A DNA stretch of 64,000 bases, taken from the NCBI RefSeq assembly GCF_000710615.1, contig NZ_JDTH01000001.1, positions 558,001-622,000 of the forward strand, read 5' to 3'. The position numbers and the translations under genes are program-made. Below, piece by piece: positions 1 to 64,000 of this stretch (within the stretch, counting starts at the first letter, position 1; every line of letters begins with the position of its first letter). Under the pieces are notes generated by a model, which had not been told where the DNA came from, did no database searches, and saw nothing but the letters and a program-made list of their open reading frames with translations. This stretch comes from Haladaptatus cibarius D43 (GTDB taxonomy: Archaea; Halobacteriota; Halobacteria; Halobacteriales; Haladaptataceae).

Positions 1-443
1 CCGTCTATCTCGGCGTTCCCGGAATCGCCATCTCCGCATACGACCCTGTGGCTGGTGGCCTGCGCGAGTTCGAACGCGAGGATTTCGTCCCTCCCGCGCG
101 GGTTGCACGCTATCTCGTAGAGAATGCGGATTCCATCGGTTCAGGGACGTATCTGAACGTCAACGCGCCGACGGTGAGAGACGATGCTCGGATTCAAATC
201 ACCCGCCCTACGCGGGATTTCGGCGTTCGAATCGAGCGAAATAGGGACGAAGACGGGTTCGCGGTCGTTGACCAGTTTTACGACCCGCTTCGCGGTGACC
301 GCCCCGAGGAATTGGACGACCCGAAAGGAACCGACCGCCGGGCGCTGGCGGATGGAGAAATCAGCGTCTCGCCACTCGGTGTTGGTCACGAACTGAAACG
401 AAGCGACGGGCTAGAAGGTGTTGCGGCTGAGTTCGAGCAGTAA
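1..443 (+). CDS. surE: 5'-nucleotidase SurE, C-terminal part (cut by window edge)
   Basis: The reading frame is open from base 3 and ends at the stop at 441-443, so only the last ~146 residues are present. The visible segment has SurE family marks: GVPGIAIS near the start, then a LNVNAP segment and the late ISVSPL strand. SurE is a metal-dependent phosphatase that removes phosphate from nucleoside 5'-monophosphates. Its metal-binding N-terminus lies outside the window, so activity cannot be judged here. Assignment rests on these motifs and their order. Confidence 0.8.
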   Translation, partial: VYLGVPGIAISAYDPVAGGLREFEREDFVPPARVARYLVENADSIGSGTYLNVNAPTVRDDARIQITRPTRDFGVRIERNRDEDGFAVVDQFYDPLRGDRPEELDDPKGTDRRALADGEISVSPLGVGHELKRSDGLEGVAAEFEQ

Positions 444-455
444 ATCGCCCACTCG

Positions 456-1370
456 TCAGCGATAGGATTTGGTCAAATCCATCCCCATCACGAAGTCCGG
501 GTCGTCGGAGATTTTCACTCGGGCGTAGGCCGTGTCGCTGACGAACTGTGCCGTTTCGGGTATCAACACTCGCGTCCGTTCCGCACCGCGCTCCGCGGCA
601 TCGCGGGCGATTTCCGCGAACAGCGACCGTGCCGAATCCGCGTCGTCCCACGCGCCGATGGAATATTCGACCCACGTTTCGGGGTCGCCGTCTTCGTTTT
701 CCCACTCGGATTTACGACAGACGGTCGCAAATCCTCGCACGCCGTTTTCCTGTACGACGAGAAGTTCGTTGTTTTCCGCTCTGTTCTGGAGGTCGTCGCG
801 CGTGAGCTCCGACAGCGCCCACGACTCCTCGTAATCGAGGACGAGGCCTTCGAGATGAGTGCGGGCGTCGCTTCCCGTCCAGAACTTCCACGCCGCGTTC
901 ACGTCCTCCGTGAGCGTCATTGCCGATTCTGCGGTTGCGTCCGGTTCGGGGTGCGCCCACCTAAACTCGGTAACGGGGTCGTAGCCCGCGGCACGCGAGG
1001 AACCGAGACCGGCGACGTTCCACGAAAAGACCATGTTTCGCAGAACGGTCGCACCCTGTTCGCGCGCCCAGTCGAACAGGTCGTACGTCATGACGCTTGC
1101 GACACCCTGTTCGCGGAAGTTCGGGTTGACGCGCATTCCCTGCCCCCACGCTTCCCAGTCAGAAAGCATGACGCACTGCACGATTCCGGCGATTTCGTCG
1201 CCAGCATCCGCAACGAGGGTGTACTGATTCTCGCCGTCTATCCAGTCGTGATAGATGCGCGGGATGTAGTCCCCTCGGCCGCGGTCTGCCCACGTATCTT
1301 CGGTGAACGCGACGACGTTCTCGTAATCGTCGTGAGTGGCCTCCCTGAGTTCTATCTCGGTCACTCCCAT
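456..1370 (-). CDS. GNAT family N-acetyltransferase
   Basis: 304 residues. The first ~150 residues form a GNAT acetyltransferase domain: beta strands ending in GIVQCVML and the acetyl-CoA loop region around NPNFREQGVASVMTYDLFDW, followed by a helix with a FSWNVAGLGSSRAAGYD segment that resembles the C-terminal GNAT strand-loop. The second half is a more divergent, possibly second GNAT-like, domain. The substrate is unknown. The start codon lies inside the end of gatD (10-bp overlap), so the two genes are probably co-transcribed and translationally coupled. Confidence 0.8.
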   Translation of the reverse strand: MGVTEIELREATHDDYENVVAFTEDTWADRGRGDYIPRIYHDWIDGENQYTLVADAGDEIAGIVQCVMLSDWEAWGQGMRVNPNFREQGVASVMTYDLFDWAREQGATVLRNMVFSWNVAGLGSSRAAGYDPVTEFRWAHPEPDATAESAMTLTEDVNAAWKFWTGSDARTHLEGLVLDYEESWALSELTRDDLQNRAENNELLVVQENGVRGFATVCRKSEWENEDGDPETWVEYSIGAWDDADSARSLFAEIARDAAERGAERTRVLIPETAQFVSDTAYARVKISDDPDFVMGMDLTKSYR

Positions 1371-2602
1371 GGCACCGACCGTTTCGAAATCTCACCCGCG
1401 ACGGATTCTTGCATCGTCGTCGCCGGGTCGTCGCTGTTCGCAAGCGACCACATCAGTTTCACCTTGGCGGTGCCGGGAAGCATATCTTCGCCCTCTACGA
1501 TGCCCGCGTCGAGCAGGTCGCGGCCCGTATCGTAGACGCGGTCACAGACTCGCCCCTCGATGCACTGACTGGTCATGACGACGGTCGTTCCGCCGTCCAC
1601 CAGTTCGGAAATCCTGTCCGCCCAGTCGGAGTGGACGTGGCCCAAACCGGTTCCTTCGAGGACGAGGCCCGCCTTTCCGTCCGCGAGGTCGAGGGCCTCG
1701 ACGCCCATCCCGGGCGTGAATTTGAGGAGTTCGACCTCACTTTCGAGGTCAGCAGAGAGAGCGAGTTCTTGTGCCCCGCGCTCGTTGTACTTTCGCCGGA
1801 AGGTGACTTCCTCGGTGTCGTAATCGACTCGCCCGAGGGGTTTCGAGCCAATCGTCTGAAACGCATCACGGCGCGAGGTGTGGTTCTTCCGAACTCGGGT
1901 TCCGCGGTGGAGCGCGCAGTTGTCGTCGCTCTCGTTTTCGTGCATACAGACCAGCACCTCGGCGCAGTCGGATTTCGCGGCTTCGACGGCACAGACCGCG
2001 TTCATCACGTTGTCCGAGGATGGGCGGTCGGCGGAGCGTTGGCTTCCCGTGAAGACGATGGGAACCGGCGTGTCGAGCATAAAGGAAAGCGCCGATGCTG
2101 TAAACTGCATCGTGTCGGTGCCGTGCATGACGACGACGCCGTCGGCACCGTTCTCGATTTCGTCGTACACTGCCCGGGCCAAATCCTGCCACACGTCGGT
2201 CGTCATGTTTTCGGACAGGATGTTAGCGACGACTCGTCCGCGGTAGTTCGCTCGCCCTGCGAGGTCGGGCACTGCACGAAGCACGTCCTTCGCGTCGAAT
2301 CGCGCGGTCACGGCACCGGTTCGGTAGTCCACAGTGGACGCGATGGTTCCACCCGTGCTGATGAGCGAAATCATCGGCAGTTCGGGGTCGAACTCCACGA
2401 CCGACGAGTCACTCGTCTCTCCCTCTTCGATGTCGTACACGTCGGATTCGAGCACGGCAACGTCGGCGTCGTCGCGGTCTACGCCGACGTTGTAACCGCC
2501 GTCGAGTTTGACGACGAGATTGCTCACCGTCGAGGAGGGTAGCAGTACCCCCTCGAACGTCTGTTCGGCCCGTTCGACGCGGACGCGGTCCCCTGGATTC
2601 AT
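1361..2602 (-). CDS. gatD: Glutamyl-tRNA(Gln) amidotransferase subunit D
   Basis: About 413 residues from the ATG at 2602, which is preceded by a GAGGT Shine-Dalgarno motif; a longer frame to 2632 lacks one. GatD with GatE converts Glu-tRNA(Gln) to Gln-tRNA(Gln) in archaea; GatD is the asparaginase-like subunit that releases ammonia from an amide donor. It shows the N-terminal beta-barrel (PGDRVRVERAEQTFEGVLLP), the first catalytic Thr motif STGGTIAS, and the second Thr/Asp motif HGTDTMQFTASAL. GatE is not in the window. The stop overlaps the downstream GNAT gene. Confidence 0.95.
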   Translation of the reverse strand: MNPGDRVRVERAEQTFEGVLLPSSTVSNLVVKLDGGYNVGVDRDDADVAVLESDVYDIEEGETSDSSVVEFDPELPMISLISTGGTIASTVDYRTGAVTARFDAKDVLRAVPDLAGRANYRGRVVANILSENMTTDVWQDLARAVYDEIENGADGVVVMHGTDTMQFTASALSFMLDTPVPIVFTGSQRSADRPSSDNVMNAVCAVEAAKSDCAEVLVCMHENESDDNCALHRGTRVRKNHTSRRDAFQTIGSKPLGRVDYDTEEVTFRRKYNERGAQELALSADLESEVELLKFTPGMGVEALDLADGKAGLVLEGTGLGHVHSDWADRISELVDGGTTVVMTSQCIEGRVCDRVYDTGRDLLDAGIVEGEDMLPGTAKVKLMWSLANSDDPATTMQESVAGEISKRSVPWE

Positions 2603-2682
2603 ACCTCGGGGTAACGCGGCGTTCGACTTCAATCCACTCTTTCGGGGAAAGGCACATTACCGCCGGGCGTCAATTCGGATAC

Positions 2683-3153
2683 ATGACCCAGCGTACCCGG
2701 ACGCGCGAGGCGGACGACGACCTGTCCGAAATCCTCGGCGATGCAGAAAGCGGAGAGCAGGCCGGACAGGGAGAGAGTTTCCGGAGTCGCACGAAGCGCA
2801 GGGCGGTGAACTTCTTCTCGCCGCGCTACTTCCTCCTCGCCGCCGTCGTGCTGACGATTGCGATGTTCGTCGGCGGGTTCGTCGTTCCGTTCGTGGAAAA
2901 CATCGGCGGCCTTCTCGGACTGTTCGTCGCGGCGTTCGCTCTCGGTGGACTGACGAGCGAGTCGAAAACGTTAGAAACCGCGACCGGTGGACTGGTCGCC
3001 GCGGGCCTCACGCTTCTCCTCGGCAATCTCACCCTGTTGGCCGCGGGCGGAACGACTGTCGCCGCTATCGGACTCGGTGCTGGATTTCTCGTGGCCGGTC
3101 TTGGCGCGCACTTCGGCGATGACCTGCGCGACGGCCTGACCCGCGACCTGTGA
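2683..3153 (+). CDS. Small membrane protein, unknown function
   Basis: 156 residues. A charged N-terminal ~50 residues is followed by about four hydrophobic segments (roughly residues 50-70, 73-92, 100-120 and 122-142) rich in Gly and Ala. No catalytic motif is visible. It is divergent from gatD with about 80 bp between the starts and convergent with the ArsR-type regulator downstream. I do not recognise a named family with confidence. Confidence 0.7.
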   Translation: MTQRTRTREADDDLSEILGDAESGEQAGQGESFRSRTKRRAVNFFSPRYFLLAAVVLTIAMFVGGFVVPFVENIGGLLGLFVAAFALGGLTSESKTLETATGGLVAAGLTLLLGNLTLLAAGGTTVAAIGLGAGFLVAGLGAHFGDDLRDGLTRDL

Positions 3154-3166
3154 TTTGAAAACGTAG

Positions 3167-3874
3167 CTATCCCGAAAGCGTCCAGTTGTTGTCGTCTCCT
3201 TCGACGATTCCACGTTCCGCCATGCTCGTTAGATGTCGTTCGACGATGTGTTCCGGCGCGTCTGTTTCTCGACTCACGTCTCTCACGGTTTCTGCTCCCG
3301 CCGCGAGCGCGGCCAGTATTTCGGCTCGAATCCGATTCTGTCCGTTTTCGTCAACCTCCTCGCTCAACTGGTCTAAGACGTTCGTAATCCGTCCGTGAAC
3401 CCATCGCTGTGCGAGCGACAGTTCGCTTTTCAAATCCTCTAAACAGTTGAGTTCTTCCGCGAGCGTGGCGATTTCCCCTGCTTCCACGTCGCTCACGGTT
3501 TCCGTGTCGTCATCTCCTTCGGGGTCGTCGGGCTGGGTTCCGTACTGAACGTTGAGCGAGAGGTACTGGCACGTGCTCACGTCTAGACTCGGACTGGCAG
3601 GATACGCGCTCTTCATATCGAACTCGTAGGGAGAAACGTCGACTTCCAATCGGAGATTTCGAGAGATGTTGAAATATTTGCGGCGCTGGTCGTCGGTTCG
3701 ACTTTCGACCAATCCCGCTTCTTCGAGTTTCCGCAGGTGGTCGATGACCGCCTTCGGACTGACGCCGAGATAGTCGCTTATCTCCGTGACGTAGCAGGGT
3801 TTATGCGAAAGAAGCCGCAGGATGCGCCTGCGATTTTCATTGCCGAGTATATCGAGCAGCACAGCGGAGTCCAT
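3167..3874 (-). CDS. ArsR/HTH-type transcriptional regulator
   Basis: 235 residues. The N-terminal winged helix-turn-helix (residues ~1-65; ILGNENRRRILRLLS, then ISDYLGVSPKAVIDHLRKLEEAGLV) is typical of haloarchaeal ArsR-like regulators that begin with a short DILGNE segment. The middle is acidic. The C-terminus (residues ~180-235) looks like a second helix-turn-helix (TVRDVSRETDAPEHIVERHL). No cysteine metal site of the classic ArsR type is apparent, so a metal sensor role is not supported. The target is unknown. Confidence 0.85.
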   Translation of the reverse strand: MDSAVLLDILGNENRRRILRLLSHKPCYVTEISDYLGVSPKAVIDHLRKLEEAGLVESRTDDQRRKYFNISRNLRLEVDVSPYEFDMKSAYPASPSLDVSTCQYLSLNVQYGTQPDDPEGDDDTETVSDVEAGEIATLAEELNCLEDLKSELSLAQRWVHGRITNVLDQLSEEVDENGQNRIRAEILAALAAGAETVRDVSRETDAPEHIVERHLTSMAERGIVEGDDNNWTLSG

Positions 3875-3939
3875 TCACGTCAACGGCTTGGTAACGCGAA
3901 CGGAAAAGCGTGTCTCTCGCCGCGAAGCGGGATTCCGAT

Positions 3940-4707
3940 TCACCGGAACATGGAAATCGACACATCACCGGTTAGCGAGTTGCCGGTGTTTCCGTTACCA
4001 TTTCCGGCGTTCCCATTGTTTCCGCCGCCAGCGTTTCTGTTGGTACCGTTTCCGGTTCCGGCGTTCCCTGTTCCGTTTCCATTGCCGGGTGCGCTTGTGG
4101 AATTGTTCGCGTTTTCGCCCGGCACGTTCACGCTGTTGAGCGACCGAGCGACTTCAGCGACCTCGGGGCCGCCGACGTTGTTCGCCTGCCTGTCGAGTCG
4201 CTGGAGTCGGTTGACGCGGGTTCCGACCGTTTCGGCTCGTGGCTTGGTCGTATTGATCGCGTGTTGGAGCGAGCGAATGTCGCCGACGAGTTCGCTCATT
4301 CTGGCTTGATACTGGAGTCGGCTGATTTCGCTGCTGTTTCGCGCCTCGATGAGGCTCCGTTTTCGCTGTTGGAGCGCATTGAGTTCGGTTTCCAAATCTT
4401 CGGTCTGATGTCTGACGAGGGCTCGTCGCGCCGACCTGTTCTGTGTTTGGTTGAATCGGGCGACCCACAGGCCGGTATCGACGGTTCCTTTTGCTTGTGA
4501 AGTGCTGACCTGCATGAACGATGAAACTTCGGCACCGAGCGTGCTGTTGGAACTTGTCGCGTTCTGTTCGGTTTGGAAGCTGTTTGGGGAGGTATTTACG
4601 GAGGCGTCTGCTGGTGCTGTAGGTGACGGTGCGGCGGCAGTCGGCAGCGCGACGGCAAACCCGCATACTGTCAGCGTCGCCAACAGGACGGCGCGAATGG
4701 CGTTCAT
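3940..4707 (-). CDS. Secreted coiled-coil/low-complexity protein
   Basis: About 255 residues from the ATG at 4707. The N-terminus is a Sec-type signal (Met-Asn-Ala-Ile-Arg then a hydrophobic stretch ending near PTAAA). The middle (~70-185) is helical and charged with many Gln/Glu/Arg, likely coiled coil. The last ~55 residues are Gly/Asn repeats (GNGNG, NAGTGNG). Start choice: the longer frame adds a charged leader that would destroy the signal peptide. A cell-surface or exported role is inferred; the family is not named. Confidence 0.7.
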   Translation of the reverse strand: MNAIRAVLLATLTVCGFAVALPTAAAPSPTAPADASVNTSPNSFQTEQNATSSNSTLGAEVSSFMQVSTSQAKGTVDTGLWVARFNQTQNRSARRALVRHQTEDLETELNALQQRKRSLIEARNSSEISRLQYQARMSELVGDIRSLQHAINTTKPRAETVGTRVNRLQRLDRQANNVGGPEVAEVARSLNSVNVPGENANNSTSAPGNGNGTGNAGTGNGTNRNAGGGNNGNAGNGNGNTGNSLTGDVSISMFR

Positions 4708-4810
4708 CAATAGCTCATTACCGTCCCGGGTTAAAAATAGGGCAATTCGTTCGTTCTGTTCACATCTCAAAACGAAAGGACGAGCGGTGAAAAGAGTGTT
4801 TAAAATACCA

Positions 4811-5446
4811 TTAAAATGGCTCTAATCGGTCAAATACCCGTGCAGCGGCGAAGACAGATATGATCGATAAGGTGACAGTTGCAAGCGGGAGTAAAAGGCC
4901 GGGTTCGTAGCGAAGCGGCGGGTAAAACCCGAATCCGTAGTCCAACACGTCGCTTGCCAGCGCGACGACGAGCGCGGCGACCAGCGCGCCGCGCGTCGTC
5001 CGGCCGTAGTGTGGAATGAGAAATGCCTCGACGACGAACGCGAGGTGCGTGATGATGATTCCCCAGTAGTCCCAGACGGCGTTTGGGTCCCACGGCGGGC
5101 CGAAATACGCCGAAAACCCAAGGTTCAGTCCGACGAACGTCCAGAGGCCGAACTTGACGAGCCAGACGAACGCGAAGGTGTGGAGGTACGCGAGCGGAAG
5201 ATTTTGCGGCGCGTCGGAAAGGCGATTGCCGAGATTTGGCAAGAGTGTCAATAGGGATGCGGTGACGAGCGCGAGCGCCATGGGTGAGTCGGCGTACAGC
5301 GGCCAGAGAAACGTGGGCACCTCCGGCATGGTTTCGACGTAAAAACGAACGCCGACGAGAATCGCAAGCGAGTTGACGAGGAGCAACCACACCAAACTCG
5401 GCGCGTTTTCGAGATAGTATCGGGCGTATCGCTCGGGAATTGCCAT
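4811..5446 (-). CDS. DUF1405 family integral membrane protein (copy 1)
   Basis: 211 residues from the ATG at 5446. At least five to six membrane segments; the sequence contains the DUF1405-type features LWPLYADSP, FVWLVKFGLWT and HLAFVVEAFLIPHY. The function of DUF1405 proteins is unknown. A second family member lies at 7458-8177 on the other strand, with the same HLAxVVEAFLI segment, so the window holds two diverged paralogs separated by a DUF5802-like gene and pdxS. Confidence 0.85.
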   Translation of the reverse strand: MAIPERYARYYLENAPSLVWLLLVNSLAILVGVRFYVETMPEVPTFLWPLYADSPMALALVTASLLTLLPNLGNRLSDAPQNLPLAYLHTFAFVWLVKFGLWTFVGLNLGFSAYFGPPWDPNAVWDYWGIIITHLAFVVEAFLIPHYGRTTRGALVAALVVALASDVLDYGFGFYPPLRYEPGLLLPLATVTLSIISVFAAARVFDRLEPF

Positions 5447-5598
5447 GTTCTTCCCGCGCAGGGAACTACTAAAAGAACTGCTGTCATCGTTCCACCACCG
5501 GAACAAATAGGATTATTTATATACTAAGTTTGCTCTTCTATATAAGAATTTTGCATAACTCCTATATAACTATTACCTCTTGTGTGTTACTGTCTACC

Positions 5599-5967
5599 AT
5601 GTTCGAGTCGTTTTCCAGCGGGTACTACCTCGGTCGTCTGTACGTCGAACCGTCCGGGGCAGACCACGCCGTCATGTCTCGGGACGACCACGAGCGCGTG
5701 AACCAAGCCCTCTACGCCAGCGGCGACGGCGTCGAGCGAATCGACTGGCCGCTCGTGATGAAAATCGACCAGCAACATTTCTCCGTCCACGGGGAAGCGG
5801 GTGTTCCAGACCAGACCCTCGTCGTTCCGGACGACCTCCTCGAAAACACTCGGATTCGCAATCCGCCGGAACTGAAGGAGGTGCTTCTGGCGAAAGCCGA
5901 CCGCGTGGAACAACTCCTTCAGTTCCAACCGCGAAATCCCGAATTTGGGCGTGGCGGTGCCGTGTAG
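5599..5967 (+). CDS. DUF5802-like small haloarchaeal protein
   Basis: 122 residues from the ATG at 5599 (MFESFSSGYYLGRLYVEP). This opening and the following acidic, soluble sequence match what I remember of the haloarchaea-specific DUF5802 family; no enzymatic motif is visible. The upstream ~90 bases are AT-rich and hold TATA-like sequences, so the gene probably has its own promoter. Function unknown. Confidence 0.75.
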   Translation: MFESFSSGYYLGRLYVEPSGADHAVMSRDDHERVNQALYASGDGVERIDWPLVMKIDQQHFSVHGEAGVPDQTLVVPDDLLENTRIRNPPELKEVLLAKADRVEQLLQFQPRNPEFGRGGAV

Positions 5968-6067
5968 CAGGAGCGATGCTGTAACTATCGACTTTTGAGA
6001 AGATCAGATTCGTTCGAGAGTGCGTCCTCAACCCCTCGTTAAAACGCTCATACTCCGTTTCCCGGGC

Positions 6068-6976
6068 TTAGTTTCCCCGACCCTGAAGCTTGTCCTCGTT
6101 CGGGATGTCGGCGTTGGCTTCGCCCTTCATGCCTGCGCCGATATCCTTGCTGATTTCCGCGAGTCGCTCCGGGTCGTCCCAGTTGTTCGTCGCCTCGACG
6201 ATTGCGTTGGCCATCGCGCGTGGGTTCTCGGCTCCGAAAATTCCCGACCCGACGAAGATGCCGTCACAGCCGTGGTGCATCATGAGCGCGGCGTCTGCAG
6301 GCGTGGCGATGCCACCGGCCGCGAAGTTCACGACCGGCAGGCGACCTGCTTCTGCGGTTTCGTGAACCAGTTCTGCGGGCGCTTCGAGTTCGCGGGCAAG
6401 CATTTCGCGCTCCTCATGCGTTTTGCCTTGCAGTTCCCGAATGACGCCCTTGATCGTACGCTGGTGGTGAACCGCTTGGTTCACGTCGCCGGTTCCCGCT
6501 TCGCCCTTGGTTCGAATCATCGCCGCACCCTCGTTGATTCGTCGCAGGGCTTCGCCGAGGTTCCGCGCGCCGCAGACGAACGGTGCGGTGAACTCGCGTT
6601 TGTCGATGTGGTATTTGTCGTCCGCCGGGGTGAGCACCTCGGACTCGTCAATCATGTCCACGCCGATGGATTCGAGAATCTGGGCTTCGACCGAGTGGCC
6701 GATTCGTGACTTGCCCATCACCGGAATCGAAACTTCGTCGATGATTTCTTCCACGTCTGCCGGGTCGGCCATTCGAGCCACGCCGCCGCGCTTTCGGATG
6801 TCCGCCGGAACCGCTTCGAGCGACATGACCGCGACCGCACCCGCGTCCTCCGCGATGCGGGCCTGTTCGGGGTTCACCACGTCCATGATGACGCCGCCTT
6901 TCTGCATTCGGGCGAAGCCGCGCTTTACGAGTTCTGTCCCACGTTTGAGTTCCTCGATGTCCGTCGGTTCTGCCAT
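6068..6976 (-). CDS. pdxS: Pyridoxal 5'-phosphate synthase lyase subunit PdxS
   Basis: 302 residues, full length for the family. PdxS makes pyridoxal 5'-phosphate from ribose 5-phosphate, glyceraldehyde 3-phosphate and ammonia supplied by the PdxT glutaminase. The beta/alpha barrel is evident: [10 protein letters not shown] near the N-terminus, [20 protein letters not shown] with the catalytic Lys, [10 protein letters not shown] with the second catalytic Lys, and the phosphate-binding [16 protein letters not shown] and GIFVGSGIF segments. PdxT is not in the window, so the gene stands alone here. Confidence 0.97.
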
Positions 6977-7457
6977 GGGTGTTCGTAGCGAACGTGGGGA
7001 CTTAAGCCGTACCGATTGCGGAACGTGACGTGTCGGTGTTTTTCGAGTCTGTACTTTTCAGGAGGCGTTATTTTTCTTCACCTACCGCTCGATTGGCCTT
7101 CCACATGGTTGTGCCAGCGCGCTCGCACGAATGCCGAAACGAAGTGAGGCGTGAGTGCAGTCCCGCGCTGGCGGGGAGGTGTGGGGACACTGGCGGTAGC
7201 GGGGCGGCGGCGGTTTCAGTGGAGTCGTGACTTGCCGACAACATAGCACGACCAAACGAGCGTGAGCAAATCACGACAACAAAAGACCGCTCTGCCCCGC
7301 AGACCACACCCTCCCCAACCGACTCCTTTCACGCCTTTCGGTCGCTCACGAGAATTCCGATCGTTCCCCCGCGCCGAAATTGCTTGTCTCGATTGCTCCG
7401 AAAACCACGTTGACGCGTATCGAAGCCTCTTTGGCCCGACCATTCGTGGCCGCGAGT
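6977..7457. repeat. Intergenic region with two inverted copies of repeat family A
   Basis: No gene is visible in these ~480 bases. A plus-oriented partial copy lies at about 7165-7237 (elements GGGGAGGTGTG, GCGGGGCGGCGGCGGTTTC, TGGAGTCGTGACTTGCC). A minus-oriented copy follows at about 7260-7350 (AAATCACGACAACA, CTCCCCAACCGACTCCTTTC). The same elements recur at 9775-9915 (minus) and 10060-10205 (plus), so this is a dispersed, partly palindromic intergenic element rather than unique spacer. Confidence 0.6.
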
Positions 7458-8177
7458 ATGACCGGCCTCCCGCCCCGAGAGAACCTTCCGTGGTACGTCG
7501 CGCCGCTTCCGAAGTGGCTGGAGGATTTCGGCCTGCGAATGGCGTGGGTCATCGTCGTCATTAACCTCGTCGGCACCGCGTTCGGGTTCTGGTACTACGG
7601 CTTTCACCCGATTCCACTCTCCGACCCGCTGATAACGTGGCAGTTCGCGGTGGAGGCTCCCGAAATGTGGCTCTTCGTCCCCGACAGCCCGGTTGCCACG
7701 CTGTTCATCGCGCTTTCGCTCGGCCTGTGGAAATTGGGACGGAACAACGAGTGGGTGAACGCCCTCGCCTTTTTCGGCTGTATCAAACTCGGTGCGTGGA
7801 CGCCCTACGTGCTGGTCGCGTTCGCTGATGGATTCCTCGCGGGAACGGCTCTCCCGATGTATCTCTTTCTTTTCTTTAGCCACCTCGCCATGGTCGTGGA
7901 GGCGTTTCTCATCTATCGGTACAGCGATTTTCCGGTCGGAGCCGTCTTTGTCGCAGTACTCTGGTACGGCGTCAACGACATCGTGGACTACTTCGTTCCA
8001 ATCGTCGGCACGCCACATCACACTGCGCTCCCGGCACAGGAAATACTTGCAACGGGATACAGCCATCCCTCCCCGACTCACGAAATCGCGGCGGCGGGCG
8101 CGGTTACGTTGACCCTGTTGGCGACGTTTTTGGCACTTTCGACGCGGGTAAAAAAGTTGGAACTGGCGAGCCAATAG
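7458..8177 (+). CDS. DUF1405 family integral membrane protein (copy 2)
   Basis: 239 residues from the ATG at 7458 (MTGLPPRENLPWY). About six membrane segments; it carries PLPKWLEDFGLRMAW, CIKLGAWTPYVL and HLAMVVEAFLIYRY, the last matching HLAFVVEAFLIPHY of the copy at 4811-5446. The longer upstream frame runs into repeat sequence and is unlikely to be translated. Function unknown; the shared signature suggests a polytopic protein with a conserved His/Glu face. Confidence 0.85.
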   Translation: MTGLPPRENLPWYVAPLPKWLEDFGLRMAWVIVVINLVGTAFGFWYYGFHPIPLSDPLITWQFAVEAPEMWLFVPDSPVATLFIALSLGLWKLGRNNEWVNALAFFGCIKLGAWTPYVLVAFADGFLAGTALPMYLFLFFSHLAMVVEAFLIYRYSDFPVGAVFVAVLWYGVNDIVDYFVPIVGTPHHTALPAQEILATGYSHPSPTHEIAAAGAVTLTLLATFLALSTRVKKLELASQ

Positions 8178-8284
8178 TTCTCCGTGTGACGAATCTCGCG
8201 TTTTCGTTCCGATAAGAAACCTATTCCAAGTACGTTACAGTGCCCGAAAGTACATTTTAGTAGTCTGCAGTGTGAATAGGTACC

Positions 8285-8593
8285 ATGCCTACCGAGCGAG
8301 ACGATTCCGAGAATCTTCCAGAGACGGGGTTACACATCAAAGAAGGAACCAACGGTCGCAGGGCGATGGCCTTTCTCGCCGCAAACGACGGCCACGCGTT
8401 CACTCGGAGCGAGATACGGGACGGGACTGGAATTTCTGACGGAAGCATCGGGGCGGTACTCACACGATTAGCAGACGACGGTCTGCTTGACCATCAGGGA
8501 CAGTATTGGACGCTCTCCGTGGAGGACGTGGACGAAATAGATTCGGAGGCCTTGCTCGCCGAACTTCGTGCGGAGTGGAACGAGGGCTGGTAA
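8285..8593 (+). CDS. Small winged-helix DNA-binding protein (MarR-like)
   Basis: 102 residues. A helix-turn-helix is visible in residues ~25-75: RRAMAFLAANDGHAFTRSEI, then GISDGSIGAVLTRLADDGLL and a wing ending QGQYWTLS. The C-terminus is acidic. Such single-domain haloarchaeal regulators resemble MarR-family proteins but the ligand and target are unknown. It faces the CARF-like regulator with convergent orientation. Confidence 0.75.
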   Translation: MPTERDDSENLPETGLHIKEGTNGRRAMAFLAANDGHAFTRSEIRDGTGISDGSIGAVLTRLADDGLLDHQGQYWTLSVEDVDEIDSEALLAELRAEWNEGW

Positions 8594-8656
8594 TCTGTGT
8601 CGAACAGTTACATCTCGCTGTTCGCGGGTCGTTCCCGCTCACAATTTCGAGGCGCT

Positions 8657-9547
8657 TCACGCCTCGTTCGTATGCGACCGTACCCACAACTCACCGATTC
8701 GCGAGAGTCGCGTCCGGTAGGACTTTCCGTGTTCTTCCTGCTCGATGTAGCCTTTGCCACCCGGCCCAAGCCTGTCCACGTTGTAGATGACTTTCGACCG
8801 AAAACTGTCGGTGTACTCTTCGTTCAAATCGCGAGAGAGGGCTTGGGCGAGTTCGCTCACGCTCTCGAACTCGCCGTGTTCGCCGAGGGTGAATAGAATG
8901 AGTTCCTCGAACGGTTTGACGTTCGAAAACGAGGCAACCGGGAGTTCCACGATGTGTTTCCCGTCGATTTCTTTCGCGCCGATTGTCGTCCCGCGTTCGT
9001 CGAACTCCGAAAGGAGGTCGCGGGCGCTCTCCAGTCGGGTTTCGATTCGGGCCTCGTCCACGTCGCCGTCGAGGACGGACGCGAGCAGGTCGATTTCCTC
9101 GCGCAGTTCCTCCGCGAGTTCGGTTTCCAGATATTTCTCCGGGGCGGTGTAGTAGGTGTGAATCTTCTCGCGGTCGCTCTGTCGTTCGACCATGATGGAG
9201 TGGGCCGCGGTTGCGAACGCGAAACTCACCGTCCGTGGCATCGCGCTGACGTTCACCCAGACCTCTCCCCCGGCGTCAAGCTCGGCGTTAATTCGGTCGT
9301 AGGCCTGTTCGAACGCGGCGTCGTAGTCGTACACGTCTGCTAGGACGACGCGCTCCGTTTCCGCGCCGAGCAGGTTCTCGAAATCCTTGCCGAGTTTCCG
9401 GGAGAGATGGCGGGAGTATTCGACGTTGGCTTCGCTCCCGACCGCGCCTTCGAGGAGGATGACGCGGTCAACATCCAGTTGGTCGCGCACCAGGGGCGCG
9501 ATGACCCGGTCGTAGTCGAACCCGACCGGAACGATGTGTGTCTGCAT
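8657..9547 (-). CDS. HFX_2341-type CARF-like regulator with C-terminal winged helix
   Basis: 296 residues from the ATG at 9547 (MQTHIVPVGFDYDRVI). The N-terminal ~130 residues form a Rossmann-like domain with a strand-loop VWVNVSAMPRTVSFAFATAA that resembles the ligand loop of CARF domains; the middle is helical and acidic. Residues ~205-280 hold a winged helix (ELILFTLGEHGEFESVSELA, then SKVIYNVDRL). This is the haloarchaeal HFX_2341/DUF6293-type family as I recall it. No CRISPR array or cas gene is in the window, so it acts outside a visible CRISPR locus. Target unknown. Confidence 0.75.
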   Translation of the reverse strand: MQTHIVPVGFDYDRVIAPLVRDQLDVDRVILLEGAVGSEANVEYSRHLSRKLGKDFENLLGAETERVVLADVYDYDAAFEQAYDRINAELDAGGEVWVNVSAMPRTVSFAFATAAHSIMVERQSDREKIHTYYTAPEKYLETELAEELREEIDLLASVLDGDVDEARIETRLESARDLLSEFDERGTTIGAKEIDGKHIVELPVASFSNVKPFEELILFTLGEHGEFESVSELAQALSRDLNEEYTDSFRSKVIYNVDRLGPGGKGYIEQEEHGKSYRTRLSRIGELWVRSHTNEA

Positions 9548-9699
9548 GCGTGTCAGTTCTCGTGAAGGCGGTTTAAACTCGTCGTGAACAGCTTTGGATA
9601 GTCGGTGGGTTTCGATTGGGACGAAAGAACGAGTATCACCATTTCTATCTGAATCGAATTGCTCTTTTCGTGTGTCGCTCACTCTCACACTGGGTGGCC

Positions 9700-10292
9700 G
9701 CTAGGTAATCGCGACTCCAATCAAAACCGCGACTTGGCGAGACAAGCAGTATGCGGTTTATATCTGTGTTGGTCTGTCGATAGCAAGTCACGACAACACA
9801 TAACTGCTATCGTATTGGTTACGTGAATACGCTTTCTGTCTCCGCGGAAGTCACGACTACAGTGAAACCGCATCGAGCCGCATACCTCCCCAGCCGATTC
9901 CTTCACTCGCATTCGCTCGTTTCAGTCATCCCTCGCGCGGGCGACTTCAGTCGCCTTCACGCGCCATGCGGTTTGTCCTTACTTCGAAATCTTCGCAACC
10001 ACTGTGGCGCGTGCGTCGGGAGGCCTGCGGGACGCCCGCAGGCCTCCTGATTACCGCGCGAGGGGTGACCGAGCGACGAAGGAGCGAAGGAGTCGGTTGG
10101 GGAGGTGTGTGGCAGACGAGATTTCTGCGAAATCTCGCTGGCGAACGGCAAAGCCGTGAGCGCGGTGCGGGGCGGTTGCGGTTCCACTGGAGTCGTGATT
10201 ACCTAGCGCCATTCTCGTAAAAAGAGTAAACCTAGCGCAGTTGTGGAACTGAATGATTTTCGTACAACGAACACTGCAGAAAACGATTCGTG
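9700..10292. repeat. Gene-free region with family A repeats in both orientations
   Basis: No credible gene. A minus-oriented copy of repeat family A lies at about 9775-9915 (CAAGTCACGACAACA; CTCCCCAGCCGATTCCTTCAC) and a plus-oriented copy at about 10060-10205 (AGGAGTCGGTTGGGGAGGTG; GCGGGGCGGTTGCGGTTCC; TGGAGTCGTGATTACC). The two copies face away from each other around a strong hairpin at 10019-10047. The arrangement resembles a non-autonomous inverted-repeat element, but no terminal duplications were established. Confidence 0.6.
10019..10047. repeat. Perfect 13-bp stem hairpin
   Basis: GGAGGCCTGCGGG at 10019-10031 pairs perfectly with CCCGCAGGCCTCC at 10035-10047 around a 3-base loop. It sits between two oppositely oriented family A repeats. 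There is no T-run after it, so it is not an obvious archaeal terminator. Confidence 0.7.
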
Positions 10293-11762
10293 CTAGTCGG
10301 CGTGGAGGTCGAAGTACAGGTTTCGATCCTCATCTGGCGCGGGCGACGTAACCGCCGAAACCGAGATAGTCAGCACCAATCCGATGACCATTCCGACGAC
10401 CGAAGCCAGCCACCCGGCGTAACTGCTGGGAATGAACGGCAAAAACACACTTGCGAGATAGAACGCCTGACTGCCGACGATGCCGACTAACATCCCGGTT
10501 CGCGTCACGCGCGACCAGTACAGCGCGACGATGACGGGAAGCGCGAGTTGGGCGAATCCGCCGAAGGCAGTCGAGCCAATCGTCGTAATCGCTTTCGGCG
10601 AATACAGACTGGCGACGAACGCCGCGATTGCGAAGACGGCGACGCCGATTCGTCCGAGGGTATCCTCCCAACTGCTACTCGCATCGGGATTGATGAACGG
10701 GCGGTAGAGGTCGCGGGTGAAGTAGGACGACCCGGAGAGAAGCATCGAGTCGGACGAAGACATCATGGCGGCCATCGCACCCGCGATGACAAGCGCGGCG
10801 AACCACGCCGGGGCGTACTCTGCGAGCAGGATGGAGAGAACGTTTCCGTTCTCCGGCACGTTGATTGGCAGGCCGCGCGCCCACGCGCCGAGCATGAACG
10901 CCGGGACGAATAGCAGAACGACCAGAATCGGCCAGAGCGAGAACGTGCGCTTCAGCACTTTCTTCGACCCCGCGACGAAGAATCGCTGGTTGACCTGCGG
11001 GAACATTGCGACACCGAACGCGATGCCGATTGCCTGCGAGAGCATCCACTGCGGGGAGTATCGCCCGCCTCCGAGCGAGAGGAACTCGGGATTCGATTCG
11101 GCGAGGCGCGCGGTTGCGGAACCCATGCCGCCCAGTTCGGTTAGCACCCAGAGCGCAGCGACCCAGACCATCACGAGCATGAAGACGCCTTGGAGGGTGT
11201 CCGTCCATGCAATCCCGCGCATTCCCGCGAGGACGACGTAGGCAATCATGAACACCGTCACGATGCCCGCACCCATCGCGTAGGAGAGTTCGCCACCTGT
11301 CAGGGCTTCCAGCGCGGTTCCGGCCCCGACCTGCTGGAGCATCACGTAGGGGAACAACCAAAATAGGCTGATTGCGGCGACGAGGCCGCGGAGCAGGGGC
11401 GACCCGAATCGGTCGCCGAGCATCTCGCCGAGCGTGACGTAGCCGTGTTTGCGTCCGAGTAGCCACTGTTTGTAGCCGATGACGTACCACAGCACGGCGA
11501 ATAGGATGCCGTCCATGAGGCCCATCACGAGAATCCACTCTGGCCCGGAACCGTAGGCCGTGTTCGGCCCGCCGAAGAACGTGAACGCGGACAGCAGGGT
11601 CGCAAACGTCGTGAACAGCAAAACGACGGTGCCGAGGGTTCGACTGGCGAGATAGTAGTCCTCCGCGCTTCGGTCGGTCAGTCGATACGCCAGTAGGCCG
11701 ACGAGCAACGAGAGAGCAAGATAGCCGCCGACGATTCCTACCTGAAGCGTCGTTTCGTTCAT
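10293..11762 (-). CDS. Sodium:solute symporter (SSS family)
   Basis: 489 residues from the ATG at 11762, which overlaps the stop of the DUF3311 gene by 4 bp. About 13 membrane helices. SSS features: YYLASRTLG after the first helix, SAFTFFGGPNTAYGSG, and AAMMSSSDSMLLSGSSYFTRD (the conserved sodium-site serines in helix 8 of the LeuT fold). The partner DUF3311 protein and the tight overlap are the usual arrangement for pantothenate/carboxylate-type haloarchaeal symporters; the substrate cannot be read from sequence. Confidence 0.92.
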   Translation of the reverse strand: MNETTLQVGIVGGYLALSLLVGLLAYRLTDRSAEDYYLASRTLGTVVLLFTTFATLLSAFTFFGGPNTAYGSGPEWILVMGLMDGILFAVLWYVIGYKQWLLGRKHGYVTLGEMLGDRFGSPLLRGLVAAISLFWLFPYVMLQQVGAGTALEALTGGELSYAMGAGIVTVFMIAYVVLAGMRGIAWTDTLQGVFMLVMVWVAALWVLTELGGMGSATARLAESNPEFLSLGGGRYSPQWMLSQAIGIAFGVAMFPQVNQRFFVAGSKKVLKRTFSLWPILVVLLFVPAFMLGAWARGLPINVPENGNVLSILLAEYAPAWFAALVIAGAMAAMMSSSDSMLLSGSSYFTRDLYRPFINPDASSSWEDTLGRIGVAVFAIAAFVASLYSPKAITTIGSTAFGGFAQLALPVIVALYWSRVTRTGMLVGIVGSQAFYLASVFLPFIPSSYAGWLASVVGMVIGLVLTISVSAVTSPAPDEDRNLYFDLHAD

Positions 11763-11971
11763 ACGCCCTCCTCGATACCGAGTCCCCACGCTCGGTCTGC
11801 GAACAGTTTGAATACGAACGACGCAACAACCATCCAGCCGATGTGCCACCAGAGCCACACCGGCAATCCATACAGTACCTGCCCGTCACCCCAGAGGAAC
11901 CACGGAATCGTCAGCGCGATGAGCAGCGCGAAGACGACCACCCAACCGATTCGTGCGGAGTTGTTCATCAT
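11759..11971 (-). CDS. DUF3311 small subunit of SSS transporter
   Basis: 70 residues, two membrane helices (residues ~9-26 and ~41-60) with the family features PWFLWGD and GLPVWLWWHIGWMVVAS. DUF3311 proteins occur directly upstream of SSS symporters and are presumed accessory subunits. Two adjacent ATG codons start the frame (11971 and 11968). The stop overlaps the start of the symporter gene (ATGA), implying coupled translation. Confidence 0.9.
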   Translation of the reverse strand: MMNNSARIGWVVVFALLIALTIPWFLWGDGQVLYGLPVWLWWHIGWMVVASFVFKLFADRAWGLGIEEGV

Positions 11972-12110
11972 CGTCCCAGATGTTTGACTATACGGTGATA
12001 AATGTTACTAACTGTGTTCGAAGATACTTTTCGAAGAAAATTTCTCTTCAATAGTCGGCCTATCCCCTACCGGGAACAACGATTAACTCTCTCGAAACTC
12101 CACAACCAAC

Positions 12111-12842
12111 ATGACTCGAACTGCGATTCAGTTGTACTCCCTCCGCGAACTGGACGAATCGCTCTCCGACCTGCTCGCCCGTGTCGGCGAAACAGAGTTT
12201 GACGGCGTGGAGTTCGCGGGATTGGACGACGCCAACCCCGCGGACGTGGCGGATGCACTCGATACCGCCGAACTCGGTGTTGCGGGGGCACACGTCCCGT
12301 TCGAGGAACTCGAAGCGAATCCGGCGGACGTGGTCGAAACCTACCGCAAAATTGGATGCCATCGACTCGTCGTGCCGTATCTCGACGAATCGCATTTCGA
12401 CAGCGAGGAATCGGCAGTCGAAACCGCACACCGACTGGACGACCTCGCGGAGCGAGTGGCGGAAGCTGGTGCGGAGCTTTCCTATCACAACCACGACCAC
12501 GAGTTTGTCGAAATAGGCGACAGAACAGCCTTCGACGCCTTCATCGCGGAATCGGACCTGAACGTCGAACTCGACGTTGGCTGGGTCGCGGCCCGCGGCT
12601 GCGACCCGACTTCGCTCCTCGACTGCCTTTCGGGGCGCACTCCCTTGGTGCATCTGAAAGACACCGCCGATGGCGTCCCGGTCGAACTCGGCGACGGCGA
12701 CGTGGACATGGAAGCCTGCGCCGACACTGCGCGCAGTGTCGGCGCGGAGTGGCTGGTGTACGAACACGATTCTCCGGACGACCCGGAAGCGTCACTTCTC
12801 CACGGTGCCGAACGTCTTACAGAACTGAACGAACGTCCATGA
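12111..12842 (+). CDS. Sugar phosphate isomerase/epimerase (xylose isomerase-like TIM barrel)
   Basis: 243 residues. AP-endonuclease-2/xylose isomerase-like barrel: opening IQLYSLRE, EFDGVEFAGL, AGAHVPFEEL, then the metal-ligand segments LSYHNHDHEF, VELDVGWVAARG and VHLKD. These proteins isomerise or epimerise sugars or inositol derivatives with a divalent metal; the exact substrate is unknown. It is divergent from the DUF3311/symporter pair (about 140 bp), so a functional link with the transporter is possible but unproven. Confidence 0.85.
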   Translation: MTRTAIQLYSLRELDESLSDLLARVGETEFDGVEFAGLDDANPADVADALDTAELGVAGAHVPFEELEANPADVVETYRKIGCHRLVVPYLDESHFDSEESAVETAHRLDDLAERVAEAGAELSYHNHDHEFVEIGDRTAFDAFIAESDLNVELDVGWVAARGCDPTSLLDCLSGRTPLVHLKDTADGVPVELGDGDVDMEACADTARSVGAEWLVYEHDSPDDPEASLLHGAERLTELNERP

Positions 12843-13021
12843 ATATTAGTTATCGCCGCGTATTTCACGACGGTTTTGGGTGAAAAATAACTACAAAATC
12901 ACGCCAGCGAACGACGGTGACGACAGCTATTTCAGCACTCAAGCGCCACAATGAGACGTATCCATGGTACGGTTCATGGACGCATCACAATCACGCCCCG
13001 CACAGGGGCAGTTCATCACTC

Positions 13022-14491
13022 ATGGACGATACAGCGAAATACCTCATTCACGCAGACATTACCGCCGACGGGGTGGTAGAGCGGAGTGACGTCGTCGGCG
13101 CGATATTCGGGCAGACCGAGGGACTGCTGGGCGACGACCTCGATTTGCGAGACCTCCAGCAGTCCTCTAAAGTCGGCCGAATCGACGTTCGCATCGAGAG
13201 CGAACACGGCCAATCGTTCGGCACCGTCACCATCGCCAGCAGTCTCGACAAAGTCGAGACGGCGATTTTGGCGGCCTCGCTCGAAACGATAGAGCGCGTC
13301 GGCCCGTGTCGCTCCAGCGTCAGCATCGCCAACATCGAAGACGTTCGCACCGCAAAACGCCGGGAAGTCGTTGACCGCGCGAAGGAACTGCTGTCGTCGT
13401 CGTTCGACGACGACGTGATGACCAGTCGGGAAATTCTGTCGGAAGTCCGCCAGAGCGTCCGCGTCGAGGACATCACGGAGTACGAAGGCTTCCCCGCCGG
13501 GCCGAACGTCACGAACAGCGACGCGATTATCGTCGTGGAGGGTCGCGCAGACGTGTTGACTCTCCTCCGATACGGCGTGAAAAACGCTATCGCGGTGGAG
13601 GGAACGAACGTTCCCGATGTCGTCGCCGACCTCACGCAGGAGCGCACGACCACTGCGTTTCTCGACGGCGACCGCGGCGGCGACCTCATCCTGAAGGAAC
13701 TCGAACAGGTGGGCGACATCGACTACGTCGCCGTCGCCCCGCCCGGAAAATCGGTCGAAGACCTCTCCCGCGACGAGGTGATGTCCTCCCTCCGGAAGAA
13801 ACAGAGCCTCGACCGATTCGAACAGGGCGACACCGAGTTTGCCGCCGCGACCGACGGAAGCGCACGCCCCGCACCCGAAAGCGACGAGAGCGATACGGAA
13901 CGTCCGACGGAACCCACAATCGCGAGCGTGGAGAACGGCGACGTCGAAAACGGCGAGAACGTTTCCGATACCGAAGACGACCCCGTCGAAACGATGACCG
14001 ACGCGACGGAAATCGAGTCCGAAAACGGAGACGGCGGAGAAACGGCGGACGACTCGCCCGCGGGCGAGTCGTCTGTGGAACCCGACCTCGAAACGGAATC
14101 CGAACCGGCGTCCGAATCCGCCGACACCGAACCGAAATCCACCGCCGAAACCGAATCCCCGTCGCAACCTGACTCCGAACCCGACACCGAGTCCTCGAAA
14201 CCAACGACGCTTCGCGGCCACACGCAAACCGTCATCGACGGCGAATCCGAAACGGTGCGACTGCTCGATTCGGAGTTTGAAGTCACAGCGGAAGCACCCG
14301 CCGACGAAACGTTCGACCTAATCGAACGTGCGGAAACCGTCCCAGCCACGGTCGTTTTCGATGGAACGCTCGACCAGCGCATCCTCGACGTGTCGGCCCA
14401 GCGCGGCGTCGAACAAATCGTCGCCCGCGACGAAGGCGAGTTCGTCAAAAAGCCGACGACGGTTCGTATCCTGACCGCGGACAGATTTTAA
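13022..14491 (+). CDS. dnaG: Archaeal DnaG primase-like protein
   Basis: 489 residues from the ATG at 13022 (MDDTAKYLIHADITADGVVE, the usual archaeal DnaG opening); the longer frame to 12917 adds an unrelated leader. The Toprim core is at residues ~165-235, with IIVVEGRADVL (E173) and AFLDGDRGGDL (D215, D217). Archaeal DnaG can synthesise short RNA and is found with the exosome. Residues ~275-405 are a long Glu/Asp/Ser/Thr/Pro-rich linker, longer than the folded parts need, before a conserved C-terminal domain. The 3' end overlaps the convergent GNAT gene by 4 bp. Confidence 0.95.
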   Translation: MDDTAKYLIHADITADGVVERSDVVGAIFGQTEGLLGDDLDLRDLQQSSKVGRIDVRIESEHGQSFGTVTIASSLDKVETAILAASLETIERVGPCRSSVSIANIEDVRTAKRREVVDRAKELLSSSFDDDVMTSREILSEVRQSVRVEDITEYEGFPAGPNVTNSDAIIVVEGRADVLTLLRYGVKNAIAVEGTNVPDVVADLTQERTTTAFLDGDRGGDLILKELEQVGDIDYVAVAPPGKSVEDLSRDEVMSSLRKKQSLDRFEQGDTEFAAATDGSARPAPESDESDTERPTEPTIASVENGDVENGENVSDTEDDPVETMTDATEIESENGDGGETADDSPAGESSVEPDLETESEPASESADTEPKSTAETESPSQPDSEPDTESSKPTTLRGHTQTVIDGESETVRLLDSEFEVTAEAPADETFDLIERAETVPATVVFDGTLDQRILDVSAQRGVEQIVARDEGEFVKKPTTVRILTADRF

Positions 14492-14904
14492 AGGATTTTT
14501 CGGAACACCAACGCTGTTCCGCCGTCGGCGTAGTAGTCCGATTCTTCGCACCACAGTTCGAATCCCACCGATTCGTACAATGTTTGAGCCGACTCGTTTT
14601 CCTCGTGAACCGTGATCGAAACGTGGCCACAGCCTCGGTTTTTCGCAACTTCGATTGCGGTTTCCAACAATCCCGTCGCCCGACCTTCTCGGCGGTGTGA
14701 CGGTTCTATCACCAGTTCCGCGATATAGGCATCGTCGGAAGCCATCTGCAGGACGTAACCGACTGGGCGACCCTCGGCGGTCGAAACGAAGACGGAAGCG
14801 ATACCCGAAAGTGCGGTTTCGAGCAACTGGGGCGTCGGTTCTGGAAGCCATGCTCGTATTTGTTGGAGGCGAGGAAGGTCGTCGGAAGTGGCCTCTCGAA
14901 TCAC
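14488..14904 (-). CDS. GNAT family N-acetyltransferase (RimI-like)
   Basis: 138 residues, a single complete GNAT domain: YVLQMASDDAYIAELVIEPS, acetyl-CoA loop HRREGRATGLLETAIEVA, and the late HVSITVHEENESAQTLYESV segment that is well conserved in RimI-type enzymes. The substrate is probably an amino group of a protein or small molecule. The start overlaps the stop of the DUF92 gene by 4 bp (same strand), so the two are coupled. Confidence 0.88.
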   Translation of the reverse strand: MIREATSDDLPRLQQIRAWLPEPTPQLLETALSGIASVFVSTAEGRPVGYVLQMASDDAYIAELVIEPSHRREGRATGLLETAIEVAKNRGCGHVSITVHEENESAQTLYESVGFELWCEESDYYADGGTALVFRKIL

Positions 14905-16217
14905 GCCGGAAGACCCGCGAGAAGCGCGAGGCCAGCACCCAACAGCGCGCCGGAGAGGGTGGCGAGGAAGTTGACGCTCTGGTTGCCGATTTTGTCGCCT
15001 TCGATGGTCGCGCCGAGGAGGCTATCGACGGTCATGCCGCCGATTCCGGCCAGCGCAATGACGCCGCCGCCGAGGAGGCCAATCGAATCGAACAGCAGGA
15101 CGGCGATGAGTGCGACGACGCTCGCGCCGAGGGCACCGGCCAGTTCGCCCTGCCACGTGACGCCGCCGTCGGTTCCCGGTTCGACGCGCCTGAGTGTCGT
15201 AATGAGTCGCGGATTGTCGAAGACGCCGCCGATTTCGCTCGACAGGGTGTCGCTCATCGCGGTTGCGATGCTCCCCGCGAACGCGAACAGGAAAACGGTG
15301 CTGGCGACCGGCAGGCGGTCGCTGGCGGCGAAGGCCAGCACCGCAAACAGCGCGACTGCGGCGTTGCCGAGGACGTTTCCGCCGCCGCGTGCGCCTTCGT
15401 TGGCTTCCGCCACGCCGTTCTTTCGTTTCTGCTCGTAGCGGAACTTCGTGGACAGCGCCCCCAGCGCGAAAAAGGAGATGAGAACGGCGAACCACGGATA
15501 GCCGCCGAGGACGATGGTGAGCAGTGCGAGGAGGACGCCGGTCAACATTCCAGTAACCGAGGCGGTGTCGAGCGCCCACGAGATGTAGCCGAATCCGGCG
15601 GTAATCGCAATCGCCAGTCCGACTTCGAGCGGCGTTACCGTCACGGTCAGGTCGGCGAACAACCAGAGGAGGAGTGCCACCGAAAACATCACAAGCGGGT
15701 CGTCACGCTCGAACAGGACGGAGCGAAGCAGTCCGGCCAACAGCGCGCCGCTCGCGGCGAGGAAGATGATGATGGGAACCAACGAATCCACCGGCGCGCC
15801 GCTGATTTGCAGGACGATGATTTGTGCGACGATAGCCGCAACGAATCCGCCGAGGGTGAACCCAGTCGTCGCGGTAATCGCGGTGTTGTTCCACGAACGG
15901 GCGACTTGCTCGGCGAGGTTCCCGTAGACGAGCAGACAGACGGCGGCGATGAATACGCGCGTCGGAAGGCCGACGAGCATGACGAGCATGGCGAGTCCCG
16001 CGGTTGCGAAGGAGAACGCGGCGAGGCCGCGGAGTCTCCCTTCACTGCGGTCGCTGGGGCGTGCGAACAGTTCAAACACGACTCCGTCGTCTACGACGAG
16101 CGAGAGCGCCCCGATTGCGGCGAACAGCGCGGCCACGCCCGCCACCAGTACCGACCCAACGAGGGTTAGCGTTCCGAGTACCGCGAACGCCGCCGCCCGC
16201 CGAATGCTCGTGGTCAC
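14901..16217 (-). CDS. DUF92 integral membrane protein (possible isoprenoid-phosphate kinase)
   Basis: 438 residues with ~12 hydrophobic segments. The C-terminal half is the DUF92 domain: FFALGALSTKFRYEQKRK, NEGARGGGNVLGNAAVA, SIATAMSDTLSSEIG, and GGMTVDSLLGATIEG. DUF92 includes plant VTE6 phytyl-phosphate kinase (established); that this archaeal member phosphorylates an isoprenyl phosphate is inference. It is divergent from a cis-prenyltransferase-like gene (87 bp between starts) with uppS 2 kb beyond, which fits a polyprenyl-phosphate role. Confidence 0.85.
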   Translation of the reverse strand: MTTSIRRAAAFAVLGTLTLVGSVLVAGVAALFAAIGALSLVVDDGVVFELFARPSDRSEGRLRGLAAFSFATAGLAMLVMLVGLPTRVFIAAVCLLVYGNLAEQVARSWNNTAITATTGFTLGGFVAAIVAQIIVLQISGAPVDSLVPIIIFLAASGALLAGLLRSVLFERDDPLVMFSVALLLWLFADLTVTVTPLEVGLAIAITAGFGYISWALDTASVTGMLTGVLLALLTIVLGGYPWFAVLISFFALGALSTKFRYEQKRKNGVAEANEGARGGGNVLGNAAVALFAVLAFAASDRLPVASTVFLFAFAGSIATAMSDTLSSEIGGVFDNPRLITTLRRVEPGTDGGVTWQGELAGALGASVVALIAVLLFDSIGLLGGGVIALAGIGGMTVDSLLGATIEGDKIGNQSVNFLATLSGALLGAGLALLAGLPA

Positions 16218-16304
16218 GATGTGGATTTTCGGGGACGAACACTTAATCCTCCCGAACGGAGGATGGCGTGACGTTTAAGAGACGATAGCGGCAATTTCGG
16301 GCCA

Positions 16305-16913
16305 GTGGGAGTTTACGACCAGTACCTCACGGCTCGCGTCCGCCGCCACGGGGCCGACCCGCCGAGTCACATTGCCGTCGTCATCACCGAACGCGACCTG
16401 CTGGAGCAGGGCGCGTACGAAACGCTCGAATCATTTTTTGACTGGGCGTTCGACCACGGCGCAAAGCGTGTTACTATTTACGTGAGCGTTCTCGACTCCG
16501 GCGCAGTGCCGACCCTCCAGCGAGAACTCGAAAACGTTCGCGCCCCCCGAGAAATCGCGGTGCGCGGCCCGGACGACCTCACGCCCGCCGACGCCCCGAT
16601 TCAAGTGAGTATCGGACTCGGCGGCAAAAGCGAGTTCGCGGAAGCGGTACGGGCGGTTGCGGAGGACGTGGAATCCGGCGACGTGTCCGCAGACGAGGTG
16701 GACGAGTCGGCAATCGAATCGAGACTGGTGTTTCCGACTGACCCCGATTTAGTCATCAAAACCGGCGCGGAACGCCTCTCGGATTTCATGATTTGGCAGT
16801 CGGTGTACTCGGAACTGTACTTTACCGACGTGAACTGGCGGGATTTCCGCCGGCGCGACTATCTGCGGGCAATGTTGGATTACAAGAATCGACAGCGACG
16901 GTTTGGTCGGTAA
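16305..16913 (+). CDS. Cis-prenyltransferase-like protein lacking the catalytic DGNxR motif
   Basis: 202 residues, GTG start. The C-terminal half is a clear UppS-family sequence: DPDLVIKTGAERLSDFMIWQ, SVYSELYFTDVNWRDF, ending RRFGR, which contains the RxG motif. The N-terminal PSHIAVVI strand is retained, but the following segment reads TERDLL instead of DGNRR, so the catalytic Asp and phosphate-binding residues are missing. It is also shorter than normal UppS (~240-310). This pattern is that of the non-catalytic subunit of heteromeric cis-prenyltransferases (NgBR/Nus1 type); the catalytic partner could be the uppS at 18429-19346. Confidence 0.85.
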   Translation: MGVYDQYLTARVRRHGADPPSHIAVVITERDLLEQGAYETLESFFDWAFDHGAKRVTIYVSVLDSGAVPTLQRELENVRAPREIAVRGPDDLTPADAPIQVSIGLGGKSEFAEAVRAVAEDVESGDVSADEVDESAIESRLVFPTDPDLVIKTGAERLSDFMIWQSVYSELYFTDVNWRDFRRRDYLRAMLDYKNRQRRFGR

Positions 16914-17040
16914 GCGAAGACATCCTATCGAGCGCGGTTTCCAACTCACTATCGAAAGGTTCGCCTATCCCGACTACGCCCGCCCTGACCCATTTTACGC
17001 GCATAATTACGAAATAGCGGACGACAGTTGTCCCGAAGGA

Positions 17041-18414
17041 ATGGCAACTCAGCGCGACGGAACGACCAGACGAAACTATCTTCGAGTCGCCGGGGTCGCG
17101 CTGGCAACCGCAGTCGCTGGATGCAACAGTATCTCGGAACCGAGCAAACAATCGGTTCTCGCCCCGTATCGTAACCGATTCGAGACGGTCGTAGACCTCG
17201 GACGGACGGACGCGGATAGCACTGGTGTCGAACCGGTCGATTCGGTCGTTACCCGTGCGATGCACGACGACACACTACTTTATTTCCCCCCCGGAACCTA
17301 CCGACTCTCGAACCTCGACCTTTCGGGCTATTCGAACTGCGGACTCGTCGGAAATCGAGCAACCTTGCAAGTTCCGCCGTCCGAACAGGGAAACTGGATG
17401 TACGGCGAATCGGTTCGTAACCTTCTGTTCGACGGGTTTACCTTTGACTACACGGCACCGACCGCGGCTCCCGTCGTCGCGTTCTCGGTCGCTGGCCGAA
17501 AGAACGTCCTGCGAAACTTGCAGTTCAAAGGAAGTCGCGAAGCGTATCCGCGTAGTGCCCTCGAACTCGAAGTTCCCGAGCGGTCGGCGTCACTGCTCGT
17601 CGATTCCCTCGATATGCGCGGCGGGTCGCGGAATGGAAACGCGATTTTCACGCACACAGGAGACGGGTCGCTGCAATTCGTGGACTGCCGCATCGAACAC
17701 TGGGCGGAAGGTCTGTACGCCTCTCCGCATTCCGGCCCGCTGGTGGTTCGGGGCGGAATTTACGCGAACAACGGCATCGACCAGATTCGAATCGGCGGCG
17801 GAACCAGCGGTGCACGGGTGAAGGACGCGACCGTTCGCGTGAACAACCCGCGAAATCCGAAGGCAAAGCCGAACATGCGCGGCATTTGGTTGGAGGAGGG
17901 CACGAACGCAGTCATCGAGGATTGCACCGTCGAGATTACGGATTTGTCCGGAACCTACAGTTCCGGCGGAGTCGTGGTCGAAAAGCAGTTCGGGAGCGCG
18001 ACAATCAGGAACACGACGATTCAGACGAACCAGAGCGTCCCGGCCATCAACATCCGCACGCCGACCACCGAATACGACCCGGAAACGATGCCGAGTATGA
18101 ATCGGCTTCCGTCGAACACTCACGTCACCTGCAAAAACGTCTCGATGTACGGAACCGCCCCAGAGGGAACCGCGGTTTTGCTCGCGGGACGAGATGGATG
18201 CAGATTCGAACAGATTTCCGTTCAGCACCATTTCGGCACTCGGGACGGAATCACCATCAAGGACGGCCGGGGGACGAAAATTCACGACGCTCGGTTGCGG
18301 GTTCGCGGTACGCCAATCGTCGCGCCGGGTTTGACGCCAATGACGCGAAATATAAAGACGGACGGAATCGGTTCGCTGTCGCAGTTGGGTGAATCGGTGT
18401 ACGACGCTATTTGA
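17041..18414 (+). CDS. Tat-exported lipoprotein with right-handed beta-helix
   Basis: 457 residues from the ATG at 17041; the start gives a twin-arginine signal (TRRNYLRVAG) with lipobox AVAGC, so it should be lipid-anchored outside the cell. The rest is a parallel beta-helix: repeated short strands such as LVGNRATLQV, LLFDGFTFDY, LQFVDCRIEHW, AVIEDCTVEI, ATIRNTTIQT, typical of pectate-lyase-like folds. It could bind or cleave polysaccharide; no catalytic site was identified. It lies between two cis-prenyltransferase homologues. Confidence 0.82.
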   Translation: MATQRDGTTRRNYLRVAGVALATAVAGCNSISEPSKQSVLAPYRNRFETVVDLGRTDADSTGVEPVDSVVTRAMHDDTLLYFPPGTYRLSNLDLSGYSNCGLVGNRATLQVPPSEQGNWMYGESVRNLLFDGFTFDYTAPTAAPVVAFSVAGRKNVLRNLQFKGSREAYPRSALELEVPERSASLLVDSLDMRGGSRNGNAIFTHTGDGSLQFVDCRIEHWAEGLYASPHSGPLVVRGGIYANNGIDQIRIGGGTSGARVKDATVRVNNPRNPKAKPNMRGIWLEEGTNAVIEDCTVEITDLSGTYSSGGVVVEKQFGSATIRNTTIQTNQSVPAINIRTPTTEYDPETMPSMNRLPSNTHVTCKNVSMYGTAPEGTAVLLAGRDGCRFEQISVQHHFGTRDGITIKDGRGTKIHDARLRVRGTPIVAPGLTPMTRNIKTDGIGSLSQLGESVYDAI

Positions 18415-18428
18415 TGGAGTTGGACTCC

Positions 18429-19346
18429 TCAGTCCGTCGTCCGCTCTTCGCTCTCCAACTCATCCATCGAAACCCCATCCGGCACGTATTCCCTAAATTT
18501 GCGAATAATCGAGCGGGCCTCGTCCAGTTCCACACCGCCGATTGCCCGAACCAGTGCTACCGCGCGTTGGACTTTCGCCTGATGGAACGACTGCTCGCGG
18601 GATTCGTAGGTTCTCACTGCGCGCAGAAAGTCGATTTTCGAGAACTCGGGCCAGTAGGGCGTACAGAAGAAGACGGCGGCCTCGTTGCCGTTTGCGTGCC
18701 ACGGGAGGAAGTTGCTGGTTCGCTCGTCGCCGCCGGTTCGGATGATGAGGTCGACGTCGCGAAGCGGGCGGTCGTAGAGCCGCGATTCGATGGTTTCGAC
18801 CGAAATCTCCGTCGGGGAAAGGTCGCCGGATTCGACTTCGCGGGCCACGTCGCGGGCCGCGCCGAGGAGTTCGTTTCTGCCGCCGTAGGCCAGCGCGATG
18901 TTGAGGACGAAGTTGTCGTAGTCGCGCGTCTGTCCCTCGGCGTAGTCCACTGCTTTTCGGACGCGGGCGGGGAGTTCCCCTACGTCGCCGATGGCACGGA
19001 TACAGACGCCGCTGTCGTGGACGCGCTCGGCATCGGCGAACTCGTACAGCTTGCTCTCAAGCAGGTCGAACAGGGCCTCGCGTTGGTCTTTCGGACGGTC
19101 GAAATTCTCGGTCGAAAAAGTGTACAGCGTCAGTTCCTCGACGCCGATGTCCTCACACCAGTCGAGGACGCGCTCGGTCGTTTTCGCGCCTTCGCGGTGA
19201 CCGTCGGAGGCCTCTTCGCCTTTTTTTGTGGCGTAGCGCCGGTTTCCGTCTTGAATGACTGCGACGTGGGTGGGAGCCCCCGAGATGGTTCGCCGCAGAT
19301 GTCGCTCGTACGCTGTTTCCAACTGTCGCCGAACCCGCGTCAACAT
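18429..19346 (-). CDS. uppS: Cis-prenyltransferase (undecaprenyl-type diphosphate synthase), catalytic
   Basis: 305 residues from the ATG at 19346; a GTG six codons upstream is an alternative. The active-site segment HVAVIQDGNRRYA (Asp33, Arg36-37), LTLYTFSTENF, ALAYGGRNEL, and IIRTGGDERTSNFLPW are all present. It condenses isopentenyl diphosphate into the long cis-polyprenyl chain used for the glycan carrier lipid. Unusually, the C-terminus (TYESREQSF and a ~50-residue tail) lacks the RxG motif found at the end of homodimeric enzymes, while the neighbouring homologue has it. Confidence 0.9.
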   Translation of the reverse strand: MLTRVRRQLETAYERHLRRTISGAPTHVAVIQDGNRRYATKKGEEASDGHREGAKTTERVLDWCEDIGVEELTLYTFSTENFDRPKDQREALFDLLESKLYEFADAERVHDSGVCIRAIGDVGELPARVRKAVDYAEGQTRDYDNFVLNIALAYGGRNELLGAARDVAREVESGDLSPTEISVETIESRLYDRPLRDVDLIIRTGGDERTSNFLPWHANGNEAAVFFCTPYWPEFSKIDFLRAVRTYESREQSFHQAKVQRAVALVRAIGGVELDEARSIIRKFREYVPDGVSMDELESEERTTD

Positions 19347-19457
19347 CGTCTTGTTCTCTCTCACTCACCCGACTGGTATCAGCCTTGTCTTCCGAACGAC
19401 GCTGATGCTTTCATTTGCAACGCATTGTGTTCACAATGTGCTCGGGAACTTGCATAC

Positions 19458-19485
19458 CTTTTTAACGATAGAATCACTCTGGGAG
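19458..19485 (+). promoter_or_regulatory. Probable TATA box and Shine-Dalgarno of cspA
   Basis: CTTTTTAAC at 19458-19466 is a TATA-like box about 26 bases before the start codon, and GGGAG at 19481-19485 is a plausible ribosome-binding site 6 bases before it. Read by eye only. Confidence 0.4.
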
Positions 19486-19491
19486 AATGCA

Positions 19492-19686
19492 ATGGCGAAA
19501 GGTACGGTTGACTTCTTCAACGAGACCGGTGGTTACGGATTTATTGAAACAGACGACGAAGACGAAGACGTGTTCTTCCACATGGAAGACGTTGGCGGCC
19601 CAGACCTCGAAGAGGGCCAAGAAGTCGAGTTCGACATCGAACAGGCTGACAAAGGTCCACGCGCGACCAACGTCACGCGCCTGTAA
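19492..19686 (+). CDS. cspA: Cold shock domain protein (CspA family)
   Basis: 64 residues. It has the cold-shock OB-fold with both RNA-binding motifs: GTVDFFNETGGYGFIE (RNP1-like, GYGFI) and DVFFHMEDV (RNP2-like). It binds single-stranded RNA/DNA and is usually a small abundant chaperone. The ATG at 19492 follows a GGGAG ribosome-binding site; upstream extension of the frame has no support. Confidence 0.95.
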   Translation: MAKGTVDFFNETGGYGFIETDDEDEDVFFHMEDVGGPDLEEGQEVEFDIEQADKGPRATNVTRL

Positions 19687-19822
19687 GTACGGTATCGGAA
19701 GCGATTACTTCTCGCGGGAGTGTACACTGCCGCGCGAAAACCACAATTTTTGAGCGGTGTCTGTGGCCGTGAGTCACGCGGTCAACCGTAGGTCGTATAA
19801 CGTCGGCCGCACATCCTCGGAT

Positions 19823-20236
19823 ATGGACAGCGTCATCGACGACGACCTCTACCGACGCACGCAACAACTGCTGGAACCGGGCGAGATAGAACTCAACGGA
19901 GCCATCGTTCACACCGACCTCGGAAGCGACGCGGACATCGAGATGCACCAAGCCTGCGTGGACATCGGCGACGTTATCGCCGAAAATGCGGGCCACGACC
20001 CGAAAGACACCTACGTCTACTCCGGTACCGACGACACCGATTTTTCCTCGAATCAGCACCAAGGGCTAACGCTCGACGGCGAAAAGTTCGTCTGGGAGTG
20101 CCAACAACTGCTCCGAAACGGTACGTTCGACGTGGTTTTTTACTACGAAGCCAGCGCCGACCAACAGGGCATTGTGGACGGCATCCGCGACCTCGGTTTC
20201 GAGGTTACAGGCGTCGAAGGGAAGGATCACAGTTAA
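19823..20236 (+). CDS. DUF5778-like haloarchaeal protein
   Basis: 137 residues from the ATG at 19823 (MDSVIDDDLYRRT). An acidic soluble protein with alternating strands and helices (GAIVHTDLGSDADIEMHQ, TYVYSGTDDTDF, FDVVFYYEASADQQGIVDGI). It matches my memory of the haloarchaeal DUF5778 family; the function is unknown. The nearby 20237-20372 spacer holds AT-rich promoter-like sequence for hemA. Confidence 0.72.
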   Translation: MDSVIDDDLYRRTQQLLEPGEIELNGAIVHTDLGSDADIEMHQACVDIGDVIAENAGHDPKDTYVYSGTDDTDFSSNQHQGLTLDGEKFVWECQQLLRNGTFDVVFYYEASADQQGIVDGIRDLGFEVTGVEGKDHS

Positions 20237-20372
20237 ATCAACGGAGTGGAATCTGCGGCAATACGGAGGCAAGTCAGAAGCATTTACATATGGCCCATTC
20301 TAACGGTCTGATAGAACAATTGGGAGCGTTTCGTATGAACTGTATATTCTATATCCGCCGGAGGCAAAAGCT

Positions 20373-21671
20373 GTGACGGGGAGTGGCGGCGTTATCTCTG
20401 GCGTCCGCGTTTCCCACGACCGGGCGTCTCTTGACGACGTTGCGACAGCTTGTCACACCGACCAGCAGGCGGTCGTTTCCCGACTCGTCGAGGAACCCGG
20501 CGTCTCGGAGGCGTTCGCGCTTCAGACGTGTAACCGGTTCGAGGCATACATCGTTACCGACACGCCGACCGCTGGCGCGGCCATCCTCGCGGAGTTCGCA
20601 CCCGATGTCGAAGACCATGCGGTCGTCACGATGGGCCACGAAGAGAGCCTTCGCCACTTGCTCCGCGTCACGGCAGGGCTTGAGTCCATCGTCCTCGGTG
20701 AAGACCAGATTATCGGGCAGGTTCGCAGTGCGTACAAATCCGCGCGAGCAATCGGCGCTATCGGGCCGATGCTCGAAGAGGCGCTGATGAAGGCGATTCA
20801 CGTCGGCGAGCGCGCTCGCACGGAGACGGCAATCAACGAGGGCGTCGTCTCCATCGGCAGTGCCGCGGTCGCGCTCGCGGACGAACAGCACGACTTGGAC
20901 GGCGCGACTGCGCTCGTCGTCGGCGCGGGCGAAATGGGAACCATCACGGCCCACGCGCTGGCCGACGCCGAAATCGAGACGCTCATCGTTGCAAACCGCT
21001 CGCTTGAGCGTGCCGAAACGGTCGCGGAGGAAGTCGAACTGCTGGACGCTCGTGCAGTCGGATTGGAGGCACTTCCGGCGTGTCTTCCACGGACAGATGT
21101 GGTCGTCACGGCGACCGGAAGCGACGGGCACGTCCTCGACGCCGATCTGCTTTCGGACTGCGGCGAAACGCTGGTCGTGGACATCGCACAACCGCGGGAC
21201 GTTTCGCCTGCGGTGGCCGCACTGGACGGCATCACGGTGCACGACATGGCCGCGCTGGAGTCCGTGACGGATGAAACCAGAAGCAGGCGGCGCGCCGCCG
21301 CCGAATCGGTCGAGACGATGGTTGACCGCGAGTTCGAGAACCTGCTCGAACAGTACAAGCGAAAGCGCGCGGACGAGGCCATCGCCGCGATGTACGAGGG
21401 TGCGGAGCGCGTGAAAGAGCGAGAACTACAGACTGCGCTCGTCCGACTTGAGTCGCAGGGCATGGACGAAGACCAGCGAGCAGTCGTGGAATCCATGGCC
21501 GACGCGCTGGTTTCTCAACTGCTCGCGCCGCCGACGAAGAGCCTGCGGGACGCGGCGGCGAAGGACGATTGGACGACCATCAACACCGCCCTCCAATTGT
21601 TCGACCCCGAGTTCGGCGACGAACCTCCGGCATTCATTGCGAACCGACTCGAATCCGCCGCAGACGACTGA
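20373..21671 (+). CDS. hemA: Glutamyl-tRNA reductase
   Basis: 432 residues; GTG start preceded by GGAGG at 20359-20365. It reduces glutamyl-tRNA to glutamate-1-semialdehyde, first step of tetrapyrrole (heme, cobalamin) synthesis. The catalytic Cys53 is in ALQTCNRFE; next come GHEESLRHLLRVTAGLESIV, LGEDQIIGQV, and the NADPH-binding VVGAGEMG, then the C-terminal dimerisation helices. In many haloarchaea a precorrin-2 dehydrogenase gene lies just upstream; none is present here. Confidence 0.97.
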   Translation: MTGSGGVISGVRVSHDRASLDDVATACHTDQQAVVSRLVEEPGVSEAFALQTCNRFEAYIVTDTPTAGAAILAEFAPDVEDHAVVTMGHEESLRHLLRVTAGLESIVLGEDQIIGQVRSAYKSARAIGAIGPMLEEALMKAIHVGERARTETAINEGVVSIGSAAVALADEQHDLDGATALVVGAGEMGTITAHALADAEIETLIVANRSLERAETVAEEVELLDARAVGLEALPACLPRTDVVVTATGSDGHVLDADLLSDCGETLVVDIAQPRDVSPAVAALDGITVHDMAALESVTDETRSRRRAAAESVETMVDREFENLLEQYKRKRADEAIAAMYEGAERVKERELQTALVRLESQGMDEDQRAVVESMADALVSQLLAPPTKSLRDAAAKDDWTTINTALQLFDPEFGDEPPAFIANRLESAADD

Positions 21672-21758
21672 AACGTTTCACTTCTCGGTCACTGCTGAAA
21701 GCAACATACCACAGAGACGGCAAACGCTTTTATCTTAATTCCAGTCGTCTGGTTCCGT

Positions 21759-22034
21759 ATGGCAGACTTGCTTTCCGACGACGAGGTTCAGACGCGAATG
21801 CCGAGCGGCTGGGAGCGCGAGGGCGACGAAATCACCCGCACCTACGAGTTCGACGACTATCTCAAAGGTGTCGCGTTCGCCTCCGAAGTCGGCGAAATCT
21901 CCGAAGAAGAGTTCCACCACCCGGAAATCATCATCAGCTACAAGGAGGTCGAGGTGCGCCTGACCAGCCACGAGGAGGGTGGAATAACCACCAAGGATGT
22001 GGACATGGCGGAGCGATTCGACGACGTTCGCTGA
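21759..22034 (+). CDS. 4a-hydroxytetrahydrobiopterin dehydratase (PCD/DCoH family)
   Basis: 91 residues, full length. The family core is clear: GWEREGDEITRTYEF, then EEFHHPEIIISYKEVEVRLT (the HHP-N/I active-site segment) and GGITTKDVDMAERFD at the end. In bacteria and eukaryotes it dehydrates the carbinolamine formed by phenylalanine hydroxylase; a haloarchaeal role in pterin recycling is likely but unproven. Its stop codon overlaps the next start (TGATG). Confidence 0.93.
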   Translation: MADLLSDDEVQTRMPSGWEREGDEITRTYEFDDYLKGVAFASEVGEISEEEFHHPEIIISYKEVEVRLTSHEEGGITTKDVDMAERFDDVR

Positions 22035-22405
22035 TGGACGCCCGCTACGTCTTCGCGGTTCGGTTCCGCCTCGAACCGACCGTTTCCGGCCTCGCGCTCG
22101 AACCGCGGGAGTTCGAAACCCGCATGTCCCGGCAGGCCGACCCACCGGGTGAAGACGGGTGGCTGTTCTTCCGCGACAACCTCTGGCGCGGCGACATCGG
22201 CGACGAGCGGTATTTCAGCGACCTGACGAGCGATGCCCTCGGTGTCCCGGTGACCGGCGTGAACTACCGCGCCTTCGAAACCGACGGAGAATACTACGAC
22301 GCCCTGAAAGCCGAGATTGGGGCGAATTTAGCGGATTTCAAGGCCGACTCGGTTTCCGAAGTGATTTCGAAATACCTCGGTAGCTCCGTCGAAGTCGAGT
22401 ACTAG
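22034..22405 (+). CDS. LWR-salt protein
   Basis: 123 residues. Contains the signature FFRDNLWRGDIGDERY and the opening MDARYVFAVRFRLEP that define the haloarchaeal LWR-salt family as I recall it. Function unknown. Start at the ATG overlapping the upstream PCD stop, so the two genes form a coupled pair. No membrane segments. Confidence 0.78.
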   Translation: MDARYVFAVRFRLEPTVSGLALEPREFETRMSRQADPPGEDGWLFFRDNLWRGDIGDERYFSDLTSDALGVPVTGVNYRAFETDGEYYDALKAEIGANLADFKADSVSEVISKYLGSSVEVEY

Positions 22406-22915
22406 CACGAACGACAGTAGTTGACTTTTTCATCAGTTCGGTTTGGTGACGAACTGTAAATTGGTGTGTTGTTTCCGTAGTTGCAATTCCCGACTCCAAG
22501 TCACGCCCTCGCTCACGCAGTCGCTCATGGCTTCGCCATTCGCTCCCTCTTCGCTCGCCCGTTGCCACGGGAAGAGGCAGGCTCTTCCCTGCCATCAAAA
22601 TCGCGCCGCGATTTTGAGACACCAGGTTCCCCATAACGGGCGGGCCACTGGCCCGCCCGTCCAACCCAAATTCGGCCTGCTGTTTTCCGGGGAAACTCTT
22701 CTTCCTAAATACAATGAAAAGTTCGACCAATCTCCTGTCGAGCGAGAACGAAACGAGTGGCGAAGCCACGAGTGAGCGGTTGAGTGAGGGAGCGACCGAC
22801 AGGCGGGATTTGTAGCCCTCACCCGAGTAAAACCGATTCGGGAAACTCTCTCAAAACGAAAATCGCGTCTCGTCTCTGCAATCGTCACGACGACAAACCT
22901 GACTTAAAAATAGTT
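22406..22915. repeat. Gene-free region containing hairpin-rich repeat family B (copy 1)
   Basis: No gene is supported in these ~510 bases. Repeat family B spans about 22501-22680. Hairpins: GAAGAG/CTCTTC at 22571-22587, a 10-bp stem at 22596-22616 (CAAAATCGCG with CGCGATTTTG), and a 10-bp stem at 22637-22659 (CGGGCGGGCC with GGCCCGCCCG). Between stems 2 and 3 is GAGACACCAGG and after stem 3 CCAACCCAAAT. A second copy at ~59185-59395 has the same order with altered but still paired stems. The rest (22680-22915) is GC-poor spacer with short direct repeats. Confidence 0.75.
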
Positions 22916-23935
22916 TCACAAATCTTTGATAGCCATGACGGCGTCTTCGAGTTCCGGGGCGTCGAAAAAGTCGCGGCCAACGTAGGCGTTCGCGCCTGCG
23001 GCGTACAGGTTGCGGGCGGCGGTCAGCACGTCGTCAGGAAGCGGTTCCGGTTGTTCCTCGCAGAGCGATTTCCAGTCGGCGATGTCCTGTTCTTTCGCGC
23101 GTTCTTTGGCATCGTACACTGCATCGACCCATGCTTCCTGTTCGCGCTTGTGGTACTGGCGGATGAACTCCTTGCTCACTTGCTGGCCGTAGAAGGTAAA
23201 ACGATTTTCGTCGAAAGTGCCGACCACGTCGCCGACCCGAATCTCGCCGTCGTAGTAGAGACATTCGATTTTTCCATCTTCGTGGACGAGATTGGCTTCC
23301 GCGGCCTGCCGGGTGATGATGTCGTTCACCTCGTGGGCGAGGTCTTCGAGGGTTTCGACGCTGGCCTTTCCGGCGATTTTGTCGGCCTCCCGCCACGAGA
23401 GATAGCGGTCTTCTTCCTCGTATTTCGTGGAGAACTCGACCACCGGCTTTTCGAGTTGTACCGCACCCTCGGGCCACTCCGGAAAGTCGAGACCGTGGTC
23501 TGCGGGTTCGGTGCGGCGGCGAAGACTCGAACCGACTGGCACGCTGTTTCGGAAGACGATTTCGAGCGGGATGAGGTAGTTGTCGTCGGCCCCGCTGTGG
23601 AACAGGTCGTAGTCGTAGTTCCGCCCTTCGCGCGGCAGGTTTGGAACCTGCGTGAGGTCGATTGCCATCTCGGTCGGTGGCGAGGTTGCATCCGCGAGTG
23701 GGACGACCTCGCCGTCCGAAACGACGCCCCGGTAGTGGGTCGGAATCCCCTCATCTTCGAGCAGTTCGAAGTTGAACGCACCCATGGTGCAGAGGCTCGC
23801 GCCTTTGTCTGCGATTTCGTCGGGCATCTTGCCCCAGTCGAACACCGAGTAGTCGTCAGTAAAGACGAACGAGCCGCGTCCGAGGGAGTCCGGCGTCGGT
23901 TCCCGCTCGACCCGGAACTCCTTCACACTCGTCAT
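22916..23935 (-). CDS. purC: Phosphoribosylaminoimidazole-succinocarboxamide synthase
   Basis: 339 residues, the longer form usual in haloarchaea. It joins aspartate to CAIR in purine synthesis. Conserved features: [20 protein letters not shown] (the substrate/ATP start), [48 protein letters not shown] and the [11 protein letters not shown] segment with the C-terminal helix. It is divergent from cofH with a ~140-bp intergenic region that should hold both promoters. Confidence 0.95.
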
Positions 23936-24079
23936 GGTATGTGGTCTGCCGTCCCCGGACTAAGAAGTTTCCATCCTCGTGCTGAAATGAGCCGACATGT
24001 GGCCGAACAATATACATACTTGTGCGATGGATTCTGCCGTGACCCACCGCTTTTTCACGGTCGAACTGGATGAAGGCGT

Positions 24080-25429
24080 ATGGCTAACGTGCGCGCGGAG
24101 AGCAACGTTCCGCGGGGGCAGTTCGGATTCGAACACGTCCCCGAAACCGATCAGTCGTTCGAGAACGCGCTCGAAAAAGCGCGAACCGGCGAGCGCCTGA
24201 CGGTTGCAGACGGCGTCGAACTGCTGACGACCGGTACCGATTCGCCCGGCATCGACATCGGGAGAAAAGAGTCGGTGCTGGAGGTCGCAGACCGGCGCAG
24301 GGAGGAGATGGTCGGCGACCCCGTCACCTTCGTTGCCAACCTGAACAACAACGTCACGACGGCCTGCAACACCGGCTGTCTGTTCTGCAATTTCAAAAAT
24401 ACGGCACAGAATTTCGAGGTCGGCGCTGGCGAACACGGCGGATTCACGAAGACGCCGGAAGAATCGCGCGAAATCGTCGCTGGCGCCCGTGAACGCGGGA
24501 TTTACGAAGTCACCTCCGTTAGCGGACTCCACCCCGGAATCACGCTGGACGAAGAACACAGAGAAGTCCTCGAAGCCAGCGACCGGGGCGATTTGAACTA
24601 CAAATCGCCCGACGCCTACGAAACCGACCCCCGAACCTACGTCGAACACCTTCGAGCGATGAACCTCCCCGGAATTCACGTCCACTCGATGACGCCGGAG
24701 GAAGCGTATCACGCCCGGAGAGGGACGGAGTGGAGCTACGAAGAAGTGTTCCGAAAACTGCAATCGGCAGGCCTCGCAAGCGTACCGGGAACCGCCGCCG
24801 AAATTTTGGTGGACGAGGTTCGCCGCGTCATCTGTCCCGGCAAAATCGACACGAACGAATGGCTGGAATCGATGGAGGCCGCCGCCAGCGTCGGACTCGA
24901 CATGACGGCAACCATCATGTACGGCCACGTCGAAAACGAGATGCACCGCGTCATGCATCTGGAGCGCGTCCGTGACCTCCAAGACCGGACGGAGACGATA
25001 ACGGAGTTCGTTCCGCTCTCGTTCGTCCATCAGAACACGCCGCTGTACGAGCGCGGCATGGTCGATGCTGGCGCGACCACGCACGAAGACGAACTGATGA
25101 TTGCGGTTTCGCGGCTCTTTCTCGACAACATCGACAACATCCAATCCTCGTGGGTGAAGTACGGCGACGCACAGGGATTGAAAATGCTCTCCTGTGGCGC
25201 GAACGACTTCATGGGAACCATCCTTTCCGAAGAAATCACGAAACGCGCTGGCGGCGAGTTCGGCGAGTTCCGCTCGTTCGAAGAGTATGTCGAGATGATA
25301 ACCGCAATCGGTCGAACGCCCGCGGAGCGTTCGACCGACTATCGTCAGATTCGAACCATCGACCCCGACGATTCGCCGTTCGGTCCGGAACTCGGGCCGT
25401 GTGCCAACGGGTCGCCACTGCTTCGGTGA
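24080..25429 (+). CDS. cofH: FO synthase subunit 2 CofH (radical SAM)
   Basis: 449 residues. CofH with CofG makes 7,8-didemethyl-8-hydroxy-5-deazariboflavin (FO), the chromophore of coenzyme F420. The radical SAM cluster motif TACNTGCLFCNF supplies Cys96, Cys100, Cys103; then GIYEVTSVSGLHPGI, HVHSMTPEEAYH, LASVPGTAAEIL, and the C-terminal GANDFMGTILSEEIT segment, all CofH-like. cofG is 0.5 kb away in convergent orientation and cofC further on. Confidence 0.95.
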   Translation: MANVRAESNVPRGQFGFEHVPETDQSFENALEKARTGERLTVADGVELLTTGTDSPGIDIGRKESVLEVADRRREEMVGDPVTFVANLNNNVTTACNTGCLFCNFKNTAQNFEVGAGEHGGFTKTPEESREIVAGARERGIYEVTSVSGLHPGITLDEEHREVLEASDRGDLNYKSPDAYETDPRTYVEHLRAMNLPGIHVHSMTPEEAYHARRGTEWSYEEVFRKLQSAGLASVPGTAAEILVDEVRRVICPGKIDTNEWLESMEAAASVGLDMTATIMYGHVENEMHRVMHLERVRDLQDRTETITEFVPLSFVHQNTPLYERGMVDAGATTHEDELMIAVSRLFLDNIDNIQSSWVKYGDAQGLKMLSCGANDFMGTILSEEITKRAGGEFGEFRSFEEYVEMITAIGRTPAERSTDYRQIRTIDPDDSPFGPELGPCANGSPLLR

Positions 25430-25446
25430 TACTCCAGAAATTCTGC

Positions 25447-25546
25447 TCACGTGAGAATTTCGAAGCGCGCGCCGTCCTCGTCGGTTTCCACGGAACGGAT
25501 AGCGACTGCGGGTGTCGAAGTACTCTGTTGAATCAATGGAACCCAA
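25447..25546 (-). pseudogene. C-terminal remnant resembling a histidine kinase ATPase domain
   Basis: A short minus-strand frame of ~33 codons ends in AVAIRSVETDEDGARFEILT and a stop at 25447-25449. The ending resembles the last strand of haloarchaeal histidine kinase HATPase domains (DGARFEI). No start or upstream kinase sequence is present, so this looks like a leftover end of a deleted gene. Weak evidence because it is short. Confidence 0.35.
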
Positions 25547-25579
25547 AACAGCCGTCAATCAATGTCTCACTAACTTCTA

Positions 25580-25845
25580 TCAGCCTTCCACGGCGTCTAC
25601 GTCGCTTTGTCGAACACACATCTCGACGAGGGGCGCACTGACACTCGATACGACCAGCCACGTCTCTCCCTGTTCTCGGTATCGATTCGTTATCACGAAC
25701 CCGTCAGTTCTGATGTGCCCACCGCTCGCGTTTCCGAAACCGACATCGTTTCTATCGTCGCTGTACCCGTTCACAGTAGGGCGAATGGACGGTTTCAGTT
25801 TAACCTTTCTCTGGGGTTGCCCGACAGGATGGCGATTGATACCAT
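25580..25845 (-). pseudogene. Decayed small hypothetical gene
   Basis: A frame from the ATG at 25845 (MVSIAILSGNPRE) is interrupted; one base lost in an A-run near 25808-25815 would join it to a second frame (VKLKPSIRPTVNGYSDDRND...) that runs to a stop at 25580. The rejoined product would be ~88 residues. I do not recognise it. It lies between cofH and cofG with the kinase remnant; together the 25430-25951 interval contains no intact gene. The frameshift is inferred by eye. Confidence 0.3.
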
Positions 25846-25951
25846 CTCACCATCGAAATCCGTCCAGGAAACCTTCAATTTCAGCTGGGGAATTGCGGTA
25901 TCGGTGCGTTAAACCCTTAAAATAGAACGCTACAAGCCAAACACCCCGTGC

Positions 25952-27064
25952 TCAGCGCGGTATCGACTCGGCGATAACCGACCGATATCGCTCGCCTGCT
26001 TCGGCGTCGGAGTCGATAGCCCGTCGAATCCGGTGGGACAGCCACGTTCCATCATCGGAATCGTCATTGAGGTACCACCGGTACACCGGCAGACGCTCAC
26101 GAAGTGGGACTTCCGCCTCCTCCGCGATGTCTTCCAATTCCCGTAACGCGGGCCACGCATAATCCGGATTGATGTAATCGTCCGTAACCGGTGAGACACC
26201 GCCCAAATCGTCCACTCCGCAGTCGAGGAGTTCGCGCGTCGGCGAAAGGTTCGGCGGCACCTGCACGGAAATTTCCTCGGGGAGCGCCGCGCGGGCCATC
26301 GCAACCACCCGGCGCATCGTTTCGACCGAGGGTTGCTCGAACTGCGACCGCTCGTTCGGCACGACGTTCTGGACGATGATTTCTTGAATATGCCCGTATC
26401 GTTCGTGCAACTTGCGAATCGCCAGCAGACTCTCGGCCCTGTCGCGCCAGTCCTCTCCGATACCGACGAGCAGGCCAGTCGTGAACGGAACGCCCAACTC
26501 GCCCGCGGTTCGAATCGTGGCGAGTCGTTGGCCGGGATTTTTCTGCCGCGGGCCAGCGTGGGCCGACACGTCCGCCGTCGTCTCCAGCATCACGCCCATG
26601 CTGGCGTTTACGTCTGCGACGAGTTCCATCTGTTCCGGCGTCTGGTCGCCCGGATTCGAATGGGGAAGCAAGCCCTCATCCAGCGCGAGTTCGCACACCT
26701 CGCGGAGGTAGGAATGAATCGAATCGTGGCCCCACTCCGCGAGTTGGTCGTTGACCTGCGTGTAGCGGTCGTCCGGGTCGTCGCCGAAGGTGAACAGGGC
26801 TTCCGTACACCCTGCGTCCACGCCCATCTGGACGATTTCGCGGACTTCCTCGGGCGAGAGCAGTGACGCCTCCCCCGGCGGGTCGAAGTAGGTGCAGTAG
26901 GTGCAGGTGTACCGGCAAGCCGTGGTGAGTGGAATGAAGACGTTTTTCGCGTAGGTAAGCGAGTTTGCTGACTCTACGTCCTCCGGGGTGACAGCAAGCA
27001 ATCGGTCGATTTCCGCCTCGTCGAACGTGATGTCGATGTCGTACTCGTCGGCCCCCGGAATCAT
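25952..27064 (-). CDS. cofG: FO synthase subunit 1 CofG (radical SAM)
   Basis: 370 residues. It generates FO with CofH. Radical SAM motif TTACRYTCTYCTYF gives Cys50, Cys54, Cys57; next are TEALFTFGDDPDDRY, PHSNPGDQTPEQME, KNPGQRLATI, TTGLLVGIGEDW, and GVDDLGGVSPVTDDYINPDY. The gene is 57 bp downstream of the Toprim gene on the same strand and may be read through from that inserted pair or have its own promoter. Convergent with cofH. Confidence 0.95.
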   Translation of the reverse strand: MIPGADEYDIDITFDEAEIDRLLAVTPEDVESANSLTYAKNVFIPLTTACRYTCTYCTYFDPPGEASLLSPEEVREIVQMGVDAGCTEALFTFGDDPDDRYTQVNDQLAEWGHDSIHSYLREVCELALDEGLLPHSNPGDQTPEQMELVADVNASMGVMLETTADVSAHAGPRQKNPGQRLATIRTAGELGVPFTTGLLVGIGEDWRDRAESLLAIRKLHERYGHIQEIIVQNVVPNERSQFEQPSVETMRRVVAMARAALPEEISVQVPPNLSPTRELLDCGVDDLGGVSPVTDDYINPDYAWPALRELEDIAEEAEVPLRERLPVYRWYLNDDSDDGTWLSHRIRRAIDSDAEAGERYRSVIAESIPR

Positions 27065-27120
27065 TGTCGGGTGTTGGTGGTGTGGGTAAAAGTTCGTTTG
27101 GAAGTCGGATGTTGGAGTGG

Positions 27121-27726
27121 TCAGAGAAAAGTCGTCTGGAGAAGTCTACTGACTGGCCGGATGTCCAATATGGATTCAATTTTAGTCGTCTTTTCGCTGT
27201 GGCCATCGCCATCACCGATGTCAGCAACCGTTTCCAAACTCGTTTTGAATGCCACAACGACGAAACCAGTTCTGGGATCACGACCTGTGTCGATTTGCAG
27301 TTCGATCTCTTGTGCAATCATGTGTCGATTTTCCTTGATTATACTGCGATTTCCGAGTCGGAGACCACATCCCGAAAATCGCTGGTTCATTTGTTCCTCT
27401 ATATCAGTAAGGAAATCATGGATACTTCGGTTGTCAAGGTCAACGAGTACGTATTTCTCGACTTCTTCGTTTGCTAATTGACGGAGAACAGAAACGAATC
27501 CGTGTTTGAGATTTGGTTTCCCGTTTTCTGACTTGATTAACACGTCGTAAGGGTTGAATCGCTCCAAAAAGTTTCGTATTTTTTCGGATTCTTTGTTCTT
27601 CAAGTCCGAGCGAGATTCGTTTTCGACTACAAACTTATCGACAGATGGATTTGCAGAACTATTATCAAATAATTTATCTATGAAGTGAACGTCGTACTTC
27701 CCTTCGCTGAAGACGATTTTCTTCAT
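27121..27726 (-). CDS. Toprim-fold protein, partner of adjacent AAA ATPase
   Basis: 201 residues. Toprim marks: first acidic motif FSEGKYDVHFI (E8, D12), second motif KYVLVDLDNRS (D96, D98), and a further acidic segment ~135-145. This is the DUF3226/DUF4435-like, OLD-nuclease-like layout, so it is probably a metal-dependent nuclease or RNA-cutting effector. Start codon at 27726 directly abuts the stop of the ATPase gene at 27727, so the pair is one operon. Base composition is AT-rich, unlike its neighbours. Exact family is uncertain. Confidence 0.7.
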   Translation of the reverse strand: MKKIVFSEGKYDVHFIDKLFDNSSANPSVDKFVVENESRSDLKNKESEKIRNFLERFNPYDVLIKSENGKPNLKHGFVSVLRQLANEEVEKYVLVDLDNRSIHDFLTDIEEQMNQRFSGCGLRLGNRSIIKENRHMIAQEIELQIDTGRDPRTGFVVVAFKTSLETVADIGDGDGHSEKTTKIESILDIRPVSRLLQTTFL

Positions 27727-28989
27727 TTAGAGTCCTCGAAGGTCGAGATGGAGTTCTTCCAAATGCTTCTTTGCAGTATCGTAATCCAATATCTCTGCTC
27801 CGAAATCGTCCATCTTGACTACCGAAAACTCCTCCTCGAGGTAGTTTAGACGTTCGTCTCGGATATTTTCGTTGAAGAAATCGTTGATGAAGTCATTGTT
27901 GTGAGTCGTGATGAACAGTTGGATGTTTTCTTCTCGCGCGAGGCCAATAAGGAAGTGAACCAACTCCCGGATGTAGCCGGGATGAAGGTGGTTTTCCGGT
28001 TCTTCGATGAGGACGATGTTGTTGGAGGATTCATTGTCCATGAGTTTCCAGAGAAGACCAACAATGCTTTTGAATCCATCACCCATGAACTCAAATGGTA
28101 CTTGCCATTTACCGCGTTCTTCGTTCTCGAAGATTAAATAGTCTAAATTAAAGGTTTTGAGGTCGTCCACTAGATCTGCTTCTTTGAGGTAATCGTTAAT
28201 ATCGTCCACTTTAACAGCGTACTCTTCGTTGTTATTCTTCTTCTCTTCTTCCAAAAAATTGTTCGAATGTTCTATGAATGTGCTACTATATGTTGGGTGA
28301 TCTGGGAATTCTGGAATAGATTCGATACGGTCGGGAATGGCAATTTCGATAAAAGTCTCTAAAATTGGCTGTAATTCGGTTATTGTTTCTTCATCTATAT
28401 TGTATTCTAAATATTCAAAAACTTCTGACTCTACTTGCGATTTTGAATCAAATGATAGGGGAGAATAAATATTCGACATGATATATGGGCTTTTGGCACC
28501 ATTGATACTCAAAATGAGACAACTATTTCGCAGGTCTTCTAACGACTCTTGCTCAAATAACCTCTCCAATACTCCTATTGTTGTCTCTTGTATTAGAGTG
28601 ATAATCTCCTCCATCGGAACTGGTTCATTAATAATCTCATTAGTGGAGTTGAAGAACACCTCTAATGATTTTTTAACCTGCTTCCTTGTAGATTCAAGAA
28701 AATAAAGTTTCGCCTCTTCTGCTGAAGCTGGTTCCATTTGAATCTCTACCTTTTCATTACTTGTTGTAACTTCTATTCTCGATTTGTTATTGTTTTTGTT
28801 TATTATGTCCCCAACATTATTCTCAAAATTCTTGAGTGAGCTAGGTCTAGCGGACATATCTACTGCTTCCAAAATTGAAGTCTTCCCAGTATTGTTCCGA
28901 CCAGTGATCAAATTAATATCTGTAGGTTCAAATTCGAGAGACTCGATACCCTTGAATCCCTCGACCTCGATGTGAGTGAGCTTAGTCAT
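27727..28989 (-). CDS. AAA_15/OLD-like ATPase, partner of Toprim protein
   Basis: 420 residues. Walker A GRNNTGKTS (30-38), Walker B NIVLIEEPENHLHP (324-337), GDGFKS signature-like loop, and an H-loop FITTHNNDF (His363): an ABC-type ATPase of the OLD/AAA_15 kind. The middle (~60-300) is helical, Lys/Glu/Asn-rich. The opening KLTHIEVEGFKGIESLEFE is the usual RecF/OLD-like start. Followed at once by a Toprim gene. High Asn/Lys/Ile content and AT-rich DNA point to transfer. Function is inferred to be antiviral, not shown. Confidence 0.82.
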   Translation of the reverse strand: MTKLTHIEVEGFKGIESLEFEPTDINLITGRNNTGKTSILEAVDMSARPSSLKNFENNVGDIINKNNNKSRIEVTTSNEKVEIQMEPASAEEAKLYFLESTRKQVKKSLEVFFNSTNEIINEPVPMEEIITLIQETTIGVLERLFEQESLEDLRNSCLILSINGAKSPYIMSNIYSPLSFDSKSQVESEVFEYLEYNIDEETITELQPILETFIEIAIPDRIESIPEFPDHPTYSSTFIEHSNNFLEEEKKNNNEEYAVKVDDINDYLKEADLVDDLKTFNLDYLIFENEERGKWQVPFEFMGDGFKSIVGLLWKLMDNESSNNIVLIEEPENHLHPGYIRELVHFLIGLAREENIQLFITTHNNDFINDFFNENIRDERLNYLEEEFSVVKMDDFGAEILDYDTAKKHLEELHLDLRGL

Positions 28990-29108
28990 CGCTCTTCAAT
29001 TGTCATCTAGTTCTGTCGCCTTGCTATTAAACAATGAGCTTTCAATGACTTTCCACACTCTTCGAACCCAAATCTTCAAGCCACCTAGATTTCAACACAA
29101 AACAACGA

Positions 29109-29852
29109 ATGTCTCCTCCCGACGACGCTTCTCCACGCGAACTACTTCACTGGCTCAGAACGACCGAGGACGAACCGGTCGCAATCGCCCGCGAAATCCT
29201 CACAACGGCGATGTGGGCGGTCGGAATCGGTCTGCTCCTGTTCGCTGTAAGCGGCGTCTGGCCGCCGATGGTCGCCGTCGAAAGCGGCAGCATGGAACCG
29301 CAGATGGAGCGCGGCGACCTCATCTTCGTGATGGAAGAAGGCCGATTCGCGGGTGACGGTTCCTACGCCGATACGGGGGTCGTGACCTACCGCGCCGGGC
29401 AAAACTCCGGCTATTCTGAGTTCAACCAACCGGGCGACGTGATAATTTTCGAGCCGAACGGCAACGGACAGGCGGTGCCGATTATCCACCGCGCGATGTT
29501 CTGGGTTGAAGACGGAGAGAACTGGTACGACGAAGCGAATCCCGACTACGTTGGCACTGCAACCAACTGCGAGCAGTTGACCAACTGTCCGGCCCCGCAT
29601 GCCGGATTCATCACGAAGGGCGACAACAACGGCGGGTACGACCAAGCTAGCTTCGGCGCACACACTGCCCCCGTCAAACCGTCGTGGGTCGTCGGCAAGG
29701 CAAAGCTCAAAATTCCGTGGCTCGGCCACGTTCGACTTCAGTTCGGCATCGCCACGCCGCCGGAACTGCTGGAGGTAAAAACCCATCCCGTAACAAATTC
29801 GGCTCCGAACTCGACCGATTCGACCATCAATTCGATAGCTGTCTCGGCGTAG
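29109..29852 (+). CDS. Signal peptidase I (archaeal S26B type)
   Basis: 247 residues. It cleaves signal peptides at the membrane. An N-terminal membrane segment (~30-50; TTAMWAVGIGLLLFAVSGV) is followed by the catalytic Ser in VESGSMEPQMERGD, the catalytic His in PIIHRAMFWV and the Asp in FITKGDNN, the Ser-His-Asp set of archaeal/ER signal peptidases. Residues near the C-terminus are Thr/Ser-rich. It is divergent from the ATPase/Toprim pair. Confidence 0.92.
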   Translation: MSPPDDASPRELLHWLRTTEDEPVAIAREILTTAMWAVGIGLLLFAVSGVWPPMVAVESGSMEPQMERGDLIFVMEEGRFAGDGSYADTGVVTYRAGQNSGYSEFNQPGDVIIFEPNGNGQAVPIIHRAMFWVEDGENWYDEANPDYVGTATNCEQLTNCPAPHAGFITKGDNNGGYDQASFGAHTAPVKPSWVVGKAKLKIPWLGHVRLQFGIATPPELLEVKTHPVTNSAPNSTDSTINSIAVSA

Positions 29853-29887
29853 CGTTCGGCTTCCTGGTTTGCTCCTTTCCGCTTTTT

Positions 29888-30520
29888 CTACGTTCCGTCT
29901 CGACTCGCTGCCACCCGGCCCTCGGTCACCGAAAGCGAAAAGCCAGCTTTTCTGAGCCACCGGCACGCCGACCCATCGCTGTGTATCAGCACTTCGGCGA
30001 GATCGCTCGATTCGTCCACGTCGGTCGCCAGTCGGTGCGAATCCACTTCAGTAACCGAGGCCCCCACATCCCCCGCGATTCGACGATGGTCGAGGTAGGA
30101 AGTTCCGTGGTAGTCCACTCGAAATTCGTCGTGGCGGGAGACGAGCGCGTTCGTTCCCCCGCCGCGACCCGGTGCAAGCACCACGTCGCCCGAAGTCGAA
30201 AAGAGTCGTTCCAGCGCGTCGGGTGTCACCAGCGCGAGGTCGGCCATCACGATTGCGGTGGGTTCCGTGGCTGTTGTCGGTTTCCCCTCTGCCAGCACGT
30301 CGTTCACGGCGGGCGTCAGCGGTCTGGAATCGACCGTCTGCGGTGCATCGATGTCGATTGCACTGGTGGTGAGTAGCCGTGGCTCTCGCCCCGTCGCGCG
30401 AATCGCGGAGAGCACGTCTTCGAGCATCGACAGCGAAAACTCCCGGCGCTCGTCGGGCGCGAGGATGTCGGCCAGTCGCGTCTTCGGGTCGTTTGCGGAG
30501 AACGGCACCACCACCTGCAT
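29888..30520 (-). CDS. cofC: 2-phospho-L-lactate guanylyltransferase CofC
   Basis: 210 residues. CofC activates 2-phospholactate with GTP in coenzyme F420 synthesis. Conserved: VVPFSANDPKTRLADIL at the N-terminus, PTAIVMADLALVTPDALERL (metal-binding Asp), VLAPGRGGGTNALV and SRHDEFRVDYHGTSYLDH. It follows the common haloarchaeal order with cofG and cetZ nearby, with the signal peptidase gene and AAA/Toprim pair set between cofG and cofC. Confidence 0.93.
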   Translation of the reverse strand: MQVVVPFSANDPKTRLADILAPDERREFSLSMLEDVLSAIRATGREPRLLTTSAIDIDAPQTVDSRPLTPAVNDVLAEGKPTTATEPTAIVMADLALVTPDALERLFSTSGDVVLAPGRGGGTNALVSRHDEFRVDYHGTSYLDHRRIAGDVGASVTEVDSHRLATDVDESSDLAEVLIHSDGSACRWLRKAGFSLSVTEGRVAASRDGT

Positions 30521-30592
30521 GACCGCATCTACTCGGTTGTCGTGTTAAGGGGTTGCGAAAATAGCGTCGGGAAAATCGAAAAGTCAGTAACG

Positions 30593-31399
30593 TTACCGCA
30601 GTCGATTCGTGTTCTGTTGCTGGGAACGGTACCAGAACCCAGCGCCGCCGATGACGACGAGGCCGACCACGGCAACGCCGCCGTACAGCAGCATTTTGTT
30701 CGTCTGGGCCGACGCGTTGGCGTCCTCGGACGCCGAGTTGGCGCTCTCTTCTGCCTGTCCGGCGATGTCCACCGCGTTACCGAAGTTGCCCGCCTCGTAG
30801 GCGGAGATGGCGTTTCCGACACGGTCTTCTGCGTCACTCGTGTCTGCACCGCCCGGTGCGCCGCCGATTGCATCCTCCGCGTCAGCGATTGCGGTTCGCG
30901 CTTCCGAACTGTCCTCCGTGTGGTGGTTCGCGCTCCACGTCTGAATTTCGTCGCTGTTGCCACCGTCTCGGGTCTGACTCAACGTGGCGAACGCGAACTC
31001 CTGTTGTGGGTCGTAGGTGAAGTTCTCTATTTCGGGCACGGTGCCGGACACCTTCACCACGGCCTCGCTCGCGTCACTGTCGAGCGCGAGAGAGTGATTG
31101 AACGATTGGCCGTCGTAGGACTCCTTTGCCTTCTGATTTCCGGCTTGATCGTAGGTCGTCACCGTCCACGTGACGTCCGTGAGTTCGGTTTCACCGTTGA
31201 GCGTCCATTCCTCGTAATCGCTGTAGAGGTCGGTCAGCGTCAGTTCCGCGCTCACTTCGTCTCCCACTTTCGCGTCGTCCGGCACGCCCCGTGCGTCGGT
31301 CGAAATCGCCGCAGCAGGGGCGATCGCCGAAAGGGCCAACGTGACGACGAAGAGGAGTGCTGTCAGTTTAGAACAGCGGGTCGAGTTCATCCTCATCAT
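30593..31399 (-). CDS. Secreted protein with C-terminal membrane anchor, overlapping cetZ
   Basis: About 265 residues. Sec-type signal peptide (residues ~8-32, ending APAAA), an extracellular beta-rich domain (~35-125, LTLTDLYSDYEEWTLNGETE), an Ala/Asp/Glu helical linker, and a C-terminal membrane helix (MLLYGGVAVVGLVVIGGAGFW) with a short Arg/Gln tail. Start could be any of three Met codons at 31399, 31396 or 31390; all overlap the cetZ 3' end, so it is likely co-transcribed with cetZ. Function unknown. Confidence 0.82.
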   Translation of the reverse strand: MMRMNSTRCSKLTALLFVVTLALSAIAPAAAISTDARGVPDDAKVGDEVSAELTLTDLYSDYEEWTLNGETELTDVTWTVTTYDQAGNQKAKESYDGQSFNHSLALDSDASEAVVKVSGTVPEIENFTYDPQQEFAFATLSQTRDGGNSDEIQTWSANHHTEDSSEARTAIADAEDAIGGAPGGADTSDAEDRVGNAISAYEAGNFGNAVDIAGQAEESANSASEDANASAQTNKMLLYGGVAVVGLVVIGGAGFWYRSQQQNTNRLR

Positions 31400-32543
31400 C
31401 CTCGACGAGACTTTCGAGATTCGTCTCGCTCTCCTGTCGAATGTCGTCTATGTTGTCCTGTGCCTCGATGGCGACCTGTTGGAGTTCCTTGATTCGTGGA
31501 ACGTTCGTCACTCCAGAGAGGAGGACGACGCTGGCCACGTTGGGCTCCTTGACGGGGTAGTCGCCACCGCGAACTTCCATACTGCCGGTTTGCTCCTCCA
31601 GCCATTTCCGCCCGCGCTCTATCCCTTTGCGGTTCAGATGCTCCGAGGGGCCGCTCATGACGAGCAGTGCACGTTCGGTTCCCTGAATCTCACACGGGAG
31701 CGTCAGGCGACCAAGTGCCGCCTTCCGCACGAGACTGGTGATTCGGTTCGTCGTGTGTGCGGTGTCCTCTCCCGTCCCGCCACCGTTTCCGGTGAATCGG
31801 GACAGCAGCCCGCCGGAGTTCTGCATCTCGACTTCCTCGGCGGCGTAGCCGATTGTCGAGACGCCGCCACCGGCGAGCGTGTTGATGATTTCGCTGGAGT
31901 CAACGACGCTCTCTGCAACGTCGTCGCCGCCACCGATTTCACCGGCTCCGAAGAGGATGCCGAACCGCGTGACGATTTCCTCGTTGATTTCGGAGTAGCC
32001 GCTCTGGACGCTCTCGCCCGACTGGCGCCACGAGTCGTTGTCGAACACCATCAGGTTGTCCACTTCGCGGACGAACGTCTGGAACGAGCGCGCCGCGTTG
32101 AGGGTGTAGATGCCACCCTCGTCGCCGCCGGGGAGGATGCCGAGCCCGTAGACGGGTTCGGTGTAGATGCGCTTCAGGTGTTTTGCGACGACTGGTGCGC
32201 CGCCACTCCCTGAACCGCCGCCCATTCCGGCAATGATGAGGAAGGCATCGACCTCGTGGACAGGGATGTTGTCGATAGCTCCCTGTACTTCGTCGATGTC
32301 CTCTTCGGCGATTTCCGCGCCGAGTTCGTTGTCCGCACCCACGCCGTGACCTTTGACGCGGGACTGTCCGATGAGCACCCGGTTTTCCTCCGGAACGTGC
32401 TGTAGGCCCATGAGGTCAGCGCGAGCGGTGTTGACTGCGACGGCGGCGCGCACGATGCCGCTCTGTGTTCGCTGGTCGTATTCCAGGAACTTGTCAACGA
32501 TTTTTCCGCCTGCCTGACCGAATCCGATCATCGCGAGTTTCAT
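31368..32543 (-). CDS. cetZ: CetZ tubulin-like GTPase
   Basis: 391 residues. Archaeal tubulin/FtsZ homologue that polymerises with GTP and controls cell shape in haloarchaea. Conserved: FGQAGGKIVDKF at the N-terminus, the T4 loop GMGGGSGSGG (residues ~106-115), LGILPGGDEGG, VDNLMVFDND and the T7 region, then the acidic C-terminal tail (ESLVEDDEDELDPLF). Neighbours are a membrane protein and cofC, the arrangement I associate with CetZ1 loci in haloarchaea. Which CetZ subgroup it is cannot be settled here. Confidence 0.93.
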   Translation of the reverse strand: MKLAMIGFGQAGGKIVDKFLEYDQRTQSGIVRAAVAVNTARADLMGLQHVPEENRVLIGQSRVKGHGVGADNELGAEIAEEDIDEVQGAIDNIPVHEVDAFLIIAGMGGGSGSGGAPVVAKHLKRIYTEPVYGLGILPGGDEGGIYTLNAARSFQTFVREVDNLMVFDNDSWRQSGESVQSGYSEINEEIVTRFGILFGAGEIGGGDDVAESVVDSSEIINTLAGGGVSTIGYAAEEVEMQNSGGLLSRFTGNGGGTGEDTAHTTNRITSLVRKAALGRLTLPCEIQGTERALLVMSGPSEHLNRKGIERGRKWLEEQTGSMEVRGGDYPVKEPNVASVVLLSGVTNVPRIKELQQVAIEAQDNIDDIRQESETNLESLVEDDEDELDPLF

Positions 32544-32707
32544 TTTTCGGTACCGTTCTCCGTTGAGAGAACACCAGAACCAAATACCGTATAAACTTTG
32601 TGGTGTTTGGTGTCTTACTTAAAAGATAGTGCCAGCAGTAAACGCCCTAAGGCGGTGTTTTATCAGCCTTTTGGTAATATAATAGACAGTATGCAGACAT
32701 CCCCTCT

Positions 32708-32759
32708 TTAAGTCTGGATATGTCCATCACTCCGGGGTTATTAAGTGTGGATATGTGCA
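32708..32759. promoter_or_regulatory. Two near-identical 19-bp direct repeats upstream of cetZ
   Basis: Copies at 32708-32726 and 32741-32759 (TTAAGTcTGGATATGTcCA with two C/G differences) match at 17 of 19 positions and start 33 bp apart, about three helical turns. The first contains a TGGA-N4-TCCA dyad. They sit in the 276-bp gap between cetZ and the upstream gene, about 165-215 bp before the cetZ start. A dimeric regulator site is plausible. Confidence 0.4.
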
Positions 32760-32819
32760 ATACTGATTATAATTTGTCACGGCTGCGCGCGCCTCGCCCG
32801 CGTTCAAATCAGCGGCGTT

Positions 32820-33707
32820 TCATCTCGTTTTCACGCCGAGATACTCTGCCAGTGTCGTCAGCGAACTGGACTCCACGCCGAACGCCGCCACATCGTTTTC
32901 TTTGACCGTGTTGTCGAACTGTAACGACCGGTACTGGTCGCCACCCATCGGCACGCCCGGAATCGACCCGCCGATTTTTAGTCCGACTCCCGCGAGCGCC
33001 ATCGGAACCGGAACGACCGTGACGGGTTGTCCCTCGGCCTGACGCACGAGTTTCGCTACCTCTGCCAGCGTCAACACCTCCGGGCCGCCGATTTCGTAGA
33101 GTTCGCCGTCGTGCGACTCGTCCACTCCATCGGCGAGCATCGGTGCAAGGTCGCCTATCCAAATCGGTTGGAATCGCGTCTTTCCGCCACCGGGGAGCGG
33201 CGCGAGATACGGTGGCGTGAGTTTTTTCGTAAACGAGAGAAACTCGCTTTCGTCGCCGAACACGATTGACGGCCGGAAAATCGTCCATCGGAGGTCGGAA
33301 CTCTTGACTAACTCTTCTGCCTGCCCTTTCGCTCGAATGTACTCCGTCGGGCCGGTCGGGTCTGCACCCAACGCGCTCATCTGCACGATTTTTTCGACGC
33401 CATGTTCCTCGGCGGCCTGCACGATGTTCTGGGTTCCCCCGAGGTGGACGCTCATATGCGTCACCCCTCGTGGGGGCTTAAACAGGGGCGAAAGCGCGAC
33501 GAGGTTGACGACCGCGTCCTGATTCTCGAACGCGCTCTCGATGGACGTGAGCGCGGTTACGTCGCCCATCGCACGTTCGATGCCGTCTGGAAAGTCCGCC
33601 TCGTCCGGACTTCGCGCGAGTGCAGTCACCTCGTGGCCCCGGTCGTGTAGTTCGCGGATGAGATTCCGTCCGACGAATCCGGTGCCGCCGGTCACGAGAA
33701 CATTCAT
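32820..33707 (-). CDS. NAD(P)-binding atypical SDR (NDUFA9-like)
   Basis: 295 residues from the ATG at 33707. Rossmann fold with [52 protein letters not shown] and [11 protein letters not shown]; this is the atypical SDR subfamily close to NDUFA9/complex I-like reductases. The active-site YxxxK is present as YIRAK. Substrate unknown. The next gene on this strand is cetZ, 276 bp away. Confidence 0.88.
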
Positions 33708-33806
33708 ACACCAGATATGTACGCGATTGTAGGTAAGCCTATCTGCCACGAAGTCCGTCTGTTACGAAACCCGCAACGTTTTACCCACCAACCCGAACGT
33801 CCTGCC

Positions 33807-34412
33807 ATGCTGATAACGCTGGAGGGACTGGACGGAAGCGGAAAAACGACCGTCTGGGAGGTTCTCCACGAGGAATTCTCCGACGCGGTGTTCACCCGCG
33901 AACCGACGAACTCGTGGTACGGTGAAGCCGTCAATCGGTCTATCGAGGACGACGATGCGGATTCTATCGCGGAACTGTTCTTGTACACCGCAGACCACGC
34001 GGCCCATCTCTCGAACACGATTCGTCCCGCGCTGGCAGAAGACGAACTCGTCATCTCCGACCGATATTCGGACTCCCGGTACGCCTACCAAGCGGTTGCG
34101 CTGGAGGGCCACGTCACCCGACCGATGGAGTACATCATCGGCGTCCACAAGCCGTGGACGCGTCCGCCGGACTGCACCATTTATCTCGACGTTGACCCCG
34201 AAACCGGCGCGGCGCGAAGCGGCGCGACGAACAAGTTCGAACAGGCCGGTTTCCTTGCACAAGTCCAGTCGAACTACGAACGCCTGATGGACGCGGAACC
34301 GGGCCGATTCGTCCGCGTCGATGCAACCCAATCGCCGGAAGCGGTCATCGATAGCGTCGTCTCGACCATCGAGCGTGTCACGAACAACGCGAACGAATCG
34401 AGCGAGCGCTGA
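33807..34412 (+). CDS. tmk: Thymidylate (dTMP) kinase
   Basis: 201 residues from the ATG at 33807. It phosphorylates dTMP to dTDP. P-loop [11 protein letters not shown] (residues 5-15), the DR(Y/x) motif [13 protein letters not shown], and FTREPTNSW. The lid region ([15 protein letters not shown]) is less standard than in bacterial enzymes. Short intergenic region to the divergent SDR gene (about 100 bp). Confidence 0.93.
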
Positions 34413-34471
34413 GGCCGGACGAGCGCTGAGTCCGAACGAGTAGTTTTCAGGGGCCGGGTCGTATATCGACC

Positions 34472-34858
34472 ATGGCAGACCGGGACGACGATTCGGGATT
34501 CAGCTTCACGCTTCCCCCGATGCACCTTCCGCCGGTGACGTTCCCTGACCGGGTTCGACTTATCGTGCCCGTTTTCGAGCGTCCGAAGGAACCGGACAAA
34601 TCGGCGCGACTCCGCGTCCGCTTTAGAACGCTCGTCGCCTTTCTGCTCCTCTTCGATGTCATCGACGCCCTGTTGGTTCTGCAAGGGTCGCCAGCGCCGT
34701 GGTTCCGGGCCGTCGTCGGAACTGTGCTGATGACAATCGTGGCTGGCCCCGTCGGTTCGGTCTATCTCTGGGAAGGATTCGCCGCGTTTGCAGGAATAGG
34801 GTGGCTGGCTGCCGTGCCGTCAGCGACTCTGTTGTTGTTCGCGCGACTCCTTCGGTAG
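34472..34858 (+). CDS. Small membrane protein, unknown
   Basis: 128 residues; a soluble ~50-residue N-terminus (PPMHLPPVTFPDRVR) then membrane segments at ~55-70, ~75-95 and ~100-125. The 3' end overlaps the convergent gene at 34820 by 39 bp. No family recognised. Confidence 0.65.
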   Translation: MADRDDDSGFSFTLPPMHLPPVTFPDRVRLIVPVFERPKEPDKSARLRVRFRTLVAFLLLFDVIDALLVLQGSPAPWFRAVVGTVLMTIVAGPVGSVYLWEGFAAFAGIGWLAAVPSATLLLFARLLR

Positions 34859-35161
34859 GTCGATTTCCTCGGGCGGGGGCATCCAGAACAGGTCGATGGA
34901 CAGCCCCAGCGTGAACGGGAGCACCCAGATGAGGATGAGGGCGGTGTTCCGGTCTTGCAGGCCGGTTCCGCCGAATCCGACTGCGCCGCTCAACAAGAGC
35001 GTCGTGGCGACGTAGACGAGGGGAACCAACAGGAGGGAGTACACCACCGCACCCCACTTCGTCGAGAGACGAAGGCGGAAAAAGCGGATGACAACCGCTG
35101 TGATGACGGTGTTGATGGTGATGATGACGAGGAAACCGAGTGCCGTGGCGGCCGAAACCAT
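34820..35161 (-). CDS. Small membrane protein, unknown
   Basis: 113 residues from the ATG at 35161; a TTG three codons upstream is less likely. Three membrane segments: ~4-25 (ALGFLVIITINTVITAVVI), ~38-60 and ~72-90, then a conserved-looking DLFWMPPPEEIDLP tail. The 3' ends of this and the gene at 34472 overlap tail to tail. No family recognised. Confidence 0.65.
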   Translation of the reverse strand: MVSAATALGFLVIITINTVITAVVIRFFRLRLSTKWGAVVYSLLLVPLVYVATTLLLSGAVGFGGTGLQDRNTALILIWVLPFTLGLSIDLFWMPPPEEIDLPKESREQQQSR

Positions 35162-35442
35162 ACCCGGCAATAGGACGTCAGTGCTCTTTTGCGTACCGGA
35201 TGCTAGCCGAGAGTGATTTTTCGTTAACGGGGGTGTCTCCGCACGGACAAAGGTACGCTCTCATTTCAACAGCACTGTTTGTGGAAACGAGACGGGAACT
35301 TCGATATTCTGGTACTGAAAGCCATGGCTTCGACGAACTGTTCGCAAGCATGATGACTGTAAAAGTCGCGACTCCAAACCACGCAAAACGAACCCTCGCC
35401 GTCGCAACAAGGTTTACGCCGGAATACGCCCTTCCATCCAGT
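35162..35442. other. Intergenic, nothing recognised
   Basis: Spacer of ~280 bases between a minus-strand membrane gene and the CBS gene. It has no credible coding frame or repeat; the CBS promoter should be here. Confidence 0.5.
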
Positions 35443-35943
35443 ATGGCAATTACTGCCCGCGACCTCATGACGACCGAGGTGGAAACGGTCGCGCCGGACG
35501 ACGAAATCAGCGAGGTGCTGACCCGCCTCTCCCGGGCGGAGTTCAACGGTTTTCCAGTCGCGGAGGACGGAAAACTGGTCGGCATCGTCACCCAACACGA
35601 CCTCGTTCACATCTTCCAACCGAGCGACCGGACGCTGTGGATTCCGATCGGTCTTCCGCCGTTTCTCGAAAGCATCGAATACGGATTCGACCTCTCGTGG
35701 GACGGCCTCGACACCAGTCTCGGACTCGTGAAAAACGCGCGAAAGCCAATCAGCGAAATCATGACCGAGAACGTGGTGACGGTGACACTCGACGACGAGT
35801 TAGACCGCATCCTCGACCTGTTGGCCGACGCCGAGTCGGACATCAATCGCCTGCCGGTGCTCGAAAATGGCCTTCTCGTCGGAATCATCGCGCGACAGGA
35901 CGTGATTCGGGCGATTCGTGACCAGCGCCGTTCGGCGAACTGA
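35443..35943 (+). CDS. Two-CBS-domain protein
   Basis: 166 residues from the ATG at 35443. CBS repeat 1 (ARDLMTTEVETVAPDDEISE, then NGFPVAEDGKLVGIVTQHDL) and repeat 2 (ISEIMTENVVTVTLDDELDR, then NRLPVLENGLLVGIIARQDV) are separated by ~40 residues. CBS pairs bind adenosine nucleotides and regulate partner proteins. No catalytic domain is fused, so it acts alone or on an unidentified partner. Confidence 0.9.
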   Translation: MAITARDLMTTEVETVAPDDEISEVLTRLSRAEFNGFPVAEDGKLVGIVTQHDLVHIFQPSDRTLWIPIGLPPFLESIEYGFDLSWDGLDTSLGLVKNARKPISEIMTENVVTVTLDDELDRILDLLADAESDINRLPVLENGLLVGIIARQDVIRAIRDQRRSAN

Positions 35944-36036
35944 TTCCGAAAACGACCCCCCGATATAGCCTACCGAACCCGGCATTCGACGGGGGTTTTC
36001 GAAAGCTACTCCCGGGCAGGAAAGAGATGTCGTACA

Positions 36037-36966
36037 GTGACCCGGTACAGAAATGCAGTGCTGTTCGTTCTTCTCGCCGCAGTTTGGGGGTCTGCGTTCA
36101 TGGCCATCAAGGTCGGTCTGGACTACTTCCCGCCCGTGCTGTTCGCGGCCATCCGCTACGACGTGGCGGGCGTCCTGATGCTCGCGTACGCCATCTACGC
36201 CACCGACAGGTGGCTTCCGAAAACCCGCGCCGAGTGGAAACTCGTCCTCGTCGGCGGCGCGCTGATGATTGCGGGCTACCACGCCTTCCTCTTCGTCGGC
36301 GAACTGGAGACGACGAGCGCCGTCGCCGCGATTATCGTCAGCCTCTCCCCGGTTCTGACGACCGGTTTCGCGCGAGTGTTCCTTCCCAGCGAGCGACTCG
36401 AACCGTCCGGAATCGCGGGACTCTTCCTCGGACTCGTCGGCGTTGCGATACTCAGCCAACCGAATCCGAACAACCTGCTCGCGGACGATTTCGTCGGCAA
36501 AATCCTCGTCCTGCTGGCGGCCCTGTCGTTCGCCCTTGGAAGCGTCCTTTCGCGGCGAATCGACGCCGACCTCCCAATCGAGACGATGGAAGCGTGGTCG
36601 ATGGTGCTCGGCGCACTCATGATGCACGGAATTAGTATCGCCCGGCCGAGCGAATCGTTCGTCGCCATCGAATGGACGCCGGAGGCAATCCTCGCACTAG
36701 TCTACCTGTCGATTGCCGCCAGCGCGATTGGATTTCTGGTTTACTTCGACCTGCTGGAACGTCTCGGCCCAATCGAAATCAACCTCGTCTCCTACGTCGC
36801 GCCGATTTTCGCGGCAATCTCCGGATTTTTCTTCCTCGACGAAACCATCACGCCGATTACCGCGTTCGGCTTTCTCGTCATCTTCGCGGGATTCTGTCTC
36901 CTGAAGCGCCGCGCGATTTCCCGGGAACTCCCGCGGATTATGGGCGTGTTCTCCTCGGGTCGGTGA
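36037..36966 (+). CDS. EamA/DMT-family transporter
   Basis: 309 residues, GTG start at 36037. Ten membrane helices in two EamA repeats: VLFVLLAAVWGSAFMAIKVG, SPVLTTGFARVFLPSERLEP, then LLAALSFALGSVLSRRI and SYVAPIFAAISGFFFLDETI. Exports small metabolites or amino acids in characterised members; the substrate is unknown here. No regulator is adjacent. Confidence 0.92.
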   Translation: MTRYRNAVLFVLLAAVWGSAFMAIKVGLDYFPPVLFAAIRYDVAGVLMLAYAIYATDRWLPKTRAEWKLVLVGGALMIAGYHAFLFVGELETTSAVAAIIVSLSPVLTTGFARVFLPSERLEPSGIAGLFLGLVGVAILSQPNPNNLLADDFVGKILVLLAALSFALGSVLSRRIDADLPIETMEAWSMVLGALMMHGISIARPSESFVAIEWTPEAILALVYLSIAASAIGFLVYFDLLERLGPIEINLVSYVAPIFAAISGFFFLDETITPITAFGFLVIFAGFCLLKRRAISRELPRIMGVFSSGR

Positions 36967-36992
36967 GAGACTCAACGAAGAAGTTCGAAAAT

Positions 36993-38087
36993 CTATAGCG
37001 GAAATTCCCCGCGTGCGATGCTCTCCGCAATCATCAGCATGTAGTCGATATACGGTTCCCAGTCGGATTCTTCTCCGGCCTCTATCCGCTCCCGGTGAAA
37101 ATCTTCCCAAACTACTGCGAGTGAAAAGGCGGCGTGCGCTCTGTAGAAGCGTTCGTTCTCGAACTGGATTCCCGTCTCGTCCTCGTAGCGTGTCACTAAC
37201 TCCCGTCGGGTGGGGCTGCCGGATTTCGCCGTAAACGGCGAAATCCCGTTTTCGTTCCGTTCTCGCAGTTGCTCTATCGCGTCTTCGTTCGAATACCGTG
37301 CTTCGAGTTCGTCAAGCGACGGCGTCGGGTCGTCTTTATCTCGCCAGCGAAGCAGAAGGTAGCCGAGGTCGGTTCGCGGGTCACCACACATCGCCGTCTC
37401 CCAGTCGAGAACGCCGATGATTCCGGGGCCATTCCTCTCCGCAAAAAGGACGTTTCCGGGCCTGAAATCTCCGTGGACGAGGGCCGTTTCCGTCTTTGAT
37501 GGGGCGTTTCGTCGGAGCCACTTTGCGACGGACTGAAGTTCGGGTGGTTCGTGACCTGTTGCGTTCGCCGACGCAACGAGTCGGTCGGTGGTTCGAGCGA
37601 CGAGTTCTCGCGGAGTTTTCTGCTCACAAACACCTTCGAACGGTTCGACAGCCAATGAGTGCAGTTCAGCGAGCGTGTCTATCAGGTTGTCTGCCAGCCT
37701 CGCACGCGACTTCGCATTTCGAAATCGGTCGGGGAGGTCGAAACCGAGCGGAACCGCTTCGCCGTCGAGATGCGTCATGACGAAAAACGAATCACCGAGA
37801 ATCGACTCGTCGTCGCAAAACAAAACCGGCGCTGGCGTTCGCACTGTCGTCTCTCGAAGTCGTTGCATCACCTCGTATTCCTGTTCTAACTCGTTGATGT
37901 AGCTGGTGTGGCGCAACATGTTCGGGTGTCGGAGGACGTACGCTTTTGCATCTCTCTCGGTCGAAATCGCAAGGCTCAGGTTGAGACCATCTCGAAGCAC
38001 TTCGGTTCCAGTCACGGCTTCACCCAGTTCCGCCGAGAGATACGATTCGAGATGGGTAAAATCGATATTCGCTTCGCTCGTAGTCAT
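36993..38087 (-). CDS. Aminoglycoside/choline kinase-like phosphotransferase
   Basis: 364 residues. Kinase-like fold: catalytic loop LVHGDFRPGNVLF (Asp in HGD) and metal-binding GVLDWETAMCGDPRTDLGY. The N-terminus has the ATP-binding Lys region (AKAYVLRHPNML). This APH family includes acyl-CoA dehydrogenase-linked, choline and aminoglycoside kinases; the substrate is unknown, so resistance should not be assumed. Confidence 0.88.
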   Translation of the reverse strand: MTTSEANIDFTHLESYLSAELGEAVTGTEVLRDGLNLSLAISTERDAKAYVLRHPNMLRHTSYINELEQEYEVMQRLRETTVRTPAPVLFCDDESILGDSFFVMTHLDGEAVPLGFDLPDRFRNAKSRARLADNLIDTLAELHSLAVEPFEGVCEQKTPRELVARTTDRLVASANATGHEPPELQSVAKWLRRNAPSKTETALVHGDFRPGNVLFAERNGPGIIGVLDWETAMCGDPRTDLGYLLLRWRDKDDPTPSLDELEARYSNEDAIEQLRERNENGISPFTAKSGSPTRRELVTRYEDETGIQFENERFYRAHAAFSLAVVWEDFHRERIEAGEESDWEPYIDYMLMIAESIARGEFPL

Positions 38088-38176
38088 GAACTGATAGAAA
38101 TTGTCGATTTTTATAAAATCTCGGTGGTAAAACAGTCAATCGAAGTCGAATTCAGTTCCGGCAGAACAAGGAGAAA

Positions 38177-38857
38177 TCAGGGTGTCACAAATCCGTACAG
38201 CACGCCTTCGCCATCTGTCCCACCAATATCCGGAAGCGTCGCCCGCTCGGGATGGGGCATCATGACCGCGACGGTTTCGGACTCGCCGACGATTCCGGCG
38301 ACGTTCCCTTTCGAACCGTTGGGATTCGTCTCGTCGCTGACGACGCCATTTTCGTCGCAGTACCGAAACAGCACCCGGTCGTCAGCATCGAGTTCGTCGT
38401 ACTGCTCGTCCGTAATTTCGAATCGGCCTTCGCCGTGGGCGATGGGAACTTCGATGACCTCGCCCGCCTCGTAGGCCGAAGTCCACGGCGTATCGGCGTT
38501 TTCGACGCGCAGGTAGACGTGTTCACACTGGAAGCGCGCGCTCCGGTTGGTCGTGAACGCGCCGGGAATCAATCCCGACTCACAGCCGATTTGCGCGCCG
38601 TTGCAGACGCCGAGGACGGGAACGCCGGACTCTGCGGCCTCGCGCACCTCGGCCACAATCGGTGAGTTCGCGGCGATTGCGCCCGCGCGGAGGTAGTCGC
38701 CGTAGGAGAACCCGCCGGGGAGCATCACGCCGCTCACGTCCGCGGGGAGGCCGTCTTCGTGCCAGACGAGTTCGGCGTCGATGTCGAGGTGCGAGAGCGC
38801 GCGCTGTGCGTCTCGGTCGCAGTTGCTCCCGCCGAACTGGACGATAGCGACCGTCAT
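38177..38857 (-). CDS. purQ: FGAM synthase, glutaminase subunit PurQ
   Basis: 226 residues. It provides ammonia from glutamine for step four of purine synthesis. Class I glutaminase triad: nucleophile Cys85 in VLGVCNGAQIG, and the His/Glu pair in MMPHPERA near the end. Also MLPGGFSYGDYLRAGAIAA. It overlaps purS by 4 bp. The large subunit PurL is not in the window. Confidence 0.97.
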   Translation of the reverse strand: MTVAIVQFGGSNCDRDAQRALSHLDIDAELVWHEDGLPADVSGVMLPGGFSYGDYLRAGAIAANSPIVAEVREAAESGVPVLGVCNGAQIGCESGLIPGAFTTNRSARFQCEHVYLRVENADTPWTSAYEAGEVIEVPIAHGEGRFEITDEQYDELDADDRVLFRYCDENGVVSDETNPNGSKGNVAGIVGESETVAVMMPHPERATLPDIGGTDGEGVLYGFVTP

Positions 38858-39105
38858 CGTTCCTCGATTGCCACCGTGTAGTCGTGAATGGTTGGGTTGG
38901 CGAGCAGGCGTTCGGCCATCTCTCCGGCGCGTTCCTCGGCGGTGGACGCGGATTCCGCGTCGAGGTCGATTTCGAACTGGTCTGCCGAACGAAGCGATTC
39001 CAGTTCGAAGCCGAGTCGTCCCAGTGCTTGCCGGGTGGTTTCCGCTTCAGGGTCGAGGACACCCTGCTTCAAGCGAACCGTCACCGTCGCGGTGTAGGCA
39101 GTCAT
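38854..39105 (-). CDS. purS: FGAM synthase subunit PurS
   Basis: 83 residues from the ATG at 39105 (MTAYTATVTVRLKQGVLDPE). It is the small subunit that bridges PurQ and PurL. Conserved: VLDPEAETTRQALGRLGF, then LLANPTIHDYTVAI. The stop overlaps purQ by 4 bp, so the two are coupled. The longer upstream frame has no support. Confidence 0.95.
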   Translation of the reverse strand: MTAYTATVTVRLKQGVLDPEAETTRQALGRLGFELESLRSADQFEIDLDAESASTAEERAGEMAERLLANPTIHDYTVAIEER

Positions 39106-39383
39106 CACCTGAACCTGCGCGTCTATGTTCAAAAACTCTTTTGGAACGATTTTGTTATACACGTTTGTGTATTCTACGCCACAAAGTGTTTCGATACGTC
39201 TGCGAGTCGTAGCTACGTCGGTTGGCAGTCCCTACCGGATTGTTCATCTCTCCTCGTCCTCGTTCAGGTACTCTCCAACTTTTGCAACCGATTGTGAAAA
39301 TGTTGCACGGTCGGCAACGTTTTTGTCCCCTCCAGTGCTTACACGCATTCCATGGCTGTCCCCCGCATTCAGCAGGTGAGACG

Positions 39384-40352
39384 ATGAGTTCCCGCGAACT
39401 GACCGAAATTACCGTCGTCGGCAACGACGACACCGGACTCGTCGCCCGAGTGACGACCCTCCTCTTCGAGCGCGGAATCAACATCGAGGACGTTGACCAA
39501 GCGGTTCGTGACGCCATCTTTCGGATGACGATGCTCGTCGAAACGAGCGAGATGGCGGTTGACGAGCATCAACTTCGTCGTGACCTTTCGGCCCTCGGCG
39601 ACGATTTGGGCGTAGACGTTCGGGTGCGGTTTCCGTCGGAGCGCGACACCCGGCAGGTCGCCGTCCTCGTCACGAAGGAATCGCACTGTCTGCAACGACT
39701 GCTCTCCGCCCGCGGCGACTTAGACGCCGAAATCGGCGTCGTCATCGGTAACCACGACGAACTCGAATCGATTGCCGAACGACACGGTATCCCGTTCTAC
39801 GACGTTGGCGACGACAATGGGAGCCACGACGAGGAACAACTGCTCTCCGTACTGGACGACCACGACATCGACCTGCTCGTCCTCGCGCGATTCATGCGAA
39901 TCCTGAGTCCGGAAGTCGTCTTCCGGTACGAGGGTCGCATCATCAACATCCACCCGAGCCTGCTCCCCGCCTTCCCCGGCGCGAAAGCCTACCGGCAGGC
40001 AAAGGAGGCGGGCGTCCGCGTGGCCGGCGTCACCGCCCACTACGTAACGACCGATTTAGACCAAGGCCCAATCGTCACCCAGCGCGTGTTCAACGTCCCC
40101 GACGACGTAACTGTTGACGAGATGCGCGAACGAGGCCAACCACTCGAAGCAGACGCACTGCTCGAAGCAGTGCGTCTGCACCTCAACGACGACGTGTCGA
40201 TTCGACGCGGGCGCACGGAACTCGGCGATTCCGAGCAGTCGTACAGTCTCGGCATGCCGACGGAACTCGATGAAGTAACTCCTGATAGGCCGGTGGATGG
40301 CGATGCTGTCGGTGATTTGGTCGCAGATTCCGTCGCCGAGTCGGACGACTAA
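39384..40352 (+). CDS. purU: Formyltetrahydrofolate deformylase-type protein
   Basis: 322 residues from the ATG at 39384. The N-terminal ACT domain (residues ~5-85; ITVVGNDDTGLVARVTTLLF) is followed by a formyltransferase domain with HPSLLPAFPGAKAYRQA and the active-site HYVTTDLDQGPIVTQ segment. PurU releases formate from 10-formyl-THF. It faces purS-purQ across a 278-bp gap. In haloarchaea it could take part in one-carbon supply for purine synthesis; whether it deformylates or formylates is not settled by sequence. Confidence 0.88.
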   Translation: MSSRELTEITVVGNDDTGLVARVTTLLFERGINIEDVDQAVRDAIFRMTMLVETSEMAVDEHQLRRDLSALGDDLGVDVRVRFPSERDTRQVAVLVTKESHCLQRLLSARGDLDAEIGVVIGNHDELESIAERHGIPFYDVGDDNGSHDEEQLLSVLDDHDIDLLVLARFMRILSPEVVFRYEGRIINIHPSLLPAFPGAKAYRQAKEAGVRVAGVTAHYVTTDLDQGPIVTQRVFNVPDDVTVDEMRERGQPLEADALLEAVRLHLNDDVSIRRGRTELGDSEQSYSLGMPTELDEVTPDRPVDGDAVGDLVADSVAESDD

Positions 40353-40394
40353 GGAATCACAACTTCCGATTCGCCACGAAAGCGTACAATCGCC

Positions 40395-41375
40395 CTAAAA
40401 CCCGCTCCCGTCGTCCGTCTGGTCGCCCGGAATCGGTTCGTATGCCGATCCAACTGGAAGTTCCAGCGCGCGCGGCAGCACGCCCAGGGTTAGGTCGTCC
40501 CACTCGCCCATCTCGCCGTCGAGGCTGAACTGAACGGGTTGGTTGCGGTGGATGTCGATTTCCACCGTCGGCGCGTGGAGGTGCGTCACGTTGTCCGACT
40601 CCGTACCGAACAGGCGCTGGAGGAGGGCTTCTCCGACGAGATTCGGCGCGGGCATCTCCTCAATGATGGTGATGTTGAGCAGGCCGTCTTCCATGTTGGC
40701 CTGCGTGCGCCCCTTCGCGGGGAATCGCCGTCCGTTTCCAACGAGAACGAAGACAGCGTCGCCCGACCACGACACTTCGCCTTCGGAAGAGGCTTTGACC
40801 GTCAGCGGAACGCCGTCGAAATCGGCCATCAACTGAAGTGTGTTCACGACGTAAGCGAGGATTCCGAGGCGTTCTTTCTGCTCGGAGTCGGTTTCGACGC
40901 TCGCGTCGGCGGTAAGGCCGCCGACGCAGGAGTTGATGAAATCTCGGTCGTTCGCCGTTCCGAGGTCGACTCGTCTCCGTTCGCCGTGTTCAAGCACCTC
41001 AAAGGCGTGTTCGATGCTCGTCACGCCGATGTTTTCGGCGAAGTTGTTGCCGGTTCCGGCGGGAATCACGCCGAACGTGACCGAATCCAGCGCGTCCGCC
41101 GAGACGAGGCCGCGGACGACTTCGTTCAGCGTTCCGTCGCCGCCCGCCGCCGCGACCATCTCCGCCCCGTTTTCGGCGGCCTGTTCTGCGAACTCGATGG
41201 CATCGTCTTCCTCGCGCGTTTCGAGAATCGTAAAGCCGTGCTCTGCGGCGAGTTCGCGGACTTCCTCGGCGTGGTCGCCGTTGCCACTGACGGGATTCAA
41301 CACGACGACACGCTCGTACTCCATGTCGTCCGTCGCCGCGAGGTCACCCGCAGTTCCAGCCTCGTCGGCATCCAT
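40395..41375 (-). CDS. Diacylglycerol/sphingosine-type lipid kinase
   Basis: 326 residues from the ATG at 41375 (an internal ATG at 41324 gives 309). DAGK catalytic domain: LNPVSGNGDHAEEVREL, AAGGDGTLNEVVRGL (GGDGT motif) and GVIPAGTGNNFAENIG. The C-terminal domain contains VGNGRRFPAKGRTQANMEDG. It phosphorylates a lipid alcohol; the archaeal substrate is unknown. Divergent from the PHP gene, with starts 54 bp apart. Confidence 0.9.
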   Translation of the reverse strand: MDADEAGTAGDLAATDDMEYERVVVLNPVSGNGDHAEEVRELAAEHGFTILETREEDDAIEFAEQAAENGAEMVAAAGGDGTLNEVVRGLVSADALDSVTFGVIPAGTGNNFAENIGVTSIEHAFEVLEHGERRRVDLGTANDRDFINSCVGGLTADASVETDSEQKERLGILAYVVNTLQLMADFDGVPLTVKASSEGEVSWSGDAVFVLVGNGRRFPAKGRTQANMEDGLLNITIIEEMPAPNLVGEALLQRLFGTESDNVTHLHAPTVEIDIHRNQPVQFSLDGEMGEWDDLTLGVLPRALELPVGSAYEPIPGDQTDDGSGF

Positions 41376-41429
41376 GTAGTAAAATTTCGGCGGAAAAACC
41401 AAAGGTCTATCGGCGGCGTATTTACAGAC

Positions 41430-42143
41430 GTGTTCACAATCGACCTTCACGCTCATACACGATTCTTCCACGGCCACGAGCGGGCCGCGGAACTGTTCGA
41501 CCCAATTGGCGTTAGACTTCTCACGCTGGGCGCGCGTTACCGCGGCTTGGACGGCGTCGCTCTGACGAACCACGACTACTATCGGCAGTTCGGCGGCCTC
41601 GCGGTCGAAACCATTCCGGGCATCGAGATTTCCACGACGAAGGGGCACATCCTCGTCATCGGCCCTGACCCGCCGACGAGAACCGAACCCGGAACGCTAA
41701 TTCCCCACGAAGTGGTCGAAATGGCTCACGAGCGAGGCTGTGCGGCCATCGTCGCCCATCCCTATCGCAACAGCACGGTGCGCGAGGTTGACGCCGATTT
41801 CGACGCAATCGAGGTCAACGGCAAACATCCCCGAACCGAAGAGTGGGTGACGACCCTCGCGGAGCGCAATGGTCTTCCATTAGTCGGCGGCAGTGACGCC
41901 CACTATCCGGTCGAAGTCGGGCGGGCCTACACGCGCGTGGATGCGGACGTGCTCACGCCCGGAAGCGTCGTGGAGGCGATTCGGGATGGTCGCGTCGAAC
42001 CCGCGGTTCGACGCGACACGTTCGACAAAGGTGTGAGACGACTGTATCGAAAAATTCATGAGGGGAAAGAAAACCTTCATCGCCCGAAAGAGGAATCTCC
42101 GGGCGTGGGCGACCCGCCACAGGCGGAGAAGGCTGACGACTGA
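41430..42143 (+). CDS. PHP-domain phosphoesterase
   Basis: 237 residues from the GTG at 41430. PHP metal-ligand motifs: FTIDLHAHTRF near the N-terminus, VALTNHDYY, EISTTKGHILVIG, IVAHPYR and LVGGSDAHYPVEVG. PHP domains are trinuclear-metal phosphoesterases (histidinol phosphatase-like). A GTG start directly followed by the first motif leaves no leader. The C-terminal ~50 residues are charged (KIHEGKENLHRPKEE). Confidence 0.88.
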   Translation: MFTIDLHAHTRFFHGHERAAELFDPIGVRLLTLGARYRGLDGVALTNHDYYRQFGGLAVETIPGIEISTTKGHILVIGPDPPTRTEPGTLIPHEVVEMAHERGCAAIVAHPYRNSTVREVDADFDAIEVNGKHPRTEEWVTTLAERNGLPLVGGSDAHYPVEVGRAYTRVDADVLTPGSVVEAIRDGRVEPAVRRDTFDKGVRRLYRKIHEGKENLHRPKEESPGVGDPPQAEKADD

Positions 42144-42151
42144 GTCGCGGC

Positions 42152-42382
42152 TTATTCCAGCGAACACGACTCTGACGTGGTCGTGTCGATACCGAGTAGT
42201 GCGTTCCCGCCGCAGTGTTGAGCCTGTGCGTTGCGCAGTAATCCTGCTCCTGCGATACCCGCAACTGCGGCAGTCGTGCACCGGTCATCGAGCAGGGCGG
42301 AGATGGCCACCGCGATGAGCCAAATTCCGGAGACGCCTCTGATGATGCGGTCGATTCCGCCAACGTTGGTTTCGAACCCCAT
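42152..42382 (-). CDS. DUF2892 (YgaP-like) small membrane protein
   Basis: 76 residues, two membrane helices (~20-35 and ~38-50) with the family opening NVGGIDRIIRGVSGIWLIA. Cys residues 34, 58 and 73 are present. Function unknown; in other proteins this domain is fused to rhodanese. Confidence 0.85.
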   Translation of the reverse strand: MGFETNVGGIDRIIRGVSGIWLIAVAISALLDDRCTTAAVAGIAGAGLLRNAQAQHCGGNALLGIDTTTSESCSLE

Positions 42383-42508
42383 GCTCTGACGTTGTGTTTA
42401 TCTGACGTATGTATTTGGGGGGTGTAGGGGCGACTCTTCATCCAAGCCGCTCGTGCAAAATCAACCTTCGACTCATCTCGGTAGTTTTCGGATTCGGCCG
42501 ATTTGTCC

Positions 42509-42922
42509 TCATCCGAGCCGTTCGTCCAAGATGAGTCGAGTCTTCGTACTCACAACCTCTTCCAACTCACGCGCGCGAGTGATGAGTTGATTCACGCCCT
42601 GCGTGTCCGCGGCGTCCACGATGAGGACGATGTCGTCCTCGCCGCTGACCTGCCAGACGAAATCCACCTGTTCCCACTCCGCGAGCCGATCGGACATCTG
42701 CGTGGTATCGACGGCCACGTCCACGCCGATTTCTATCATTGCTTTGACGTTACCGGTGTGGGTCGTGACGGTGAATCGCTCGATAACGTCGTTTTCGGTC
42801 ATCCGCTCGACTCGATTTCGAACCGTTCCTTCCGACGTTCCAACCGCCTCTGCTATCTCCGTGTACGGTGTACGGGCGTCTCGCCGGAGGAGATTCAGTA
42901 TCTGTCGGTCGAGTGCGTCCAT
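42509..42922 (-). CDS. lrp: Lrp/AsnC family transcriptional regulator
   Basis: 137 residues from the ATG at 42922; a GTG at 42934 is an alternative. N-terminal helix-turn-helix (MDALDRQILNLLRRDARTPY, AEAVGTSEGTVRNRVERM) and C-terminal RAM/ACT-like ligand domain (EIGVDVAVDTTQ, WQVSGEDDIVLIVDA). These sense amino acids. It is divergent from carA, and a perfect TACGA-N3-TCGTA dyad lies between them, so autoregulation and control of carA are likely. Confidence 0.93.
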   Translation of the reverse strand: MDALDRQILNLLRRDARTPYTEIAEAVGTSEGTVRNRVERMTENDVIERFTVTTHTGNVKAMIEIGVDVAVDTTQMSDRLAEWEQVDFVWQVSGEDDIVLIVDAADTQGVNQLITRARELEEVVSTKTRLILDERLG

Positions 42923-42959
42923 AGAGATTTGCACCTAGCCGGGCCTGCTACTTGATGAT

Positions 42960-43000
42960 TACGAATATCGTAACAATGCTTCGAAAGCAAGGTTTATTAT
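42960..43000. promoter_or_regulatory. Lrp-type palindrome and carA TATA box
   Basis: TACGA-ATA-TCGTA at 42960-42972 is a perfect 5-3-5 dyad, the size expected for an Lrp dimer, and GGTTTATTAT at 42991-43000 is TATA-like, 25-34 bases before the carA start at 43025. The dyad sits in the 102-bp gap between lrp and carA. Confidence 0.5.
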
Positions 43001-43024
43001 CCCTTGTTCCATATGAATCTCGTA

Positions 43025-44095
43025 ATGCCGGGTGCTTACGTCGCGCTGGAAAACGGCCATGTGGTAGAAGCCCGTGGTCGCGTTCCGGGTACGGCTTGCG
43101 GAGAACTGGTTTTCACAACTGCATACACGGGATACGAAGAGAGCCTCACAGACCCATCCTACGAAGAACAGGTCTTGACGTTCTCGTATCCGCTCATCGG
43201 AAACTACGGCGTCCGAGAGGAACGCTTCGAAAGTGACCGAGTCCACCCGCGCGCCGTCGTCGCGCGCGAACTAACCGACGATGTCGCGGAGTGGCTCGAA
43301 GCCGAGGGCATTCCCGCGGTTGACCACCTCGACACGCGCGACCTCGTCGGCGGAATCCGAGAGGAGGGCGCGATGAAATGCGGTATCGCGGTCGGCGAGA
43401 ACGCCACGCCGGAGGACGCGCTCGCGGAACTCGACGGCTGTCCGGGCATGAGCGACCACGAAGACATCGGCACGCAGGTCAGCGTCCACGAGCGAGAAAT
43501 CCATCTCGGCGAGGACGCTGGCGGCGACAAAACCGTCGCGCTCGTGGACTGTGGTGCGAAAGGAAGCATTATCGACGCGCTGGTCGAACGCGGCGCGGAC
43601 GTTCACGTCCTGCCCCACGACGCGACCGAAGACGATGTCGAGGACGTTGACCCAGACGTGCTCTTCGTCTCGAACGGTCCGGGCGACCCCGCGAACTTCG
43701 AAGCGGCCCAGGAATTGGTCGAAACCTACGTCGGCGAACTCCCGCTCGCGGGCATCTGTCTCGGCCAGCAAATCATCGCCCGCGCGCTCGGCGGAACCAC
43801 CGAAAAGATGGACTTCGGCCACCGCGGCGTCAACCAACCGGTTCTCGACTTGGAATCGAATCAGGTCGTGATGACGACGCAAAACCACGGCTACACCGTC
43901 GCCGACCCCGGCGAACTCGACGTGACGCAAATCAACGTCAACGACGACACGCCGGAAGGACTGGAGAGCGACGATCTGTCCGTCATCACGCGCCAGTACC
44001 ACCCTGAAGCGAACCCCGGCCCGAACGACACCCTCGGCTTCTTCGACGACGTACTTTCGATGGCACCCCGAAAGCGACTCGTCCTCGCCGACTAA
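43025..44095 (+). CDS. carA: Carbamoyl-phosphate synthase small subunit
   Basis: 356 residues from the ATG at 43025; the frame also has Met codons at 43004 and 43013, but the TATA box position favours the shorter start. It hydrolyses glutamine to feed CarB for carbamoyl phosphate (arginine, pyrimidines). Catalytic Cys in LAGICLGQQIIARALGG, His in QYHPEANPGPNDT, plus NHGYTV. CarB lies 3.4 kb away on the other strand, so the subunits are not in one operon. Confidence 0.96.
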   Translation: MPGAYVALENGHVVEARGRVPGTACGELVFTTAYTGYEESLTDPSYEEQVLTFSYPLIGNYGVREERFESDRVHPRAVVARELTDDVAEWLEAEGIPAVDHLDTRDLVGGIREEGAMKCGIAVGENATPEDALAELDGCPGMSDHEDIGTQVSVHEREIHLGEDAGGDKTVALVDCGAKGSIIDALVERGADVHVLPHDATEDDVEDVDPDVLFVSNGPGDPANFEAAQELVETYVGELPLAGICLGQQIIARALGGTTEKMDFGHRGVNQPVLDLESNQVVMTTQNHGYTVADPGELDVTQINVNDDTPEGLESDDLSVITRQYHPEANPGPNDTLGFFDDVLSMAPRKRLVLAD

Positions 44096-44239
44096 TTTCC
44101 AATTAGTCGGCGAGGAACCGGCTATCGACGCTTAGATAGCGACCACAACCTGACGTTTTGTTCTGTATTACATTCGTGCCTAAAAGAATTTTTTACCCGG
44201 TCTAGAAAAATTCTTTACTTCGGATCGTAATATGAAGGC

Positions 44240-45325
44240 ATGGAAAAATCCAGAAGAAAATTCATAAAACTCGCGTCCGGCGCAATCGGTGCCGGAGCAA
44301 TCGTCGGTTCCGCGTCCACTGCATCCGCATACGAAAGCGTCACGGATGTGTGGCGGCCTGCCCACGAAAGCAACTATTCCAGCGCGAACCGAACCGCCTC
44401 GGACGTTCGCTGGGTCGTCATTCACACCATCGAAGGGAGTTACGAGGCGGGCTACAGTTGGTTCGAGAATCCCGATTCGAACGTCAGTTCCCACTTCGTC
44501 ATCGGCGACGAACCCGGTCAAATCATGCAGATGGTCGAAGTCTCGGACGTTGCGTGGACGAACGGCGGCGACGGAACGTACAACGACACGGGAATCAACT
44601 TCGAACTCGAAGGTTCGGCGAACGTCACGAACTTCAACGACAACATCTACGAGCAGACCGCCGAAGCAGTCGCACACGTCTGTGACAAATATGGCATCCC
44701 GAAACGACACCCGACCTCCGACCTCGCGCCGTGCAACACCTACGACGGCGAGGGCGGCGTCATCGGTCATCACCAGATTCCGAACCCGAGTTGTACGGGA
44801 ACCACCGACGGCAAAGTAGACCCCGGCGACACGTTCGACTGGAAGTACTTCATGGACTTGGTCGGCGGTGAAGTCATCGGTGACCCCGGCGATGGCGACG
44901 ATGGCGGAAACGGCGGCACGTCAGGCTGGCCGATTTACTCCAACGGCGATACGGCGCGCGACATCTACACCGTCCAGTATCTGCTCGAAGCGAACGGCTA
45001 TCCGATGCAGTACCACGACGGCATCTACGGGTCGGAAGTCCAGACGAACGTAGAACAGTTCCAGTCCGACCGCGGCCTCGCCGTGGACGGCGTCGTCGGC
45101 CCGAACACGTGGGGCGAACTCGTCGTTACGGTCAGCAACGGCGACGAAAGTCAGGCCGTCCGCGCCGTGCAGGACAACCTCGCCAACAAGCACGGCTACA
45201 GCATCGCGGTCGATGGCATCTTCGGTCCGGGAACCCAAGGCGCGGTCGAATCCTTCCAGAGCACGAGCGGGATTTCGGTTGACGGTGTCGTCGGGCCAGT
45301 GACGTGGGAGTACATCGTCGGCTAA
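44240..45325 (+). CDS. Tat-exported N-acetylmuramoyl-L-alanine amidase with two peptidoglycan-binding domains
   Basis: 361 residues. Tat signal SRRKFIKLAS ending ASA near residue 30. Amidase_2 domain (~45-215): likely zinc ligands His62 (WVVIHTIEG), His177/178 (IGHHQIP) and Asp194 (GKVDPGDTFDW), plus the FELEGS strand. A Gly/Asp linker (~215-228) is followed by two peptidoglycan-binding_1 repeats (~230-295, VQYLLEANGYP; ~300-361, VQDNLANKHGY, each ending DGVVGPxTW). It should cut bacterial peptidoglycan; archaea here have none. Likely an antibacterial or scavenging enzyme (inference). Confidence 0.9.
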   Translation: MEKSRRKFIKLASGAIGAGAIVGSASTASAYESVTDVWRPAHESNYSSANRTASDVRWVVIHTIEGSYEAGYSWFENPDSNVSSHFVIGDEPGQIMQMVEVSDVAWTNGGDGTYNDTGINFELEGSANVTNFNDNIYEQTAEAVAHVCDKYGIPKRHPTSDLAPCNTYDGEGGVIGHHQIPNPSCTGTTDGKVDPGDTFDWKYFMDLVGGEVIGDPGDGDDGGNGGTSGWPIYSNGDTARDIYTVQYLLEANGYPMQYHDGIYGSEVQTNVEQFQSDRGLAVDGVVGPNTWGELVVTVSNGDESQAVRAVQDNLANKHGYSIAVDGIFGPGTQGAVESFQSTSGISVDGVVGPVTWEYIVG

Positions 45326-45343
45326 CATAGCCGGACGACCCGC

Positions 45344-46072
45344 TTATTCTTCGATTTCTATCGCTTCCTCGCCCGGCACTTGCCAGTCTAGTTCGACGAG
45401 TCCGCGGGCAGTTCCGCGCAATCCGTCCCGACTGACGACTTCGAAGGTTCGGTTTTCGGTTTCGGACGTAAACGGCGCGGCGACCATCAACCGGGCAACG
45501 TCGGCCCGCGGAATTCGTCCGAAGACGGTTTCGCCGCCCTCGCCGACCAGCACGTCCTCGGTCGCCGGGGCGTTCGTCAGCAGTCCAGGTCGGACGATGG
45601 TGGAGGAAAGCGGCGACGTGCGGAGTACGGCCTCTGCGTGATTTTTCTGGTTCAAATTGTTCCAGAGCAGCGCCCGAAACGGCGCTGGCATCTTTTCGCG
45701 GGAGTCGCCGACGCCGATTGCACTCTCAAACACGAAGTGGTCTACGTCGGCCGCAACTGCCGCGTGGACGAGGTTTTCGACGCCCGCTCCGTCGACCAGT
45801 TCCCCACCCAAGACAACGCGGGGGCCGGGTTTCGAACCGACCGCGCAGAGCACCACGTCGCAGTCGGCGACGGCCCGCGAGGCGTCCGCCGGGTCGAGGA
45901 GGTCGCCGACGATGACTTCGTCCGCGCCCTGATTCGACAGTTCGTGTTCTTTGTCGGGTGAGTGCGTCATCGCCCTGACGGTCAAATCGGTGTCTCGAAG
46001 CCGTTGTAGTATCTCGCGTCCCGTTCCGCCGCTGGCACCTGCGACGAGAACGCGCTGAATCTCGGAACTCAT
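45344..46072 (-). CDS. SDR-family NAD(P)-binding protein
   Basis: 242 residues from the ATG at 46072. Atypical SDR: VLVAGASGGTGREILQRL nucleotide loop, EVIVGDLLDPADASRA, VVLCAVGSKPGP and the FVFESAIGVGDSREK segment. No Tyr-xxx-Lys in the classical position, so a binding or scaffold role is possible. 3' end faces the amidase gene. Confidence 0.85.
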   Translation of the reverse strand: MSSEIQRVLVAGASGGTGREILQRLRDTDLTVRAMTHSPDKEHELSNQGADEVIVGDLLDPADASRAVADCDVVLCAVGSKPGPRVVLGGELVDGAGVENLVHAAVAADVDHFVFESAIGVGDSREKMPAPFRALLWNNLNQKNHAEAVLRTSPLSSTIVRPGLLTNAPATEDVLVGEGGETVFGRIPRADVARLMVAAPFTSETENRTFEVVSRDGLRGTARGLVELDWQVPGEEAIEIEE

Positions 46073-46362
46073 GTCCCCTGTCTTTCGCGTGGAACGAACA
46101 AAGTACTCGTGGCCGTCGCAATCCAACACCGGAAACGAACAGCGCTACTGTGTGGTCTGTCAGTACGACAATGTCCAAAATAGCCGATTTGCAGGAATGA
46201 TGTGGCTTTTCGTTTGTCAGACTGCTCGTTAGACCAGTCGTAATCCGATTTAGACGGAGAATGAACATACCTGAACCAGCAATGGTTGCCCATCCAAATT
46301 GCAACTTTACTAAAATCTCAATTAAGTATTTATTCCTGCACAAATACCTTGGGCACGGGCCA

Positions 46363-47497
46363 ATGAAAAAAAGTCCACGAGCGAAACGAAACAGCAAGCG
46401 AACCGATAGACGAACTCTCCTCAAATCCGGCGCAGTCGGGTTGACCAGCCTCGTCGCGGGGACAGGCTTTGCCAGCGCAGACGACGCGACTTCGAGCACG
46501 AGCACACCGCGAGGAAGCACCATCTATACGGCGAAAGGAGGGCGCGGCGATTTCCGAGGAACACCGACGAAAGATTAGAGCGCGCGCTGTCGGCGACTTC
46601 GAGCGGAAAAACAGCCACTCCCCCGAGGCAGTTCCGGGGAGCGAACATCGCTCGAAATCCGGCAAAGTGGTTGCGTATGCGTACGCCATCGACGCCAACG
46701 GAACTGCCCGGTCGTACACCGGGATTGCGGGCGAAGATGCGACCAAACCGGAAACGGAGTCCGGGCGGGCCGAAGCCCTGATTCACGACCGCTTTGGTGG
46801 CCGGGTTGCGGAACTGTCCCACGCGGTTGCCGCCTCCGAACGGCAAGTCACCACGATGGCTGGGGGGACGGTGTCCGGCACGGAGAACATGGAGCAGGTG
46901 TACTCCGACAAACTCGAATACGCGGAAGACCCCTACGGTGTGGTCGGGTCTACGTTTTACTGGTTCCGCGACAACCCCGACAGCACGGAGGGCGACGTTC
47001 ACTCGTTCCACTCCCCCGCAGGGTTCGAACCGGGCCATCAGGCGTTCGGAAGCGGCTACACGAACAACTGGGGTCGCGTATTCAACCGATGGAACAGGAG
47101 TCAGATGGGCAACACCGACGTGGATTACGGCCAGTGGAATCCCTACGGAACGCAGGGCGGGTCGTCAACGACCGCGTACTCGCTTAGCGTGAGCGCCGGA
47201 TGGATGACCGCGCAGGTCACGGCGGGCATTACGTGGTCGTACTCGCAACCGAACGTCGAAGTCGTGGACGAATTCTCGGCGTACAACGAGTACAACCAGT
47301 GGCAGTTGAAGGTCAACACCGGGGACGACACCCGCGAGAACTTCGTCGGCTTCCAACCGTCGAGCGCGGCGTCGATGGACTACTGGGACTCCTCGATGGG
47401 TCGCCGAAACATCTGTGAAAACGAGGTGAAAGGACAGTTCGCGGACGGCGGTTCCGCCCGAAACCTGTGGTCGAAGGGGATGTTCTGGTTAGAGTAA
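46363..47497 (+). pseudogene. Tat-secreted protein split by a frameshift
   Basis: The first frame, ATG at 46363, has a Tat signal (DRRTLLKSGAVG, ending FASA) and ends prematurely at a TAG at 46576-46578. A second frame from about 46537 (start ISEEHRRKIRARAV) continues to a stop at 47497 and is well populated with conserved-looking Trp/Tyr segments (FYWFRDNPDS, GWMTAQVTAGITWSY). Deleting one G in GGAGGG at 46537-46542 joins the frames into one ~375-residue secreted protein. No family recognised. It may be a true mutation, a sequencing error or programmed shift. Confidence 0.7.
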
Positions 47498-47523
47498 TCC
47501 CACGCTCGCCACCATCAGACCGC

Positions 47524-50500
47524 TTAGCGTCCCCACTGACGCGCAACCTTCGGCCTGTCGCCGACGGACTGCACGCACAGCGATTCGTCGCGCGCGCCGA
47601 GGGCCTCGACTGCGGCCTTCGCGCCCGCGACGGTCGTGAAGTACGGAATGTCCTCCTCCACGGCCATCTCCAGTGCTTCGCGGTCGTCGGTCACGAGCAG
47701 GTCGATTTTTCCGGCGCGAACCGCGTCGGCCGTGCTCTCGAACTCGCCGAGTTCGTAGTAGTCGCCGAAGCCGTCAACGTCGAGTTCCACAACGGCAGTT
47801 CCTTCCTCTGGAAGCGAATTGTACGCCGCCGACTGCGCTTTTTCGTAGGCTTTCGCGAACGAGTCGGCGGTTCCCATCACTTCGCCCGTGGATTTCATCT
47901 CCGGGCCGAGGCGCGGGTCGGAACCGGACAAACGGTCGAACGGAAGAACGACCTCTTTCACGCTCGTCTGTTCCGGAATCTGTTCCGTCGCATCGAGTTC
48001 GGCTAACGTTTCCCCACCCATCACCTTCGCGGCGAGTTTGGCGATTGGGACGCCCGTCGCCTTCGAAACGAACGGAACGGTACGCGAGGAACGCGGATTG
48101 GCTTCGAGGACATAGACTTCGCCATTCTGCACTGCCAGTTGGACGTTCATCAGACCGACCGTGTCGAGCGCGCGGGCGATGTCTTCGGTCACTTTGCGCA
48201 CGCGGGCCAGCGTCTCGTCGTCCAGCGAGCGCGGTGGAATCATGCAGGCCGAGTCGCCCGAGTGAACTCCGGCGCTTTCTACGTGTTCCATGATGCCGCC
48301 GATGACGATGTCCTCGCCGTCGCTCACGGCGTCCACGTCCAACTCGACAGCGTTTGCGAGGAACTCGTCCACGAGAATCGGCTTGTCCGGCGAGACCCGA
48401 ACCGCCTCTTCGATGTACTCTTTCAGTTCTTCGTCGTCGTACACCACGTCCATCGCACGGCCACCGAGGACGTAGGACGGGCGGACGAGAACCGGGTAGC
48501 CGATTTCGTGCGCGAGTTCGAGGGCCTCTTCCTCGCTGGTCGCGCTTCCGCCGGTCGGTTGTGCAATACCTAAATCGTTCATCAGGCGGTTGAAGCGGTC
48601 GCGGTCTTCCGCTAAGTCCATCGCGTCAACCGTGGTTCCGAGAACCGTACAATCGAGTCCTCTACGTTCGATTTCCGTTTCGAGCGGGTGGCCGATGTCC
48701 ACTGAAGTCTGGCCGCCGAACTGCACCATCACGCCGTCGGCGTTCGTTGCCTCGATAACGTCGGCGACCTCTTCAGCAGTAATCGGTTCGAAAAAGAGGC
48801 CGTCGGAGGTGTCGTAGTCAGTCGAGACGGTTTCGGGATTGTTGTTCACGACGTGTGCTTCGATGCCCATCTCGCGCAGGGCGCGCACCGCGTGAACCGA
48901 GCAGTAGTCGAACTCCACACCTTGGCCGATACGAATCGGGCCGCCGCCGACCACGACGACGCTCTCCACGTCGGTGTTCACTTGGAGTTCGTCGCGCCCG
49001 GAGAAGTTCGTCTCAATCGCGGAGCGCGCGGAGTAGTAGTACGGCGTCGATGCCGCGAACTCGCCCGCGCAGGTATCGACCTGTTTGAACGAGCGTTCCG
49101 GGGCCGATGTTTCGACGCTTTCGACATTCGCGCCAGCCATGCCTGCGACCTCGTGATTCGTGAATCCTTTCTCGGCGGCGGAGTCGAAGTTTCCTTCCTC
49201 GGCGGCCTCCGCGGCGTCGGCGATGCGTTCGTAGCGTTCGACGTACCAACTCTCGATTCCGGTGAGTTCGGCGACCTGTTCGGCGGTGTAGCCGCGCTCG
49301 AACGCCTCGAACATCGCGTAGGGGCGGTCGGGCGTCGGCGCTTCGAGGTAGTCGGTTTCGAGTTCCGAATCGGTGACTTCGCTCCATTCCACATCCGGTT
49401 CGTACTCCGAACTGCGCAGAGCTTTCAGCAGGCTTTCCTCGAACGTTCTGCCGATTGCCATCGCCTCGCCAGTGGATTTCATCGCGGTGCCGAGTTCGAA
49501 ATCCACGTCGCCGAACTTGTCCTTGGGCCAGCGCGGTACTTTCGTCACGACGTAGTCGATTGCGGGTTCGAACGCCGCAGTCGTCTCGCCCGTAATCTCG
49601 TTTTCGATTTCGTGGAGGCGTTTGCCGAGCGCGACTTTCGCAGTGACGCGGGCAATCGGGTATCCCGTCGCCTTCGACGCCAATGCCGAGGAGCGCGACA
49701 CGCGCGGGTTCACTTCCACGACGCGGTATTCGCCGCCGGGGGTGCCGTCGTCGCGCCACGCGAACTGGATGTTACAGCCGCCCTGAATACCCAAGTCGCG
49801 GATGACTTCGAGGGCCGCGTCACGCATCTCCTGATGGCCGTCGTCGGGGATGACCTGCGAGGGCGTGACGACCGTCGATTCCCCGGTGTGAATGCCCATC
49901 GGGTCGAGATTCTCCATGTTGCAGATGATGATACACGAATCGTCGGCGTCGCGCATCACCTCGTACTCCAGTTCGACCCATCCCGCGATGGACTCCGTGA
50001 TGAGCACCTCGCTGTTGCGCGAGAGGCGCAGACCCTTGCGCACGCGCTCTTTCAGTTCGTCCATCTCGTGAACGACGCCCGACCCCGACCCGCCGAGGGT
50101 GTAGGTCGTGCGCGAGATGACCGGAAGACCGCCGACCGATTCGACAGCGTCCTCGACTCGTTCGCCGAGTGCCTCTTCGTCCAAGTCGCTGGTCGATTCG
50201 CCGTCGTCCAGCGAGATGGTCGTCGAGTACGGCATCGGTTGGTCGAGTTCCTGCATCCGTTGGCGGAACAGGTCGCGGTCTTCCGTCGCGTAGATGGTGT
50301 CGAGCGGCGTGCCCATGATTTCCACGTCGTACTCGTCCAGCACGCCCTCCTCGCTGAGTTCTGCGCTGACGTTCAGTCCCGTCTGTCCGCCGAGTCCCGC
50401 GATGACTCCGTCAGGGCGCTCCTTGCGGATGATTTCGGCGATGGCGTCCGTGGTGATGGGTTCGATGTACACCTCGTCGGCCATCTCTGGGTCGGTCATG

Positions 50501-50661
50501 ATGGTCGCCGGATTGGAGTTGACGAGAACGACCCGTGCGCCCTCTTCCTGCAACGCGCGGCAGGCCTGTGCGCCGGAGTAGTCGAACTCTGCGGCCTGTC
50601 CGATTTGAATCGGGCCGCTTCCGATGAGCAAAATCGTCCTGTCCTCGGTGTCCTCACTCAT
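47524..50661 (-). CDS. carB: Carbamoyl-phosphate synthase large subunit
   Basis: 1045 residues, full length. Two ATP-grasp halves: SGPIQIGQAAEFDYSGAQAC, GGQTGLNVS and VEVNPRVSRSSALASKAT in the first; GGGPIRIGQGVEFDYCSVHA, GGQTSVDIG and LEANPRSSRTVPFVSKAT in the second; then a C-terminal allosteric MGS-like domain (~900-1045). It makes carbamoyl phosphate with CarA for arginine and pyrimidine synthesis. The gene is on the opposite strand from carA. Confidence 0.97.
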   Translation of the reverse strand: MSEDTEDRTILLIGSGPIQIGQAAEFDYSGAQACRALQEEGARVVLVNSNPATIMTDPEMADEVYIEPITTDAIAEIIRKERPDGVIAGLGGQTGLNVSAELSEEGVLDEYDVEIMGTPLDTIYATEDRDLFRQRMQELDQPMPYSTTISLDDGESTSDLDEEALGERVEDAVESVGGLPVISRTTYTLGGSGSGVVHEMDELKERVRKGLRLSRNSEVLITESIAGWVELEYEVMRDADDSCIIICNMENLDPMGIHTGESTVVTPSQVIPDDGHQEMRDAALEVIRDLGIQGGCNIQFAWRDDGTPGGEYRVVEVNPRVSRSSALASKATGYPIARVTAKVALGKRLHEIENEITGETTAAFEPAIDYVVTKVPRWPKDKFGDVDFELGTAMKSTGEAMAIGRTFEESLLKALRSSEYEPDVEWSEVTDSELETDYLEAPTPDRPYAMFEAFERGYTAEQVAELTGIESWYVERYERIADAAEAAEEGNFDSAAEKGFTNHEVAGMAGANVESVETSAPERSFKQVDTCAGEFAASTPYYYSARSAIETNFSGRDELQVNTDVESVVVVGGGPIRIGQGVEFDYCSVHAVRALREMGIEAHVVNNNPETVSTDYDTSDGLFFEPITAEEVADVIEATNADGVMVQFGGQTSVDIGHPLETEIERRGLDCTVLGTTVDAMDLAEDRDRFNRLMNDLGIAQPTGGSATSEEEALELAHEIGYPVLVRPSYVLGGRAMDVVYDDEELKEYIEEAVRVSPDKPILVDEFLANAVELDVDAVSDGEDIVIGGIMEHVESAGVHSGDSACMIPPRSLDDETLARVRKVTEDIARALDTVGLMNVQLAVQNGEVYVLEANPRSSRTVPFVSKATGVPIAKLAAKVMGGETLAELDATEQIPEQTSVKEVVLPFDRLSGSDPRLGPEMKSTGEVMGTADSFAKAYEKAQSAAYNSLPEEGTAVVELDVDGFGDYYELGEFESTADAVRAGKIDLLVTDDREALEMAVEEDIPYFTTVAGAKAAVEALGARDESLCVQSVGDRPKVARQWGR

Positions 50662-51004
50662 GGTTGTTATCGGGGTAAAGTTCGTACATCGTAATAAGCG
50701 CCACGAATCATTACGAGGAACGAAACCCTATTTCGAATTTCGGAACTGGCACGAGACACAAAATGTGTTTGGTGAGTTACTGTTGAAGCTGTTGGAGTAA
50801 TTGAAGTAATTCGATGATGACGGCTACTGATGCAGGCAATAAGCTAACGTGGAGTCGCCCCCGGCGACCTCTACCCTGTTACCAACCGATTCATATCCAC
50901 CAGAGAAACCACGAACTACCGCAACTCACCATCTCCACAATTCCCCTCTCCACGAACGAGTCAGCAGGTAAAGCGTTTTACAGTCGGAACTACAACGTCC
51001 GACC
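50662..51004. other. Intergenic, nothing recognised
   Basis: About 340 bases between carB and fxsA. No credible coding frame and no repeat of the families described elsewhere; promoters of carB and fxsA should be near its ends. Confidence 0.5.
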
Positions 51005-51559
51005 ATGTGGAAACGGTTGCTGGCGCTGTTGCTGTTGATTCCGTTAGCCGATTCGTTGTTCCTCGTCTTCGTTGCGACCCAGTTGCTAAGTTGGCAACTC
51101 ACCGTCGCGCTCGTCGTGCTGACCGCCCTGCTCGGAATGCTTCTCGTGCGCGCGGAAGGAAGACATACGATTCGAAAGATTCAGGCAGACCTCCAGCACG
51201 GGGACATCCCCACCAATCGCATCATCGACGGGGGATTCTTGCTCATCGCGGGTGCCTTCCTGCTCACACCCGGACTGATTACCGACTCGCTCGGGTTCCT
51301 GCTAGCGTTCCCCGTGACGCGCGCTGTGTTCCGAAAGGTCGCAAAGAAGTGGATAATCACGCCCTACATCGACAAACAGACCGGCGGGTTCGCTTCGGGC
51401 AACGTCTACACGTTCGGTTTCCCGAACCCCGGAAATACGAGCGGCGGAGCGAGCAGTTCGGGCAGTTCGACTGGCAACAACAGCGACACCTATCGAGTGG
51501 ATTCCGACGCCTACGACATCGACTTCGAGGACGACTCCGATTCGAAAAGAAACCCTTAA
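51005..51559 (+). CDS. fxsA: FxsA family membrane protein
   Basis: 184 residues. FxsA opening (LLALLLLIPLADSLFLVFVA), a second segment QLTVALVVLTALLGMLLVR, then GGFLLIAGAFLLTPGLITDSLGFLLAFP, characteristic of FxsA. The C-terminal ~60 residues are Ser/Gly/Asn-rich and acidic. E. coli FxsA affects phage exclusion when overexpressed; the archaeal function is unknown. Confidence 0.9.
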   Translation: MWKRLLALLLLIPLADSLFLVFVATQLLSWQLTVALVVLTALLGMLLVRAEGRHTIRKIQADLQHGDIPTNRIIDGGFLLIAGAFLLTPGLITDSLGFLLAFPVTRAVFRKVAKKWIITPYIDKQTGGFASGNVYTFGFPNPGNTSGGASSSGSSTGNNSDTYRVDSDAYDIDFEDDSDSKRNP

Positions 51560-51594
51560 ACGTTGCAGGGCGCAACGATGAAATGCGCCAACCG

Positions 51595-51668
51595 GGGCCA
51601 ATAGCTCAGTTAGGTTGAGCGCTCGGCTGATAACCGGGAGGTCCGCGGTTCAAATCCGCGTTGGCCCA
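51595..51668 (+). tRNA. tRNA-Ile (GAT anticodon)
   Basis: 74 nt. Acceptor GGGCCAA pairs with TTGGCCC plus discriminator A; D-arm GCTCAG...; anticodon stem CTCGG/CCGGG around loop CTGATAA with anticodon GAT; T-arm GCGGTTCAAATCCGC. CCA is not encoded. No intron. Its 3' end is the attachment site of the following integrated element. Confidence 0.97.
51648..51668 (+). repeat. Left attachment repeat (in tRNA-Ile 3' end)
   Basis: 21 bases covering half of the T-arm to the discriminator base of tRNA-Ile (begins GTTCAAATCC, ends GGCCCA). Identical to 53804-53824. Confidence 0.85.
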
Positions 51669-51927
51669 TTTGATTTTGTGTGACATATTAGTTGACGGAA
51701 ACGGATAGTACAAGATCCACAAAGGCCAAATACGCCGTTTCCATTTTCCGCGAAGCGGATTAGACCAATATATCCCAACAGGTAACCCTTTGGAACTGAC
51801 GTGTACCCCGCCTACGTTTTGCACTACACAATAGCCGAAATGCACCCCTTCCATGGAAGCTGTCATGTCATTTTGAGGTAAAAAAATATATGACTTTTGC
51901 GGTAGATAGAGAGGGATTCTTTCCCCA

Positions 51928-52161
51928 ATGGGGGTTACTGAAATTACTTGGTACGATATTACACCGGGGGGTATTACTTCTGTGATATTCGGTGTATGGT
52001 ATTACTTTCCCACCGGGGTTAGTCAACAAGCTTGGAGTACAACCCCCGTTGATATGACTACCTCGACGGGAGTTGTATACAGCGGCCTTGTTGCCCAAGG
52101 CAGTTACTCAACGCTCTTTGTACTATGTACAGTGTGCGTTTCGCAGAAAGTGTTTCCGTAG
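51928..52161 (+). CDS. Possible small protein inside integrated element
   Basis: 77 residues beginning MGVTEITWYDITPGG; aromatic, beta-like, low charge (FGVWYYFPTGV, GSYSTLFVLCTV). No Shine-Dalgarno and no family; a minus-strand frame overlaps. The 51669-52267 interval otherwise holds no recognisable gene, only GC-run-rich sequence. Confidence 0.3.
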   Translation: MGVTEITWYDITPGGITSVIFGVWYYFPTGVSQQAWSTTPVDMTTSTGVVYSGLVAQGSYSTLFVLCTVCVSQKVFP

Positions 52162-52267
52162 AAGTTTCCTCTTACCACTTGGAGGTTTTTCTTCCTGCCT
52201 TAGCTTTAGCTATCGTTGCATATAAATCAGTCGGTGAAAGTGGCGAATAGCCTGACTGTCTACGCGG

Positions 52268-52495
52268 TCACCGGCTGTAGAGAAACGTAGCGACACTTGC
52301 GGCAATGAGAACTACGGCGGTCGCTCCGGTAATCAGTGATGTACTCCCGAATATGGCTAATGAGAGGGCAACAAGAAGCATTGATAAAGAAATTACGTAC
52401 ATTCGATTCCGTTGGTTTCCCAGTTGCTTGCGCGCTATGACAAAGGTTGAACTTGACATGACGAACATTAGTGAGGCGAATGCAAGGTTATCCAT
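52268..52495 (-). CDS. Small three-helix membrane protein
   Basis: 75 residues; hydrophobic segments ~3-20, ~32-48 and ~54-73 (ITGATAVVLIAASVATFLY). Downstream of the Cys-rich exported protein on the same strand (57 bp gap). Its size and location would suit an immunity protein of a halocin, but nothing in the sequence demonstrates this. Confidence 0.6.
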   Translation of the reverse strand: MDNLAFASLMFVMSSSTFVIARKQLGNQRNRMYVISLSMLLVALSLAIFGSTSLITGATAVVLIAASVATFLYSR

Positions 52496-52552
52496 AATTT
52501 GTTATTATTCTCTGTGATTAAAATAATCGCGGGCTATTCACCAGCGTTGAAC

Positions 52553-53041
52553 TTACCAGTCCCACTCTGTAGGAACTACGATGTAATCCTCTACATCAAG
52601 TGACCCACCGGACTCGTCTAATTGGAAGATTGACATAGAGGTACTACCACCGTGTTTGTCTTTGAAAACGTTCCACAAGTTACAGCCTCCCGTTGCAGAA
52701 CCGCACGCGGTGGCAATCTTCACTTCGTCGCCGGGGATTCCGTCAGCCGCGGCAAGTGCCGTAGCAATTCCACACCCTCCGGCAAGAAGTTGGCAATATT
52801 CGTCTTCAGATACGTATCTCCCGACCACGGACGCATTTAGGGTTATGTTTGGAGGAACACCCGCCCCGCCGGTATTACATTCGGTTGTTGCACCTGCTGT
52901 ACAAATGTCCGGAGGGGAGGCTGTTGTTTCGGAACTTGTTGCGTAGCTTGTTACACCAAGACCGACGCCAAGAGAACCAACGGCTTTTACGAAGTGTCTT
53001 CTGTTACTATTCACCGAATCATGTGAGTTTTTGTCACACAT
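52553..53041 (-). CDS. Tat-exported Cys/Gly-rich protein, halocin-like
   Basis: 162 residues. Tat signal NRRHFVKAVGSLGVGLGV, then a mature part with six cysteines in Gly/Ala-rich context: DICTAG, TECNTG, EYCQLLAGGCGIA, TACGSATGGCNLW. A hydrophobic Cys-rich core after a Tat signal is the layout of halocin C8-type archaeal bacteriocins, though the sequence is not recognisably the same. It lies in the AT-rich integrated element. A bacteriocin precursor is inference. Confidence 0.6.
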   Translation of the reverse strand: MCDKNSHDSVNSNRRHFVKAVGSLGVGLGVTSYATSSETTASPPDICTAGATTECNTGGAGVPPNITLNASVVGRYVSEDEYCQLLAGGCGIATALAAADGIPGDEVKIATACGSATGGCNLWNVFKDKHGGSTSMSIFQLDESGGSLDVEDYIVVPTEWDW

Positions 53042-53161
53042 ATTATTGTGTATAACAACTTCACATTTATTGATTTTTGTTGAAAATTTAGATAACAGAA
53101 ACAGAACAACAATAGAGATTATAGCGAGTCTTGACGGTTCTTCTTACTCTCGCTTAGTGTC

Positions 53162-53374
53162 CTAAATGAGTCTACTTCCCCCGTTGTTCCATTTAACGAC
53201 GGTAGGCACGAAGTACCCGCCCCAATCGGTTGAAGCAAGCACTTTGTAGTGTTCTCCCTCCCGGCAGGGCAGTTTCTCGCTCATGACTTCCTCACTGAAG
53301 CCGTGCATGTAGTGGGGGTGACCCAGTACCTCTTTCGCATTGCCAACGCGGTGTTGAGTTTCTTCTTTGTTCAT
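53162..53374 (-). CDS. Hypothetical protein in integrated element
   Basis: 70 residues from the ATG at 53374 (MNKEETQHRVGNAKEVLGHP), whose start overlaps the stop of the integrase fragment (ATGA). Soluble, with conserved-looking HYMHGFSEEVMSEKLPC and a C-terminal WGGYFVPTVVKW. No family recognised. Confidence 0.5.
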   Translation of the reverse strand: MNKEETQHRVGNAKEVLGHPHYMHGFSEEVMSEKLPCREGEHYKVLASTDWGGYFVPTVVKWNNGGSRLI

Positions 53375-53670
53375 AGGCAGTTGGTGTATTCGCATGCTTC
53401 ACACCCAAAGGCGGCAATCGACTCGCAGAACCGAAGGAATACCTTGAAGGTACTCATTTGGGTTTGGAGAGTGACGTTATTCAGCTCACCGTCTTCTTTT
53501 CGCCATTGGCGGTAGTCGAACAAGTGGCGGCCTGATAACTCGCTCATGGCGTCAATATCCTTGACGTTTTGGCACTAGCGGATAAAGTGCTTGAGCCGGT
53601 AGCGGTGTGCTTTTACAGTGGCTTCGCTGTTGTCTTCTTCCTTCTGTTCAAGGTATATTTCTACTGCCAT
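53371..53670 (-). pseudogene. Tyrosine recombinase (integrase) N-terminal fragment with nonsense codon
   Basis: Minus-strand frame from ATG 53670: EIYLEQKEEDNSEATVKAHR then YRLKHFIR, an in-frame TAG at 53575-53577 where the family normally has Trp (FIRWC), then NVKDIDAMSELSGRHLFDYR and VTLQTQMSTFKVFLRFCESI, the haloarchaeal XerC/D-like core-binding domain. The frame ends at 53371 just after this domain; the catalytic Arg/His/Arg/Tyr part is absent. It lies ~135 bp from the right attachment repeat. Confidence 0.75.
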
Positions 53671-53803
53671 ATCCGATGGTATTTTTTTCCAATGTCATTG
53701 GCTCTACCTGTGAGAGCAAGGAGAAGGGAAACCCATCAGTCCGCTTTCATACCGCCGCGAAGCGGTGGTAAGGTGGGTTCACGCGGTAGCCCCGGAACGG
53801 GGC

Positions 53804-53824
53804 GTTCAAATCCGCGTTGGCCCA
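53804..53824 (+). repeat. Right attachment repeat
   Basis: Exact copy of the 21-base tRNA-Ile end at 51648-51668. Preceded by a GCCCCGG/CGGGGC hairpin and not by the rest of the tRNA, so it is an attachment copy and not a second tRNA. Confidence 0.85.
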
Positions 53825-53898
53825 CCTTTCAACGTGGGCCGAGGACATAAACTCCCCAGCCACCTAATCTTGCGGTTTTCAATATTCGAAAGCGGTTG

Positions 53899-54018
53899 CT
53901 ATCCGTTTTGCTTTCCCTGCAACCGCCGAATTGCCCACACGAACGACAGCACCGCCAGCCCTGTCAGAATGTGTTTCAGCAGTTCACGCCACCCCGGAGG
54001 GTCTTCGTTTTGCTCCAT
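53899..54018 (-). CDS. Possible 39-residue membrane peptide
   Basis: ATG at 54018, stop at 53899-53901. Sequence begins MEQNEDPPGWRELLKHILTG, continues with a single hydrophobic helix and ends with RRLQGKQNG. Orientation matches the following lipoprotein gene. Its short length makes it uncertain. Confidence 0.45.
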   Translation of the reverse strand: MEQNEDPPGWRELLKHILTGLAVLSFVWAIRRLQGKQNG

Positions 54019-54059
54019 GGAAGCCAGTCAGCAGATACAGGGAAACCGATTGTGGCGGG

Positions 54060-54638
54060 TCAGGGAGTGGTCGTCGTCGCTTCAGAATCGGATATTTCGT
54101 GCTGATTTGCCATCGAACCCGTGTACTCGACAGTCGGATAGACAACATCGCACTCCCAAAACAAGGTATCGAGTTCCTCATCCCGAATGCTCAGGACGAG
54201 AGGCTTGTTTCCCTCGGGGTTGTACTGGTCGTTTACACACCCGTCGTTTGTAATCGTCTTTTCGAGCGTCGCTCCTTGCTTCACGACTGCTTTCAGATAA
54301 TACTTCTGTCCATGTTCGAGAAACGGCGAAAAGTAGAGCAAATATTTGCTCGGCACTTCATAGCGAGAATCCACAACCGGATTTTCCTCATCACCGATTT
54401 TGGCCACGGTTAGGTCGATTTCGTAGGTTGTAGAATCGTCGTTCAGAATCCTGAGTTCTTCCGTTCCCGGCTCAGTGGTGGTCGCCGGAGAAGTAGTTCG
54501 TGAGTTTACTGTCGTTGTCGATTCCGTTGTAGTCGTCTGCGTCGTGTCTTCTCCTTCGATTCCGACCGAGTCCATACATCCTGCCAGCCCAACCGAAAGA
54601 ACACCAGACCCACAGGCCAACAACTTACGTCGCTTCAT
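54060..54638 (-). CDS. Tat-type lipoprotein, unknown
   Basis: 192 residues from the ATG at 54638 (MKRRKLLACGSGVLSVGLAG, lipobox LAGC). After a Thr-rich linker (~30-60) there is a beta-sandwich-like domain (EELRILNDDSTTYEIDLTVA, KYYLKAVVKQGATLEK). Likely lipid-anchored on the cell surface. Family not recognised. Confidence 0.8.
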   Translation of the reverse strand: MKRRKLLACGSGVLSVGLAGCMDSVGIEGEDTTQTTTTESTTTVNSRTTSPATTTEPGTEELRILNDDSTTYEIDLTVAKIGDEENPVVDSRYEVPSKYLLYFSPFLEHGQKYYLKAVVKQGATLEKTITNDGCVNDQYNPEGNKPLVLSIRDEELDTLFWECDVVYPTVEYTGSMANQHEISDSEATTTTP

Positions 54639-54688
54639 CAATTCTCAAAAATCGACACGACGGCATAAGCTTTCACCCCGATGGAAAC

Positions 54689-55102
54689 TCAGTTTCGTTC
54701 GCGCTCTCTTTCGGTTTCTCGTTTCTGCTCTCGCTCCCTCCGCGCTCTCACGTCCGACACCGTCTTGTTTTCCAACAGCAGAGCAACCCGACGTTCGAAC
54801 TCGGCTTCGTCGATTTCGCCGCACGCGTATCGACGTCGAAGCGTGTCGAGGGCGTCCTGTTGTTCGTCCACTTGTTCCGATTTCGATTCGTCTTCCCGCC
54901 ATTCGCTCTTGCTTTCGTCTCCGGTTCCGAACAGTGATTCCGAGAGAATCGCCACAATCGGGAGGGCAACGGCGAACCCGAGAACGAATACCATCCAGAA
55001 CCACGAATAGCCGAGAAACAGCGCGGTCAACCCTGCGCCGAGAACGAGAAGCGCGAAGATACCCGAAATTTGGTCGGCGAGAGATTCGTGCGTATTGCTC
55101 AT
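54689..55102 (-). CDS. SHOCT-domain membrane protein
   Basis: 137 residues from the ATG at 55102. Two membrane segments (~13-35 and ~35-55; FLGYSWFWMVFVLGFAVALP), acidic linker, then a SHOCT-like stretch DALDTLRRRYACGEIDEAEF with a following ERRVALLLENK. The C-terminus is Arg/Glu-rich coiled-coil. SHOCT domains are often oligomerisation modules. Confidence 0.8.
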   Translation of the reverse strand: MSNTHESLADQISGIFALLVLGAGLTALFLGYSWFWMVFVLGFAVALPIVAILSESLFGTGDESKSEWREDESKSEQVDEQQDALDTLRRRYACGEIDEAEFERRVALLLENKTVSDVRARREREQKRETERERERN

Positions 55103-55182
55103 ACTCAATCTTCACCATGATTCATAAAAAATCTGTCACTGTTTGGGCGAGGATTCTTACCGCCTGCGACCTACTGTCTCCT

Positions 55183-56502
55183 ATGGCAGAGCGCGTGCCA
55201 TCGGGGCCGGAGGGGGTACCGTTTCTGGGGTCGAGTCTCCACTACGCCGACGACCCGTTGGGGTTCATGGAGCGTGTCGCGGACGGGTACGGCGACGTCG
55301 CCCGAATCGACGTGTACAGTCAGGAGGTGTACCAAGTCACCGACCCCGAAGCGATCCGTCGAGTGCTGGTGACGAACGCCGAGAACTACAAGAAACCGAG
55401 TTTAGGTGGTGACGAAGGATTGGGTGGACTGCTCGGCGACGGCCTACTGACAAGCAACGGGGAACACTGGCAACGCCAGCGAAAAGTGATGCAACCGTCG
55501 TTCTACGGTGACAAGCTGAACGACTACGCCGACATCATCGTGCGCGATTCGGAGACATTGGGCGATTCGTGGTACGACGGCAAACACGTCGATATGCACC
55601 GCGAGATGTCCGAACTGACGCTTCGTATCGTGGTCGAAAGTCTTCTCGGGGCGCGAATCGACGGCATGGAGCGCACCATCCGCGAAGCCCTGCTGGAGGT
55701 CGGAGAGCGATTCCGCCCCGGCCCGCAGGGATTCGTTCCCGAGGAGATTCCGACACCGCGAAACGTGCGCTATCGCCGGTCGGTCGATGTTCTGGACAGG
55801 ATTTTGCGGGACATTCGCAGACAACACGAGGTTCACGGCGAGGCTGACGATTTGCTCGGCAAACTGCTCGGCGAGGAAGAAAGCGGCATGCTGGGCAGAG
55901 AGCAGGTTCGCAACGAGATGATGACGATGTTGCTCGCGGGCCACGACACGACCGCGCTGACGCTCACCTACGCGTGGTATCTGCTTGCGACACATCCCGA
56001 GGTGGAACGGAAATTCCACGACGAATTGGATTCGAAAGTGGATAGCTCGCCGACCGTGGCAGACCTCGCGGAGTTAGACTACCTCGAACAAATCGTCATG
56101 GAAACCATGCGACTCTATCCGCCTGCATACGTCATCTATCGACAGGCCGAAAACGAAGATACGCTCGCCGGGTTTCACATCCCTGCCGACACCGTCGTTT
56201 CCACCCCGCAGTGGGTCGTCCACCGCGACGGGCGATTTTTCGACGACCCCGAGGCGTTCCGTCCGGAACGATGGACGGCGGAGTTCCGCCGAGAACTCCC
56301 CGACTTCGCCTACTTCCCGTTCGGCGGCGGCCCGCGCAAATGTATCGGCGACGGATTCGCGATGCGAGAAGCGAAACTCGTCCTTGCGACACTCGGCACG
56401 CAGTTCAATTTCGAACTCGTTTCCGACGCGCCGCTTTCGCTCGTTCCGTTCGTCACGATTCACCCCGAAAATCCGGTCGAGATGACGGTTCGCGCCAGGT
56501 AA
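55183..56502 (+). CDS. Cytochrome P450
   Basis: 439 residues from the ATG at 55183. Heme-Cys signature FPFGGGPRKCIGDGFA (Cys387), oxygen-binding helix LLAGHDTTALTL, the ExxR motif ETMRLYPPAYV and PERW. A single-domain P450 needing separate redox partners, which are not in the window. Substrate unknown. Its N-terminus lacks a membrane anchor. Confidence 0.95.
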   Translation: MAERVPSGPEGVPFLGSSLHYADDPLGFMERVADGYGDVARIDVYSQEVYQVTDPEAIRRVLVTNAENYKKPSLGGDEGLGGLLGDGLLTSNGEHWQRQRKVMQPSFYGDKLNDYADIIVRDSETLGDSWYDGKHVDMHREMSELTLRIVVESLLGARIDGMERTIREALLEVGERFRPGPQGFVPEEIPTPRNVRYRRSVDVLDRILRDIRRQHEVHGEADDLLGKLLGEEESGMLGREQVRNEMMTMLLAGHDTTALTLTYAWYLLATHPEVERKFHDELDSKVDSSPTVADLAELDYLEQIVMETMRLYPPAYVIYRQAENEDTLAGFHIPADTVVSTPQWVVHRDGRFFDDPEAFRPERWTAEFRRELPDFAYFPFGGGPRKCIGDGFAMREAKLVLATLGTQFNFELVSDAPLSLVPFVTIHPENPVEMTVRAR

Positions 56503-56847
56503 CTATTCGATTTTTCGAACGACGGAGGAGATGCCGATGCCGGTCGCCAACAGGACGGCGAGGTTGAACGCCGCATTGAACACCGGGCGGTACTGGTCGG
56601 CGACGAAGGTCCGAATCACCGCCAGCGCGCTCATGTAGAACTGGAACAGGGCGACGATGGCGAGGAAACAGAGAAGCACCAGTGCACCTCGATAGATGTA
56701 TCCCTGTACCTTCTCGCGGTTTGGTTTCTCCCGATTGGATTTTCCACGATTCTGCTCCCCGCGAGTTGCTTTTTTCCGGTCGGTTCGTACCGTCTGGTCG
56801 CTGGCCGGTTCCGCGATGGCCGTCGATTTGGATTCCGTTTCAGTCAT
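56503..56847 (-). CDS. Small membrane protein downstream of PGF-CTERM gene
   Basis: 114 residues from the ATG at 56847, overlapping the upstream gene by 8 bp. Charged, Lys/Arg/Glu-rich N-terminus (~1-48), then two membrane helices (~50-75, IYRGALVLLCFLAIVALFQF, and ~88-108). Probably co-transcribed with the 56840-57859 gene. No family recognised. Confidence 0.7.
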   Translation of the reverse strand: MTETESKSTAIAEPASDQTVRTDRKKATRGEQNRGKSNREKPNREKVQGYIYRGALVLLCFLAIVALFQFYMSALAVIRTFVADQYRPVFNAAFNLAVLLATGIGISSVVRKIE

Positions 56848-57859
56848 CGTTGTCCGTGTTCCTCCGTGCGATTGCACCCGCCACGAGAAGTGCGGCGACA
56901 CTCGTGAGAGCGGTGAAACCCGGTTGTCCGCTGTCGTTCGAAGTGGTGGTTGCTTCCGTGGCCGCGTTCGGACTGTTGTCTCCAGAGAAATCCGACACCG
57001 AGAGGTCGATTTCCCGATTTGTTTCGTTGACCGAAAGTCGTTCCGTGGGGTCGAGATTCGCCGCACTGCGTGCCGAGCCGACGACGACGCCGTCCTTCCA
57101 GAGGACGGCGTCGAGGTAGTAGTTGTAGTCGTCCGCGACCGACAGCGAGGCGGATGGACTTGCAGTCCGTCCCGCCTCGATTTCGCCGACTGGCACCGAC
57201 ACGCGGTCGGCGACGATGTTCGAGTCGGCTTGCCGCGCCGTGAACACGACGCGAACGTTTTCCGACGGATTGTCTCCCTGATTTGTCAGGTACGATGAAA
57301 CGTTGAGGGTGGTCTGCTCGTCCCCGGCGTCCGCAATCGAGTACTCGATTGGCGGGAACTCGCTCGCGCTGTCCTGCCAGTGGAAATTGACGCTAGTTTC
57401 CGCGTAGGCTGGTTTGAGCGTGCCGACGCCGTTGACCTCCTTGGCACCCTCCGCGATTCGCTCGCCGTCGCGGAAGACGACGGTTTCGATTCGGTAGTCG
57501 CCGCGTCGTTCGACCGAAATGTTCTGCGTGACACTCGCTTCGCGTTCCCCTTCGATGGTCGGTACGTCCTGCCGAGTGGTCGTCTCGACTAATCCCGAAT
57601 CGGCGTGAATTGCCCTGACGAGGACTGAAACGTTCTCCGCCGGGCCGCCCCTGTGTTCGAGGCGGGTTTCGACGGCCAACGTCGCGGTGCCGCCGGAGAC
57701 GGAACCGGGTTCGATGGCCACATCCTCGATTTGGAGGGAACTGGCCCGGACGTCCTCGATGTCCGTTTCGGCGATTGCGCCGGGAATCAGGACGACGGCG
57801 AGCAGGGACGCCAGTACGATGATGGCAATGCCGCCCGCCAGTGTTCGTTCACGATTCAT
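56840..57859 (-). CDS. Cell-surface protein with PGF-CTERM anchor
   Basis: 339 residues. A signal anchor at ~10-30 (GIAIIVLASLLAVVLIPGAI), two beta-sandwich-like extracellular domains, a Thr/Ser/Asn linker, then QPGFTALTSVAALLVAGAIA with a short Arg tail: the PGF-CTERM signal processed by archaeosortase A and exchanged for a lipid. The archaeosortase is not in the window. A DUF7490-type domain is likely but not proven. Confidence 0.82.
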   Translation of the reverse strand: MNRERTLAGGIAIIVLASLLAVVLIPGAIAETDIEDVRASSLQIEDVAIEPGSVSGGTATLAVETRLEHRGGPAENVSVLVRAIHADSGLVETTTRQDVPTIEGEREASVTQNISVERRGDYRIETVVFRDGERIAEGAKEVNGVGTLKPAYAETSVNFHWQDSASEFPPIEYSIADAGDEQTTLNVSSYLTNQGDNPSENVRVVFTARQADSNIVADRVSVPVGEIEAGRTASPSASLSVADDYNYYLDAVLWKDGVVVGSARSAANLDPTERLSVNETNREIDLSVSDFSGDNSPNAATEATTTSNDSGQPGFTALTSVAALLVAGAIARRNTDNDD

Positions 57860-57956
57860 GTCCGATTAATTTCACATCCGGACAAATACTTTGTGGTTTG
57901 ATATCTTCTCGGTGCGAACCGAGCGATTCACCCCTATTCAGTGCGTAGGCGATGCC

Positions 57957-58169
57957 ATGAGCACAGAGAACGCCGCGGGAAAGGTTCGCTTCGGACTTGC
58001 GCTGGCACTCGGTGTCGTCGTCCCCGGAATGTCGAAATACGTCCTGACGGAAATGGGATACGATTTCGTCGGAACCGCGGTCTTCTACACCGGCTATCTC
58101 ACCGCCGCGCTCCTCATCTGGTACATCTGGGTCAGACCGCTGAAACTGACAGGGTCGAGCGGGGCATAG
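57957..58169 (+). CDS. Small membrane protein, unknown
   Basis: 70 residues from the ATG at 57957; two hydrophobic helices (~11-30, FGLALALGVVVPGMS, and ~37-60, GTAVFYTGYLTAALLIWYIW). No family recognised. First of a run of three plus-strand genes leading to the cyclophilin. Confidence 0.65.
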   Translation: MSTENAAGKVRFGLALALGVVVPGMSKYVLTEMGYDFVGTAVFYTGYLTAALLIWYIWVRPLKLTGSSGA

Positions 58170-58210
58170 CGGAAGTTTAAAGGAGAACTCACACCGATTC
58201 ACGGACAGGA

Positions 58211-58471
58211 ATGCTTGAGTTCGTCCCACTCCCACTCGTTGACGATTTCCTCATCGAATACAACGTGGGACAGGCGGTTTTCGTCCTGTTCGCGCTCTCA
58301 CTGCTGGCCGCGATTCCGCTGAAGTCCCGAAAGGTACTGTCGTTGAACACTATCCTGTTCGGCCTGTTGTTCCTCACCGTGGTTGCGATGGGCGCACCGC
58401 CGCACTTCGCCTATCTCGGCCTCGCACTGCTGGTTATCGCCCCGGTGCTGTACACGACTGCGGGCAGATAG
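58211..58471 (+). CDS. Small membrane protein, unknown
   Basis: 86 residues with three hydrophobic segments (~18-37, ~43-60 and ~63-80; [18 protein letters not shown]). The ATG is 41 bp after the previous gene. Sequence has no recognisable motif. Confidence 0.65.
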
Positions 58472-58511
58472 GATAGAACGCCTTTTTTCCTTGGAGGTAG
58501 ACGGTTCGGCT

Positions 58512-59033
58512 ATGGCAGACGACCTGACAGCCACGCTTCACACGAATCACGGCGACATCGAAGTCCGACTGTTCGACGAGCGCGCACCCCGCACCGTCCA
58601 GAACTTCGTCGGACTCGCAACGGGCGACCGCGACTGGACAGACCCGAAAAGCGGCGACAAAGTCTCCGGAGAACCGCTCTACGATGACGTCATCTTCCAC
58701 CGTATCATCGACGACTTCATGATTCAGGGCGGCGACCCGACCGGAACCGGCCGCGGCGGCCCCGGCTACCAGTTCGACGACGAGTTCCACCCCGACCTCC
58801 AACACGACAGCGAGGGTATCCTGTCGATGGCGAACTCCGGCCCGAACACCAACGGTTCGCAGTTCTTCATCACGCTGGATGCCACGCCACACCTCAACAA
58901 CAAACACTCGGTTTTCGGCGAAGTTATCGACGGCATGGACGTCGTCAAGGAAATCGGTTCGGTAGACACGAACCGACAGGACAAACCGAAAGACGACGTT
59001 GTGCTTGAGTCGGTCGAAGTTCACGACGAATAA
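58512..59033 (+). CDS. Peptidyl-prolyl cis-trans isomerase (cyclophilin)
   Basis: 173 residues from the ATG at 58512. Catalytic and substrate residues: [20 protein letters not shown] (Arg, Gln, Phe), [19 protein letters not shown], and [18 protein letters not shown]. It speeds proline isomerisation in protein folding. No signal, so cytoplasmic. The insertion [17 protein letters not shown] after position ~38 is common in haloarchaeal cyclophilins. Confidence 0.96.
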
Positions 59034-59530
59034 CGACGCGACGAAACGGTTGTCGAGCGACTTTCTGTTCGTTTATAACAACAGAGCCAGCACAGGAGTT
59101 ACTGCTGTGACTGCGCGGTACGAATCACATTTTCGCTACCGCCTTCTAATTTTGGTGAAAGAATGCTGTTTGCAAATCACCCTCACTCGTCACTCGCTTC
59201 TTACAGTCCCTCGTTTCTCGTTCGCCCGTATCCACGGGAAGAAGCAAGTTCTTCCCTGCTGGTTACGAACGCTCCGCGTTCGTCACATCCGAAAAATCTT
59301 TGATTTTTCAGGACATCAAAATCACAGAGCGATTTTGAGACACCAGGCCGCCGAGGCCGGGCACGCGAGCGCGCCCGGCCAACCCAAATATTGCCTACAT
59401 CAGTAGTCACAACAGAACCAACATTTGCTCAACAGTGTAACTTAAACACTATACTTGATGCATTCGCTAGAAAAGTCCTTCTCTCGGCGATTTCCGAAAC
59501 CACTTCCCCATCCATCCCAAATCCTCGCCT
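59034..59530. repeat. Gene-free region containing hairpin-rich repeat family B (copy 2)
   Basis: Spacer of ~500 bases without a gene. Repeat family B lies at about 59185-59395. It has GAAGAA/TTCTTC (stem 1), an extra GAAAAATC/GATTTTTC hairpin, CAAAATC/GATTTTG at 59317-59337 (stem 2) and GGCCGGGC/GCCCGGCC at 59355-59380 (stem 3), with GAGACACCAGG and AACCCAAAT between and after, as in the copy at 22501-22680. Confidence 0.75.
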
Positions 59531-61231
59531 ATGGACGAGTCCGCGGAACGAACGAAAATCGAGTGGCGAGAGTGGGGTGCGGACGCATTCGAGGCGGCGA
59601 AAGACGAGAACAAACCCATCCTCCTGTCGCTTTCTGCGCGGTGGTGTTCGTGGTGTCACGAGATGGACGAAAAGACGTATTCGATACCGACGCTGGCGGC
59701 GAACGTCAACGACTCCTTCATCCCGATTCGGGTCGACATCGACCGCCATCCACGGGTTCGAGAACGATACAACATGGGCGGGTTTCCGACAACCGTGTTC
59801 CTCACGCCCGAGGGCGAACATCTCACTGGTGCCACCTTCCTCGACCACGACACTATGCGACAGGTCGTGGGACAGGTGCGTGACCTCTGGAAACACAAAG
59901 GACGAGAAGCGGCGCAGGTGCCGCGAAACATTCGTGACCAGAATCCACCCGCCGGGGAGGTAACCGAGGAAATCGAGCGTCTGTTGGTCGGACAGGTCGA
60001 AGACCGGTTCGACTCGACCCACGGTGGGTGGGGCGACGACGCCAAGTTCCCGGTTCCGCGAACGATCGAGTTCGCGCTGAAACGCGACCGAGAGCGCGCA
60101 CTCGCCACCCTGTCTCCAATCACGGCGAACCTGTTCGACGACTATGACGGTGGCTTTTTCCGCTACGCCGGAACCCGCGACTGGAACGACATTCACCACG
60201 AAAAGGTGCTCGACGCGAACGCAGCGCTCGTGCGCGCCTACGCGAACGCCTACCTGTACACGGGCGAGGAACGCTACCGCGACCCCGCCGAGAAAACCAT
60301 CGAATACCTGACGACGACGCTCTGGAACGGCGACGCCTTCGGCGGAAGCCAACAACCCGGCGACGGATACTACGGCGGCGACGCGAGCGACCGCGAGAGC
60401 GAGGACGCGCCCGACGTTGACCCAACTGCCTTCGCGGACTGGAACGCGCTGGCCGCTGACGCCTTGCTCACCTTCACGGCCTACACCGACGACGACTACG
60501 CCCGACGCTACGCGGAGCGAACGCTTTCCTTCCTCGACTCGCTCGTGGACGACGGCGTGGTCGCCCATTATAAAAATCCCGGCGAAGAACCGGCCGAATC
60601 CGGCCTACTCGCCGACCACACACACGTCACTCGGGCCTTCACGACTGCTGTGCAGGTGCTCGGCGATGAGAATGCGACGGATTCCGGCTATCTGGACACC
60701 GCGCAAGAGGTTGCGGATTACGCCATCGACACGCTCCAACAAGACGACGGCGCGTTCGTTGATGGGCCGATGGAGGGTGCAGGATTGCTCGACCGACCGC
60801 TCCGCCCGGTCGATGGAAACGCCGCATTCGCAGATGTGTTGGTTGACCTCTCGATTCTCACCGGTGAATCACGCTACGAGGAGACGGCGCGGGAGTCCCT
60901 CGGTGCGTTCGCTGGCGCGGCGGACAGAATCGGCGTGCAAGTTGCAGGCTACGGCACCGCCGCATCCCGCGTCTGCAGAAAACCGCTTCAGATTCTCGTC
61001 GCCGCCCCGGTGGGGTCAGACCTCCATCGGGCGGGACTCCGTATCGCCGACCACGAGAAAGTCGTCGTTCCGAATGCGACTGACACGACTGATGCGAGTG
61101 GCACGAACGGCAGGGATGCCGTCCGCGCCGAACTCGAAGCCGGTCACGCCTATCTCGTTACCGAGGGGACGATGTCCGACCCCGCGAGCACGCCCGCCGA
61201 ACTGAACGAACTCGCAACGAGTTTCTTTTAA
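59531..61231 (+). CDS. YyaL/DUF255-type protein, thioredoxin-like plus six-hairpin glycosidase-like
   Basis: 566 residues. N-terminal thioredoxin-like DUF255 domain (~20-130) with redox motif ARWCSWCHEM (Cys39, Cys42) and GGFPTTVFLTPEG; the rest is alpha-alpha barrel like N-acylglucosamine 2-epimerases/glycosidases (DANAALVRAYANAYLYTGEE, DGAFVDGP, RPVDGNAAFADVLVDLS). YyaL homologues are of uncertain function; a redox-linked or sugar role has been suggested in others. No signal peptide. Confidence 0.88.
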   Translation: MDESAERTKIEWREWGADAFEAAKDENKPILLSLSARWCSWCHEMDEKTYSIPTLAANVNDSFIPIRVDIDRHPRVRERYNMGGFPTTVFLTPEGEHLTGATFLDHDTMRQVVGQVRDLWKHKGREAAQVPRNIRDQNPPAGEVTEEIERLLVGQVEDRFDSTHGGWGDDAKFPVPRTIEFALKRDRERALATLSPITANLFDDYDGGFFRYAGTRDWNDIHHEKVLDANAALVRAYANAYLYTGEERYRDPAEKTIEYLTTTLWNGDAFGGSQQPGDGYYGGDASDRESEDAPDVDPTAFADWNALAADALLTFTAYTDDDYARRYAERTLSFLDSLVDDGVVAHYKNPGEEPAESGLLADHTHVTRAFTTAVQVLGDENATDSGYLDTAQEVADYAIDTLQQDDGAFVDGPMEGAGLLDRPLRPVDGNAAFADVLVDLSILTGESRYEETARESLGAFAGAADRIGVQVAGYGTAASRVCRKPLQILVAAPVGSDLHRAGLRIADHEKVVVPNATDTTDASGTNGRDAVRAELEAGHAYLVTEGTMSDPASTPAELNELATSFF

Positions 61232-61309
61232 AATGAATAACATAGATAAAAACAAGCATGCGGTTGGAATATCGACGAACGCACGGAGCGTTTTTATAGA
61301 GTCAGCGTA

Positions 61310-62128
61310 ATGTCAACAGATATGGCAAGTCTCCGCGATTTGGGGCTCTCGGAATACGAGGCGCGGGTGTATCGGGCACTGTTGAACACGGGGCCGACCA
61401 CGGCCAAGGAACTGTCGCGCGCGAGCGAAGTACCGATGGGGAGAATATACGACGTTCTCAACAGCTTGGAGACGCACAATCTCGTCCGCAGTCAGAGCGC
61501 GAGTCGGCCGAAAAAGTACGTCGCGGTCGAACCGAGCACCGCGCTCGACCGACTGTTGGACGACAAACTGCAAGAACTGGACGCGAAGGCGGAGCAGTAC
61601 GAAGGCATCGTGGACGAGTTGAGCACCGAACTCGACACCGCCGAACCGCCCATCGAAGAAGGGTTCTGGACGGCGGCAGTCGGCCCGGACGAATCGCTCG
61701 AACTGCTGGTCGAACGGTTGGACGCCGCCGAAGAGCGAATCGTCATGGTTGCCGGGCGAGTGTCGCCGACGTTCGACATCGGCGACGTCGGCGAAACCGT
61801 CACCGAGCACATCGAACGCGCACTCGACCGCGACGTCGAAGTGTCGGTGCTCATGTCGCCGGAACTCGTTCGGACACTTCCACCGAGCGTCGGCGACCGG
61901 TACGCCACGACGCTTTCCGACCATCCACAGTTTTCGGTACGGACGACGCCGAAACTCGACGGGACGTTCAATCTCATCGACGAAATCGAGGTGTGCATCG
62001 AGGTGGCGAATCCGCTGTCGCCGGGCGAGGCATTCGCCATGATCGACCTCAAAGACCCAGAATTTGCGGCGAACGTCAACAACCAGTTTTCCTCGCGGTG
62101 GGAGATGGCAGAACCGCTTCGTCTCTGA
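61310..62128 (+). CDS. TrmB-family transcriptional regulator
   Basis: 272 residues. N-terminal winged helix (LRDLGLSEYEARVYRALLNT, AKELSRASEVPMGRIYDVLN) followed by a coiled-coil (~70-110) and a sugar/ligand-binding C-terminal domain (ERLDAAEERIVMVAGRVSPT, VSVLMSPELVR). TrmB regulators control sugar uptake and metabolism genes; target unknown. A TTTTTATA box at about 61290-61298 lies shortly upstream. Confidence 0.88.
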   Translation: MSTDMASLRDLGLSEYEARVYRALLNTGPTTAKELSRASEVPMGRIYDVLNSLETHNLVRSQSASRPKKYVAVEPSTALDRLLDDKLQELDAKAEQYEGIVDELSTELDTAEPPIEEGFWTAAVGPDESLELLVERLDAAEERIVMVAGRVSPTFDIGDVGETVTEHIERALDRDVEVSVLMSPELVRTLPPSVGDRYATTLSDHPQFSVRTTPKLDGTFNLIDEIEVCIEVANPLSPGEAFAMIDLKDPEFAANVNNQFSSRWEMAEPLRL

Positions 62129-62159
62129 GGTTCGACTTTCCCCTTTTCCTTTCCGTTCT

Positions 62160-62825
62160 CTACTCTCGCCCCGACAGTCCGACGAGGTGGCCGACTTCCG
62201 GGAGTAGAATCTCTTCGATTCCGAGTCGAACTGCATTTTCACTGCCGGGGAGACAGCAGATGACGACGCCGTCCACGACGCCCGCCGTCGCCCGCGTTCC
62301 GACGACTTTCGTTCCGATTTCGTCGTAGGAAAGCGTGCGAAACAATTCGCCGAATCCGGGCAGTTCCTTTTCGAGCAGCCGGGTCACCGCTTCGATGGTC
62401 ACGTCGTCGGGCGTGACGCCGGTTCCGCCGGTCGTCACGACCACATCCATGTCCTTTCGTCCGACGAGGTTGTCCACGGTTTTCTGTATCGTGTCGTAGT
62501 CGTCCGGAACGAGTTCCCGTGTCACCATGTCGTGGCCGTCCGCTTCGACCAGTTCGGCGATGGCGTCGCCCGCTGAATCTTCGTCCAGCGAGCGCGAGGA
62601 CGAAACGGTGACGACGCCGACTCCGAGTTCGCCTTTATCGTGGGCGTGGTGGTGTTGGTGGTCGTCGTGGTCGTGTTTGGTATCGTCGTCGTTGTGCTGA
62701 TGGTCGTCGTCTTGTCGTTCTTCGTTTTCGTTCCGTCCGTCACTTTCTTCAGCAGTTTCGTCTTCTGTCTCGTCCTCCTCGTCAACCGGTGCGCGGCGCG
62801 TGTCGCGCGATTGAAAATCGACCAT
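62160..62825 (-). CDS. moaB: MoaB/MogA-type molybdopterin protein with His/Asp-rich N-terminus
   Basis: 221 residues. The C-terminal ~155 residues are a MoaB/MogA domain: GVVTVSSSRSLDEDSAG, VVVTTGGTGVTPDDVTIEAV, PGSENAVRLGIEEILLPEVG. It adenylylates molybdopterin in cofactor synthesis. The N-terminal ~65 residues are acidic and contain a dense His/Asp tract (residues ~41-64, 10 His), much longer than in typical MoaB. A metal-binding role for this extension is inferred, not shown. Confidence 0.88.
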   Translation of the reverse strand: MVDFQSRDTRRAPVDEEDETEDETAEESDGRNENEERQDDDHQHNDDDTKHDHDDHQHHHAHDKGELGVGVVTVSSSRSLDEDSAGDAIAELVEADGHDMVTRELVPDDYDTIQKTVDNLVGRKDMDVVVTTGGTGVTPDDVTIEAVTRLLEKELPGFGELFRTLSYDEIGTKVVGTRATAGVVDGVVICCLPGSENAVRLGIEEILLPEVGHLVGLSGRE

Positions 62826-62911
62826 GGGTGGTCGTTTCCGTTGCGACCTCTAAAAATCGTCGGCGACTCCGTTGAGGTACAGTTTTAGCCCTCCCATCCG
62901 ACATACCGCAC

Positions 62912-63952
62912 ATGAAAGCCGTCCAGTTCGAAGGACACGGCGGGACGGAGGTTATCGACTACGCGGAGTTCCCCGACCCGGAACCAGCACGAGATGAAGT
63001 TCTCATCGACGTGAAAGCGGGCGCGCTGAACCACTTGGACGTGTGGACGCGCAGAGGGCTTCCAGGCCTCTCGCTCGACATGCCGCACATCCCCGGCAGT
63101 GACGGAGCGGGCGAAGTCATCGACGTCGGCGAGGGCGTGACTCGCTTCGAACCCGGTGACAGAGTCGCCCTCTCGGCGGGCGTCAGTTGCGGAAAATGCG
63201 AGTTCTGCCGCCACGGCCAGCACTCGATGTGCGTGAAATACCACGTCATCGGCGAACACGTTCGTGGGATTCACAGCGAACTCGCCGTCATGCCCGAGGA
63301 CAACCTGCTTCCGGTTCCGGACGGCGTTTCGTGGGAAACTGCCGCCGCAGCGCCGCTCGTCTTCCAGACTGCGTGGCGCATGCTCCTGACTCGGGGTGAC
63401 GTTCGCCCCGGCGAGAAAGTGCTGGTTCTCGGCGCGTCCGGCGGTGTCGGCCACGCCGCCGTCCAAATCGCGGACTACGCCGGAGCGACGGTGTACGCGA
63501 CCGGCAGTAGCGAGGGGAAATTAGACCACGCGCGCGAACTCGGCGCGGACTACGCCATCAACTACGAGGACGACGATTTCGTCGAGCAAATCCGCGACTT
63601 GACCGGAAAGCGCGGCGTTGATGTCGTCGTTGACCACGTCGGCGCGGCGACGTGGCAGGACTCCCTCAAAAGCCTCGCCAAGGGTGGCCGGATTCTGACC
63701 TGCGGGGCGACCACGGGTGGACGACCGGAAACCGACATCAACCGCATCTTCTGGAATCAGTTGTCCGTCATCGGTTCCACGATGGCCTCCCACGGCGAGG
63801 CGGACGACGCGCTGGAACTGGTGTGGGACGGCACGTTCGAACCCAAAATCCGGGACGTGCTCCCGATGAGCGAGACGGCGCGCGCCCACGAAATGCTCGA
63901 AAACCGCGACGGGTTCGGGAAGGTCGTCGTCAAACCCGACAGTGAACTATGA
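62912..63952 (+). CDS. Zinc-dependent medium-chain alcohol dehydrogenase
   Basis: 346 residues. MDR family: DVWTRRGLPG and IPGSDGAGEVIDVG near the catalytic zinc, structural-zinc cysteines in SCGKCEFCRHGQHSMC, and nucleotide-binding VLGASGGVGHAAVQIA, then VDHVGAATW. Lack of the usual Glu-His pair at the catalytic site is not established. Quinone or alcohol oxidoreductase; substrate unknown. Its stop TGA overlaps the next ATG by one base. Confidence 0.92.
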   Translation: MKAVQFEGHGGTEVIDYAEFPDPEPARDEVLIDVKAGALNHLDVWTRRGLPGLSLDMPHIPGSDGAGEVIDVGEGVTRFEPGDRVALSAGVSCGKCEFCRHGQHSMCVKYHVIGEHVRGIHSELAVMPEDNLLPVPDGVSWETAAAAPLVFQTAWRMLLTRGDVRPGEKVLVLGASGGVGHAAVQIADYAGATVYATGSSEGKLDHARELGADYAINYEDDDFVEQIRDLTGKRGVDVVVDHVGAATWQDSLKSLAKGGRILTCGATTGGRPETDINRIFWNQLSVIGSTMASHGEADDALELVWDGTFEPKIRDVLPMSETARAHEMLENRDGFGKVVVKPDSEL

Positions 63953-64000
63953 TGACTGAAAGCAGGGAGTTCGGACGAAGCGGCTGGATTCTGGTCGCCG
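63952..64000 (+). CDS. Start of an unidentified gene (cut by window edge)
   Basis: ATG at 63952 (TGATG overlap with the dehydrogenase stop) opens MTESREFGRSGWILVA before the window ends. The sequence after residue ~12 looks like the beginning of a hydrophobic helix. Too short to name. Confidence 0.5.
   Translation, partial: MTESREFGRSGWILVA

Follow-up and report, generated by a model that had tools for sequence, protein, structure and literature searches.

The tRNA-Ile locus and its 21-bp repeats

The window, the whole 64-kb stretch of Haladaptatus cibarius D43 DNA that was analysed, contains an intact tRNA-Ile(GAT) gene whose last 21 bp, GTTCAAATCCGCGTTGGCCCA, are repeated exactly at a start-to-start distance of 2,156 bp (Table 1). 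The two copies are the only matches in the window at up to three mismatches and the only copies of the 21-mer in the whole genome; none was expected from 100 dinucleotide shuffles. GC content is approximately 0.45–0.50 within the interval and 0.59–0.64 further out, with the right flank reaching only 0.50–0.56 up to position ~54,750. The exact repeat of the tRNA 3′ end, the AT-rich interior and a tyrosine integrase core-binding domain adjoining the right copy had all been named in the original prediction, and all were confirmed. An 11-mer that recurs near both ends, CCGCGAAGCGG, is a possible arm site or a chance match.

Table 1. Features of the window element, followed by capsid genes of small elements in other genomes (positions given within the respective locus).
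Feature	Position	Strand	Basis or remark
tRNA-Ile(GAT), attB host gene, intact	51595..51668	+	ARAGORN; Rfam RF00005, 68.3 bits
attL core, 21 bp, tRNA T-arm and 3′ end	51648..51668	+	Exact repeat; single copy in empty sites
11-mer CCGCGAAGCGG, short inverted repeat, left end	51748..51758	.	Read from sequence; second copy at 53755-53765, right end
77-aa ORF, coding doubtful	51928..52161	+	ORF list; no Pfam or NCBIfam family
75-aa protein, three hydrophobic segments, near-orphan	52268..52495	-	ORF list
162-aa protein, Tat-type signal, cysteine-containing mature part, orphan	52553..53041	-	TIGR01409 at its cut-off
77-aa ORF, orphan, overlaps end of integrase fragment	53162..53395	-	ORF list
SNJ2-type integrase, N-terminal core-binding domain only, 99 codons	53374..53670	-	Pfam Phage_int_SAM_1
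In-frame TAG, codon 32, at a Trp conserved in intact relatives	53575..53577	-	Comparison with intact relatives
Right arm, integrase start to attR	53671..53803	.	Hairpins 53751-53769 and 53789-53803; 55-322 bp in intact relatives
attR core, 21 bp	53804..53824	+	Exact repeat; single copy in empty sites
His1-type capsid gene, G116	L138 14066-14377		PF25665
His1-type capsid gene, G283	L126 13555-13908		PF25665
His1-type capsid gene, G234	L172 ~10048-10245		PF25665

Empty sites in congeners

The tRNA-Ile locus was present in 40 of 40 genomes searched, the window's own genome included. In six congeneric species (G005, G006, G008, G003, G002 and G007) the flanks of the element are collinear on both sides, and the left and right alignments overlap by exactly 21 bp in the subject; in G005, for example, the left alignment runs to 1885 and the right one starts from 1865. 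Each of the six carries a single copy of the 21-mer, as do G001 and G004. The six junctions are the ancestral, unoccupied form of the locus. Since they join across one 21-bp copy, they demonstrate directly that 2,156 bp were inserted site-specifically at the 3′ end of tRNA-Ile and that the tRNA was kept intact. An integrated element had been predicted here, with an empty site to be expected in sister genomes, and both expectations were borne out; the opposite finding, a second repeat copy that is ancestral with no empty form in relatives, is contradicted by the same genomes.

In the present sample, with one genome per species, the insertion is limited to this species. The DNA of the element has no relative in 78 related genomes except for a 43-bp stretch with 81% identity in one of them, and a search for a close full-length relative of the whole element found none.

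The integrase fragment

The Phage_int_SAM_1 match (E 3.7e-8, TAG read through) belongs to an integrase related to SNJ2-type enzymes encoded by betapleolipoviruses and in haloarchaeal chromosomes. Its N-terminal 88 aa are 35–43% identical to the integrases of SNJ2, HRPV9 and HHPV4, and the highest identity among intact chromosomal relatives, 60% over 86 aa, was to that of G139. The window integrase is thus a member of the SNJ2-type family, which is limited to Halobacteria and their elements and whose IntSNJ2 works without its two accessory proteins (PMC8371274). Beyond about codon 88 homology is lost, and a search of the whole element with full-length relatives found no catalytic domain. The integrase is broken, by the TAG at codon 32 and by the missing catalytic domain, and is a remnant rather than an active member of its family; because of these two lesions the element is unable to excise itself. 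The predicted decay of the element was therefore evident in its integrase. The integrase start lies 134 bp from attR (55–322 bp in tRNA-paired relatives). In an integrase tree the 88-aa fragment was too short to be placed and lay outside the well-supported clade of small tRNA-Ile elements described below.

Three other SNJ2-type integrases are encoded in the window's own genome. A site was mapped for one, the nearest relative among them (48%), which is installed in tRNA-Ala with a different core. In this genome tRNA-Ala(GGC) was recorded as holding an apparently intact SNJ2-type element of 6.0 kb, with 28-bp repeats (L149, G000:C2:375460-375705).

Cargo of the element

The 162-aa, 75-aa and right-hand 77-aa ORFs lie on the same strand as the integrase fragment and downstream of it. 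Relatives of the cargo were sought in Pfam, PHROGs, NCBIfam, PADLOC, plasmids, phages, IMG/VR and haloarchaeal genomes, yielding only matches to the Tat signal and one weak partial match to the 75-aa protein (146 genomes). For the 162-aa protein, 292 other haloarchaeal genomes gave signal-peptide matches and no homolog, and no homolog was found among plasmids, phages or IMG/VR. The left-hand 77-aa ORF had a best PHROG match at chance level (E 0.2) and no match in the other elements. Searches of Pfam, PHROGs and NCBIfam found no replication, capsid or other provirus gene in the element, and no match to pleolipovirus spike, membrane or NTPase genes.

Two identities were considered and rejected. 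A halocin-like role for the 162-aa protein, considered from the cysteines of its mature part, found no family match, and a His1-type capsid identity of the 75-aa membrane ORF was unsupported by family searches and by comparison of elements. An AlphaFold2 model of the 162-aa protein alone had a mean pLDDT of 36 and was not used. Since membrane and exported proteins are frequent in small elements of this kind, one might guess by analogy at an envelope-directed role of the cargo, for instance the exclusion of other elements.

Census of SNJ2-type elements

In loci ranked by similarity to the window integrase fragment, and hence not a random sample, repeats of a tRNA 3′ end were sought no further than 500 bp from the start of the integrase. 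This resolved 33 elements, 28 of them with a full-length integrase; two entries, both at L086, are nested in one place. Sizes range from 1,774 to 17,715 bp. In all 33 the integrase start lies 55–322 bp from attR and the tRNA stands at the opposite end, although the search was blind to other geometries.

Nine of the 28 elements with a full-length integrase are only 1.8–3.2 kb long (G221, 1,774 bp; G288, 1,852; G185, 1,937; G167, 2,044; G124, 2,098; G116, 2,623; G076, 2,802; G212, 3,017; G283, 3,141). Five of these mini-elements occupy tRNA-Ile, two tRNA-Lys, one tRNA-Tyr and one tRNA-Arg. tRNA-Ile has been used independently by the five intact mini-elements and by elements of 8.0, 9.1, 9.3 and 17.7 kb. 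The tRNA-Ile mini-elements form one clade (100/100) with the integrase of the 17.7-kb tRNA-Ile element of G237, and other mini-elements lie elsewhere in the tree, so that small size seems to have arisen repeatedly among SNJ2-type elements. No description of the 1.8–3.2-kb class or of its capsid genes was found in the open literature searched, which is weak evidence given incomplete coverage.

The slot between attL and the integrase stop codon holds the cargo, and its content changes completely between elements. G212 and G185 are 90% identical in DNA across the integrase module and ~86% across the left end, but their cargo is unlike, a gene for a 467-aa lipoprotein-like protein in the former and for a 163-aa membrane protein in the latter. 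Likewise, the integrases of G167 and G124 are nearly identical and their cargo is different. G144, tested as an empty site for G212 and G185, and G027, tested for G076, carry other content in the flanks.

Truncated or split integrases were found at L084, L086 and L114. At L086 (YIM A00010), a 2,255-bp element in tRNA-Tyr has an integrase cut near residue 125 and without its catalytic domain; it carries a gene for a 542-aa exported protein and is nested in a 4.7-kb repeat-bounded interval. At L094 (G049), a 4.8-kb SNJ2-type element has three tandem copies of a tRNA-Tyr 3′ end (8121, 8256 and 8382; 126–135 bp apart) at its right end. In three tRNA-Ile mini-elements (L089, L092 and L102) the left end just inside attL resembles the host trailer past attR (64–78% over the compared 140 bp), as if host flank had been captured in earlier excisions; this resemblance is absent from the window element.

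A different arrangement was observed at L097, L098, L099, L030, L031 and L090, where a second copy of the tRNA-Ile 3′ end, 135–159 bp downstream, forms the 3′ strand of a long hairpin. The letters of its internal loop, AGTCGCAG / CCGTC, are conserved, and the inner stems differ yet still pair. The same unit at L074, near an SNJ2-type integrase, has an outer stem matching the 3′ end of tRNA-Phe. Four loci were scanned against Rfam, with no match. The unit was rejected as the origin of the second repeat in the window, the right arm of the window element being without it.

Small elements with a capsid gene

Genes for a His1-type capsid protein (PF25665) were found in two of the mini-elements, those of G116 (2,623 bp; E 3e-32) and G283 (3,141 bp; E 1e-22). 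Over 71 aa, the protein of G116 shares 59% identity with a product annotated as MCP of Halorubrum spindle-shaped virus BLv25. A third capsid gene, in G234, lies within a 3,170-bp interval with exact 32-bp repeats at both sides and an SNJ2-type integrase inside. The gene is rare, since only 2 of 243 haloarchaeal genomes scanned matched PF25665 (G116 and G234); the G283 case was met via its integrase and was not among the matches of that scan. Because all three capsid genes seen sit in small SNJ2-type elements (2.6–3.2 kb), a reading of these elements as satellites or reduced proviruses is suggested by sequence, short of any proof of packaging.

Comparison with known systems

The window element resembles SNJ2-type elements, that is betapleolipovirus SNJ2 and related proviruses (family in PMC8371274), in its integrase family (35–60% over the core-binding domain), its integration at a tRNA 3′ end, its core repeats and its haloarchaeal host. 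SNJ2 itself is a 17-kb virus in which two accessory genes for recombination precede the integrase, whereas the window element has no accessory genes, virion genes or catalytic domain. With the mini-elements it shares size, geometry, few genes, often a small membrane or exported cargo and, in five cases, the same tRNA-Ile; it differs from them in that their integrases are full length and their cargo is unrelated. SSV-type (suicidal) elements also have an archaeal tRNA-targeting tyrosine recombinase, but there integration splits the integrase into two end fragments, while the window element has only an N-terminal fragment, at one end, with no C-terminal counterpart at the opposite end. Neither a Pleolipoviridae provirus nor an SSV-type element is recognisable at the locus, given that it has no pleolipovirus genes and no catalytic-domain fragment.

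pSSVx and pSSVi of Sulfolobus are small satellites of spindle-shaped viruses that are larger than the window element and encode replication proteins. These plasmid-virus satellites are comparable to the capsid-bearing mini-elements, which are likewise small and connected with spindle-shaped viruses; the window element carries neither a capsid gene nor a replication gene.

Origin and fate of the window element

The best reading of the window element is that of an SNJ2-type tRNA-integrating element surviving as an immobilised remnant (probability approximately 0.85). A circular element carrying the 21-bp tRNA-Ile 3′ end as attP would have recombined with the chromosomal tRNA, the reaction being catalysed by its own SNJ2-type tyrosine integrase, and a complete tRNA would have been rebuilt at the left end. 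Insertion itself is documented by the empty sites; the circular intermediate and catalysis by the element's own integrase we infer from the family. The TAG and the loss of the integrase's catalytic domain would have come afterwards. Both lesions are present in the sequence; their timing, after insertion as opposed to arrival in an already defective state, we likewise infer. The element would persist as a fixed island with ORFs for Tat-exported and membrane proteins. This reading is favoured by the exact repeat, the six empty sites, the integrase homology, the common geometry, the independent use of tRNA-Ile by intact relatives, the TAG and the missing catalytic domain; against it stand the position of the fragment outside the tRNA-Ile mini-element clade and the failure to find a close full-length relative.

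The ancestor of this remnant was most likely of the small size class (1.8–3.2 kb, an integrase and one or two cargo genes), or else a larger element reduced by deletion. A mini-element ancestor may have been ~2.9 kb long, the present size plus the missing catalytic domain. The original prediction had taken the unusually small size as a possible sign of deletion, and this argument did not hold as stated: intact elements with a full-length SNJ2-type integrase are equally small, down to 1,774 bp, so size alone is no such sign. A single deletion from approximately integrase codon 88 inward, removing the catalytic domain and most other genes of, for example, a provirus, is nonetheless a serious possibility, somewhat short of even odds. 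It would account for the abrupt end of integrase homology and fits the larger size of most tRNA-paired relatives, the largest of which, also in tRNA-Ile, reaches 17.7 kb, as well as the damaged integrases at three other loci; no replication, capsid or other provirus gene is left, however, the remaining size is that of an intact mini-element and the cargo ORFs are still open.

Reliance on another integrase, also suggested in the original prediction, was unsupported. A functional non-autonomous satellite mobilised in trans would be expected to keep both att sites, and both 21-bp cores are indeed exact in a genome with three further SNJ2-type integrases. Mobilisation in trans lacks support, since tRNA-Ile is not known as the target of any resident integrase: none is installed there, the nearest relative uses tRNA-Ala with its different core, no second integration at tRNA-Ile exists in the genome (only two 21-mers) and no second copy or wider distribution of the element was found. 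Such a satellite is improbable. Far less probable still, to the point of being negligible, is that there is no element and that the second copy is an ancestral tandem tRNA 3′ end. Tandems of this kind, with the second copy 135–159 bp downstream, do occur in haloarchaea (G026, G028, G059, G106, G180 and G279), but the single-copy congeners and the six empty sites contradict this origin, the two copies in the window lie 2,156 bp apart and no hairpin unit like that of the tandem-copy genomes is present in the right arm.

The immobilised remnant is thus an inactive addition to a kind already known, the SNJ2-type integrative elements. Tentatively, and with less than even odds, it could be a dead member of an unnamed class of minimal SNJ2-integrase elements (1.8–3.2 kb) with an exchangeable slot for one or two cargo genes and no replication gene or accessory proteins. 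Helped by viruses, members of this class would move from one haloarchaeon to another, and some of them (G116, G283 and G234) would be capsid-gene-bearing satellites of spindle-shaped haloviruses. Taken alone, the locus is an ordinary fossil of site-specific integration whose limits the empty sites define unusually well; it is of value as a pointer. In the similarity-ranked census, SNJ2-type integrases often belonged to elements that hardly exceed the integrase gene itself in length, and near-identical integrase modules carried wholly different cargo. How elements of one integrase plus one gene spread between cells is the testable question that the mini-elements raise.
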